From NCBI GenBank assembly GCA_016200205.1, contig JACQFF010000033.1:1-43549 (forward strand): a DNA stretch of 43,549 bases, given 5' to 3'. Shown here piece after piece: positions 1 to 43,549 of this stretch (position 1 is the stretch's first letter; every line of letters begins with the position of its first letter). The translations under genes were made by a program, and so were the position numbers. The DNA comes from Planctomycetia bacterium. Its GTDB lineage: Bacteria > Planctomycetota > Planctomycetia > Pirellulales > PALSA-1355. Below the pieces are notes generated by a model. The model did no database searches. It worked only from the letters and a program-made list of their open reading frames with translations, and was not told the origin of the DNA.

Positions 1-1
1 G

Positions 2-442
2 CTGATGGCCGCCGAGGCCGCCGATTTTCATCGCGCGCAATTCGGCGCGCCGCGCGAAGGTTATGGTCCGAAGATGGCCGCACTGCTCGACGAAGGATTT
101 GCGATTTCGATGAGCGAGTACCAGGCGGCGCTGCGCCACCGGGTGCAGTTCCAAAACGCGTTGGCCCGGACCTTGTCGGGGGTCGATGCCCTGGTGACGC
201 CATCCACGCCCACCGCCGCGCCGGCCAGCTTGGAGTCGACCGGCGATCCGCGTTTCAACTCACCCTGGAGCTACAGCGGCGTGCCGACTGTTTCGATCCC
301 CTGCGCATTGACATCAGCGGGTCTGCCCCTATCGCTGCAATTCGTCGGCCCCGCATGGAGCGAAGCGAAGCTGCTGGCGATCGCCACCTGGGCCGAGCAG
401 CGGCTGGAATTCCGTTGCTCCCCGGCAATGTTGAAGACTTGA
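2..442 (+). CDS. Amidase signature family protein, C-terminal part
   Basis: This is the last ~146 residues of an amidase signature (AS) family hydrolase; the frame is open to the left edge, so the gene begins outside the window. Visible is the typical AS C-terminus: a helical segment with VDALVTPSTPTAAP, then SPWSYSGVPTVSIPCA and GLPLSLQFVGPAWSEAKLL, the usual closing motif in which the Pro/Gly-rich strand precedes the last helix. The catalytic Lys-Ser-Ser triad lies upstream and cannot be checked. AS enzymes hydrolyse amide bonds; GatA, allophanate hydrolase and general amidases share this tail, and the fragment does not separate them. The downstream gene is on the opposite strand (convergent, 17 nt gap). 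Confidence 0.85.
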   Translation: MMAAEAADFHRAQFGAPREGYGPKMAALLDEGFAISMSEYQAALRHRVQFQNALARTLSGVDALVTPSTPTAAPASLESTGDPRFNSPWSYSGVPTVSIPCALTSAGLPLSLQFVGPAWSEAKLLAIATWAEQRLEFRCSPAMLKT

Positions 443-459
443 CCCGATTCCCGGCCGCG

Positions 460-783
460 CTACTCGCCCAGCGCGCCCAAGCTGGCTAGAAATTCGCTCA
501 TTTCGCCGGCGGCGTGCGCGTCACCGGCGGTGCGGGCTTGTTCGATGCCGTCGCGCAAGACCGTGCGAGATGCGGCGGTGCGGCCGAGCCGCGCGAGCTG
601 TTGGGCCGCCATGAAAAATGCCGGCACGTAAGGGGGCGACGCTGACATGAGCCCGCGGAATTCGGCCAGGCTCTCGTCATGCCGGCCTTCTTTTTCCAAT
701 TCCAGCGCCAGGCTGTAGTGAAGGAATGGGTCAGCCGGATCGTCGGCCAGCATGGTTTCGATTTTCTGGCGGCGCGTGGTCAT
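460..783 (-). CDS. Small TPR-containing protein
   Basis: This 107-residue protein has no signal peptide. It reads as two tetratricopeptide-like helical pairs: DPADPFLHYSLALELEKEG (residues ~16-34) and a second unit around PPYVPAFFMAAQQLARLG with a following TVLRDGIEQA helix. Such short TPR proteins usually mediate protein-protein contacts; no catalytic motif is present. It lies 99 nt downstream of leuD on the same strand and could be the last gene of a leuC-leuD transcript, but nothing in its sequence links it to leucine synthesis. The ATG at 781-783 is the first start in frame and gives a natural N-terminus (MTTRRQKIETMLA). Confidence 0.75.
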   Translation of the reverse strand: MTTRRQKIETMLADDPADPFLHYSLALELEKEGRHDESLAEFRGLMSASPPYVPAFFMAAQQLARLGRTAASRTVLRDGIEQARTAGDAHAAGEMSEFLASLGALGE

Positions 784-882
784 TGATTAGGGCCCACAGT
801 TTTGAATGCGCTACGCAAACACAACGAACTCTCGATGGCCACCTCGGGTTGGTGTTTCAATTTCCCTCGCGTGCGCTTCGGG

Positions 883-1485
883 TTACGCCCCGACCGGTGC
901 CAGTCCGTGGGCCCGTTCGTATGCGGCGATCTTATCGGCGTGCTCGAGCGTCAGTCCAATGTCGTCCAGGCCGTCGAGCAGGTAATGGCGGCGGTGCGGC
1001 TCGATCTCGAAGCGGATCGACAGACCCGTGTCGTCGCTGATCGTGCAGGTCTCAAGATCTATGGTCAGGCGATACCGGCCGCTCGCGGCGCGAACGAACA
1101 AGTCGTCGACAATCTCTTCTTTCAGTGGGATCGGCAGCATGCCATTCTTGAAGCAGTTGTTGTAAAAGATATCGGCGAAGCTGGGGGCAATCAGCACCGA
1201 AAAGCCGTAATCCTGCAAGGCCCAAGGGGCGTGCTCGCGGCTCGAACCGCAGCCGAAGTTGCGCCGCGCCAGCAAGATGCTCGCGCCTTTCAAGCGGGGC
1301 TCGTTCAACTCGAACCGTGGATTCGGCGTGCCATCGTCGAGAAAGCACCAGTCGAAGAACAAGAACTGGCCGAATCCGGTCCGTTCGATGCGCTTCAAGA
1401 ATTGCTTGGGGATGATCTGATCCGTATCGACGTTGGCCCGATCCATGGGGGCGACCAGGCCCGTATGTTTTTTGAATGACTGCAT
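883..1485 (-). CDS. leuD: 3-isopropylmalate dehydratase small subunit
   Basis: LeuD, 200 residues, the swivel-domain subunit that pairs with LeuC to isomerise 2-isopropylmalate to 3-isopropylmalate in leucine biosynthesis (cytoplasm). Diagnostic stretches are [20 protein letters not shown] near the N-terminus, then [20 protein letters not shown], and [18 protein letters not shown], the substrate-binding loop region. The length matches the family (~200). It lies 84 nt downstream of leuC on the same strand, so the two are almost certainly cotranscribed; the gap carries a hairpin of a dispersed repeat family. The start at 1485 gives [20 protein letters not shown], which aligns with known LeuD N-termini. 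Confidence 0.97.
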
Positions 1486-1524
1486 GGGTCGTTGATTCTG
1501 TGAGGCTGTAGGCTGTCGTCAGAA

Positions 1525-1545
1525 CCCTCGCCCTTTGGGAGAGGG
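1525..1545. repeat. Half copy of a dispersed palindromic repeat (CCCTCTCCC type)
   Basis: Arms CCCTCGCCC (1525-1533) and GGGAGAGGG (1537-1545) enclose TTT; eight of nine pairs match. The same hairpin core occurs twice inside comB and, in degenerate form, after the FabH-like gene. Here it lies between leuC and leuD, where it could stabilise or attenuate the leuC-leuD message. No T-run follows in either direction, so I do not call it a terminator. Confidence 0.7.
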
Positions 1546-1569
1546 GGAAATTGCTAAACTCCTCTGGCC

Positions 1570-2988
1570 TTATTTCTTGTAATCCCACCCGCGAATGTCG
1601 ACAAAATGCCCGGTGATGGCGGCGGCGGCGGCCATGGCGGGCGAAACCAGGTGGGTGCGTCCGCCTTTGCCTTGCCGGCCTTCGAAGTTGCGATTGCTGG
1701 TCGAAGCGCAGCGCTCGCCCGGTTCCAGTTTGTCGGGGTTCATGGCCAGGCACATGCTGCAGCCGGCCTCGCGCCATTCGAAACCGGCCTCTTTGAAAAT
1801 CCGATCGAGCCCTTCGGCTTCGGCCTGTTTCTTGACCTGGCCGCTGCCCGGCACGACCATCGCGCCGACGCGCTGGGAGACTTTGTAGCCCCGCGCCACG
1901 GCGGCCGCGGCCCGCAAATCCTCGATCCGCGCGTTGGTGCACGAGCCGATGAACACGCGATCCAGGTTGATCTCCAGAATTGGCGCCCCGGGCTTCAGAT
2001 CCATATAGGCCAGCGCGCTGGCGACATTTTTGCGATCGGCCTCGCTCGACTGCTCGGCCGGATTAGGCACGCGGCCCGTGACGGGCGCGACCTGGCCGGG
2101 GTTTGTTCCCCAGGTCACTTGCGGCGACACGTTGGCCGCGTCGAAGACCAGGACTTCGTCGTACTCGGCCCCCCGATCGGTCGGCAATTTGCGCCAGCGG
2201 TCAACGGCGGCCTCGAAATCGCGCGGAACAAATTCGCGGCCGCGCAGGTAATTGAAGGTCGTCTCGTCGGGCGCGATCATTCCCGCCCGGGCTCCGGCTT
2301 CGATCGTCATGTTGCACACCGTCATCCGCTCTTCCATGCTCAAAGCGCGGATGGCGCTGCCGGTGTATTCGATGCAATAGCCGGTGCCGCCGTCGGTCGT
2401 GATCTGGCCGATCAAGTACAGAATCAAATCCTTGGCCGTGACGCCCGGGCCCAGACGCCCCTCGACGCGCAGCTCCATCGTCTTGGGGCGGGACTGCAAG
2501 AGCGTTTGAGTGGCCAACACGTGTTCCACCTCGCTGGTGCCGATGCCGAAGGCCAGGGCGCCGAAAGCGCCGTGGGTGGCCGTGTGGCTATCGCCGCAGA
2601 CGATCGTCATGCCCGGCTGGGTCAGGCCCAGCTCCGGGCCGATGATGTGCACGACGCCCTGCTGCGGATCGTCGAGATCGTACAGCCGGATGCTGAACTG
2701 GCGGCAATTCTCTCGCAACGTGTCGATCTGTTGCTTCGAGATGGGATCGACAATGGGGAGTCGGCGATCGGTGGTCGGAACGTTGTGATCCACCGTGGCC
2801 GTGGCCAACTCTGGCCGGCGAACTTTGCGTCCATTCGTGCGCAGGCCCTCGAAGGCCTGGGCACTGGTGACTTCATGCACCAGGTGGCGGTCGATGTAAA
2901 GGATCGTCTGCTGGCCATCTTCGGCGTGCACGACGTGATCGTCCCAGATTTTGGCGAACATGGTTCGCGCGATCGCTTGAGCAGTCAT
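1570..2988 (-). CDS. leuC: 3-isopropylmalate dehydratase large subunit
   Basis: LeuC, 472 residues, the [4Fe-4S] aconitase-family subunit that with LeuD performs the second step of leucine synthesis. Motifs in order: [11 protein letters not shown] at the N-terminus, [20 protein letters not shown] (residues ~31-50), [20 protein letters not shown] (~127-146), then the cluster ligands in [16 protein letters not shown] (~347-362) and [10 protein letters not shown] (~407-416). All three cluster cysteines expected of the family are present. The start at 2988 places ten residues before FAKIWD, normal for LeuC. A TATAAT box lies 57 nt upstream. It leads an apparent leuC-leuD-TPR run. Confidence 0.97.
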
Positions 2989-3045
2989 TGGCGTAGGTGT
3001 GGCGATTGGAACCGGAGAACCAAATGCAATCTTTCAGAATACTCT

Positions 3046-3051
3046 ATTATA
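3046..3051 (-). promoter_or_regulatory. Possible -10 box of the leuC promoter
   Basis: On the minus strand the sequence reads GGCTATAATAGAG, a perfect TATAAT hexamer 57 nt before the leuC ATG. No convincing -35 hexamer is visible at 16-18 nt spacing, so only the -10 is marked. Confidence 0.35.
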
Positions 3052-3100
3052 GCCCGCGTCCGCCAGCGGGAGGGCCTCGCAACCGCGCTTGCGCTGTTGC

Positions 3101-4780
3101 CTAAATGGCGGCGGCGGCCATGGCTTCGAGGTGTGAATCCTGCACGCCGTTGGCTTGCCACCACCCGGCGGCGTCTTCGTGCGTCCAGCCGCCGGCGGCC
3201 ACGCACTCCGATAGGGCCTGGCGCAACGCAGCGGCACTCTGATAGCGCTCGGCGGGATTTTTGGCCATGCAGCGCAACACAACCTGCTCGATATCGCGCG
3301 GAATATCGGGCCGGAGCCGGGAGGGGGGCACCACCTGTTGATGCGCATGGGCCAGCATGATCTTGATGGCCCGCTCGCCGTCGAACGGCGGAGCGCCGGT
3401 CAACAGGTAATAGGCCACCGCGCCCAACGAATAAATGTCGCTGCGAGCGTCGGGTTCACTATCGCCCAGTGCTTGCTCGGGCGACATGAACAACGGCGAG
3501 CCGGTGATCGAGCCTTCCTGGGTCAGTTGCACCGGCGCGTCGCTTGCGATGGGCTTGGCCAGGCCGAAATCGAGCAGTTTGGCCACGTCGTGAATACCGC
3601 CCCGCTGGGCCGCGAAAATATTGCCCGGCTTGATGTCGCGATGAATGAGTCCCGCGGTATGCGCCTCGGCCAGGGCGTCGCACGACTGAGTGAGCAAATG
3701 AATGGCGCGCGCCGCCGGCAACGGCCCGTGCTTTTCGACCAGATCGGCCAGGCTCAAACCGGGCAAGTACTCCATGACGTAATAGAACGTGCCGTCTTCC
3801 GTGCGGCCGTAATCGAAAATCTCGATCGTGTTCCAATGCGAGAGCTTGGCGGTGGCGCGCACCTCGCGCTCGAAGCGGGCGAGCGCCTGGGGATCGGTCG
3901 CTTTTCCCGGGCGAATCAGCTTGATCGCGCATGGCCGCTTCATCATTTGATGTTCGGCCAAGTAAACGTCGCCCATGCCGCCAGAGCCAATCAACCGGCA
4001 GAGCCGATATTGGCCCAACTGCTTGGCTTCGAAGACCTCGCGCCTCAGGCTGCCGATCATGTGGGTGCCGTAGGTGGTGGACAAGAACGTTACGCCCAGC
4101 ATGATCACGACTTCGACGGCGAACCCTGCCCCGTCACTTGCAACCGATGCAAATACCGGGTCGGTCGTCCACAGATAAACGATCAACAGCAGGGGAGCCG
4201 CGCAAATCATACCGATGATCACAGCGGCCCTGCGCCAGGTGTTGGGAATGAACATTGCGTAGATAAACACAATGCCCATCCAGAATGAGAGCGGGTTGGG
4301 GAGATAGTTTCTCCTGGCAAGAATCTTCAGCAGCGTATAGTCGTAAATCACAAAATACGCGACCGGCAGTCCGAAAATCGCCAGTTCGTATGCGCGCAGC
4401 ACCGAGAGCGGAATGTTGCATCGTCTGCACAGCAACGCGAACGACGAAGCCAACATGACCGTAAGGGCAAAATGGAAGTAGAACGTGAAACTGTCCGAAT
4501 GGCCCGGACCGTCGCCGGTGATCAACCGATAAAGAAAAAACAGTCCAAACGCGAGACCGAGAAAGCCGGCGGCCGCGCGCAGCCGCGTGCGCAACAGGTT
4601 GGTGGTTTCGGCCGTGATCTGGGGCTGACTGCCCTCGATAAATCCCACCCGCTGAAACCGTGCGCACAGCGCGCCGGAAGCGTCACCTGGCGAGGCATCG
4701 ATCGTGGCGAGAGCGGCCGGTATTTGGGATGTTTTTCGCACCACGCGATTTTCCGCTTGCAGGGCCAGGAAAGAAACCAC
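3101..4780 (-). CDS. Membrane-anchored serine/threonine protein kinase
   Basis: A 559-residue Hanks-type (eukaryote-like) kinase. Residues ~68-240 hold about six hydrophobic helices (for example FLGLAFGLFFLYRL, AAVIIGMICAAPLLLIVYLW), so the N-terminal half is a membrane domain. The kinase domain follows at ~258-530: glycine loop IGSGGMGDVYLA (265-276), catalytic Lys in CAIKLIR (K287), Glu in FEREV (E305), HRDIKPGN (380-387), DFG (404-406), and GSPLFMSPEQALG in the activation segment. All catalytic residues are present, so it should be active. This orientation (membrane first, kinase C-terminal) is the reverse of PknB-like proteins with extracellular PASTA domains. The GTG at 4780 is the first start; no clear Shine-Dalgarno is visible, so the true start could be a little downstream. 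The substrate is unknown. Confidence 0.93.
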   Translation of the reverse strand: MVSFLALQAENRVVRKTSQIPAALATIDASPGDASGALCARFQRVGFIEGSQPQITAETTNLLRTRLRAAAGFLGLAFGLFFLYRLITGDGPGHSDSFTFYFHFALTVMLASSFALLCRRCNIPLSVLRAYELAIFGLPVAYFVIYDYTLLKILARRNYLPNPLSFWMGIVFIYAMFIPNTWRRAAVIIGMICAAPLLLIVYLWTTDPVFASVASDGAGFAVEVVIMLGVTFLSTTYGTHMIGSLRREVFEAKQLGQYRLCRLIGSGGMGDVYLAEHQMMKRPCAIKLIRPGKATDPQALARFEREVRATAKLSHWNTIEIFDYGRTEDGTFYYVMEYLPGLSLADLVEKHGPLPAARAIHLLTQSCDALAEAHTAGLIHRDIKPGNIFAAQRGGIHDVAKLLDFGLAKPIASDAPVQLTQEGSITGSPLFMSPEQALGDSEPDARSDIYSLGAVAYYLLTGAPPFDGERAIKIMLAHAHQQVVPPSRLRPDIPRDIEQVVLRCMAKNPAERYQSAAALRQALSECVAAGGWTHEDAAGWWQANGVQDSHLEAMAAAAI

Positions 4781-4940
4781 CAGCGGTACGCGAATTCATC
4801 ATACCCGGTTCGCGCAGGCCGGGGGAGAGCAGCGCTCACGCCCGTGCTACCCGCCTCACGACCCATATTGCGCTGCGGACCGGATGCTCAGACCGGATAA
4901 CCACTTGCGCAAGGGACACCGCGGAGCGGCGGCAGGTTCT

Positions 4941-4963
4941 CGAAGCTTGAAAAATGAGCTTCG
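4941..4963 (-). terminator. Hairpin directly after the stop codon of the 4964-5521 gene
   Basis: Arms CGAAGCT (4941-4947) and AGCTTCG (4957-4963) pair perfectly over 7 bp with a 9-nt loop. The hairpin starts right after the TAG of the minus-strand methyltransferase-like gene. There is no trailing T-run, so it may be an RNA 3'-end stabiliser, not an intrinsic terminator. Confidence 0.4.
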
Positions 4964-5521
4964 CTAGGCCGCGCGACGGCGCCCTTTGGCACCGGCTCGC
5001 GCTTCGATCTCAGCGCGTGCCAGCAGACAGAGGGTCTTGTCGGCGGCTAGTGACGGTCGCGACTCGAGATAGACCTGGGAGCCTGCGTGCAACATGCGCG
5101 GCAAATAGAACCAAACATCGGCGAGCGATTGCTCGTCGTAATCACTTGAAACAACCACGAGATCCATGTTCTGCAGCGCGTTGGCGGCGCGGGCCAAGGC
5201 AGCCGACGGGTCGCCGGGGATCAACTGGACTTGTGCGGATGTCGATTTCAACAGCCGATGGGCTTCCTTCAGGACCAGTCCGGGGCCGGCTTCCGGCCTT
5301 CGGGTTTCGAACGGATCGATCGCCACATACCGGATTGTGTCGCCCGAGGCGCCCCGCTGGGCCAACTCGATCATCCGCAGAGCGCGAGATGCCTTGCCGA
5401 TGCCGATTTCCAGGATTTTACGGACCCTACGTCTGCGAATTGCCCGATAAATGACCCGGTCACTTGTCGGTTTGGAAAAATAGGCAAAATACAGGTGTTT
5501 TAGACGGCTGGCGGTGAGCAA
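4964..5521 (-). CDS. Class I SAM methyltransferase-like protein
   Basis: A 185-residue protein with a Rossmann-like methyltransferase fold: KILEIGIGKASRALRMIELA (motif I region, residues ~35-54), IRYVAIDPFE (acidic residue at the end of strand 2), then LIPGDPSAALARAANALQNMDLVVVSSD (strand 4 region). The glycine motif GIGKAS is looser than the usual GxGxG, and no substrate-specific motif is visible, so activity is uncertain. The C-terminus is rich in Arg/Ala (ARAGAKGRRRAA). It is in the same direction as the Ser/Thr kinase with a 183-nt gap. The ATG at 5521 is the first start and gives a compact N-terminus. Confidence 0.7.
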   Translation of the reverse strand: MLTASRLKHLYFAYFSKPTSDRVIYRAIRRRRVRKILEIGIGKASRALRMIELAQRGASGDTIRYVAIDPFETRRPEAGPGLVLKEAHRLLKSTSAQVQLIPGDPSAALARAANALQNMDLVVVSSDYDEQSLADVWFYLPRMLHAGSQVYLESRPSLAADKTLCLLARAEIEARAGAKGRRRAA

Positions 5522-5620
5522 CTTCGCCCTCCCTGGCGGCTGCGTTTGAGGTGGGACTCCTACCCCATTTTTCGGTTGATGGCGGGCGAGAAGTGGAGCG
5601 GAAATCCGCAGCCCAATCGG

Positions 5621-5660
5621 CCGGCGCCGACGCGCCGGTGCCGGCGCCGATGCGCCGGTG
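5621..5660. repeat. Two tandem 20-bp GC-rich units
   Basis: CCGGCGCCGACGCGCCGGTG (5621-5640) is followed at once by the same 20 bases with one change (C to T at unit position 11). Each unit is itself partly palindromic (CCGGCGC/GCGCCGG). It lies in the 279-bp spacer between two divergent methyltransferase-like genes. Confidence 0.85.
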
Positions 5661-5800
5661 CCGCCGCCGTCTCACAAAACTGCCAGCCACGCCCGTGTTG
5701 TTGGGGTCGGAGGCGAATGTTAGAAGTGATGTCAACGAGTCGTTTTTCTATTTCGGGCAGGAAATAAGTCTCGCATCCGGCTATCGGCAAAAGCTTCCCC

Positions 5801-6631
5801 ATGTCGGACCACGCACAAGAGATCGCCAGCGGCCGGCGATTCGAGTTTGGGAAAAACTGGCTGCGATTCCTCGACTCTCTCAACGACGCACGGATTCTCG
5901 AGGCCGAACGGTCGCTCACGTCAATGCTGCGTTCCGCCGACCTCGAGGGCACCTCGTTTCTCGACGTCGGTTCTGGAAGCGGGCTGTTCAGCCTGGCTGC
6001 AAGACGGCTAGGCGCGCGCGTCCACTCGTTCGACTACGATCCAAAATCGGTGGCCTGCACGCGCGAATTGAAAAATCGGTTTTGCCCGGCTGATCCGCTG
6101 TGGAATATCGACGAAGGATCGGTGCTAGACCGAGCGTTTTTGACTTCGCTAGGGCAGTTCGACATCGTTTATTCGTGGGGCGTTCTGCACCATACCGGAG
6201 CCATGTGGCAGGCTTTGGAAAACGCGACCATTCCGGTGGCCGCAGGAGGACGGTTGTTCATTGCCATCTACAATTGGCAACCGTATTGGACCCGGCTGAA
6301 CACGTGGCTCAAACGCACCTATGTCGCTTGTCCGGCGGTGGGCAAATGGATCATCGCGGGCGGATTCATTGCTTTTCAAATCGCCAAAGGCTTCGTCAAA
6401 GACGCAGCCACCTTGCGCAATCCGCTGGCCCGCTATCGGCAGTACCACGGTGACCGAGGTATGTCGTGGTGGCACGACTGTTTTGACTGGATCGGTGGTT
6501 ATCCGTATGAAACCGCGACGCCCAATCAAATCTTCGACTTTTTCAAGCGGCGCGGATTCGTGCTGGAGCGGCTCGACGCGTGCGGCGGCCACGCCTGCAA
6601 CCAGTTCGTATTTCGCCGCCCGAATTTGTAG
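5801..6631 (+). CDS. SAM-dependent methyltransferase (UbiG-like, class I)
   Basis: A 276-residue class I methyltransferase. Motif I is FLDVGSGSGLFSLAARRLGA (~residues 52-71) and the acidic residue closing strand 2 is in VHSFDYDPKSV. Strand 4 and the following motif read FDIVYSWGVLHHTGAMWQAL, typical of the UbiG/Methyltransf_11 group, followed by GGRLFIAIYNWQPYWTRLN, a tail recalling sugar- or polyketide-associated methyltransferases. It ends 2 nt before the convergent glycosyltransferase gene, in a region with a flippase and a KAS III enzyme, so a substrate in a glycan or lipid precursor is plausible but not shown. The start at 5801 precedes MSDHAQEIASGRRFEFG; the Shine-Dalgarno is weak. Confidence 0.88.
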   Translation: MSDHAQEIASGRRFEFGKNWLRFLDSLNDARILEAERSLTSMLRSADLEGTSFLDVGSGSGLFSLAARRLGARVHSFDYDPKSVACTRELKNRFCPADPLWNIDEGSVLDRAFLTSLGQFDIVYSWGVLHHTGAMWQALENATIPVAAGGRLFIAIYNWQPYWTRLNTWLKRTYVACPAVGKWIIAGGFIAFQIAKGFVKDAATLRNPLARYRQYHGDRGMSWWHDCFDWIGGYPYETATPNQIFDFFKRRGFVLERLDACGGHACNQFVFRRPNL

Positions 6632-6633
6632 AT

Positions 6634-7782
6634 TCAAGACGCCAACAGCGATTCGTAGATTGCCGCTATCCTTTGGTTGTTCGCGATTGTGTCGAAGCAT
6701 TGTTCGGCGTGGCGGCGGCCGGCCTGGCCCAGGGTGCTGCGCAACTCGGGGCTATCCAGGAGGCGCGCCAGCGAGACTGCATAGCAGTCGGCGTTTTTCG
6801 GCGGACAGAGAAAGCCAGTACCCTCGACGACGATTTCCCGAGTTCCTCGGATTTCGCTGGCCACGATCGGCAGTCCCGCGGCTTGGGCCTCGATCAGACA
6901 CCGCGGCAGTGATTCGACTACCGACGGAAGCAAGACTGCGTCGGCGGCGAGCAACACGGACTGGGGATCGTCTTGCCATCCCAACATCCGCATGCGGTGG
7001 TCCAATTGCATGCTTTTGATAGCCTGCGAAAGTTGAGTCTCAAGCGGCCCGGCGCCAGCCACCAACAACTGCCACGATCGGCGCGGCCGGAGTTTATCGA
7101 GCCTCCCGGCAATCTCGGCCAGCATCAGCGGTTGTTTGGAATGATCCAAGCGGCCCAGGAACAGGACGATGAACTCCTCTTCGCTCGATGCCCACCGGGC
7201 CCGATAGACCTCTCGCTGGCCCGGTCGATGGCGCGGGTGGACGACCTGCAAATCGACGCCACCGTGAATGGTGATGCAGTTCTCCGCGGGCATCCAGCCT
7301 TTGGCCGCTATCGCGTCGCGCTCTTCGCGATTGACGAACACCATGCAATCGCAATAGCGGGCGGCGCGCCGCTCCAACTGACCATGAAGAAACCGCGCCG
7401 GCCAACTGCTAGATTCGTCAACAGCGGACTCACGTACTTGATGCACGACGATCGGCACGCCGGCCCGCCTCGCCGCCGATCGACCCAGAATCCCCGGCTT
7501 GGCCGAGTGCGTGTGCACAATCTGAAATTGATTCAGCGCAAAAAATCGGCGCAGCTCGCGATAAGCCCGGTAATCGCGCCACACGTGCGTCGGATGGTCC
7601 AGGCTGGGCACGAAGTGCACCGGAATTTTCAGCCGAAACAACTCCTGCGTCAGCGGGCCCGGCTCTTTACAAACCACGTGAATTTGATACCGCGCACGGT
7701 CGAGCTCGTTGAACATGTCCAGCATCGCGCGCTGCGCGCCGCCTAGAATCGGCGAAACTTGAACATGACAAATCCGAAACAT
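6634..7782 (-). CDS. Glycosyltransferase family 4 (GT-B) protein
   Basis: A 382-residue retaining GT-B glycosyltransferase. The N-terminal domain starts ICHVQVSPILGGAQRAMLDM, with the glycine-rich loop that cradles the acceptor side, and contains FQIVHTHSAKPGILGRSAAR. The C-terminal nucleotide-sugar domain has FIVLFLGRLDHSKQPLMLAE, LLVAGAGPLE, then LLPSVVESLPRCLIEAQAAG, which holds the E-x7-E pair of GT4 enzymes, and LPIVASEIRGTREIV. The sugar and acceptor cannot be read from the sequence. It is convergent with the methyltransferase and divergent from the MurJ-type flippase, a setting that suggests exopolysaccharide or O-antigen-like synthesis. Confidence 0.93.
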   Translation of the reverse strand: MFRICHVQVSPILGGAQRAMLDMFNELDRARYQIHVVCKEPGPLTQELFRLKIPVHFVPSLDHPTHVWRDYRAYRELRRFFALNQFQIVHTHSAKPGILGRSAARRAGVPIVVHQVRESAVDESSSWPARFLHGQLERRAARYCDCMVFVNREERDAIAAKGWMPAENCITIHGGVDLQVVHPRHRPGQREVYRARWASSEEEFIVLFLGRLDHSKQPLMLAEIAGRLDKLRPRRSWQLLVAGAGPLETQLSQAIKSMQLDHRMRMLGWQDDPQSVLLAADAVLLPSVVESLPRCLIEAQAAGLPIVASEIRGTREIVVEGTGFLCPPKNADCYAVSLARLLDSPELRSTLGQAGRRHAEQCFDTIANNQRIAAIYESLLAS

Positions 7783-8060
7783 CTGGGCCGTTCACAAACT
7801 GAGGAATCTCTTGCGAATCCACGTCCCGGTCAGGCCTGGGGCCTCGCCGCCGCGGCGGAGGCGAACTTGCAGCCATTGTCCCGCCCGCTTCGAGAAACTC
7901 AAGCTTCCGCTCGCGAACCGTCTTATCCCAGGGTGGGAGCCTGGCCGATCTGGTGAACCGGCGGGCTGGGGCACTACAATCCACCCCGAGGCGTGCAAGT
8001 TCCGGTCATACTTCGCATCCGAAACAATCGGGACGCCCAGATCGGCCTAAGGGTCTCTTC

Positions 8061-9446
8061 ATGCTGGACACCGTCGGGGCGGGTTCGAGTCCTGCCGAGC
8101 CATCGCTTTTGGCGACAAACCGCCGCGTATTGGCCAGCGCGGCCCTGCTGGGCGGCGCGACGGTGGCCGTGAAGCTCTGCGCGCTTGCCAAAGACTGGCT
8201 GGTCGCCAGAAGGTTCGGCGCAAGCGATGAAGTGGACGCGTTTCTGGTCGCCTTTCTGATTCCCTCCTTCGCCGTGGCCGTTTTGGCCCAGTCGTTCGCC
8301 TCGGCGTTCGTGCCCAGCTACATCCGCGCTTTGGAGCAGCAAGGCCCGACGGCGGCCAAGCGACTAGTGAGCGGGGCCTTGGCCGCCGCCACCGGAATTC
8401 TGTTCGCGGTCACGTTGCTGCTGGCGATCACCACTCGATGGATCCTTCCCTGGATCGGCATGGGATTCGATTCGCAAAAGCTGGCGCTCGCCGAATCCCT
8501 GTCTTATGTCGTGTTGGGCATTCTGGTGGTCAGCGGCGTTTCGGCGATTTTCGCGGCGGTGCTCAATTCCCTCGAACACTTCGCCGCGACCGCCGTCGCT
8601 CCGCTGGCCGTTCCCATCGCCAGCGTGGTGGTCTTCTGGAGCTTGCAACAGCGCTTTGGGGTTTTCGCGTTAGCTATGGGCACGCTGCTGGGGTTTGTTG
8701 TGGAATGTTTTCTTCTGGGCTGCTCGATGTACCGTTACGGTCAGTGGGCATGGCCACAATGGGGCAGCGTCGACCGAAGCCTGAGCCACGTGGGATCGCA
8801 ATACCTGAGTGTCGCCCTCGGCTGTGTGCTGATGAGCAGCTCGACCGTGGTCGATCAATCGATGGCCGCGAGTCTGGGAAGTGGCAACGTTTCGATTTTG
8901 AATTACGCGAACAAGATCGTCGCCCTGGTATTGAGCATGGTGGCCGTCAGCTTGAGCACCGTCTTGTTTCCGCGCTTTTCGCGAATGATCACGGCCGGGC
9001 AGTGGGATGAGCTCAAGCGCACCATCCGCGGCTACGCCAGGCTGATTCTCTTGGCCTCCATTCCCGCCGTCGTTTTATTGGCCTTCTTCTCCGAGCCACT
9101 GGTACGCCTGCTGTTCGAACGGGGCGCATTTACGCCGCAAACCACCAGCGCCGTCGCCAGAGTTCAAATCTGCTACCTGTTCCAACTCCCCTTCTATGTG
9201 TTGGTCATGCTCGGAGCGCGGCTGCTGAGCGCCTTGGACGCCAATCGGACCGTGCTGGCGATCAGTGCCATGAATCTCGTAATGAATGTCGTCGGCAATT
9301 ACGTGTTCATGCACTGGTACGGCGTCGCGGGAATCGCGGTTTCCACGTCGCTCGTGTACTTCGTGGCAAGCCTGGCGACTCTTTGTGCCATCCGACTTAA
9401 GCTGCTCGAAGCCGGCGCGCCGGACCGCCTATCCGCGCGACCTTGA
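8061..9446 (+). CDS. murJ: MurJ/MVF-type lipid flippase
   Basis: A polytopic membrane protein of 461 residues (about 14 hydrophobic helices) of the MurJ/MviN group in the MOP superfamily, which flips undecaprenyl-linked precursors across the inner membrane. Typical stretches: VAVKLCALAKDWLVARRFGA with the Arg-Arg-Phe-Gly of helix 1-2, then DEVDAFLVAFLIPSFAVAVL, VPSYIRALEQQG, and late in the protein EPLVRLLFERGAFTPQTTSA, a family hallmark. The open frame extends to 7953, but the leading 36 residues are low-complexity and basic; ATG 8061 is chosen because AGGG lies just upstream. Planctomycetes differ in peptidoglycan genes, and beside a GT4 enzyme this copy may serve another polyprenyl-linked glycan. 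Confidence 0.9.
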   Translation: MLDTVGAGSSPAEPSLLATNRRVLASAALLGGATVAVKLCALAKDWLVARRFGASDEVDAFLVAFLIPSFAVAVLAQSFASAFVPSYIRALEQQGPTAAKRLVSGALAAATGILFAVTLLLAITTRWILPWIGMGFDSQKLALAESLSYVVLGILVVSGVSAIFAAVLNSLEHFAATAVAPLAVPIASVVVFWSLQQRFGVFALAMGTLLGFVVECFLLGCSMYRYGQWAWPQWGSVDRSLSHVGSQYLSVALGCVLMSSSTVVDQSMAASLGSGNVSILNYANKIVALVLSMVAVSLSTVLFPRFSRMITAGQWDELKRTIRGYARLILLASIPAVVLLAFFSEPLVRLLFERGAFTPQTTSAVARVQICYLFQLPFYVLVMLGARLLSALDANRTVLAISAMNLVMNVVGNYVFMHWYGVAGIAVSTSLVYFVASLATLCAIRLKLLEAGAPDRLSARP

Positions 9447-9531
9447 AGTCGGACGATTCAAGCGACTCGACCGAGCGGGCGATCGTGGGGTGAATCGGCG
9501 CCGGCGTCAGCAGGGCTGGCCAGGCCAACAT

Positions 9532-9550
9532 ATCCACCGTCGCGGTGGAT
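9532..9550 (+). terminator. Hairpin downstream of murJ
   Basis: ATCCACC (9532-9538) pairs perfectly with GGTGGAT (9544-9550) around a 5-nt loop, GTCGC. There is no T-run after it, so an intrinsic terminator is only a weak call. Confidence 0.35.
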
Positions 9551-9712
9551 TCACCGGACGATGGCAACTCGGGCTCAGTGGAGAGTTCAGCAGGGTATGG
9601 GCTGCCAATATTCGTGTCAAGACCGCGACGAACACGACGCTGGCACTCGCTTTAAATACCCCCCGTCAATGTCATAGCAAGCGTGGCTGCCGCCCCGTCA
9701 ACACTCGTACGC

Positions 9713-9742
9713 TTGCTGTCCAACAAGGTCTCGGGGTATCAT
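9713..9742 (+). promoter_or_regulatory. Possible sigma70-like promoter of the FabH-like gene
   Basis: TTGCTG (9713-9718) and TATCAT (9737-9742, five of six matches to TATAAT) are 18 nt apart, about 50 nt before the GTG start. The -35 matches only in its TTG core. Confidence 0.35.
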
Positions 9743-9793
9743 CGAGGCTCAAGTATTGCTTCCGAACTTCGCGGTCGTTGTTGAGGCTCGTGG

Positions 9794-10834
9794 GTGGTGA
9801 AATACGCGGCAGTCGGTCCCATTGCCATGCATCTGCCCGAACGGGTGGAAACCAATGACGACCTAAGCGCTCTGTTTCCCAAATGGGACCTGGACCTGAT
9901 CTACAGCAAAACCGGCATCCAGGCCCGGCACATCGCGGCGCCCGACGAATGTGCCTCCGACTTAGGGGTGGCCGCCGCCGAAAAGCTGTTCTCGACCTAT
10001 TCGATCGATCGCGGAACGATCGATTTTTTGCTGTTTTGCACGCAAACGCCCGATTATCCGCTCCCCACGACGGCCTGCCTGATGCAACACCGCCTCAGCC
10101 TGCCTACGACGATCGGAGCCTTGGACTTCAACTTGGGCTGCTCGGGATTCGTGTACGGGCTGTCGTTGGCCGATGGTCTCATTCGCGCCGGCGCGGCCAA
10201 GCGGATCCTGCTGATTACAGCCGAAACGTATTCCAAATACATTCACCCGGACGACCGCTCGCTACGCACCATCTTTGGCGACGGCGCCGCGGCTACGCTG
10301 ATCGAAGCGTCGGATACGCCTTCGCTCTCGGCGTTCAACTTTGGCACCGACGGCAGCGCCGGCGACGCCTTGATGGTCAACTCTGGAGGCGCTCGGCCGG
10401 CCGCCACCGCGCTTCAGCCCCGCGCCAAGTGGCGGTGGGCCAGCAAGCTCTATATGGACGGGCCGGGACTGATCAAGCTCACGCTCGACACCATTCCGCC
10501 AACCATCGAGCGAGTGTTGGCCGAAGGCAACGTCAGCGAGTCGGAAATCGAATTGTTTCTCGTCCACCAGGCCACGCACAAACTGCTCGACCACTTGCGG
10601 CAGGAAATGCACCTCGACGAGCAGCGGATGCCCACCGTGATGCGCGAGTTCGGCAACACCGTTTCGTCGACCATTCCCATCATCATGCATGAGCTACGCG
10701 CAAGCGGAAGACTGCGGCGGGGTACTCGCTGCCTGTTGGCCGGCTTCGGCGTCGGCTTCTCGTGGGCCGGCTGCCTGTGGACCGAGACATGGGAGAATAA
10801 AGCCGTCGCGGCGGCCGACTTGGAAGCAGCCTAG
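9794..10834 (+). CDS. 3-oxoacyl-ACP synthase III family protein (FabH-like)
   Basis: A 346-residue thiolase-fold condensing enzyme of the KAS III group. The catalytic triad is intact: Cys116 in DFNLGCSGFVYG, His258 in LVHQATHK, and Asn288 in REFGNTVSSTIP. IFGDGAAATLIE (161-171) is the usual glycine motif. KAS III enzymes condense an acyl-CoA primer with malonyl-ACP in fatty acid or polyketide initiation; related proteins also sit in O-antigen and secondary-metabolite clusters. There is no acpP, fabD or fabG nearby, and the neighbours are a flippase, a glycosyltransferase and methyltransferases, so a dedicated role in lipid or glycan tailoring is as likely as housekeeping FabH. Two GTG codons in tandem (9794, 9797) are the candidate starts. 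Confidence 0.92.
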   Translation: MVKYAAVGPIAMHLPERVETNDDLSALFPKWDLDLIYSKTGIQARHIAAPDECASDLGVAAAEKLFSTYSIDRGTIDFLLFCTQTPDYPLPTTACLMQHRLSLPTTIGALDFNLGCSGFVYGLSLADGLIRAGAAKRILLITAETYSKYIHPDDRSLRTIFGDGAAATLIEASDTPSLSAFNFGTDGSAGDALMVNSGGARPAATALQPRAKWRWASKLYMDGPGLIKLTLDTIPPTIERVLAEGNVSESEIELFLVHQATHKLLDHLRQEMHLDEQRMPTVMREFGNTVSSTIPIIMHELRASGRLRRGTRCLLAGFGVGFSWAGCLWTETWENKAVAAADLEAA

Positions 10835-10842
10835 CCATTCTC

Positions 10843-10930
10843 TTTCTCCGCTCGTGGGAGAAGGCAGGGATGAGTGGGCGGTATTCGTTATTCGTTTCCC
10901 CTCACCCTCTGCGCAAGGGGAGAGGGAATA
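10843..10930. repeat. Degenerate full copy of the CCCTCTCCC palindromic repeat
   Basis: The segment has the two-hairpin layout also seen within comB. A left hairpin TTCTCC/GGAGAA (10844-10862) is followed by GGCAGGGATGAG, an ~25-nt AT-richer spacer, then CCCTCACCCTC and an outer CCCTC/GAGGG pair (10899-10926). It fills almost all of the gap between two convergent genes, where it may act as a bidirectional 3'-end structure. Confidence 0.7.
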
Positions 10931-11893
10931 CTAGAAGACCACCTTGCCCACGGCCTGATCTTTGGGCGCGCCGGCCGGGCCGGGCTTCGGCAAAACGTCG
11001 TTCAGCAGCCGATCTTCGTTTCCGCCCAGTTGCGCGGCGCGAGCGAAGAACACTCTGGCCCGATCGCGCTGGCCGTCGAAATAAAGCTGCACGCCTAGCG
11101 TGATGAGCAAGTCGGAGTCCAACGGATTTGCTTCCACGGCTTTGGCGAGGTTTTCCAAATGGGTTATCTTGGCCAGCCGATCCGCGCCATAAATCTGATC
11201 CAAGCGAAACCCCGAATCCGACCAATCGGAGCGAATCTTCATTCCGCGGCGAAAAGCTTTCGCGGCACTTTCGAATTGTCCCAGAGCCACCAGCGCGTGA
11301 CCCTGTCGAAGAAACGGCTCGGCCAGATCGGGCGCCATCTCCGCCGCGGTTTTGTAACGCTCAACGGCAGGCAGATATTTCTGTTTCCCGAAATTCGCAT
11401 CGCCAAAGGCGATGAATTTTCCGGCCTTCGCTTTCGCTGCGGCGTTCGTGACCTTGGGCTTCGGTTTGGCCGGCGGCTCGCCGACATCGTTTTTCAATTG
11501 GTCCAACGCGCGTCCGGCCGGCGTGCGCGGTTGCGGAACAAGGCCGTAATTCGGCAAATAAGGATAGGGATAGATGTAATAGGGAAACGGCGACGTGAAC
11601 GCTCCGGTCCACCAATAGGGATAACCGCCGCCCCAAAAACACCACACGTTCGCCCCGGCGTCGTGATGATGCTCGATCTGCAAGTCCTGGCTGGGTGGCG
11701 ACACCGGCGGTGGAACGTTGGGTGCAATGACGGCGTGAGGCACTGTCGGTTTGCCGATCGAGAAATGTCTGACGGTTGGAGGCGCCGCTGCGGCCGCCTT
11801 GGGGCGCTGCTGATAGAACTGCGCCGCCGCGGGGGTGCTCCCCATCAGCGGCCAAACGGCAACCACGGCGCACCATACAAGAGAACGTCGCAT
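10931..11893 (-). CDS. Secreted TPR protein with aromatic/proline-rich segment
   Basis: A 320-residue protein with a cleavable signal peptide (MRRSLVWCAVVAVWPLMG, then TPAAAQ). After it comes a Pro/Ala stretch, then an unusual Trp/Tyr/Pro-rich segment (WCFWGGGYPYWW, PYYIYPYPYLPNYG) around residues 85-122. The C-terminal half carries three TPR-like units: FGKQKYLPAVERYKTAAEMA, EPFLRQGHALVALGQFESAA and DSDLLITLGVQLYFDGQRDR. It is probably periplasmic or surface-exposed; function unknown. The open frame begins 10 codons earlier, but ATG 11893 has GGGAAAGG at good spacing and begins a proper signal peptide. A promoter candidate lies 45-73 nt upstream. Confidence 0.85.
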   Translation of the reverse strand: MRRSLVWCAVVAVWPLMGSTPAAAQFYQQRPKAAAAAPPTVRHFSIGKPTVPHAVIAPNVPPPVSPPSQDLQIEHHHDAGANVWCFWGGGYPYWWTGAFTSPFPYYIYPYPYLPNYGLVPQPRTPAGRALDQLKNDVGEPPAKPKPKVTNAAAKAKAGKFIAFGDANFGKQKYLPAVERYKTAAEMAPDLAEPFLRQGHALVALGQFESAAKAFRRGMKIRSDWSDSGFRLDQIYGADRLAKITHLENLAKAVEANPLDSDLLITLGVQLYFDGQRDRARVFFARAAQLGGNEDRLLNDVLPKPGPAGAPKDQAVGKVVF

Positions 11894-11937
11894 GGCCTTT
11901 CCCTTTGCCGTCGACGAAAACACATGTCACCAACTCC

Positions 11938-11966
11938 ATTATTCGGCGGTGCGCGGCAAGATACAA
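11938..11966 (-). promoter_or_regulatory. Sigma70-like promoter of the secreted TPR gene
   Basis: On the minus strand TTGTAT (11966-11961) is followed after 17 nt by AATAAT (11943-11938). The -10 matches five of six consensus positions and the -35 four. The spacing to the ATG at 11893 is about 45 nt. Confidence 0.45.
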
Positions 11967-12053
11967 GGCAGACTGGTGGCCAGGCGCAGTAAAGATTCCT
12001 GACGTTTTCGCAATCCAAGCGGCTGCACACCTTACTCCAGGCGGGCCCGATCG

Positions 12054-12875
12054 CTAACCCATGCTCGCCTGGCCGAGAATCTTGCGCAGAGCGGTCATGC
12101 CGATTTCGCCGAATTGGCGCGGAGCGATGCGCCAGATTTGGGGATTCATCAGCTCCACGGAGACGTAGCCGCCGTAGTCGATTTCGCGCAGCCGGGCAAT
12201 GAGCGGCTCGAGCTGAAAATCGCCGTCGCCCGGCAAAATGCGATCCGCGTCGGTGGCAATTTCACGCGGCACCCCCGACACGTCGCAGAGCTGCACGTGG
12301 AACAGGTTGGCGTCCGACAAATAGCCCAAGTCTTCGGGTTTGCTGGGCCCCACGTAGTAGTGAAACACGTCCAAGCAGATCCCCAAATGTGGGCTGCTCA
12401 CTTCGGCCACGAGCGCGGCGGCCGTTTGCAGATTATTGACAAACGCCGAGCGAGCGTGAAACTCCAGCGCCAGCCGCACGCCGTGTTGACCCGCCAGTGC
12501 CGCCGCCTGTTCGAGCGAGAGCTGAACCCGCTCCAAATCGTGCTGCGCCAGGGGACCCTGGATATCGGCAGCCAGCACGAGCGTGCCAATACCGAGTGAA
12601 CGGCAGCGATCGAGCCGGTGTGAGAAGCCGTCCCAATGCTGTTTGCGAAACTCGCCCTGGCTGGCGAGCAACCCGCCTTGAAAGCTGGCGACCGGCGCAG
12701 TCACGCCATGTTGTTCCAACAAGCCACGCAGATCAGCGTCGCTGTGCCGCTCCAAATAGGCGTCGAGCTTACCGACCCACAATTCGATCGCCTGGCAGGC
12801 CCCCGCCGCGTAATCCTCGATGTCTTTTTCCAAAGGCGCATCGAGCGTGCATACCTGACTCAGCGCCGGTTTCAT
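12054..12875 (-). CDS. Sugar phosphate isomerase/epimerase family protein
   Basis: A 273-residue TIM-barrel protein of the xylose isomerase-like / AP endonuclease 2 superfamily. Candidate metal ligands follow the family order: Glu in VRLALEFHA, Asp and His in ICLDVFHYYVG, His in NLFHVQLCDVSG, and Glu in GGYVSVELMNPQ. Members act as sugar or inositol isomerases and epimerases, and many are unassigned; the substrate cannot be read here. The longer open frame to 13040 runs antiparallel through glyS in another frame, so ATG 12875 is taken, 8 nt after the glyS stop. That tight spacing indicates cotranscription with glyS, though no metabolic link is evident. Confidence 0.88.
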   Translation of the reverse strand: MKPALSQVCTLDAPLEKDIEDYAAGACQAIELWVGKLDAYLERHSDADLRGLLEQHGVTAPVASFQGGLLASQGEFRKQHWDGFSHRLDRCRSLGIGTLVLAADIQGPLAQHDLERVQLSLEQAAALAGQHGVRLALEFHARSAFVNNLQTAAALVAEVSSPHLGICLDVFHYYVGPSKPEDLGYLSDANLFHVQLCDVSGVPREIATDADRILPGDGDFQLEPLIARLREIDYGGYVSVELMNPQIWRIAPRQFGEIGMTALRKILGQASMG

Positions 12876-12883
12876 GCCTTGGT

Positions 12884-14521
12884 TTACACTCCGCGCGTGG
12901 GCGTCTGGCACCCGACTTCGATGAGCCGAGTGATTTCCGTAGTGCAGTCGTCGGCCTTGACGCGCCATTGCCGCAGCGTGTCGCGATCGCGAACGGTAAC
13001 CGTCTGGTCTTGCATTGTCTGCCCGTCGACGGTAATGCAATAGGGCGTGCCGGCTTCGTCCTGGCGGCGATAGCGACGGCCGACCGCACCTTTTTCATCG
13101 TAGAAGACGTTGAAACACTTCTTCAAATCGCGATAGATCTTCTGCGCCGCCTCGGGCATGCCATCTTTTTTCACCAGTGGAAACACGGCCGCTTTGATCG
13201 GCGCGATGCGCGGGTGAAACTTCATCACCACGCGCGATTGCATTTTTCCGTTTTCGTCGGGCGCTTCGTCTTCGGTGTACGCCTGGCAGAGAAACGCCAG
13301 CGTGGCCCGGTCGGCGCCGGCCGAGGGCTCGATCACGTGCGGCGTGAAGCGCTCGTCGGTGAGATCGTCGCGATAGCTCAAATCCTTGCCGCTGCCGCGA
13401 TGCCTGGGCTTGCCTTCGGAATCCAACTCGACGACCAGCCGGTCGCCTTGCCGCACCAGCTTGCCTTCCATGTGGCTGCGCAAGTCGAAATCGCCCCGAT
13501 GGGCAATGCCCTCCAACTCGCCGAATTCGCCCGGCGGCAAAAAGGGAAACGCATATTCGATGTCGGCCGTGCCGCACGAATAATGGCTCAATTCCTCGCG
13601 GTCATGATCGCGCAGCCGCAGCCGTTCGCCCTCCAGACCTAAATTCAAATACCATTGATATCGGCGGTCGCGCCAGAACTTGTACCAATCGGGCAATGAC
13701 TTGGGATGGCAAAAGAACTCGATTTCCATCTGCTCGAACTCGCGCGAGCGAAACGTGAAATTTCGCGGCGTAATTTCGTTGCGAAAACTCTTGCCCATCT
13801 GGGCGATTCCAAAGGGCACACGGACGCGCGTGCTGTCGAGCACATTCTTGAAGTTGACGAAAATGCCCTGCGCCGTTTCGGGCCGCAAAAAAGCCGCTCC
13901 CTCCTCGCCGCTGAGCGCTCCGACGTAGGTCTTGAACATCAAATTGAACTCGCGTGGCTCGGTGAGCGTGCCGAGTTCTTTGGCTTCGGGGCCTAACACC
14001 CTGGAAAAGTCTTTCACGGTCGTGAGTGAAACCAGCGGGCCGTGCCATTGCAATTGGTCGATGTCTTTGCCGCGGAAATTGAAAAACTTCAACGCCCGTT
14101 GCTGCGTTTCGGCCAGCCCTTCTTCGCCGCCTTGCTGGGTAGCGATAAAAACCGTTTGACCTTTGGCCTCGACCCAGCGGCCGCACACCTGGTCGTGGCG
14201 ATAGCGTTTCTTCGATTCTCGGCAGTCGACCATGTAGTCGTGAAACAGGTCGTAGTGCCCGGAGCACTTCCAGACTTGCGGGTGCATGATGATCGTGCAA
14301 TCGAGCCCGGTCATTTCGAACGGCTCGGGCGCGCCCTCCAGCAGGGCCAGATCGTCGTGGCCGCGGACCATGTCGTGCCACCAGGCTTCCTTGACATTGC
14401 GCTTCAATTCCACGCCGAGCGGCCCGTAATCCCAAAAACCGTTCAAGCCGCCGTAGATCTCGCTCGACTGAAACAGAAAGCCGCGCCGCTTGCACAGAGA
14501 AACCAGTTTATCCATGTCCAT
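12884..14521 (-). CDS. glyS: Glycyl-tRNA synthetase (class II, homodimeric type)
   Basis: An alpha2-type GlyRS of about 545 residues, the form shared with archaea and eukaryotes, distinct from the alpha2beta2 enzyme of E. coli. Motifs: KRRGFLFQSSEIYGGLNGFW and DYGPLGVELKRNVKEAWW at the N-terminus, motif 2-like FGIAQMGKSFRNEITPRN, FRSREFEQMEIEFF, and the C-terminal anticodon-binding domain (RIAPIKAAVFPLVKKDGMPE). It charges tRNA-Gly in the cytoplasm. The open frame goes up to 14641, but the extra N-terminus is Pro/Arg-rich and overlaps comB; ATG 14521 (or 14515) gives the usual MDKLVSLCKRRGF start. It follows comB by 82 nt and precedes the isomerase by 8 nt. Confidence 0.96.
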   Translation of the reverse strand: MDMDKLVSLCKRRGFLFQSSEIYGGLNGFWDYGPLGVELKRNVKEAWWHDMVRGHDDLALLEGAPEPFEMTGLDCTIIMHPQVWKCSGHYDLFHDYMVDCRESKKRYRHDQVCGRWVEAKGQTVFIATQQGGEEGLAETQQRALKFFNFRGKDIDQLQWHGPLVSLTTVKDFSRVLGPEAKELGTLTEPREFNLMFKTYVGALSGEEGAAFLRPETAQGIFVNFKNVLDSTRVRVPFGIAQMGKSFRNEITPRNFTFRSREFEQMEIEFFCHPKSLPDWYKFWRDRRYQWYLNLGLEGERLRLRDHDREELSHYSCGTADIEYAFPFLPPGEFGELEGIAHRGDFDLRSHMEGKLVRQGDRLVVELDSEGKPRHRGSGKDLSYRDDLTDERFTPHVIEPSAGADRATLAFLCQAYTEDEAPDENGKMQSRVVMKFHPRIAPIKAAVFPLVKKDGMPEAAQKIYRDLKKCFNVFYDEKGAVGRRYRRQDEAGTPYCITVDGQTMQDQTVTVRDRDTLRQWRVKADDCTTEITRLIEVGCQTPTRGV

Positions 14522-14603
14522 GGCTGAGAATTGTCCTGAACTTCGAGCGAGTCGCACGGGGTCGAACGAATTTTCAAGTCTACCCCGCGGCGGGGGCCAA
14601 GGT

Positions 14604-15506
14604 CTATGGGGAGGGCGGCGCGGCACACGGTTCGACATCAATTAGTCCCGCTTCCGCGCGGTATCGAGGCGCAATCGCGAAGCGATCCACTTCGGCGGCC
14701 AGTTCGATGTCGTGCTCCATGTTCAATGCAATCAGGTTTTGTCCGCCTTGACTTGCCCGCATGGCTTCGACCAATCGCGGTTCGACTTCAGCGGGCGCCG
14801 CGTGGGCCATGATTCTTAGCCACGCGTCCCGGGCGATAACGGCCTGATCGTCAAGTTCGCAAGAGTTTTTTGCCGAGAGTCGCGCGACGATCGCTCCGGC
14901 CAGCAGCAGGTCTTCGCGGGTGATTTCGCCATCGGTGCCGGCGCAAACCAAATCGATCGAAAAACGGTCAACGGGGATCGGGCTTTGTTCGATCCCCTCT
15001 CCCTTTGGGAGAGGGTTACGGTGAGGGAAATCGAGCATGCCGCCCTCACCCCGGCCCTCTCCCGGAGGGAGAGGGAGCTGCGGTGTCTCCGCGTTCGAAA
15101 CTAGGACGTCGCAGATGGCCGAAAGATTCACGAATGCCGCAATCAAAACCTCGGCCGCCTGCTGACAGTGCAGAAGGGCCTTGGTGCCGTTCGTCGTGGT
15201 CAGCACGACCGTTTTTCCGCCGACAGTTCCGGGCGTGTACTCGTCTGGCGAATTTCCCAAATCGAATCCCGGTATCGCGAGCCCGCCACGTTCGCCGCCA
15301 AGTATCGCCTGGCCGACGGAAAAGGCCGCCGCACGTTGCCTCGCGCCGTCGATGCTCAAACAGGGGATCACCGCGCGGGCTCCGACGGCCAATGCGTAAA
15401 CCGTGGTCGTCGTGGCGCGCAAGACATCAATCACGACACAAGTACTGCCGGCCAAATCGGCGGCGGCGATCAACTCGGGCAAAAAATGAACTCGCAGCGC
15501 CCGCAT
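14604..15506 (-). CDS. comB: 2-phosphosulfolactate phosphatase family protein (ComB)
   Basis: A 300-residue ComB family phosphatase. Characteristic stretches are CVVIDVLRATTTTVYAL (residues 23-39), ILGGERGGLAIPGFDLGNSP (68-87), VVLTTTNGTKALL (100-112) and LVCAGTDGEITREDLLLAG (187-205). In methanogens ComB makes sulfolactate for coenzyme M; many bacteria without coenzyme M carry homologs whose role is unsettled. Oddity: residues ~144-173 (LPPGEGRGEG to LPKGEG) are the translation of a palindromic repeat lying in frame between the conserved LSAICDVL and LVCAGTDG segments. A Shine-Dalgarno GGAG precedes the ATG at 15506; an exact copy of this start signal lies 40 nt upstream, out of frame. Confidence 0.92.
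   Translation of the reverse strand: MRALRVHFLPELIAAADLAGSTCVVIDVLRATTTTVYALAVGARAVIPCLSIDGARQRAAAFSVGQAILGGERGGLAIPGFDLGNSPDEYTPGTVGGKTVVLTTTNGTKALLHCQQAAEVLIAAFVNLSAICDVLVSNAETPQLPLPPGEGRGEGGMLDFPHRNPLPKGEGIEQSPIPVDRFSIDLVCAGTDGEITREDLLLAGAIVARLSAKNSCELDDQAVIARDAWLRIMAHAAPAEVEPRLVEAMRASQGGQNLIALNMEHDIELAAEVDRFAIAPRYRAEAGLIDVEPCAAPPSP
14988..15077. repeat. Full palindromic repeat element inside comB
   Basis: Two perfect 9-bp hairpins of identical sequence, CCCTCTCCC/GGGAGAGGG, at 14995-15015 (loop TTT) and 15055-15075 (loop GGA). Between them lies an inverted pair, GGTGAGGG (15020-15027) and CCCTCACC (15043-15050). The whole can fold into a three-armed cruciform, like a bacterial interspersed mosaic element. 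It is read in frame through comB and contributes ~30 residues without a stop. Confidence 0.9.
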
Positions 15507-15556
15507 CGAAAGCTCCTGGTATTCTGGGGTGGCTCAGTTTCCGCATCGAAAGCTCC
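15501..15556 (-). repeat. 16-bp direct repeat duplicating the comB start signal
   Basis: CCGCATCGAAAGCTCC occurs at 15501-15516 and again, identical, at 15541-15556. On the minus strand each copy reads GGAGCTTTCGATGCGG, a Shine-Dalgarno plus ATG. The downstream copy starts comB. The upstream ATG (15546) is shifted by 40 nt, so it opens a different frame of 39 codons that ends in TGA inside comB. Confidence 0.9.
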
Positions 15557-15580
15557 GCGGTTTTGGTCTCACGCTCGGCA

Positions 15581-15599
15581 CGCCTCCCAATGGGAGGCG
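15581..15599. repeat. 8-bp perfect hairpin in the comB-ubiD divergent spacer
   Basis: CGCCTCCC (15581-15588) and GGGAGGCG (15592-15599) enclose AAT. It lies between the divergent comB and ubiD starts and could be a regulatory dyad or the remnant of a dispersed repeat. No convincing -35/-10 pair for ubiD is visible; CATAAT occurs ~60 nt before the ubiD ATG without a matching -35. Confidence 0.6.
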
Positions 15600-15684
15600 G
15601 CTAAATCGCACTTGGACACTCCCCATAATAGCAGCGGTCAATCTCGTCTGCCCCCATTTTGCTGGCGGCGTTACAATTGCCGCC

Positions 15685-17148
15685 ATGTCCTACAACTCGC
15701 TGGCCGACTTTCTCGAAGAACTCGCCGGGCGGGACGAACTGGTGCGGATTAGCGCCGAAGTCGACCCACTGCTCGAGATTGCTGAAATCACGCGACGCGT
15801 GGCGAAGGCGGGCGGACCAGCGCTGCTGTTCGACCGCGTCCGGGGGCAGACCATGGCGGTCGTGACCAATCTGTTGGGCACCGAGCATCGCGTATGCCAT
15901 GCGCTCGGCATCGACTCGCTGGATGAGATATCGGTCCGTGCCGAAACGTTGATCGAGAAGAATACGCCGCAGAACTGGTTCGACCGGCTGAAGATGTCTC
16001 CCGAGGAAACCGGCGCCAACAAGTTCCGCGCCAAGACGGTCAAGAACGGACCGAGCCAGCAAGTCGTGCGTTTGGGCCGCGACGTCGATCTGGCGAATTT
16101 GCCCTTGCTGAAGCACTGGCCACACGACAGCGGCTGCTCCATCACGGCCGGGCTATTGCTGACGCAAGACCGCGGCGATGAGCGCCATCTCACGGTCCGA
16201 CCGCTGCAAGCCCTCGATCACAACCGATTGGCCATCATCGACGACGGCCACTCGGGCTTTGCCCGGCATTGGGCCAATCATCTTCAAGCGGGCGACAAGA
16301 TGACGGCGGCCGTGATCCTCGGCGGAGATCCGGCCGCCGCGATCGCCGCCAGCACGGAACTTACCGACGGGGTCGATGCTTTTCACATGATCGGCCTGCT
16401 GCGGGGCAAGCCGGTCGACCTGGTAAAGTGCCGTACGCACGCCATGGAAGTGCCCGCTGACGCGGATCTTATTTTAGAAGGCTATTTGGATCCCGAGGTA
16501 GTACCCGCCGTCGTCGAGTCGGCCGGGATAGGGGGGAGTCACTATCGAGTTCCACGGCCCGCGCCGGTGCTGCACGTCACGGCCGTCACGCACCGTAGTC
16601 ATCCGATTTTTCCGGCGCTAATTGATAGCGGCCAGCATGGCGAAATCGGGGCGCTGATCAAGACACGGTCGCGTTTGTTGCTCGCTCCGCTCCGCGCCGC
16701 GGTGCCCAGTCTTATCGACCTGCACCTGCCGGCTTATGGAGGGCTCGATCGTTGGGCTTTTGTTTCCATCCGCAAGACCTATCCCTTTCAAGCACGCCAG
16801 GTGGCAAGCGCCCTGTGGGGTTCGCCGGTTTTGAAGTACACGAAATTCGTTGTCGTCGTGGACGAGCAGGTGAACGTCCACGACGCGCCGAGCGTCTTGG
16901 CTGAAGTGGGGGCGAATGTCGCGCCGGAGCGGGACGTGTTTCCGTACGACGGGCCGGCACACGCCTCGGATCACGCCAATTCCATGGCGCCCTTGGGGCG
17001 GCATTTGGGTATCGATGCAACGGCCAAAATCGCCGGCGAGCAGTCGGGCGCGTGGCCAGCGCCCCTGGCCACCAGCGAGGAAATCAAGCAATTGGTGACT
17101 GCCCGCTGGGGCGAATACAAGCTGCCGTTGCCGGCCGGCGGCAAGTAG
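15685..17148 (+). CDS. ubiD: UbiD family prenylated-FMN decarboxylase (menaquinone type)
   Basis: A 487-residue UbiD-family non-oxidative decarboxylase, which uses prenylated FMN made by UbiX. Typical segments: LADFLEELAGRDELVRI, TRRVAKAGGPALLFDRVRG, LGTEHRVCHALG (N-terminal half), GGDPAAAIAA, and CRTHAMEVPADADLILEGYL, with the Glu-rich active-site region. The C-terminal part includes ASALWGSPVLKYTKFVVVVD and FPYDGPAHASDHANSMAPLG. In this operon it most likely removes the carboxyl group of the dihydroxynaphthoate-derived intermediate in futalosine-type menaquinone synthesis. The open frame runs back to 15529, but ATG 15685 gives the canonical MSYNSLADFLEEL. The Shine-Dalgarno is weak. ubiE follows after 88 nt. 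Confidence 0.93.
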   Translation: MSYNSLADFLEELAGRDELVRISAEVDPLLEIAEITRRVAKAGGPALLFDRVRGQTMAVVTNLLGTEHRVCHALGIDSLDEISVRAETLIEKNTPQNWFDRLKMSPEETGANKFRAKTVKNGPSQQVVRLGRDVDLANLPLLKHWPHDSGCSITAGLLLTQDRGDERHLTVRPLQALDHNRLAIIDDGHSGFARHWANHLQAGDKMTAAVILGGDPAAAIAASTELTDGVDAFHMIGLLRGKPVDLVKCRTHAMEVPADADLILEGYLDPEVVPAVVESAGIGGSHYRVPRPAPVLHVTAVTHRSHPIFPALIDSGQHGEIGALIKTRSRLLLAPLRAAVPSLIDLHLPAYGGLDRWAFVSIRKTYPFQARQVASALWGSPVLKYTKFVVVVDEQVNVHDAPSVLAEVGANVAPERDVFPYDGPAHASDHANSMAPLGRHLGIDATAKIAGEQSGAWPAPLATSEEIKQLVTARWGEYKLPLPAGGK

Positions 17149-17236
17149 CCCCTGAAAATGGGCGGCTCGCGCGGTTATCATGCACTTCTTCGGCTGGCGC
17201 TCTCTCGCGCCGCCATGAATTCGTTCGAGTACGTCA

Positions 17237-17944
17237 ATGACCGTTGATAAATCGGAAGCCCGCGTGCGGCGGATGTTCGGCGAGATCGCCGGCCGCTATG
17301 ACCTGGTCAATCATTTGACCTCGCTGGGAATCGATATTTACTGGCGATGGCGCACGGTCCGCACGGTGCCGCCGGCGGGCGATGCGCCGATTTTGGATTT
17401 GTGCACCGGCACGGGCGACCTGGCCCTGGCCTATTACCAGGCCGGTCGCGGCCAGACGCCGGTGGTGGGTGCTGACTTTTGTCATCCCATGTTGGTGCTC
17501 GGCCGCGGCAAAGCCCAACAAGCCGGCGCCGACCACGTCGCGTTCGTCGAGGCTGACGCCCAAAAGTTGCCCTTCCCGGATGATCATTTCCAGATCGTTT
17601 CGGTGGCCTTCGGATTGCGAAACGTGACTGACACCGATCGTGGCCTGCGAGAGATGATTCGCGTCTGCCGGCCCGGGGGACGCCTCGCGGTGCTCGAGTT
17701 CGCGACGCCCCGCTGGCAGCCGTTCAAGGCTCTCTTCGGTTTTTATTTTCGTTACGTGTTGCCTCTGATTGGGCAGGCGCTAGCCCGAAATCGGCATGAC
17801 GCTTATCACTACCTGCCGGAAAGCGTCGATGAATTTCCCTCGGGCGAGGCTTTGGCCGAGCGAATCCGCGCGGCGGGAGCCAGCGACGTGCGGTATCATC
17901 AACTTACGCTCGGCATCGCCATCCTGTACGTAGGCACCAAATGA
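17237..17944 (+). CDS. ubiE: Demethylmenaquinone C-methyltransferase (UbiE/MenG)
   Basis: A 235-residue UbiE/MenG methyltransferase that adds the ring methyl group in the last step of menaquinone synthesis. It shows RMFGEIAGRYDLVNHLTSLG (signature 1), motif I ILDLCTGTGDLALAYY, ADAQKLPFPDDHFQIVSVAF, GLRNVTDTDRGLREMIRVCR, then YHYLPESVDEFPSGEALAER near the C-terminus, the second UbiE signature. Length and motif order match the family. Its stop overlaps the ubiX start in ATGA (17941-17944), so translation is probably coupled. In a bacterium with a futalosine set and no aerobic ubiquinone genes in view, the substrate is most likely demethylmenaquinone. Confidence 0.95.
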   Translation: MTVDKSEARVRRMFGEIAGRYDLVNHLTSLGIDIYWRWRTVRTVPPAGDAPILDLCTGTGDLALAYYQAGRGQTPVVGADFCHPMLVLGRGKAQQAGADHVAFVEADAQKLPFPDDHFQIVSVAFGLRNVTDTDRGLREMIRVCRPGGRLAVLEFATPRWQPFKALFGFYFRYVLPLIGQALARNRHDAYHYLPESVDEFPSGEALAERIRAAGASDVRYHQLTLGIAILYVGTK

Positions 17945-18609
17945 CACAGCCGAATATCGTTCTGGCCATGACCGGCGCAAGCGGCGCGATTTATGCAGTC
18001 CGCCTGCTCGAAGTGCTGCTCGAGGCGGGTCAACACGTGCACCTGGCCATCAGCCCCGCCGCCCAACTTGTGCTTAGGCAGGAGCTCGGATTGAACGTCG
18101 ACTTGGACAATTTCAGTCTCGCAAGTCTTGCGCTCGGGGATCAAAGCGTGTCGGCTCGTGCGCAAATGCCACCGGCGCTGGCGGAAGTTTTAAGCGGCAC
18201 GGCTTCTCGAGCCGAGCCGGCAAAGCTTACATACCATCATTTTCAGAATCTGATGGCCCCGATTGCCAGCGGCTCCTTTCTCACGTCCGGCATGGTGATT
18301 TGCCCCTGTTCACTCGGCACACTGGGGGCGGTCGTGCATGGCACGGGCGAAAACTTGATCCATCGGGCTGCGAGCGTGCATTTGAAAGAGCGGCGCAAGC
18401 TGATCGTGGTCCCGCGCGAAACGCCGCTCTCGACGATTCACCTCGAAAATATGCGCCACGCGGCCGAGGCTGGAGCCGTGGTGCTGCCGGCCATGCCGGG
18501 GTTCTATCACGGCGTGACTAAAATTCGCGACCTGGTCGATTTTGTCGTGGCTCGGATTTGCGATCAGTTGGGCCTTGCCAATTCGCTCATGCATCGGTGG
18601 GGAAGCTGA
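17941..18609 (+). CDS. ubiX: UbiX flavin prenyltransferase
   Basis: A 222-residue UbiX/Pad1 flavin prenyltransferase, which makes the prenylated FMN cofactor for UbiD. Diagnostic: VLAMTGASGAIYAVRLLEVL (N-terminal FMN-binding loop), GSFLTSGMVICPCSLGTLGA, NLIHRAASVHLKERRKLIVV, PRETPLSTIHLENM and AGAVVLPAMPGFYHG. It sits between ubiE (4-nt overlap) and the prenyltransferase gene (1-nt gap), which pairs cofactor maker and decarboxylase in one transcript. Residues ~55-95 are a little longer than in E. coli UbiX, in the loop before the YHHFQNLMAPIASG segment. Confidence 0.95.
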   Translation: MTQPNIVLAMTGASGAIYAVRLLEVLLEAGQHVHLAISPAAQLVLRQELGLNVDLDNFSLASLALGDQSVSARAQMPPALAEVLSGTASRAEPAKLTYHHFQNLMAPIASGSFLTSGMVICPCSLGTLGAVVHGTGENLIHRAASVHLKERRKLIVVPRETPLSTIHLENMRHAAEAGAVVLPAMPGFYHGVTKIRDLVDFVVARICDQLGLANSLMHRWGS

Positions 18610-18610
18610 A

Positions 18611-19630
18611 ATGAGCCGGTCCGACCCTTCAAGCGACGCCGATCCCCACACGGGCCCAAAGTGCCAGCGAGGGTCGAATATCCGTCATCCCTCGCTTGCG
18701 CGTTGGGTTAGTGGGAATATTCGCCACATTCTGGAGATGATTCGCTTCAGCCACACGCTGTTCGCGCTGCCTTTTGCGCTGCTCTCGGCCGTGATGGCCT
18801 GGACAGCGGGCGCGCGAAGCGAGCCGCGCATCGCATGGCGCCCTCGGGAGCTTTTGGGAATCGTGTTGTGCATGGTTGCGGCACGCAGCGCGGCGATGGC
18901 TTTCAATCGGATTGCCGATTGGAGAATTGATGCTCGCAATCCGCGGACGCGAATGCGGCACATCCCCGCGGGCATTTTGAACGTCGGCAGCGTGGTCGTT
19001 TTTGCCCTCGCGTGTTCGATCGCGTTTGTCCTGGCGACTCTGCTGTTCTTGCCCAATCGGCTGCCCGTGTATTTGTCCTTGCCGGTGCTGGCGTTTTTGT
19101 TGAGTTATAGCTTTACCAAGCGATTTACGGCCGCCGCGCACTTTTGGCTGGGCGTGGCCTTGATGCTCGCGCCCGTCTCGGCTTGGATTGCCATTCGCGG
19201 AGAGCAAGTTTTGGAAAATCCGGCCGATTTGCTGCCGGCCGTCGTGCTGGGCGGCGCCGTGCTGTTTTGGGTCGCTGGGTTCGACATCATCTACGCCTGT
19301 CAGGACGTTGAGTTCGACGTGGCGGCCGGATTGCGCAGCGTGCCGGCCCGACTGGGCGTCCAGCGAGCCTTGCGGCTGGCCGCGGTTTGTCATTTGGGCA
19401 CGGTGATGTTGCTGGCCGGGCTGCCTTGGGTTTATCCTCCGCTGGGCTGGATTTACAGCTCCGGCATCGGCGCGGTGGCCATCCTTTTGGCCTATGAACA
19501 CTGCCTGGTCCGGCCCGACGATCTGACGCGCGTGAACGTGGCGTTTTTCCAGGTCAATGCCGTCGTAAGCATCGGGTTGTTCGTGGTGGGTAGCTTGGAC
19601 TTGCTCACCTCGGGGAAGCTGGTACCCTAA
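18611..19630 (+). CDS. mqnP: UbiA-type menaquinone prenyltransferase (MqnP-like)
   Basis: A 339-residue UbiA-superfamily membrane prenyltransferase with about eight to nine helices. The two Asp-rich motifs are present: NRIADWRIDARNPRTRMRHI (N-x3-D-x3-D) and YACQDVEFDVAAGLRSVP (D-x3-D). EMIRFSHTLFALPFALLSAV at the start of helix 1 is the hallmark of the futalosine-route branch. It attaches the polyprenyl chain to the naphthoate ring in the inner membrane. ATG 18611 lies 1 nt after the ubiX stop with GGGGAAG upstream. Oddity: the stretch before helix 1 (TGPKCQRGSN to HPSLARWVSG) is translated from a palindromic repeat in frame. No start codon exists between that element and the conserved IRHILE, so the insertion is truly coding. 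Confidence 0.93.
   Translation: MSRSDPSSDADPHTGPKCQRGSNIRHPSLARWVSGNIRHILEMIRFSHTLFALPFALLSAVMAWTAGARSEPRIAWRPRELLGIVLCMVAARSAAMAFNRIADWRIDARNPRTRMRHIPAGILNVGSVVVFALACSIAFVLATLLFLPNRLPVYLSLPVLAFLLSYSFTKRFTAAAHFWLGVALMLAPVSAWIAIRGEQVLENPADLLPAVVLGGAVLFWVAGFDIIYACQDVEFDVAAGLRSVPARLGVQRALRLAAVCHLGTVMLLAGLPWVYPPLGWIYSSGIGAVAILLAYEHCLVRPDDLTRVNVAFFQVNAVVSIGLFVVGSLDLLTSGKLVP
18645..18715. repeat. Palindromic repeat element inside the mqnP-like gene
   Basis: An imperfect palindrome with outer arms CCCAC (18645-18649)/GTGGG (18711-18715) and inner arms AGCGAGGG (18666-18673)/CCCTCGCT (18689-18696). Between these arms the sequences CCCAAAGTGCC and GCGCGTTGGG are near complements. It differs from the CCCTCTCCC family. 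I recall its reverse reading (NPTRKRG) as a frequent peptide in planctomycete proteins; that is memory, not a search. Confidence 0.8.
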
Positions 19631-19687
19631 AGTTGTCGCCTCGCCTTTTCGTTGGGGGCGCGAACCGCCATCGGTCGGGAAAAAATC

Positions 19688-20821
19688 ATGATCCGAGCTA
19701 CCGAGCCGACTCTTACGTCGATTCGCGAAAAGGTCGAAGCCGGCGAGCGACTCTCCCTCGACGAGGGGGTCTTTCTGTATCGACCCGACGTGCCGCTGCC
19801 GGAAGTCGGCGAGTTGGCCAACCTGGTCCGCGAGCGCAAGAACGCCAATCGGACCTACTACAACATCAACACACACCTGAATCCCACCAACGTGTGCGTC
19901 TATCGCTGCGTGTTTTGCGCGTTTCGCTCCGATCTGCGGAGCCCCAGGGGCTACCTGATGAACGACGAGCAGATTTTGGCCCGCGGACAGGAAGCGGTCG
20001 ATTGCGGCGCCACCGAAATGCACATCGTCGGCGGCCTGCACCACCAGATGAAATACGACTGGTATCTAAACCTCATTCGGCTGTTACACGATGCCTATCC
20101 TCGACTCCACCTGAAAGCCTGGACTGGCGTCGAGCTCGATTGGTTTGCACGTATGACGGGCAAGCCGATGCGAACTGTCTTGCAGGAGATGATCGACGCT
20201 GGGTTGGGCAGCTTGCCCGGCGGGGGCGCCGAGATTTTCCATCCCGAGGTCCGCGATCAAATCTGCGAGCACAAGGCCGACGCCGGCCGCTGGATCGACA
20301 TCCACCGCACGGCCCACGGGCTCGGCATCCGCTCGAACGCCACGATGCTCTACGGGCATATCGAAAATGCGTTCCACCGCGTGGACCACCTTATCCGGCT
20401 GCGCGAACTGCAGGACGAAACCGGCGGATTCCAGACATTCATCCCGTTGGCCTTCCATCCTGAGAATACGGGGCTGAGCCACATCAAAAAAGCGTCCGGC
20501 ATCATGGATCTGCGCACGCTGGCCGTGGCTCGACTGATGCTCGACAACTTCGATCACGTGAAGGCCTACTGGATCATGCTCGGAATCGGCACGGCGCAAA
20601 CCGCGCTGGCCTACGGCGCCGATGATTTGGATGGCACGGTGCGCCACGAGTTGATTTATCACGACGCCGGCGCCACCACGCCCGAGATCTTGGCCGTCGA
20701 GGACATCCGCCGCCTGATCATCGAGGCCGGCCGCGAGCCGGTCGAGCGTGACACGCTCTACCACCGCGTGGTCCGCGACGGAGCCGAGTGGCAAACGGCC
20801 GAGCCGTTGGCGGCGGGGTAA
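19688..20821 (+). CDS. mqnE: Aminofutalosine synthase (radical SAM)
   Basis: MqnE, 377 residues, a radical SAM enzyme that joins the product of chorismate dehydration (MqnA) to adenosine, forming aminofutalosine. The cluster motif is CVYRCVFC (C-x3-C-x2-C), preceded by YYNINTHLNPTN. Other family stretches are EMHIVGGLHHQMKYDWYLNL, HLKAWTGVELDWFARMTG, LPGGGAEIFHPEVRDQIC and TFIPLAFHPENTGLSH. The open frame starts 12 codons earlier, but ATG 19688 has GGGA 8 nt upstream. It closes the ubiD-ubiE-ubiX-mqnP run after 57 nt. The other pathway genes (mqnA, B/D, C) are not in this window. Confidence 0.96.
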   Translation: MIRATEPTLTSIREKVEAGERLSLDEGVFLYRPDVPLPEVGELANLVRERKNANRTYYNINTHLNPTNVCVYRCVFCAFRSDLRSPRGYLMNDEQILARGQEAVDCGATEMHIVGGLHHQMKYDWYLNLIRLLHDAYPRLHLKAWTGVELDWFARMTGKPMRTVLQEMIDAGLGSLPGGGAEIFHPEVRDQICEHKADAGRWIDIHRTAHGLGIRSNATMLYGHIENAFHRVDHLIRLRELQDETGGFQTFIPLAFHPENTGLSHIKKASGIMDLRTLAVARLMLDNFDHVKAYWIMLGIGTAQTALAYGADDLDGTVRHELIYHDAGATTPEILAVEDIRRLIIEAGREPVERDTLYHRVVRDGAEWQTAEPLAAG

Positions 20822-20847
20822 GCGCCCTCCGCTTTCGGCGAATTGGG

Positions 20848-21861
20848 TTAGATAATTTTGTTGCCAAAAAGCTTCTTGTCGAGATCCCCTAACGTGAAAT
20901 GGCTGCGCTCTCTAATGCTCTCTTCCACTAGCTCGATTAGGGATCTGGCCGTCACCATTGCGACGCTGCGTATCGGCGATTGGGAAAGGTATTCGGTCAA
21001 TCGCGTCAGGTCTGACTCCCGGAACGATGGTCCGACAACGACAAAATACAGCTTTTCGAACCCTTGCCGTTGCAATTCTTTACCATGATTCACTGCATAG
21101 TCGAGAAACTTCCGATCCTCTGTACCCAGCACATATCCGTTCGCCCGGACTTTAGCATCGATGATCACCGCGAAACGTTCGCGGGGAGCGACAGCAAGAA
21201 CATCGGCATTTCTGCCAGTACCCTGGCCAAGGGAACGAATTTCGAGCCCGAGACATCGAAATGCGTCAGCAGTCCGTCGCTCGAATAGTGTGCTTGCCGA
21301 CAGATCGCTTGTTTCGAATGGTGCCTGTTCGCCGCGCGCCAACACGTCTAAATATTGAAGGCATGCGGGTAGGAACGGATGAAGTTGCGGAATCGCGCCG
21401 ATGTTTTGCGGCGGAGTCTCACCGATGGGAGGCTTCTTCCCGGGCGTACTCCAGCCATCAAAATCAAGAATCTCGATGAATTCCGGCCGGGAATTCGCCA
21501 GCCAATCGCGAAAGCGATCACGGAAAGTCGCGATAGAACCAAATCGCGTACCAGCGGTGCTAGTTTGCGTTTTGAGTTCTCGCTCCGCTATGCGCAGCTC
21601 ACCCTCCGTCGGAATCTTGCCCAAGTGAAGGCATACTCGCGCATAGTCTTCAAACACACAATCGTCCGAAAGACGCGGAACGAACTCGTTCGGTTTCCCT
21701 CCGGCCTCCTTCACGAGAGCGGAATGCCGAGGCCAATAATACTTGATGTCTGCGGGTCGTAGGCCGGTCGCTTTGCAAAACACCTGCGAACCAGGTGCCC
21801 TGCCAAGCTTTGCCTGGCACGCGCGGTACAAATCGAGGATTTCCTGTTTACTTCGGCGCAT
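20848..21861 (-). CDS. Orphan PD-(D/E)XK nuclease, FokI-like active site, two DNA-binding repeats
   Basis: A 337-residue protein. Residues ~3-60 and ~66-125 look like two helical repeats of the homing-endonuclease-associated kind: LGRAPGSQVFCKATGL, then LGKIPTEGELRIAERE followed by TRFGSIATFRDRFRDWL. After a Pro-rich linker (~138-160) comes a nuclease domain: Glu194 in LFERRTADAF, Asp220 in GRNADVLAV, and Asp235-x-Lys237 in FAVIIDAKVRANGY. The D...DxK pattern and GY after it resemble the FokI cleavage domain. I infer a DNA-cleaving, possibly defensive enzyme; no methyltransferase is nearby. Base composition is visibly more AT-rich than neighbouring genes, a sign of transfer. Convergent with mqnE; no clear Shine-Dalgarno at ATG 21861. 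Confidence 0.75.
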   Translation of the reverse strand: MRRSKQEILDLYRACQAKLGRAPGSQVFCKATGLRPADIKYYWPRHSALVKEAGGKPNEFVPRLSDDCVFEDYARVCLHLGKIPTEGELRIAERELKTQTSTAGTRFGSIATFRDRFRDWLANSRPEFIEILDFDGWSTPGKKPPIGETPPQNIGAIPQLHPFLPACLQYLDVLARGEQAPFETSDLSASTLFERRTADAFRCLGLEIRSLGQGTGRNADVLAVAPRERFAVIIDAKVRANGYVLGTEDRKFLDYAVNHGKELQRQGFEKLYFVVVGPSFRESDLTRLTEYLSQSPIRSVAMVTARSLIELVEESIRERSHFTLGDLDKKLFGNKII

Positions 21862-22067
21862 AGAACCAAATGCGGTGTGGAAAGGATAATTGGAGATGCG
21901 ATCAATTGATTCGGACGACGTCCATTATGGCGCCATTTCAGAGCACCTGGCAACGCAAAATCCTTGCGCGACGACGACCTGCCGAGCCGGCCAGGGCGCG
22001 TCGCGTGCGGTGTCGGTCCGCCCGAGCAGGCGCCGTCGAGGATAGTTTCAACGAAAATCCCGCGGGC

Positions 22068-22532
22068 TCACGGATGCCGGTTGGGATCTTCGACGGATAG
22101 CCCCGCAATGGCCGCCGCAGCATTTAACTCGACGTCGCTAGATACCAAAATCGGCCCATCGAGGCCGGTAGACAGCCGCTGACGGTTCAACTCCAGAATG
22201 GCGGCCAGTTGAACTGCGTCATAGGCTCGCAGGGAGTGTGTCTCGGCCAGCTCGGTTGCTTCGTTGAGGACTGCCCGGGTCACCTCAACAATTTGAAAAT
22301 GGCTTCCAAACTCATTTTGAAATTGTTCAAGCAATCGGGCGGTCCTGTCGCCCGTCAGGCTCCCGCCGCGCCGCCGCCGTGCGATTGCGGCGACCAACTC
22401 AACGCCAGTCAGCCGCGACAGGTAAATGCGGTTGTTCGCTGGCGGATCGAGAAGTTGGTTCACCCATGCCGAGCCGGTTTCGGCAACGTAACGTTTGACG
22501 AGCGAGCTACTGTCGAGAAAGAACGCTGTCAC
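22068..22532 (-). CDS. vapC: PIN-domain toxin (VapC family)
   Basis: A 154-residue PIN-domain ribonuclease, the likely toxin of a type II toxin-antitoxin pair. Acidic active-site residues are all visible: Asp7 in FFLDSSSLVKRY, Glu45 in LTGVELVAAI, Asp105 in LRAYDAVQLAA and Asp133 in VSSDVELNAA. VapC toxins cut tRNA or rRNA at specific sites; the target here is unknown. The GTG start (22532) follows the antitoxin TAA with no gap (TAAGTG), so translation must be coupled. A 206-nt spacer without an evident gene separates it from the downstream nuclease gene. Confidence 0.92.
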   Translation of the reverse strand: MTAFFLDSSSLVKRYVAETGSAWVNQLLDPPANNRIYLSRLTGVELVAAIARRRRGGSLTGDRTARLLEQFQNEFGSHFQIVEVTRAVLNEATELAETHSLRAYDAVQLAAILELNRQRLSTGLDGPILVSSDVELNAAAAIAGLSVEDPNRHP

Positions 22533-22784
22533 TTACCGTCGTTCCCGGAGGATCGTTTGGGACAGTGGTTCGCCTTCGATGACCAGCGGAGTCCAGGGAG
22601 GAAGTTCCTTTTGCTCCGTGCGAGGGGCCAGGACCCCAGCTTCAACCATGGATTGTTCGAACTCGTCCTCCGTAAGCAGACCACCATTGGCGGGCTGAGC
22701 AAGAATCTCTCGAAGTTGTTGCCGCTCCTCGGCACTCAAGGAACGCACTTGACTGACAAGCTTTTCGAACTCAGAAGTTGACAT
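22533..22784 (-). CDS. Antitoxin partner of the PIN toxin (VapB-like)
   Basis: An 83-residue protein upstream of and coupled to vapC. The N-terminal half is a charged helix (EFEKLVSQVRSLSAEERQQL); the C-terminus PPWTPLVIEGEPLSQTILRE follows the pattern of antitoxins that wrap around PIN toxins (a G-x-P-L-S-x-x-I box before a basic end). No clear AbrB or ribbon-helix-helix N-terminus is seen, so the DNA-binding type is open. The open frame starts six codons earlier (22802), but ATG 22784 is more likely. Antitoxin-first order with an immediate toxin start is the normal arrangement for autoregulated pairs. Confidence 0.8.
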   Translation of the reverse strand: MSTSEFEKLVSQVRSLSAEERQQLREILAQPANGGLLTEDEFEQSMVEAGVLAPRTEQKELPPWTPLVIEGEPLSQTILRERR

Positions 22785-22868
22785 GGTTTGAGGATTCCAC
22801 AATGGTCGGGCACGTTAATTATACCTCACTCATCAGGCAGGCGATAGGATTCTGTTCCGTCCCTGCCG

Positions 22869-24242
22869 TCAATCCGCCTTATCGACCACCGGCCGGTGCC
22901 GGGGCAGCATGGCTTTGAAGTCGCCCAGGCTGTGCCAGTACGTTCGCTCGTCGAGGTCGACTTCGGCGATGGCTAACGTGCCCCAATCTTTGGCTTGGGC
23001 GATGATCTGGCCTTCGCGGTCGAGCACGGCGGTAATGGTCCACTTCATGTCCACGTCGGTGTAGGTGCTGCTGACGAGAAAGATGTGGTTTTCACAAGCC
23101 CGGGCTTGGGCCAGCATGGGATTGCAGCCCCACACCGGCCAGGCAATCACTTCGGCTCCGCGATTGCTCAATTCGCGAGCCACCTCGGGAAAGAAACCGT
23201 CGTAGCAGACCATCATCCCGAGTTTGCCGAATCGGGTGTTGAACACTGGGTATTCATGCCCGGGCATGACTCCGTCGGCAATTTCATTGCGCGGCAAGGT
23301 GACTTTGCGGTACTTGCCGATCAGCTTGCCGTCGGGGCCCAGCAGGACCGCCACGTTGTAGATCAAGTGCGCGTCGCGCTCGATCAGACCGGCCACGATA
23401 TAGAGACTGTGTTTCTTGGCCAACGTGCCGAAATACTCGGTCGACGGTCCGGGCATCGGCTCGGCCACTTCGGCGTAGGTTTTCCCCAAGCCATAGAAGG
23501 TCAGCGTTTCGGGCAGCACGACGAGGTCGGCCTTCTTACGGGCGGCTTCCTCGATCAAGGGTGCGAACAGGCGACAATTGCCCTCGGGCGACTTGCCGTT
23601 TCTGGGTTGAAAATGGACGGCGGCCAGGCGCACCTTGCGGCCGGCGGGAGCGGCGCTTGGCGTGAGCAAAATCTCGCTCCACTCCACCTTGCCGCGCGGA
23701 GCCCATTGCAAGTGCAACTCCACGACCGCTTGCGTGGCTTTACTCGGCGCGCGATACACGCCCGAGACCTCAGTCCAACCCGCGGCGTCGGTGGCCCGAT
23801 CGGCCGGATGTTCCGCTTCGGCGATGACCAACCGGCCTTCGAGCAGCTTGGTTTTCAGCGGTTCGTCTTGGGGCACCGGCTGGTCGATCGCATCTTGCCA
23901 GACGATGCGCGCCAGAACGCTGCGACGCGCGAGCGGCACGCTCTCGACCCGGCGGTAGGCCGAAAAGCGATAGTATTGGCCGCCGACGATTGGGAAGGTT
24001 TTGGTCCAGTGCCCCTGCAAACCCTCGCGGTCATCGCATTGGATGACGAGCGCGCCGTGGCCATCGCGTCCGCCCCGACGAATAAGCTCAAACGCGGGCC
24101 GAAGTTCTTCCCGAGGTGATGCCGTCTGCCAGCCTTCGTCCGCAAGAGTTGTAGCGCCGGCGACGCGGGAACAGCCCAGCAGCAGGCAAACGCAGGCCAG
24201 CGCGTACGCTGCGCAATACGACGAAATCTTTCGTTGAAGCAT
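22869..24242 (-). CDS. Lipoprotein carbon-nitrogen hydrolase (nitrilase superfamily) with N-terminal beta domain
   Basis: A 457-residue protein starting with a lipoprotein-type signal ([12 protein letters not shown], lipobox Cys). Residues ~30-185 form a beta-rich region with alternating strands, such as [20 protein letters not shown] and [17 protein letters not shown], reading like a carbohydrate-binding jelly roll. The nitrilase domain follows: Glu in [12 protein letters not shown], Lys in [13 protein letters not shown] and Cys in [19 protein letters not shown], the complete Glu-Lys-Cys triad. These enzymes cut non-peptide C-N bonds (amides, nitriles, carbamoyl groups); substrate unknown. 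The fusion and export suggest a role in periplasmic degradation. ATG 24242 is chosen because it starts the signal peptide; the frame extends 12 codons further. Confidence 0.88.
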
Positions 24243-24345
24243 ACTGCCTAGCGTAAGATCTCGTCTTACCGCAAGCAAGCATTCTCCCCAGTCGCCGAGC
24301 AGGATTCACCGCGCCCAGCTCCGAATGGAATCGTGGGCCGGGCGT

Positions 24346-24624
24346 CTAATACCGGCTGATCATGTAACCGACCAGCACCACCGCCGCCAACACGGCGACG
24401 CCCAAACTTCGGCTGAAGGGCATCACATAAGCGTCGATATCGACGCGTTTATCGAATTGTGTCAGCACCTTGTTACTATCGACCCATTGACCGCCACGAG
24501 TGGCCAGCGACGAGAACCGTCGCGGGCTGAGCAGTGCGAGCAGGCCGACGGCCCCCACAATTCCTAACGCGAACCACGCAAACGAGTCCCGATTCACCGC
24601 AACGGTCGCAAAGAACAATTGCAT
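24346..24624 (-). CDS. Small two-helix membrane protein, unknown function
   Basis: A 92-residue protein not recognised by name. Two hydrophobic helices are clear: FAWFALGIVGAVGLLALLS (~residues 15-33) and LGVAVLAAVVLVGYMIS (~74-90). Between them lies a soluble stretch with GGQWVDSNKVLTQFDKRVDI. The order suggests a hairpin in the inner membrane. It is in the same direction as the nitrilase (104 nt away) and recG. Confidence 0.65.
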   Translation of the reverse strand: MQLFFATVAVNRDSFAWFALGIVGAVGLLALLSPRRFSSLATRGGQWVDSNKVLTQFDKRVDIDAYVMPFSRSLGVAVLAAVVLVGYMISRY

Positions 24625-24806
24625 GTCAACGCTCCTGATTTTAACGCTGTAGCTAGACCTGGTAATGAGCTTTCATTAAAATCTACGTTGCCTCCCGGAC
24701 CAGTCAAAAAACCGCAAGAGCCCCCCCGCAATCAGCCCGTACAATCGTCATTATCCAGCGCACTGGAATAGGCCAGGATATTCAAACTTTAGACGCTACC
24801 TCAAAG

Positions 24807-24838
24807 CCGCCTCGCAGAAGGGAGGCAGTCCCCGGCGG
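24807..24838 (-). terminator. Possible recG 3'-end structure
   Basis: On the minus strand after recG, GCCTC and GAGGC (24826-24822 and 24813-24809) form a 5-bp stem. An overlapping alternative pairs CCGCC (24838-24834) with GGCGG (24811-24807), followed by CTTTGA. Short stems and a poor T-run make this a weak terminator candidate. Confidence 0.3.
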
Positions 24839-24849
24839 TTTTGGGCGTC

Positions 24850-26943
24850 TTAGCCGACGTCGCCCAGTTTGAGCGATTTTCCGTACCGCACCAATGCCAT
24901 GCGGCGTAGCAGCGCGTGATCGGCCTGCTCGAGACCCGGATCGGCGTCAACCAGCAATCGCGCATCACGGCGGGCTTCCTCGACCACCGCGGCGTCGCGC
25001 GCCAAATCAGCAATTCGCAACGGCGGCAGCCCATGCTGCCTGGTGCCCAGCAGATCGCCGGGACCGCGCAGCGCAAAATCGACTTCGGCCAAATGAAAGC
25101 CGTCGTTCGAGACCACAAAGGCCTTGAGCCGCTCGACCGCTTCGTCAGTCCCGGCATTGGCAAACAAGCAGCAGTAGCCCGGAAATGAGCCGCGACTGAT
25201 CCGTCCACGCAACTGATGCAATTGCGCCAGGCCAAACCGCTCGGCCCCTTCGATAGCCATCAGCGTGGCGTTGGCCACGTCGACGCCGACTTCGACTACC
25301 GAGGTTGCGACCAAGACCTGGGTTTGGCCACCGCGAAACGCTTCCATGGCGGAGTGTTTTTCGTCGGGCGTCAGCCGGCCATGGATCAAGCCGATCCGAA
25401 ACGCCTCCAGTTCACCATTTGCCAAATGCTCGTAGGTTTCCTCGAGGTTTGCCGCTTGCACCTGCTCGGAGCCGTCCACCAACGGGACGATGACGTACCC
25501 CTGCCGGCCCTCGCGCAATTTCTTGCGGAAAAACTCCCACCACCGCGCACGCTCTTCCTCGGGCGGGAAGTAGGTGTGCACGTTTTGCCGGCCCGGCGGG
25601 CTGTCTTTTAGGGTCGTGATGTCCAGATCGCCGAACAGCGTCATGCTGATGGTGCGTGGAATCGGCGTGGCGGTCATCACGAGATAATGGGGGTGGATCG
25701 CCGAGTTTTTCAAGGCCGCACGCTGCCGCACGCCGAACTTGTGCTGCTCGTCGATCACGACCAATCCCAACCGGGAAAACGGCACTTCGCCGGCCACGAC
25801 CGCCTGCGTGCCGATCACGATTTGAATTTCTCCCGAGGCGATTTGAGCCAACAGGTCCTGCCGCGCCCGAGGCGTCTGGCTGCCGGTCAAGAGCCCAAGC
25901 CGAGTGTGGCTGCCAGCCAGCAGTCGCTCGAGCGTCTCGACGTGCTGTCGGGCCAGCACCTCGGTAGACGCCATCAGCACGACCTGCGCGGCGTGAGCCA
26001 CGGCCAACAGCATGGCGTAGACCGCGACGATCGTCTTGCCGCTGCCGACGTCTCCTTGCAGCAAGCGGTTCATGGGATGGCCTCGGCCCATGTCGGCCGC
26101 GATTTCGGCAACCGCTTGATTCTGGCCCGCCGTAAGTTCGAAGGGGAACAGACGCCGGATGCGAGCGTCGATTTTGGCAGTCAACTCGAGCGGAAACGCC
26201 TTGAGCGCCTGTTCGACATGTTGGCGATTGAGCGCCAGGGCCAACTGCAAGATCAGCAACTCTTGATAAATGAACCTCCGCCGCGCTTGCTCCAAACTTT
26301 CGCGACTGGAAGGAAAGTGCAATTGGGGCAGCGCCGCCTTAATGGGCAACAATTCATGCTGGTCCAAATAGGAGGTTGGAAACACTTCCTCTATCTTGTC
26401 GGCGCACGAATCGAGAGCCCGACGCACGAGTTGACGGACATGACGCTGCGCCAGACCTTCGGTCAGCGGGTAGACCGGCAGCAGTTGGCCCTTGGGCAAG
26501 GACTGCTCGGTGTCGACGACTTGCACGTGCGGGTGGATCATTTGCCAGCGTCCCGCGCGATGCTTGGCCTTGCCCGACAGGAGCAGCGTCTGGCCGCGTT
26601 TGAATTTATCGCGCAGAAACGGCTGGTTGAACCACAAGGCCCGCAGGTAGTCGCGCTGCTGCCGCACGAGCACGCCGAGCACCGAGCGGCCCATGCCGCG
26701 GTCCGCCAGGTCGACTTCCTCGACAGTCCCCAGCACGCTTAGCAGCGGGCCTTCTTCCAACTGGTCGATGCCGCGCAGGTCGGTCAGATCCTGGTAATCG
26801 CGAGGGAAGAAGAACAGCAGATCGCGCGCCGTGGCAATACCCAGTCTGGCTAGCAGCTCGGCCCGCTGGGCTCCGCAGCCTTTGAGAAATTGCACCGGAG
26901 TGCCAAGTTCCACGGGGGGTGTTTTGTCAGAAGTGCGCGACAT
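24850..26943 (-). CDS. recG: ATP-dependent DNA helicase RecG
   Basis: RecG, 697 residues, the expected length. It remodels stalled replication forks and Holliday junctions. The N-terminal wedge region contains VQFLKGCGAQRAELLARLGI and LLFFFPRDYQDL. The helicase core has Walker A LLQGDVGSGKT (residues 294-304), DEQH in LVVIDEQHKFGVRQ, TATPIPRTI, and motif VI region QLHQLRGRISRG. The C-terminal part has RGPGDLLGTRQHGLPPLRIA, a RecG mark. rnhA lies just upstream on the same strand (65 nt), pairing two enzymes that resolve RNA-DNA hybrids, and priA lies further upstream. Confidence 0.97.
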   Translation of the reverse strand: MSRTSDKTPPVELGTPVQFLKGCGAQRAELLARLGIATARDLLFFFPRDYQDLTDLRGIDQLEEGPLLSVLGTVEEVDLADRGMGRSVLGVLVRQQRDYLRALWFNQPFLRDKFKRGQTLLLSGKAKHRAGRWQMIHPHVQVVDTEQSLPKGQLLPVYPLTEGLAQRHVRQLVRRALDSCADKIEEVFPTSYLDQHELLPIKAALPQLHFPSSRESLEQARRRFIYQELLILQLALALNRQHVEQALKAFPLELTAKIDARIRRLFPFELTAGQNQAVAEIAADMGRGHPMNRLLQGDVGSGKTIVAVYAMLLAVAHAAQVVLMASTEVLARQHVETLERLLAGSHTRLGLLTGSQTPRARQDLLAQIASGEIQIVIGTQAVVAGEVPFSRLGLVVIDEQHKFGVRQRAALKNSAIHPHYLVMTATPIPRTISMTLFGDLDITTLKDSPPGRQNVHTYFPPEEERARWWEFFRKKLREGRQGYVIVPLVDGSEQVQAANLEETYEHLANGELEAFRIGLIHGRLTPDEKHSAMEAFRGGQTQVLVATSVVEVGVDVANATLMAIEGAERFGLAQLHQLRGRISRGSFPGYCCLFANAGTDEAVERLKAFVVSNDGFHLAEVDFALRGPGDLLGTRQHGLPPLRIADLARDAAVVEEARRDARLLVDADPGLEQADHALLRRMALVRYGKSLKLGDVG

Positions 26944-27008
26944 GCCTCCATTCTATCGGCCTGGACGAGCCGGGGCACGGGGCTATTCGAGCGGCGACAT
27001 CCAACTCA

Positions 27009-27488
27009 CTAGCGCTTCAGATATCGCTGGTAGGCGGCCACGGCTAATTGATCGCAGCGGTCATTTTCCGGGTGTCCGCTATGGCCGGCCACGCGGATGT
27101 AGGTCACGCGGTGCCGGGCAATCAATTCGTCCAGGCATCGCCAGAGGTCTTCGTTTTTGACTTCTTTCCAGAGCTTGCCTTCGCGACGGCGCCAGCCGTT
27201 GGCTTTCCATTTGGGGAGCCATTCGACCAGCCCCTTGCCCACGTAGACGCTATCGGTCATGAGCTTGACGTGCGAGGGTTTTTTCAAGGCCTCCAGCCCG
27301 CGCACGACGGCCGTCAGCTCCATGCGGTTGTTGGTCGTCTCGCGCTCGCCCCCAGACCTTTCGAGTTCCTTGGTTGAGGCGGGATGCTTGAGAATAAAGG
27401 CCCAGCCACCAGGGCCCGGATTGCCGCTGCACGCGCCATCGGTGAATAGTTCGACTTCGGTGAGCGAGGCGTTTGCGGGAGCGGGCAT
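27009..27488 (-). CDS. rnhA: Ribonuclease HI
   Basis: RNase HI, 159 residues, which degrades the RNA strand of RNA-DNA hybrids. The catalytic carboxylates are present: Asp17 in LFTDGACSGNPGPGGW, Glu57 in TTNNRMELTAV, Asp79 in VKLMTDSVYVGKGLVEWL and Asp146 in GHPENDRCDQLA. The basic segment WKANGWRRREGKLWKE is the substrate-handling handle region. The start at 27488 gives eight residues before the first strand. It is likely cotranscribed with recG (65 nt). Confidence 0.97.
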   Translation of the reverse strand: MPAPANASLTEVELFTDGACSGNPGPGGWAFILKHPASTKELERSGGERETTNNRMELTAVVRGLEALKKPSHVKLMTDSVYVGKGLVEWLPKWKANGWRRREGKLWKEVKNEDLWRCLDELIARHRVTYIRVAGHSGHPENDRCDQLAVAAYQRYLKR

Positions 27489-27596
27489 GACGACTTTGGT
27501 GCTTCGAGGGTGGGAATATCGCTGGATTTCGGAAAGTGGAAGTCAGCCTTGCTCTCGGCGCATGTCGACCCAAGCAACCTTGACCAAGCAACCCGG

Positions 27597-29339
27597 CTAG
27601 GAGGTCGCGGCCGGGGTCTCGAGGGCCCGGGGGAACTCGGCGCGGCGAAGTTTGCCGGCGTCTTCCATACTCGTCGCGAGCGCCGCATCGAGCTTCGGCT
27701 GATCGGCCCGCGTCCACGGCAATGTTACCTTGAAGGCGCTCCCCTTGCCGAGTTCACTTTCCAGCGAGATTTCGCCGCCGAGCAACTTGCAAAGCTCTTT
27801 GACGATCGACAGGCCCAGGCCGGTGCCGGAGTATTCGCGTGTCATCGCGTCGCCGCCGGAGAGCACCGATTTGCCCTGGCGGAATTTTTCGAAGATCGCG
27901 ATCTGGTCCTCCTCGGCGATGCCCACGCCTGTGTCGGCCACTTTGAGCACCAACTGGTCGGGGGCACCCCGTTCGGCGCTGACCACGATGCGGCCCCCCT
28001 CGGGCGTGAATTTGATCGCGTTGGAGAGCAAATTGTTGAGAATCTGCTGCACTTTGGCCTGATCCTGGAACATATCGGGCATGCCGGGCTCGATCTGCAT
28101 CTCTAAATCGATGTTCTTGCGTTCCGTCAGCGGCCGGGCCATGTCGGACTGGGCCGATAGCACCGGCGCGATCGAAAAATCAGACAGCCGGACTTCCATC
28201 TTGCCGCTCTCGATCTTGGCCAAATCGAGAATGTCGTTGATCATCTCCAGCAGGACTTTGCCCGAGGTCTGAATGTTCTTGACGTACCGCTTCTGCTTTT
28301 CGTCCAGCGAGGCGATCGACTCGAGCACTTCGCTAAAGCCGATGATCGCGTTCAAGGGCGTGCGCAGCTCGTGACTCATCGTGGCCAAAAAGTCGCTTTT
28401 CAGACGGTTCATTTCATACAGCCGCATATTGGCCTGCGCCAGTTCGTCGACCTTGATGTTCAAATTGTCGTTGACATCTTTCAGTTCATCCTGGTTGGTG
28501 GCCATTTGTCGCAACATGCGGTTGAAGGCGGTAGCCAACTTTTCGAATTCATCGCCCGTGCGCAGCTCGGCCCGCAAGGCCAGGTCGCCGTGGCTGATTC
28601 GATCGCTCACGTCGCGCAGGTGGGCCAGCGGCTTGACGATTACATAGCGCACGATGGCATAAGAAGCCAACATTGCCAAAAACACCGTGATCAAGGCCGT
28701 AGCCAACAGGATGGCGTTATTCACGTTGATCGCATGTTGCGTCTTGCCGTCCGGCAGCCGAACTTTGGCGACGGAAATCAAGTCGCCGATATCTTCCGCC
28801 GGTATGGGCAAGTTCAAGCTCTCATGACAAATCAAGCACTGACGATTGGTGGCGCGGATCGGCGTGTAGTACAGGTATTCCTCGGTGACCGTGTCGCGCC
28901 GCTCGACAAACTCCGGTGTCGCCGCGGCGGACGTTCCTCCTTCGGAATCCCGCATGTGGAGAGGGAACTTGCCAAGCTCGGTGTGCTCAAACTCGTCTTT
29001 GGGCGAATTGGGCCCTTCCGTCCCGGGTCGAATGAAATCCCAGCGATAGTCCCGGCTCGCCAAACCCTTCCTCATGTTGTCGACAAGCTCGACTAAGTCT
29101 TCTCCGGTTGTCTTGTCTTCTTCCGTTTGCCAGAATTTCCAGTGGTGCATGACGATGATCGTTTCGACCAAGCCACGCGCCGATTCTCGACTGGATTCCT
29201 TGACCAATTCTTCCGTGCTGCGGCCGTACCACCAGAAGCTGCCGGTGATCAGCACGAGCAGGCAACCGCCAAACAGAAAGCGGCACTTCCGCTCGAGACT
29301 GGTTTCGCCCAAAACGCGTTTTAGCGAGCGATACGACAT
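27597..29339 (-). CDS. Sensor histidine kinase with heme-c (CXXCH) periplasmic domain
   Basis: A 580-residue membrane histidine kinase. Helix 1 (~residues 20-38) and helix 2 (~208-231) bracket a periplasmic domain of about 170 residues resembling the Tll0287/DUF3365 group: TIIVMHHWKFWQ and a CLICH motif (Cys168, Cys171, His172), the covalent heme-c attachment signature. Then a HAMP region (~228-285), a coiled coil, HisKA with His323 in MSHELRTPLNAIIGFS, and HATPase with QILNNLLSNAIKFTP, VADTGVGI and GTGLGLSIV. The C-terminal ~40 residues are an unstructured tail. It probably senses redox state, oxygen or NO by heme. No response regulator is adjacent. ATG 29339 is chosen over the frame start at 29372. 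Confidence 0.93.
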   Translation of the reverse strand: MSYRSLKRVLGETSLERKCRFLFGGCLLVLITGSFWWYGRSTEELVKESSRESARGLVETIIVMHHWKFWQTEEDKTTGEDLVELVDNMRKGLASRDYRWDFIRPGTEGPNSPKDEFEHTELGKFPLHMRDSEGGTSAAATPEFVERRDTVTEEYLYYTPIRATNRQCLICHESLNLPIPAEDIGDLISVAKVRLPDGKTQHAINVNNAILLATALITVFLAMLASYAIVRYVIVKPLAHLRDVSDRISHGDLALRAELRTGDEFEKLATAFNRMLRQMATNQDELKDVNDNLNIKVDELAQANMRLYEMNRLKSDFLATMSHELRTPLNAIIGFSEVLESIASLDEKQKRYVKNIQTSGKVLLEMINDILDLAKIESGKMEVRLSDFSIAPVLSAQSDMARPLTERKNIDLEMQIEPGMPDMFQDQAKVQQILNNLLSNAIKFTPEGGRIVVSAERGAPDQLVLKVADTGVGIAEEDQIAIFEKFRQGKSVLSGGDAMTREYSGTGLGLSIVKELCKLLGGEISLESELGKGSAFKVTLPWTRADQPKLDAALATSMEDAGKLRRAEFPRALETPAATS

Positions 29340-29433
29340 GTTTGAGGAATCTTCCTGGCCAAGGCTTCCCAACCCCTATAGTTTACGAGAATTGACGGCC
29401 GAGCTCCAAGAGGAAAGTAGCCCAACGCGTGAC

Positions 29434-31722
29434 TCACAGCATGTCCAAAGGATCGACGTCGGCGATCCATTGGATGCCGTCGGCGCTCTTCAATTCGCCG
29501 GTGGCCTGGCGGACGGCTTGCCCAAGTCCAGCGGCGTTGGCGGCTTGGGTTTGGATTTGAAAGCGGAAATTGCCTCGCAATTTGGCGATTGGCGCCGGCG
29601 CGGGCCCCAACACGCGCCAGTGGAATTCGGCCTTTTCCAAGACCGCCCGCAAGCGAAGCGCCAGTTCGTCCGCAAACAGCCCAGTGGGGCGTTCGGCCGG
29701 GCCACGCACCACCAGCCGGATCATGTTTGCAAATGGCGGGTAGTCGCGCGACTGGCGGATCGGCAATTCCCCACGGGCAAACATTTCGAAATCGTGCCGC
29801 ACGGCCGCCGTAATGGCCACGTGCTCGGGATTAAAAGTCTGCACCAGCACGCGTCCTCCCTTTTCGCCCCGGCCGGTCCGCCCGGCGACTTGAGTGACCA
29901 GTTGAAACGTCCGCTCGGCGGCGCGAAAGTCGGGCAGGTGCAGCGCGGTGTCGGCGTTGATCACGCCGACCAGCGTCACGTTGGGAAAGTCAAGCCCCTT
30001 GGCGATCATCTGCGTTCCGACCAGAATTCGCACTTCTCCGTCGCGGAACAAGCCGAGCGCCTTCTCGTGGCTGCCGGGCTTTTGCATGGTGTCGGTGTCC
30101 ATCCGCAAACAGCGATGTTCGGGAAATCGGGCTTTGACCTCGGCCTCGAGGCGTTGGGTGCCCAGCCCGCTGTAGCGGATGCCGGCAAAATGGCACTCGG
30201 GACATTCGCCTGGCGCGGCGACCTGATGGTCGCAGTAGTGGCAGATCGCGACCTGTTGGTGCAAGTGATGCGTCAGGGCGATCGCGCAATGCGGACACTC
30301 GAGCACCAAGCCGCACGCCGGGCATTGAATGTGCGTCGAGTAGCCGCGCCGATTGAGCAGCAGGATGATTTGCCCGCCCTCTTTCAGCGTGGTGTCCATC
30401 GCCAGGCTAAGCTGCCGGCTAATGGCCCCCCGGCTGCGGCGATCGCGATATTCGATCCGCAGATCGATTGTGCCCACCGACGGCAGCGGTCGATCGAAGA
30501 CGCGCTTGGGAAGCGAAACCAAGTGGTACTGTCCTGTTTGGGCCCGGTGCCAGCTCTCCAGCGAGGGCGTCGCCGAACCGAGTACCAGCGGAATGCGCTC
30601 GGCCCGAGCACGCTCCAGCGCCACGTCGCGCGCGTTGTAGCGCGGAGCCGTTTCTTGCTTGAACGACGTCTCGTGCTCCTCGTCCAGCACGATCAACCCC
30701 AAATTCGGTGTCGGCGCAAACACCGCACTGCGCGCGCCCACCACGACCGACACGCGGCCGGCGGCGATTTGCTCCCAGTGACGCCGTCGCTCGGTGTCGC
30801 TCTGGTGGCTGTGCATCACCGCCACGTTGCCGAAGCGGGAACGAAACCGCGATTCGGTTTGCGGCGTCAGGCTGATTTCCGGCACCAGTACGATCGCCTG
30901 CCTGCCGAACCGCAATACTTCTTGGATCGCCTGGATATAGACTTCTGTTTTTCCACTGCCGGTCACGCCGTGCACGAGAATCGTCGCGTGGGACAACGAT
31001 TGCAGGCTCGACAAGATCGCGTCGAGCGCCTGCTGCTGATCGACGTTGAGCGTCAGATGGGCCTCGGGCTCGTAGGCAATCGGCTCGATCTGTTGGCCCG
31101 CATCGAAGCGTTGTATTTCCGTTACGATCAGACCTTTTTTGCACAAGGTCTGAATCGGACCGACCGTGCAGCATGCCGCGGCCACGACCTCACGAATCGG
31201 AACCGCCTGGCGACAACCCGCCAGGAAATTCATGATCCGCTGTTGGGTCGGCGTAAGCTTGAGCTCGGTCAGCCGAGCGACGACGTGATTGGGAAGCGAG
31301 ACGAATTGTGTTTGCCGCGTGCCGGCCCGGCCGCGAACCCCGGCAGGCACGACCGCTTCGAGCACTTGCCCCCAGTTGCACAGGTAGTAATCGGCCATCC
31401 ACTCGGTCAGGCGCAGCATCGAGGGGCTCAAAAGCGATTGCCGGTCGACAATGCTGTCGAGCGGCTTCAGCCGCCTGGTGCCGGCCAGGCGGTTTTCGAG
31501 CCGCACGCAATAGCCCGTCACCAGCCGGTCACGCTTGCCAAATGGCGCGCGAACCCGACCGCCGGCGACGACCTGGCCGCGGAGCTCCGGCGGAACGAAA
31601 TAATCGAACGGTCGCACCGGCCCCGTGGCGAATACGACGGTGGCCACGAGTTGCTCGCGCGAGTCGTCCTCTTCCCAGGGGGCCGGATTGAGCTCGAACA
31701 GGCTCTGTTGTTCAGCCTTCAT
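29434..31722 (-). CDS. priA: Primosomal helicase PriA
   Basis: PriA, 762 residues, the replication-restart helicase that reloads DnaB at repaired forks. The N-terminal 3'-DNA-binding domain includes PFDYFVPPELRGQVVAGGRV. The helicase core has ILVHGVTGSGKTEVY (Walker A), LIVLDEEHETSFKQE (DEEH) and LGSATPSLES. The zinc region contains the expected cysteine pairs: CPACGLVLECPHC, then CHYCDH and CPECH. MIAKGLDFPNVTLVGVINAD and VAGRTGRGEKGG complete the helicase motifs. The longest frame begins at 31782 in the spacer; ATG 31722 (MKAEQQSLFEL) is more plausible. It is divergent from nadD. Confidence 0.97.
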   Translation of the reverse strand: MKAEQQSLFELNPAPWEEDDSREQLVATVVFATGPVRPFDYFVPPELRGQVVAGGRVRAPFGKRDRLVTGYCVRLENRLAGTRRLKPLDSIVDRQSLLSPSMLRLTEWMADYYLCNWGQVLEAVVPAGVRGRAGTRQTQFVSLPNHVVARLTELKLTPTQQRIMNFLAGCRQAVPIREVVAAACCTVGPIQTLCKKGLIVTEIQRFDAGQQIEPIAYEPEAHLTLNVDQQQALDAILSSLQSLSHATILVHGVTGSGKTEVYIQAIQEVLRFGRQAIVLVPEISLTPQTESRFRSRFGNVAVMHSHQSDTERRRHWEQIAAGRVSVVVGARSAVFAPTPNLGLIVLDEEHETSFKQETAPRYNARDVALERARAERIPLVLGSATPSLESWHRAQTGQYHLVSLPKRVFDRPLPSVGTIDLRIEYRDRRSRGAISRQLSLAMDTTLKEGGQIILLLNRRGYSTHIQCPACGLVLECPHCAIALTHHLHQQVAICHYCDHQVAAPGECPECHFAGIRYSGLGTQRLEAEVKARFPEHRCLRMDTDTMQKPGSHEKALGLFRDGEVRILVGTQMIAKGLDFPNVTLVGVINADTALHLPDFRAAERTFQLVTQVAGRTGRGEKGGRVLVQTFNPEHVAITAAVRHDFEMFARGELPIRQSRDYPPFANMIRLVVRGPAERPTGLFADELALRLRAVLEKAEFHWRVLGPAPAPIAKLRGNFRFQIQTQAANAAGLGQAVRQATGELKSADGIQWIADVDPLDML

Positions 31723-31866
31723 GCTTTCTAAGCCGGCCGCTCGCGTCCGGTACAATTGCTGTGTAGTCAAGCACCAAACCACCGGCTACGATACGGTCCG
31801 GAAATGTGGATTGGGCATCCATATCTTAAACCAGACGAAAGCTGGCTAGCGAAGGGCAAACGGTCC

Positions 31867-32496
31867 ATGCGGTTGGGAATTTTGGGAGGAACCTTCGATC
31901 CGGTCCATTACGGACACCTGTTGCTGGCCGAATCGTGCCGCGAAGAGTGCCACCTCGATCAGGTCTGGTTCGTGCCCACGGCTGTGCCACCTCACAAGCG
32001 GCAGCAAGAGCTAGCCCCCGGCGCTCAACGCGTCGAAATGCTCGAATTGGCCACCGCCGGGCATCCGGCATTCCTGGTTTTCCCCTATGAAATCAATCGC
32101 GGCGGAGTGAATTATACCGTCGACACGCTGGCCCGCATCAAGGAAGAAGACTCTTCACGAGAGCTGTTTTTCTTGATGGGAGCCGACTCGCTACGCGATC
32201 TGCCGAACTGGAAAGAGCCGGCTCGGCTGTGCCAGCTTGCCACGCCCCTCGTCGTGCGCCGCTCGAGTCCGGGCTTCACTGGCGACGACACCGGGCCACT
32301 GGATCTGTCTGGACTCGAACAACTGCTCCCCGCCGAACGCCTGTCCGCCATTCGCCATCACCAGGTTCGAATGCCGAGGGTCGACTTAAGCAGCACCGAA
32401 ATTCGCCAGCGGATCGCCGACGGCCGCGGCATTCGTTACCGCACGCCCCGAGCGGTCGAAAAGTACATCGAGACGCACCAGCTCTACCGGGAATAA
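31867..32496 (+). CDS. nadD: Nicotinate-nucleotide adenylyltransferase
   Basis: NadD, 209 residues, which adenylates nicotinate mononucleotide in NAD synthesis. Family motifs: LGILGGTFDPVHYGHLLLAE with the (H/T)xGH nucleotidyltransferase box, VWFVPTAVPPHK, NYTVDTLARIKEE, FLMGADSLRDLPNWKEPARL, and the C-terminal VDLSSTEIRQRI, which is the SSTxIR box. The start at 31867 yields MRLGILGG; AAGGG lies upstream at slightly long spacing. The frame is open back to 31756, but that part is not family-like. Confidence 0.96.
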   Translation: MRLGILGGTFDPVHYGHLLLAESCREECHLDQVWFVPTAVPPHKRQQELAPGAQRVEMLELATAGHPAFLVFPYEINRGGVNYTVDTLARIKEEDSSRELFFLMGADSLRDLPNWKEPARLCQLATPLVVRRSSPGFTGDDTGPLDLSGLEQLLPAERLSAIRHHQVRMPRVDLSSTEIRQRIADGRGIRYRTPRAVEKYIETHQLYRE

Positions 32497-32522
32497 GCCT
32501 GCTAGGAAAGCAGTAGCGCCAG

Positions 32523-32534
32523 CACTGACATTTT
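32523..32534 (+). repeat. 12-base repeat CACTGACATTTT, copy 1
   Basis: CACTGACATTTT lies 26 nt after the nadD stop, followed by a short T-run. The same 12 bases occur on the minus strand within the hairpin at 34006-34028. Both copies lie at gene 3' ends, which suggests a dispersed terminator-like repeat. Confidence 0.55.
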
Positions 32535-32565
32535 TTCTTGCGAGCAACGTCCCGTCACTCGCGCG

Positions 32566-32826
32566 TTAGGCCGTCTTGCGTAGATTGAGCATTTTCTGCA
32601 ATTGATCGATCATCTCCATTTGCGCGAGGGTGGGCACTCCCCGCAGGGCGTCGACAATCTGGTCGAGCTGCTCGCGTGGAGTCAGCGCGAGATCAATAAA
32701 GATCCAGCGGCGTCCTTTAAACTCGCAGGCACCGGCGGCAGTCCCGCCAAACCAGTCCTGTCGCACTACAAACCCACATCGCTCGGCCAAAGCGATGGCT
32801 TGCTCTAACAGCTCAACGGTATGCAT
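32566..32826 (-). CDS. Conserved-looking small protein, unknown function
   Basis: An 86-residue protein that I do not recognise by name. It reads as an alpha/beta unit: helix VELLEQAIALAERCGFVVRQ, a Gly/Trp turn DWFGGTAAGACEF, a strand KGRRWIFIDLALT, then PREQLDQIVDALRGVP and a C-terminal helix. The codon pattern and a good internal structure support a real gene. It is convergent with nadD (69 nt). Confidence 0.65.
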   Translation of the reverse strand: MHTVELLEQAIALAERCGFVVRQDWFGGTAAGACEFKGRRWIFIDLALTPREQLDQIVDALRGVPTLAQMEMIDQLQKMLNLRKTA

Positions 32827-33042
32827 GTTCGCGTCCGTGCGGTAGCGGATGTGTAAGGGGCATCCCAGCTGGATTGCAAGTCCGGCGAGATTATATCGGC
32901 TTGCACTTTAGTTGCCCAGTCGTGGGCGACGATACCGATGGCAAGGATTACATCTCGTCAGCAAAATCAGTTAAGACACGACATCGGGCGAGGCAACGCG
33001 AACTCGGCCAGAAGGGCAAGACGGCGAGACCTCGCCCTTTTC

Positions 33043-33056
33043 TCAGCCTAGGCTGA
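33043..33056. promoter_or_regulatory. 14-bp perfect palindrome upstream of the soluble histidine kinase
   Basis: TCAGCCTAGGCTGA is fully self-complementary and ends 31 nt before the kinase ATG. A second hairpin, GGCGA/TCGCC, lies just upstream at about 33023-33036. Position and symmetry suit an operator for a dimeric repressor; no known regulator motif is recognised. Confidence 0.45.
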
Positions 33057-33087
33057 CTGTCGGCCCTCCAAAACTTGGATTCCTAGC

Positions 33088-33918
33088 ATGACGAACAGCG
33101 ATACGCCCCATGCCCCGAGTTTGGACCAGCAGGTTGCGATTCTCAAAGACCAGCTTGCGCAAGCTCAAAAGCTGACGGCGCTCGGCGAGCTGGTGAGCAC
33201 CACCACGCACGAGTTCAACAACGTGCTCACGACGATCATCAACTATGCCAAAATGGGCCAGCGCCATCGCGATCAGGCGACGCGCGACAAAGCTTTCGAA
33301 AAGATCCTGGCTGCCGGTCTGCGAGCAGCCAGAATCACCAACGGCATCCTGGGCTTCGCGCGCAATCGGCCGCAGGGCATGGAACCGGCCGATCTGGTCA
33401 GGCTGGTCGAAGACTCGCTGTTGCTGTTGGAACGCGAGATGTCCAAGTACCGCATTATCGTGGACAAACAGTTTCATAGCGTGCCGCCCGCCATGGTCAA
33501 TACCAATCAGATCCAGCAAGTGCTAATTAACCTGCTGGTCAATGCGCGGCAAGCCATGCCCAGCGGAGGCCATATCCTTATCAGATTGACCTACGATCAG
33601 CCGCAGAACACGGTCGACTTGATGGTCCGCGACACGGGTTCGGGCATCCCGGCCGAGAAGTTGCCGCGGATCTTCGATCGCTTCTTCACGACCAAAAGCG
33701 GACCCGACGCCAGCGGCAAAGGGGGAACCGGCTTGGGCCTGGCGTTTTGCCGCGACGTGATCGAAGCGCATCAAGGCCGCATTCGGGTCGAAAGCACGCT
33801 CGGCAAGGGCACCGCCTTTACGCTGAAACTGCCCGCGGCCAAGCATCCGGAATCCAGTGCTTTGCCCTTGGGCCTGCCGGTGCCAAGCGCTGGGCAAATA
33901 CACGTCGCCGGCCATTGA
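33088..33918 (+). CDS. Soluble histidine kinase
   Basis: A 276-residue histidine kinase without membrane helix. Residues ~12-35 are a coiled coil (LDQQVAILKDQLAQAQKLTA), followed by phosphoacceptor His41 in STTTHEFNNVLTTIINYA, the HEFNN variant of the H box. The ATPase domain holds QVLINLLVNARQAMP (N box), VRDTGSGIPAEKLPRIFDRF (G1/F boxes) and GKGGTGLGLAFCRDVIEAHQ (G2). No sensor or PAS domain is present, so it must get its signal from a partner or act as a core kinase of a phosphorelay; no regulator gene is adjacent. ATG 33088 gives MTNSDTPHAPSLDQ. Confidence 0.93.
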   Translation: MTNSDTPHAPSLDQQVAILKDQLAQAQKLTALGELVSTTTHEFNNVLTTIINYAKMGQRHRDQATRDKAFEKILAAGLRAARITNGILGFARNRPQGMEPADLVRLVEDSLLLLEREMSKYRIIVDKQFHSVPPAMVNTNQIQQVLINLLVNARQAMPSGGHILIRLTYDQPQNTVDLMVRDTGSGIPAEKLPRIFDRFFTTKSGPDASGKGGTGLGLAFCRDVIEAHQGRIRVESTLGKGTAFTLKLPAAKHPESSALPLGLPVPSAGQIHVAGH

Positions 33919-34005
33919 AGCGAAAGTGCTTCTGATTGTGTGTGCCGCCGGCTTCTCGCCAGTGCTTGATACGCCGGCGATAGTACAAGCGGCCCGCAGG
34001 AACTC

Positions 34006-34028
34006 GGCACTGGCAAAATGTCAGTGCC
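34006..34028. terminator. Hairpin between convergent genes, with CACTGACATTTT repeat
   Basis: GGCACTGGC and GTCAGTGCC (34006-34014, 34020-34028) pair over nine positions with one G-U, around AAAAT. It sits between the histidine kinase and the lipoprotein gene, which converge, and could serve both. It contains the same 12-mer found after nadD (32523-32534). Confidence 0.5.
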
Positions 34029-34053
34029 ACCACGGGGCGCGCGAATCAGCGGT

Positions 34054-34734
34054 TCAAAACTGCCTGGGGCCCCCGCCAAAAGCGCCCAAGCGGCCTTGGA
34101 TTTGCGCTAGGATCAATTGTTCGAGCGCGACGTCGCGGCCCTGCCCAATCCAGCCGAGCGCGGGCTGCTGCCCGCCGACGGGATTGGTGACGCGCTGCAA
34201 TGAATTGTCATTCCGCAGAGCGGCGCTGTTGGTCTGACTGACCGTGCCGGTTTCGGGCTGGGGAACATTTTCCAATTCCTTCAAGACCTGGACCTCGATC
34301 AGGAAGCCGGCTTCGGCCGGGATCACGCGAACGACGGCCGTCCGGCGAATCGATTGCAACGTGCTCTCCAAGCGTTCATACGGCGTGGACGAATCGCCGT
34401 TCCAGGGCTCGAAAATCGTCGATCCATTGCGGGGATACGTTGTCAGCAGCCCTTCGGTCAGCAGGTCGCCGACCAGCCGGACCCGGTCTTCCTTTTGGAT
34501 CTTGAAGTAATCGTCCACGACGTCCGCCACCTGTTCCCAAAGCAGGTCGCGGTCCATGACCGGCACAACGGCCGGATTGGCTTGCAGCGGCGGCGGACCG
34601 AAGGCAATCTCAGGCGGCACGTACGTCGGCGGGTGCCAGGCGTTGCAGCCCACCAGCGCCAGCGCGCAGGCCACAACCAGCCACCACCGCCGGGCATGCC
34701 GCGAGCCGATACGGCTAGCCTGATTCGGGCACAT
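34054..34734 (-). CDS. Lipoprotein, unknown function
   Basis: A 226-residue predicted lipoprotein: a basic N-terminus, hydrophobic WWLVVACALALVGCNAWH with the lipobox Cys at about residue 30, then Pro-rich TYVPPEIAFGPPP. The body contains EQVADVVDDYFKIQKEDRVR, STIFEPWNGDSSTPYERLES and AAVVRVIPAEAGFLIEVQV-like strands, a mixed fold that I cannot name. The C-terminus is Gln-rich (LEQLILAQIQGRLGAFGGG). ATG 34734 is chosen so that the signal starts at the N-terminus; the frame extends to 34806. Confidence 0.75.
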   Translation of the reverse strand: MCPNQASRIGSRHARRWWLVVACALALVGCNAWHPPTYVPPEIAFGPPPLQANPAVVPVMDRDLLWEQVADVVDDYFKIQKEDRVRLVGDLLTEGLLTTYPRNGSTIFEPWNGDSSTPYERLESTLQSIRRTAVVRVIPAEAGFLIEVQVLKELENVPQPETGTVSQTNSAALRNDNSLQRVTNPVGGQQPALGWIGQGRDVALEQLILAQIQGRLGAFGGGPRQF

Positions 34735-34937
34735 AGAATCCACGCGAGACTTGAAGGGCGCTAGAAATGAGGGGGGCAGTGTGACGAAAACCGCGGAGCA
34801 CGACAAGAGCAGCTCGCGATTCCCCGGAAATTTACCGGCTTACCCGGCTTGCCGAAGCCCCCGCGGAATAATAAAACCGCGCATGGTGGCACGGCTTTGG
34901 TCGACTTTTTGCAAACTCTGGCAGTCGAGCGAGAGCG

Positions 34938-35627
34938 TCAATATTCCGAGTCGATGCCGAGCCGGACTTTCAATTCTTCGAATTGTCGGGTGTATTGCTC
35001 GTTGGACGCGTGGACGTGTTCGGCTTCGGTGATGAATTTCATTTGATCGTTGCAGAAAACGTTTCGCTCCGCGAAGATCTGCTCGTAGCTCCGCAACTGG
35101 TTGCCATACACGATCAAGAGCTTGTGCTCGTCGAACTGGACTTCTTGAGGAATGGCCGGATTGAGGACCGCGATGCCCGTGCATCCGTCGTTGACCAGCA
35201 GATCCTCGAAGTCCCACAGAATGCTTTTGAGCACCGGTAAGTCGATGTGTTCGCGATAGAGGTCCACGTGGCCGCGGTTCTCGGAGTTATGGCTGGTCTC
35301 GAGCACTACGTCGACCTCCGAGCCGAGCGGATCGAGGACGTCCATGAACACGTCGAACAAGTGCTCCCTGGAGGCCGCTCCCATGAGCACCGGGACCGTC
35401 GACTTGCTGTCCTCGTCGCGATAAACGTCGTGCCGGTAACCTTGGCAGGGGACGACCTGCAAGTCGTACGACGGCCGCACGGCGCCGGTCAGGAGGAAAT
35501 CACCATAACGCACGACTCCCAGGTGCGTTTCCAACTCCTCATCGGTGAGGCGATCGAAGCTGCTGGCGGTGTGCGCCGGCATTCCGTCGCGGAACACATT
35601 GCGAAAGAACTTTTTCAGGAAACCCAT
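34938..35627 (-). CDS. Conserved-looking protein, unknown function
   Basis: A 229-residue soluble protein that I do not recognise. It is acidic and mixed alpha/beta, with segments TDEELETHLGVVRYGDFLLT, LMGAASREHLFDVFMDVLDP, SEVDVVLETSHNSENRGHVD, DFEDLLVNDGCTGIAVLNPA and QVQFDEHKLLIVYGN-like strands, and a charged helix at the C-terminus. An N-terminal basic amphipathic stretch (MGFLKKFFRNVFRDGM) might touch the membrane. No catalytic motif is evident. It is divergent from the transglutaminase-like gene across a 588-bp region. Confidence 0.75.
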   Translation of the reverse strand: MGFLKKFFRNVFRDGMPAHTASSFDRLTDEELETHLGVVRYGDFLLTGAVRPSYDLQVVPCQGYRHDVYRDEDSKSTVPVLMGAASREHLFDVFMDVLDPLGSEVDVVLETSHNSENRGHVDLYREHIDLPVLKSILWDFEDLLVNDGCTGIAVLNPAIPQEVQFDEHKLLIVYGNQLRSYEQIFAERNVFCNDQMKFITEAEHVHASNEQYTRQFEELKVRLGIDSEY

Positions 35628-36215
35628 CGGCGACCTCAGGATGTAATCGGGCTCAACTCGAAACAGTCAGCCAGAGCGGAATATCAAACCCGTCAAGAAA
35701 GCTTAGGCCATACCGCCGACCACGTACGGTTCTAATTTGGGCCGGCTGCCGCCCCACGCGCGGCCAGCTTTGTCGCCCGCAGAAACGGCATAATCGCCCT
35801 TCGTTGCCATAGCGATTAGCCGGTCTGATCGGGGCCAAAAAGGGACGAAAACACGGTGTTTTCGTCTTGCGGGATCGCGGACAAAACTAATCTAGCACTC
35901 ACATTTGATGGACGCGGCAGAGTTGCCGCATCAGGGCCAAGAAAGATTCCGCAGTCGCGTATAGCCCTAGAGAAAACGCCGAATTTTTCCGCCGCAGACT
36001 CGCTGCAGGCCGCGTGTGTTCTGAAGGCGTCAATGTCGATTTTTGTCAACGAGCGATCTGGGGCTCATCGAAACTCGGCTCGCCAGCAGGCACGCTCTGG
36101 CGATAGAATCATGTCATCTGGCGCAGTCGGCTCGTCGCGATCGATTGGCCCCCGCCCGACCCGCTCGCTTGCCATTGCGCGACCTATCGAAAAAAACACA
36201 AGCGAAAGTTGCACG
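35628..36215. other. 588-bp divergent intergenic region
   Basis: This is the longest gene-free stretch. The frame of the downstream transglutaminase-like gene is open back to about 35856, but that part is Ser/Arg-rich, lacks a signal and shows no family match, so I treat it as leader. It holds a perfect 11-bp inverted repeat (35844-35866), a 7-bp hairpin TCGCCAG/CTGGCGA (36080-36103) and a TAGAAT box just after it. No convincing -35/-10 pair or RNA gene was seen. Confidence 0.55.
35844..35866. promoter_or_regulatory. 11-bp perfect inverted repeat with 1-nt centre
   Basis: GACGAAAACAC (35844-35854) and GTGTTTTCGTC (35856-35866) are exact complements around a single G. The close spacing favours a dimeric protein-binding site over an RNA hairpin (too small a loop). 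It lies 217 bp from the minus-strand start and 350 bp from the plus-strand start. Confidence 0.5.
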
Positions 36216-37757
36216 ATGCACAGCTTCATGCCGTCGCGGTGGTGCCGATTCTGGGCGATTCTGGCCCTGGCGCTCGTCTCGCCTCTCTGTCCGATTACCG
36301 GCCCTGATCTGCAATCCGCTGGTGGTGCGGAGACCGCCGGGGCTGCCAAGGCCCAAGAAATCTGGGAGGCCTTCTATCTGCAAAACGCCAAAATCGGCTA
36401 CGGACAGACCACCATTCGTCCGGCCGGCGAACCGCTCAAAGGGGTAGTCCAGACCGAATCACTCAACAAGCTGATCGTTGTCCGGTTTGGGCAGCGCACC
36501 GAGCAGGAGCTCAAAATGGGCACGACGGAAACGTCCGACGGGCGGCTGCTGGCATTCAGAACCGAAATCTCATTCGGCCCGTCGCCGATGATCGTCAACG
36601 GGCGCGTCGAGGGACAGCAGATGGTCATTGAATCTTCGACCAAGGGCAGCAAACAAACGACCCGCATTCCCTGGACCAGCGATATTCGCGGTTTTCGCGC
36701 CATCGAACTATCGCTCGAGCAGCAGCCGCTCACACCGGGCCAGAAACGGACCCTGAAAATGCTGATGCCCGTGCTCAACCAAGTAGCCGAAGTGGAACTG
36801 ACCGCGCACGATCACGAAACCACCTCGGTCATGGGGGGCAAGGCCAGGCTGCTGCGGGTCGAAAGCGTGGCCCGTCTTCCCGATGGAAATAGCATCGCAT
36901 CGACGCTGTGGACCGACGCGCTGGGTCAGACGATTAAAACCCGCGTGGACGGGATGCAGCAGGAGTCATTTCGCACCTCGCGCGAACTGGCGATCGCCGA
37001 GCAACCGAGCGGCGCGAATTTTGATTTGGGCAACGACGTTATCGTCAAGCTCGACAAGCCGCTGGCCAATGCCCACGCGACGCGGCAAGTACGCTACCGC
37101 GTGGAGTTGACCGGCGGCGATCCGGCGAGGGTATTCGCCACCGGCTCGACGCAGGCGATCCGCTCGTTGGGCCCACATGCCGCGGAGCTCACGGTGCGGA
37201 GCTTGCGTCCCGGCGACGCGACGAACGAGAAAAAACTATCCGAGCCGGTCGCCAAGGAATACAGCGCAGCCAACAGCACTCTGCAAACTCTCGACCCTCG
37301 CGTCAAAGCGATGGCCCAAGAGGCGAAAGGTAGCATCACGAATCCTCGACAACTCGCGCTGGCCTTGGAGCACTACGTGTATCGCGCGATTGCCAAAAAG
37401 AATTTCACCCAAGCGTTTGCCACCGCGGCCGAGGTTGCCGCATCGCGCGAAGGCGATTGTACCGAGCACGCCGTGCTGCTGGCCGCCTTGGCTCGCGCGT
37501 GCCAGATTCCCTCAAGGGTGGCCATCGGGCTGGTCTACGTCGACAGCGTCCAGGGATTCGGCTATCACATGTGGACGGAAGTGTATATCGATGGGCGGTG
37601 GATTGCGTTGGATGCGACCCTGGGTCAGGGAGGCATCGGAGCGGCCCATTTGAAATTGACCGATTCGAGTCTCGATGGCGCGGCCGCTTACAGCAGTTTT
37701 CTGCCGGTGGCGCAGGTCGTCGGACAATTGAAGGTCAGCGTGCTGGCGGTTGAATGA
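36216..37757 (+). CDS. Exported transglutaminase-like protein
   Basis: A 513-residue protein with a signal peptide (WCRFWAILALALVSPLC). The central region is beta-rich with QKRTLKMLMPVLNQVAEVEL and TLWTDALGQTIKTRVDGMQQ. A transglutaminase/protease-like domain at the C-terminus carries the complete triad: Cys in EGDCTEHAVLLAALARA, His in FGYHMWTEVYIDG and Asp in WIALDATLGQG. These proteins act as periplasmic cysteine proteases or cross-linkers; the partner is unknown. ATG 36216 is chosen because it begins the signal; ATG 36111 is an in-frame alternative, and the Shine-Dalgarno evidence is weak for both. Confidence 0.88.
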   Translation: MHSFMPSRWCRFWAILALALVSPLCPITGPDLQSAGGAETAGAAKAQEIWEAFYLQNAKIGYGQTTIRPAGEPLKGVVQTESLNKLIVVRFGQRTEQELKMGTTETSDGRLLAFRTEISFGPSPMIVNGRVEGQQMVIESSTKGSKQTTRIPWTSDIRGFRAIELSLEQQPLTPGQKRTLKMLMPVLNQVAEVELTAHDHETTSVMGGKARLLRVESVARLPDGNSIASTLWTDALGQTIKTRVDGMQQESFRTSRELAIAEQPSGANFDLGNDVIVKLDKPLANAHATRQVRYRVELTGGDPARVFATGSTQAIRSLGPHAAELTVRSLRPGDATNEKKLSEPVAKEYSAANSTLQTLDPRVKAMAQEAKGSITNPRQLALALEHYVYRAIAKKNFTQAFATAAEVAASREGDCTEHAVLLAALARACQIPSRVAIGLVYVDSVQGFGYHMWTEVYIDGRWIALDATLGQGGIGAAHLKLTDSSLDGAAAYSSFLPVAQVVGQLKVSVLAVE

Positions 37758-37834
37758 GCGGCTGGTTACTCAGCATTGAAATCGCTCGGAAATTCAATCC
37801 GCTAATACTTCAAGCGCGGCGCAGCGCGTTTTTT

Positions 37835-37879
37835 TTGGGCCGAAAGCCCAACCTGCAACAGCCAGGGGCATCGCCCTGG
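37835..37879. repeat. Two-hairpin repeat between convergent genes
   Basis: TTGGGC/GCCCAA (37835-37851, loop CGAAA) and CCAGGG/CCCTGG (37862-37879, loop GCATCG) are joined by AACCTGCAACAG-like sequence. A T8 run precedes and a T5 run follows. It fills the spacer between two convergent genes. The layout looks like a dispersed repeat doubling as a bidirectional terminator; only one copy is in this window. Confidence 0.55.
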
Positions 37880-37892
37880 ACTCGTTTTTGCG

Positions 37893-38948
37893 TCACTCGG
37901 GCAACTCGAAATCAGCAATGAACAATTGGCTTGAATGATCGGCGGTGCGGTTGCTGGTCCACATCAGTTGCTGGCCGTCGGGCGAAAAGACCGGCAGCAC
38001 GTCGGCCGCCGGATTGTCCGTAATTCGCGTAATCGGGCCGGGCGCGATCTTGCCATCGCGTACTTCGTATTTCATCAGCCACAAATCGTAATTGGGGCGG
38101 GCCTGGGGATCGCTGTGCTCGGCGCCCGTCCAGATAATGCAGGGCTTGGTGGGATGCCAGTAAGGCGCCCAGTTCACGCCCACGTTGTCGGTCAATGCGA
38201 CATCGTTCTGGCCGTCGATGCCGATGACGTGAATTTGCAGGTAGCTTTCCTTCTTGCGATCGCTGCGATAGACGACCCACTTCCCATCGGGTGAAATGAA
38301 CGGCCCGCCGTCGTAACCGGGTGCATTGGTCAACTGCCGTATATTCGTGCCGTCGGAGTTCATCACGTACAGATCGGGGTCGCCGTCGCGATCGCTGCAA
38401 AAGGCAATCAGCTTGCCATCGGGGGAATAAGCTCCTTCGGCGTCGTAGCCCTTGGCGTTGGTCAATTGCCGCAGGTTTTTGCCGTCGAGATCCGCTTCGA
38501 AAATGTCCATGTACGGGTCAAAATCCCACTGATAGCGACGACGCGTGCCGCTCTTGGCGTCTTCAGCCTGCCGCTTTCGCTCCGCCTCTTCGGTTTGTGA
38601 AAGTCGTGGGTCGAGATGACTCGAAGCATAGATCAAATGTTTACCGTCTGGCGAAAAGTAACTGCAGGTCGTCCGGCCGCGGCCCGTGCTGATGCGCTGA
38701 GGCTGTCCGTCGGGCAAGTTCTGCTTGAAGATTTGATAGAATGGGTAGCCTTGCGGCACGGCCTGATAAATGATCGTGCGACCATCGGGCGAAAAATACC
38801 CCTCGCCCGCTTTGACGAACGAAGAGGTCAACTGTCGCACATTGCCGAGATACTTGCCCTCGATCGAATCGCCCGCCAAGCCGCGCGCCGCGGGCGATCC
38901 TAATGCCAAAGCGAGACTCAACACAAAGACAGAAAGTTTGAAGTTCAT
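37893..38948 (-). CDS. Exported TolB-like beta-propeller protein
   Basis: A 351-residue protein with a signal peptide (FKLSVFVLSLALALG, then SPAARGLAG). It consists of about six PD40/WD40-like blades, each with an SPDG-type turn: YFSPDGRTIIYQ, YFSPDGKHLIYAS, AYSPDGKLIAFCSDRDGD, FISPDGKWVVYRSDRK, a degenerate HPTKPCIIWTGA, and VFSPDGQQLMWTSNR. TolB-like propellers bind proteins or ligands in the periplasm. It is not obviously TolB itself, since no tolA/R or pal genes are near and the N-terminal TolB domain is missing. ATG 38948 starts the signal peptide. Confidence 0.9.
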   Translation of the reverse strand: MNFKLSVFVLSLALALGSPAARGLAGDSIEGKYLGNVRQLTSSFVKAGEGYFSPDGRTIIYQAVPQGYPFYQIFKQNLPDGQPQRISTGRGRTTCSYFSPDGKHLIYASSHLDPRLSQTEEAERKRQAEDAKSGTRRRYQWDFDPYMDIFEADLDGKNLRQLTNAKGYDAEGAYSPDGKLIAFCSDRDGDPDLYVMNSDGTNIRQLTNAPGYDGGPFISPDGKWVVYRSDRKKESYLQIHVIGIDGQNDVALTDNVGVNWAPYWHPTKPCIIWTGAEHSDPQARPNYDLWLMKYEVRDGKIAPGPITRITDNPAADVLPVFSPDGQQLMWTSNRTADHSSQLFIADFELPE

Positions 38949-39131
38949 CGTTGTTCCCGAGAGTGTGTCGCGCAAGCGGCAGGAAGGGCGAGGGCGAAAA
39001 AACCAGTGACATCTGCGTGCGCGGTTTGCGGTGGGTCACATGCTCATATTATAACAATCGCCTGCTTCGGCAGTACCCATGACCGACGACCTGCCTGGTC
39101 GCCCCTTTTTTTGGAAAGAAGCCCCAAACCC

Positions 39132-39686
39132 ATGAAGATCTATACCAAAACCGGCGATGCTGGCGAGACGGGCTTGTTCGGCGGTCCACGCGTCAGCAAA
39201 GACGCGCCGCGAATCGAGGCTTATGGCACGGTCGACGAACTCAATAGCATGCTGGGCGTTGTCCGCGCGGAGGCCATCGAGAATGATGTCGACGCATTCT
39301 TGGGACGAATCCAAAACGAGCTGTTTGCCCTGGGTGCTCAATTGGCCACTCCCGATCCGGTTGCCCATCACACGGCCTTAATTGGGCCACCACAAATCGC
39401 GGCCCTCGAGGCCGCCATCGACCGCTTCGAAGAGCGGCTCGATCCCCTCCAGCAATTCATCCTGCCGGGCGGAATTCCCGCCGCCGCGCAACTGCACCTT
39501 GCCCGCACTGTCTGCCGCCGGGCGGAACGGCGACTGGTCACGCTCGTGAACCAATCGGCCGAGCCAATCGCCGACGATCTGGTGATCTATTTGAATCGCT
39601 TGAGCGACCTGTTGTTCGTGCTGGCTCGGGCCGCGAATCATGCCGCCGGCCGCCCCGACGTACCCTGGCAAAAGCCGTCTGAATGA
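39132..39686 (+). CDS. ATP:cob(I)alamin adenosyltransferase (PduO type)
   Basis: A 184-residue PduO/MMAB-type corrinoid adenosyltransferase, making adenosylcobalamin from cob(I)alamin and ATP. The N-terminal ATP-binding box is KIYTKTGDAGETGLFGG, followed by APRIEAYGTVDELNSMLG. The C-terminal helices carry LARTVCRRAERRLVTL and the NRLSDLLFVLAR stretch, part of the corrin-binding face. It is an orphan here: no cobalamin-dependent mutase is adjacent. ATG 39132 begins MKIYTKTGD, as in the family; the frame extends to 39006 without family likeness. Confidence 0.95.
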   Translation: MKIYTKTGDAGETGLFGGPRVSKDAPRIEAYGTVDELNSMLGVVRAEAIENDVDAFLGRIQNELFALGAQLATPDPVAHHTALIGPPQIAALEAAIDRFEERLDPLQQFILPGGIPAAAQLHLARTVCRRAERRLVTLVNQSAEPIADDLVIYLNRLSDLLFVLARAANHAAGRPDVPWQKPSE

Positions 39687-39967
39687 GAGCGTCTGGCGGG
39701 CCGCGGCGGTGGACCGTTGATTTGGGGTCAAGGCCGCTGTGGGCATCCACAACGTCGGCCCGTGCGAGACGCGCTTGGAAGACCCCAAAAATCCCTCGCC
39801 GGATACTTTACGGAGTCGCCGGCGGTAGCTAGTCTGGTTTGCTTAATAGTGCTCATTTTTGTCGTTTGGGGCGTCTCCATCTCGAGCGCTATATCGGGGC
39901 GGTCAGTTGGTTTTGGCGGGCCAATTGATGCCAAGGCGGACTTCTAGGACTCCGAGGGAGAGTTGCG

Positions 39968-41386
39968 ATGAGTCGTAAAACACTGGTGGTAGGGCTATGC
40001 GCGTGCATCTTCTTGGCTTGTTCGCTGACTCCTCTTTGGGCACAGACCCAATTGGCGGAATCCAGCGGTGGGGCGGCGGCCGTTCCGCCGGTTCCGGGCC
40101 CCAAACCTCTCGACCGGGGTGACAACGCCTGGGTTCTCACCGCGTCGGCCCTGGTGCTCATGATGACGGCACCCGGACTGGCCATGTTCTATAGCGGGCT
40201 GGTCCGCAAGAAGAATGTGCTAAGCGTCATTATGCAATGCTTTTTCCTGATGGGTTTGATGACCATCATCTGGGCCCTGTGGGGCTACTCGCTGGCCTTC
40301 GGAGGCAGTGGTCCTTGGATCGGCAACGGCGACTACCTGTTCCTGAAGGGTGTGCAAGCCGAGTGGGTAGACGGCAAACCGAATATTCCCCAACACACCC
40401 TGTACAACATTCCCATGCTCACCCATATGCTCTTTGAGGGCATGTTCTTCATTATCACTCCTGCGCTGATCTGCGGAGCGTTTGCCGAGCGGATGAAATT
40501 CAGCACGATGGTGGTGTTTATGATCCTGTGGGGCACGCTGGTGTATTGCCCGGTGGCCCATTGGATCTGGGGCGGGGGAATCCTGGCCTATGGCACGGAG
40601 CACGCCAAACCGTTTGGCGGTGGCGCGCTCGATTTCGCTGGCGGCACCGTGGTGCACGTCCTGTCGGGAGTCTCGGCTTTGATTTGTGCGCTGCTCATCG
40701 GTAAGCGATTAGGATACGGTAGCGAGCCGATGCCGCCGCACAATCTGACCTACACCGCGTTGGGCGCCGCTTTGCTGTGGGTCGGCTGGTTCGGGTTCAA
40801 CGCCGGTAGCGCCTTGGCTGCCGACGGCGTGGCCGCCAGCGCATTTGCCGCCACCCACTTCTCGGCGGCCGCCGGCGCGCTCACCTGGGCGTGCCTGGAG
40901 TGGGTCGCTCGCGGCAAGCCAACGGTGCTGGGTGCTTGCTCCGGCGCCGTGGCCGGCCTGGTGGCGATTACACCCGCTTCGGGCTACGTGGTCGCCATGC
41001 CCGCTCTAGCGATCGGAGTGGCGGCGGGAGGAGTCTGCTATGTGGCCTGCACCGCGCTCAAATCGGCCTTCCGCTACGACGATTCGTTGGATGCCTTCGG
41101 CGTCCACGGCATCGGTGGCACCGCGGGCGCCCTGTTGACCGGCGTGTTTGCCACGCGGGCTGTCCAGAATTTGAACGCCGGACAGCCTTTGGGTCTTGCC
41201 GAGGGCGGAGAACTGCTGAAAGGGCAGCTCGTCGCCGTCGGCATCACCTGGGTATTCGCCGCGATTTCGACCTTCGTGTTGCTCAAGGTTTTGGATGCTA
41301 CCATGGGTTTGCGGGTCTCCACGCAGGAAGAACTGCAAGGGCTCGACCTGACTTCGCACGGTGAAGAGGGTTACATTTTTCTTTAG
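39968..41386 (+). CDS. amtB: Ammonium transporter AmtB
   Basis: A 472-residue ammonium channel of the Amt family in the inner membrane. It starts with a signal-like helix (TLVVGLCACIFLACSLTPLW) and a Pro/Gly-rich linker, followed by about eleven helices. Conserved stretches: FYSGLVRKKNVLSVIMQCFF, the pore His in GGTVVHVLSGVSAL, WVGWFGFNAGSALAADG, and the second pore His in DAFGVHGIGGTAGALLTGVF. The C-terminal tail (QEELQGLDLTSHGEEGYIFL) is the part that P-II proteins contact. AGGGAGAG lies just before the ATG. glnB follows after 162 nt with an unusual leader. Confidence 0.97.
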   Translation: MSRKTLVVGLCACIFLACSLTPLWAQTQLAESSGGAAAVPPVPGPKPLDRGDNAWVLTASALVLMMTAPGLAMFYSGLVRKKNVLSVIMQCFFLMGLMTIIWALWGYSLAFGGSGPWIGNGDYLFLKGVQAEWVDGKPNIPQHTLYNIPMLTHMLFEGMFFIITPALICGAFAERMKFSTMVVFMILWGTLVYCPVAHWIWGGGILAYGTEHAKPFGGGALDFAGGTVVHVLSGVSALICALLIGKRLGYGSEPMPPHNLTYTALGAALLWVGWFGFNAGSALAADGVAASAFAATHFSAAAGALTWACLEWVARGKPTVLGACSGAVAGLVAITPASGYVVAMPALAIGVAAGGVCYVACTALKSAFRYDDSLDAFGVHGIGGTAGALLTGVFATRAVQNLNAGQPLGLAEGGELLKGQLVAVGITWVFAAISTFVLLKVLDATMGLRVSTQEELQGLDLTSHGEEGYIFL

Positions 41387-41432
41387 ACTTTCATTCCATC
41401 GGGCTAATGAGTCGCCGAATGAGGTCCACAAG

Positions 41433-41477
41433 ATGAAAAAGGTACATCCTTTTTCAAAGTTTTCGCTGCGCTGGTAA
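41433..41477 (+). CDS. Putative 14-residue leader peptide between amtB and glnB
   Basis: ATG 41433 opens a 14-codon frame (MKKVHPFSKFSLRW) ending in TAA at 41475. GAGGT lies 7 nt before the ATG, a better ribosome site than many genes in this window have. A 9-bp hairpin TGAAAAAGG/CCTTTTTCA (41434-41456) lies within it, so initiation and the hairpin would interfere. Its place before two competing downstream hairpins suggests a translated leader, but chance cannot be ruled out. Confidence 0.4.
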   Translation: MKKVHPFSKFSLRW

Positions 41478-41497
41478 GATTGTTGTTGGGCATTTAA

Positions 41498-41887
<390 letters not shown>

Positions 41888-41978
41888 TACCTGCGAGATT
41901 GCTCCGAGGCGGACGGAGTTCTCGAAGTATTTTGCTCATCTGGCCCCGCAGGGCCCTTAGCCGCGTCAGAACGTTGTC

Positions 41979-43549
41979 ATGTCCACAAGCCCTATTTTCC
42001 GCGAATCGCTGCTGGAAGCACGTCAGCGGCTGGCCAGCGTCCGCGAGGAAATCAAACAGCAGCATCGCGCCGGCTCGCCGGGCATTCAGATTTGCACTCG
42101 GCTGACCGACCTGCTCGATGCGGTGACCCTCGACCTCTACGAATCCGCCCTGGCCGATCTGTGGCCCGATGGTTCCGAGGAGTTCCGCTCGCAAATCGCG
42201 TTGGTTGCCCACGGGGGCTATGGCCGCCGAGTTGTTGCGCCCTACAGCGATGTCGATTTGATGATCCTGCAAGCGCCCGGGGCGAATCAAGCCGTCGTTC
42301 CGTTGGCAAGCCGGTTGCTGCGCGATCTATTCGATGCCGGGCTCGAGCTCGGCCAAAGCGTCCGGACGCCGGACCAGGCGTGCCGGTTGGCCGCCGCAGA
42401 CGCCACGGTCTGCACGTCGCTGATGGAATCGCGTTTTCTGGCCGGCAGCACGAAGCTGTTTCGCACGTTCAGCGAAAAATTTCAACGTCGCACGCATGCC
42501 CGCCGCAAAAGCCTGTTCAATGCCATCAACGACGCCCGGCGCATGGAACGCTTGCAGTACGGGGAAACGGTTTACCTGCTGGAACCCAACGTCAAACGCT
42601 CGCGGGGAGGACTGCGCGATTTGCAGCTCTTGCGATGGCTCGGCTTCGCCTGCTATGGCACGACCGACCCCGACGCCATGCAATTGATGGGCGCGCTCGG
42701 CAAGGATGACCAGTGCACCTTGCGGGACGCCACCGAATTCTTGTTGCGGCTGCGCAACGAATTGCACTTTCAGGCCGGAAAATCGAACGACGTGCTCGAT
42801 CGGTCGGAACAAGTGCGATTGGCGGCGCTGTACGGCTACGAGGGCACGCACGGCATTCTGCCCGTCGAGCAGTTCATGCGCGAATACTTCCATCACACCA
42901 AGGGCGTTCGCAGCGTGGTGTCGAATTTCACCGCCAACGCGCGGCCTGGCCAGAGTTGGGCTCGCCTGTGGGGCACCATTTTCAGCCACCAGGTCGACGG
43001 CGATTACCGCGTCACGCCCGGGCATATCGTGGCCACCGAGCGGGGACTGCAACGGCTTCAAACCGACCTCAGCGAGGTGTTGCATTTGTGCGACCTGGCC
43101 AATCTGCACGACAAACGCATCGCGCCGGCCACCTGGGAAACGGTTCGCAACGCCGTGCCGCGGTTCACTGGCGAGGTAAGCGGGGAAATCAGCAGGCAGT
43201 TCCTCTCGCTCATGTCGCAATCCGGCCGGCTCGGCGAACTGCTGCGCCGGCTGCACGAATTGGGCGTGCTGGAAAAGATCATTCCCGGTTTCACGCACGC
43301 ACGCTGCTTGCTGCAATTCAACGAATACCATAAATACACCGTCGACGAACACTGTATTTTGGCCGTGGAACGCGCAACGGAGTTCATCGCCGACCCGGGC
43401 ATTCTGGGCCGCGTGTACTCGGGGATCAAGCAAAAGCGGATCCTGCACCTGGCGCTTCTGATTCATGACTTGGGCAAGGGTTTTGTCGAAGACCATAGCG
43501 AAGTGGGACTGCGAATCGCCGAAGAAACGGCCCACCGGTTGCGGCTGCC
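41979..43549 (+). CDS. glnD: P-II uridylyltransferase/uridylyl-removing enzyme, N-terminal part
   Basis: GlnD, running off the right edge (523 codons visible of roughly 850-900). It adds UMP to P-II Tyr51 in low nitrogen and removes it in high nitrogen. The nucleotidyltransferase motif is HGGYGRRVVAPYSDVDLMIL (~residues 75-94), followed by LEPNVKRSRGGLRDLQLLRW and LLRLRNELHFQAG, the usual central helices. The HD domain begins with FNEYHKYTVDEHCILAVERA and continues LALLIHDLGKGFVEDHSEVG. The ATG at 41979 is forced by an in-frame TAG 19 nt upstream; there is no good Shine-Dalgarno. The ACT domains lie beyond the window. Confidence 0.96.
   Translation, partial: MSTSPIFRESLLEARQRLASVREEIKQQHRAGSPGIQICTRLTDLLDAVTLDLYESALADLWPDGSEEFRSQIALVAHGGYGRRVVAPYSDVDLMILQAPGANQAVVPLASRLLRDLFDAGLELGQSVRTPDQACRLAAADATVCTSLMESRFLAGSTKLFRTFSEKFQRRTHARRKSLFNAINDARRMERLQYGETVYLLEPNVKRSRGGLRDLQLLRWLGFACYGTTDPDAMQLMGALGKDDQCTLRDATEFLLRLRNELHFQAGKSNDVLDRSEQVRLAALYGYEGTHGILPVEQFMREYFHHTKGVRSVVSNFTANARPGQSWARLWGTIFSHQVDGDYRVTPGHIVATERGLQRLQTDLSEVLHLCDLANLHDKRIAPATWETVRNAVPRFTGEVSGEISRQFLSLMSQSGRLGELLRRLHELGVLEKIIPGFTHARCLLQFNEYHKYTVDEHCILAVERATEFIADPGILGRVYSGIKQKRILHLALLIHDLGKGFVEDHSEVGLRIAEETAHRLRL

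Follow-up and report, generated by a model that had tools for sequence, protein, structure and literature searches.

The window analyzed here, 43,549 nucleotides of contig JACQFF010000033.1 from a planctomycete, carries a gene for a predicted nuclease and poses the question of how a host could live with a site-directed nuclease when no methyltransferase shields its DNA. An initial interpretation, the sequence-only reading, had proposed an orphan enzyme that could be a stand-alone nuclease, a defense effector or a remnant of a restriction system. The list of open reading frames and the translation show an intact frame of 337 amino acids (Table 1), with a GC content of 53.8% (GC3 of 55.6%) against 60.6% for the whole window. 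None of 851 equal-length stretches of the window reaches a GC content as low, in agreement with the proposal that the gene is more AT-rich than its flanks. A pseudogene was also considered and dismissed, since the reading frame is uninterrupted and homologs of ~340 amino acids retain the active site. Taken together, the data presented below favor, with a probability of roughly 0.55, a gene for a stand-alone, dimerizing, site-directed DNA endonuclease that travels as mobile cargo and most likely serves as a restriction-like defense gene.

Table 1. Coordinates of the nuclease gene, its parts and its surroundings in the window.
Feature	Position	Strand	Description
Whole nuclease gene	20848..21861	-	337 aa, ATG start; two helical DNA-binding-type repeats and a FokI-type PD-(D/E)XK domain
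N-terminal repeat 1	21691..21846	-	residues ~6-57; helix, G-x-x-P turn, HTH-like
N-terminal repeat 2	21463..21666	-	residues ~66-133; Pfam HNH_repeat match at 66-109
FokI-type cleavage domain	20851..21411	-	residues ~151-337; E194, D220, D235, K237
Helix positions R250-Y255	21097..21114	-	aligned with FokI D483-Y488; three alignments agree
VapBC-like pair	22068..22802	-	PIN-domain toxin 22068-22532 (Pfam PIN E 9.6e-8) and 89-aa upstream partner
Islet, 4 kb	20822..24849	.	between mqnE-like and recG genes; synteny with L118, L119 and L120

The C-terminal half was expected to be a FokI-like nuclease domain. The window protein itself gives no match to Pfam FokI_cleav_dom (PF09254) at E < 1, and its FokI-type identity rests therefore on homologs and structure. 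A profile built from 25 family sequences finds FokI as its top match in the PDB (E 7.5e-8), and its hhalign comparison with the FokI segment yields a probability of 96.5 and an E of 8.3e-10; nothing relevant in the PDB was matched by phmmer with the single nuclease sequence. PF09254 is matched by 9/16 family members at E up to 0.1, the homolog L002 reaching E 2.5e-10 and 40.6 bits, against a curated cut-off of 25. In addition, the AlphaFold2 model of the window nuclease (mean pLDDT of 83) matches FokI in Foldseek with an E of 1.1e-6, and VIA-align superimposes residues 151-337 of the model on FokI with a Z of 18.4 over 170 residues at 2.5 Å, followed with lower scores by the BspD6I subunits (Z 14-16) and HindIII (Z 9.5). 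The best fold match is thus a nuclease and not a non-nuclease fold, and by profile, Pfam on the homologs and structure, residues 151-337 form a cleavage domain of the FokI type, as had been anticipated.

The residues E194, D220, D235 and K237 sit where the sequence-only reading had placed them and align in the profile alignments with E425, D450, D467 and K469 of FokI, whose numbering was checked by counting along the PDB alignment (D467 falls in place). All four are invariant in 25 of 25 divergent homologs, a conservation that is partly built in because the homolog loci were gathered with patterns containing D220 or D235-K237; E194 belongs to neither pattern. Moreover, the D/E-x-K is kept in 34 of the 35 loci caught by the first pattern alone, the exception being a truncated contig, and the D220 position is kept in all loci caught by the second pattern alone. 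The nuclease assignment therefore withstands the comparison of D220, D235 and K237 across homologs.

In FokI, D483 and R487 form intermolecular salt bridges of the dimer, and charge swaps at these positions are employed in engineered nucleases. Three alignments place FokI D483, R487 and Y488 over R250, D254 and Y255 of the window nuclease. Among the 25 homologs, R250 and Y255 are kept without exception (25/25 each), and position 254 is occupied by E or D in 25/25. Hence, the D483/R487 pair appears to be charge-swapped to R250 and D/E254 in this family, which, judging from the aligned residues, may have a self-consistent dimer interface of reversed polarity.

Regarding the N-terminal part, two repeats like those associated with homing endonucleases had been suggested, and the profile comparisons bear this out. 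The profiles of the two repeats match one another (hhalign E 2.8e-6), and residues 66-109 match Pfam HNH_repeat (PF18780) with an E of 4e-4 and 21.1 bits, under the 26-bit cut-off. The related protein L006 scores 27.1 bits to PF18780, and matches at E up to 0.1 were obtained for 8 of the 16 family members, the lowest being 1.3e-5. In the AlphaFold2 model, repeat 1 is composed of helices 5-19, 25-32, 36-40 and 46-52, and repeat 2 of helices 66-80, 86-96, 103-107, 110-122 and 126-133. Structural matches of the repeats to HTH-like folds are weak, non-specific and not diagnostic.

The N-terminal module has its own distribution. Planctomycete proteins such as L004 and L006 have it in common with the window nuclease, with up to 37% identity (L004, E 3.6e-15), but carry, in place of the FokI-type domain, T5orf172/MUG113 domains according to Pfam, which are of the GIY-YIG type. 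Against the N-terminal parts of the second FokI clade, the best E is 3.7e-8. The window N-terminus is thus closer to the T5orf172-type proteins than to this other FokI clade, which suggests that nuclease domains have been exchanged on a common DNA-binding module. Also, three proteins of the window clade (L021, L022 and L024) have the module at 44-58% identity, yet the N-terminus of L023 differs although its C-terminal domain belongs to the same clade as that of the window nuclease. Since the module is common to the first three and to the T5orf172 proteins while the N-terminus of L023 is different, the sequence comparisons make it appear that domains have been exchanged in both directions. The phylum search split the nuclease, some homologs corresponding to the C-terminal half alone and others to the N-terminal half alone. 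The L023 protein (L023:476-1618), from a Pirellulales genome, has an apparently HTH-type N-terminus without a Pfam match.

The absence of a methyltransferase or integrase partner had been claimed as well, and it holds among the best 25 of the 47 families found for the 28 other open reading frames of the window. A motif scan, which is crude and covers flanks whose lengths vary among loci, detected a methyltransferase-sized protein with an N6/N4 or m5C motif near 0 of 16 loci grouped with the window architecture (L023 included), and there is no DNA methyltransferase among the listed neighbor families of these loci. The sole motif match was a 168-amino-acid protein in L028/L029 with a stray SPPF/NPPF near its N-terminus. 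These results, together with the FokI-type domain and the repeats, support the stand-alone nuclease that the sequence-only reading had considered. In the sister architecture, the same crude scan found a methyltransferase-sized candidate in 17 of 38 loci, and Pfam confirmed N6_Mtase, HsdM_N or Methylase_S in several of them, often type I hsdM/hsdS. This second, commoner architecture (L031:3749-8576, L038, L043, L050, L064, L066 and others) consists of proteins of ~450 amino acids that have the C-terminal FokI-type domain in common with the window nuclease and differ in their N-terminal domain of ~230 residues and in their neighbors, often type I hsdM and hsdS and occasionally also an OLD-like ATPase or hsdR. 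It may represent a type I-like system whose nuclease is of the FokI type. In L031, the ~230-residue domain lacks a Pfam match and shows the motifs WGF..GQMFFN, FLSYFWQ, WPVYYT and VEHVFW.

The nuclease gene is rare and scattered across phyla, in varying neighborhoods. When 84,980 species genomes were scanned with the profile, 57 loci in many phyla were recovered, and the closest homolog belongs to a Nitrospirota MAG (75% across the domain); in the tree, the window clade mixes Planctomycetota, Nitrospirota and Acidobacteriota. A survey of the Pedobacter phylum (296 genomes) gave one other genome with a match. The single protein searched against phages and against genome contigs, and the family profile searched against viral contigs, returned no matches. 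Even close relatives occupy different places: L057/L058 (86% identical) and L037/L039 (81%) sit at sites without common flanking DNA, and only L028/L029 have common flanks, matching over ~1 kb. In the Mucilaginibacter locus L039 (7354-8717), the nuclease gene is the only one between two genes that adjoin each other in five congeners. In L022, from a Bryobacteraceae MAG, a direct repeat of ~230 bases (627-855 and 2976-3308; pieces 90-97% identical, spacing of ~2.35 kb) flanks a TumE-like gene and the nuclease gene, an arrangement that suggests that a gene fragment was duplicated upon insertion. The neighbors of the window-type loci include integrases, mobilization-type and toxin-antitoxin-like genes, a DUF4411 protein, HTH/M78 genes, a TIR protein, a TumE-like toxin and protein kinases with defense-model matches, and many others are housekeeping genes.

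In the window, the nuclease gene lies in an islet that also contains the VapBC-like pair and a nitrilase-type gene and that three same-family relatives lack, among them L118 from the same genus. In the same-family L119 and L120, the mqnE-like and recG genes adjoin, their stops being 3 bases apart in L119. Around the window nuclease gene itself, the flanking repeats amount to one 12-mer. The VapBC-like pair had been described as following the nuclease gene; it is indeed nearby, but it lies on the 5' side on the minus strand and so precedes it. Pair and nuclease belong to the same islet, their association being positional, and the PADLOC matches of both are marginal. L118 has a different cargo gene between the mqnE-like and recG genes, and this junction is a variable spot.

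Based on these features, the two N-terminal helical repeats would recognize a site in the DNA, close to which the C-terminal domain would cut, probably dimerizing transiently, with D220, D235 and K237 acting in catalysis with Mg2+. In the host, the site might be scarce or blocked, or recognition might be limited to modified or foreign DNA, in which case a dedicated methyltransferase would be unneeded. In the absence of a linked methyltransferase, the host would have to escape cleavage because such sites are scarce or blocked, because only modified DNA is cut or because the enzyme is regulated. The gene would spread by being carried on islets and mobile elements, and its most likely role would be that of a restriction-like defense gene. 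A narrower form of this explanation, a modification-dependent (type IV) enzyme whose repeats recognize a modified base, draws on the stand-alone organization: for winged-helix fusion nucleases, the lack of an adjacent methyltransferase was taken as a hint of stand-alone, possibly type IV enzymes (PMC11037411), and the same argument can be made here. However, no pocket for modified bases is known in the repeats and their HTH-like matches are those weak, non-specific ones, and this form seems somewhat doubtful to us.

A different possibility is a homing-type selfish endonuclease that cuts the empty site and is copied in during repair, the FokI-type domain replacing HNH or GIY-YIG. It would fit with repeats of a homing-endonuclease-associated family, with the single-gene insertion of L039 and with the TumE-like and nuclease genes enclosed by the direct repeat of L022. 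Nonetheless, the close pairs L057/L058 and L037/L039 lack common flanking DNA, unlike what allelic homing into a conserved target would leave, for which reason allelic homing was downgraded; the window insert is a 4-kb multi-gene islet, and no intron or intein was seen. Homing is thus unlikely, and the differing insertion sites of close relatives together with the multi-gene insert favor defense over it. Even less expected is a restriction subunit of a type IIS or type I-like restriction-modification system whose methyltransferase has disappeared or is encoded at another genomic location. FokI belongs to type IIS and the sister architecture is often found beside hsdM/hsdS, but the absence of a methyltransferase candidate from all 16 window-architecture loci, in several phyla, makes this quite improbable. 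The FokI structural match, moreover, is limited to residues 151-337, so that the N-terminal part of ~150 amino acids lies outside the aligned range and shows no apparent match to the FokI recognition part. The nuclease is consequently not filed as a type IIS restriction-modification enzyme, a linked methyltransferase having been looked for and not found. The proposed remnant of a restriction system finds no support either, given an intact stand-alone family of ~340 amino acids across several phyla.

A comparison of the preferred stand-alone endonuclease with known systems shows that its parts are already known, the new elements being their combination, the stand-alone state and the apparently reversed dimer pair. 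The window nuclease shares with FokI the fold, the order of elements and the catalytic E, D and D-x-K, and probably works like it by analogy, whereas its N-terminal DNA-binding part is another one, no methyltransferase is adjacent, R250/D254 appear to stand for D483/R487, and a GQGxGR loop precedes the first catalytic D. Nt.BspD6I and R.BspD6I2, the large and small subunits of a nickase, have the same FokI-type fold but their own recognition part, and belong to a heterodimeric restriction-modification enzyme. No description of a FokI domain on HNH_repeat-type repeats was found in the literature searched, in which subscription journals are thinly represented. We tentatively consider, as a possibility short of even odds, a methyltransferase-free nuclease class in which an HTH-repeat module would be joined to a GIY-YIG-type or a FokI-type cutter, the latter with reversed dimer polarity, as natural analogues of engineered modular nucleases acting in stand-alone defense or as selfish genes. 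The FokI cutting domain underlies zinc-finger nucleases and TALENs. If the preferred reading is true, the family would be a natural source of small, possibly FokI-orthogonal nuclease domains on a compact two-repeat module, their dimer interface being apparently charge-swapped, and the module common to GIY-YIG-type proteins would directly evidence nuclease exchange on one DNA reader.

Finally, two further observations deserve mention. In L039, GGTG/CACC palindromic repeats lie 3' of the nuclease gene and also elsewhere in the locus. On a plasmid of the haloarchaeon Halalkalicoccus (L015:4844-12130), a protein of 187 amino acids corresponds to the C-terminal FokI-type half alone, and its neighbors, an AAA protein, a DUF262/HNH protein and a restriction endonuclease, give the region the look of a defense island.
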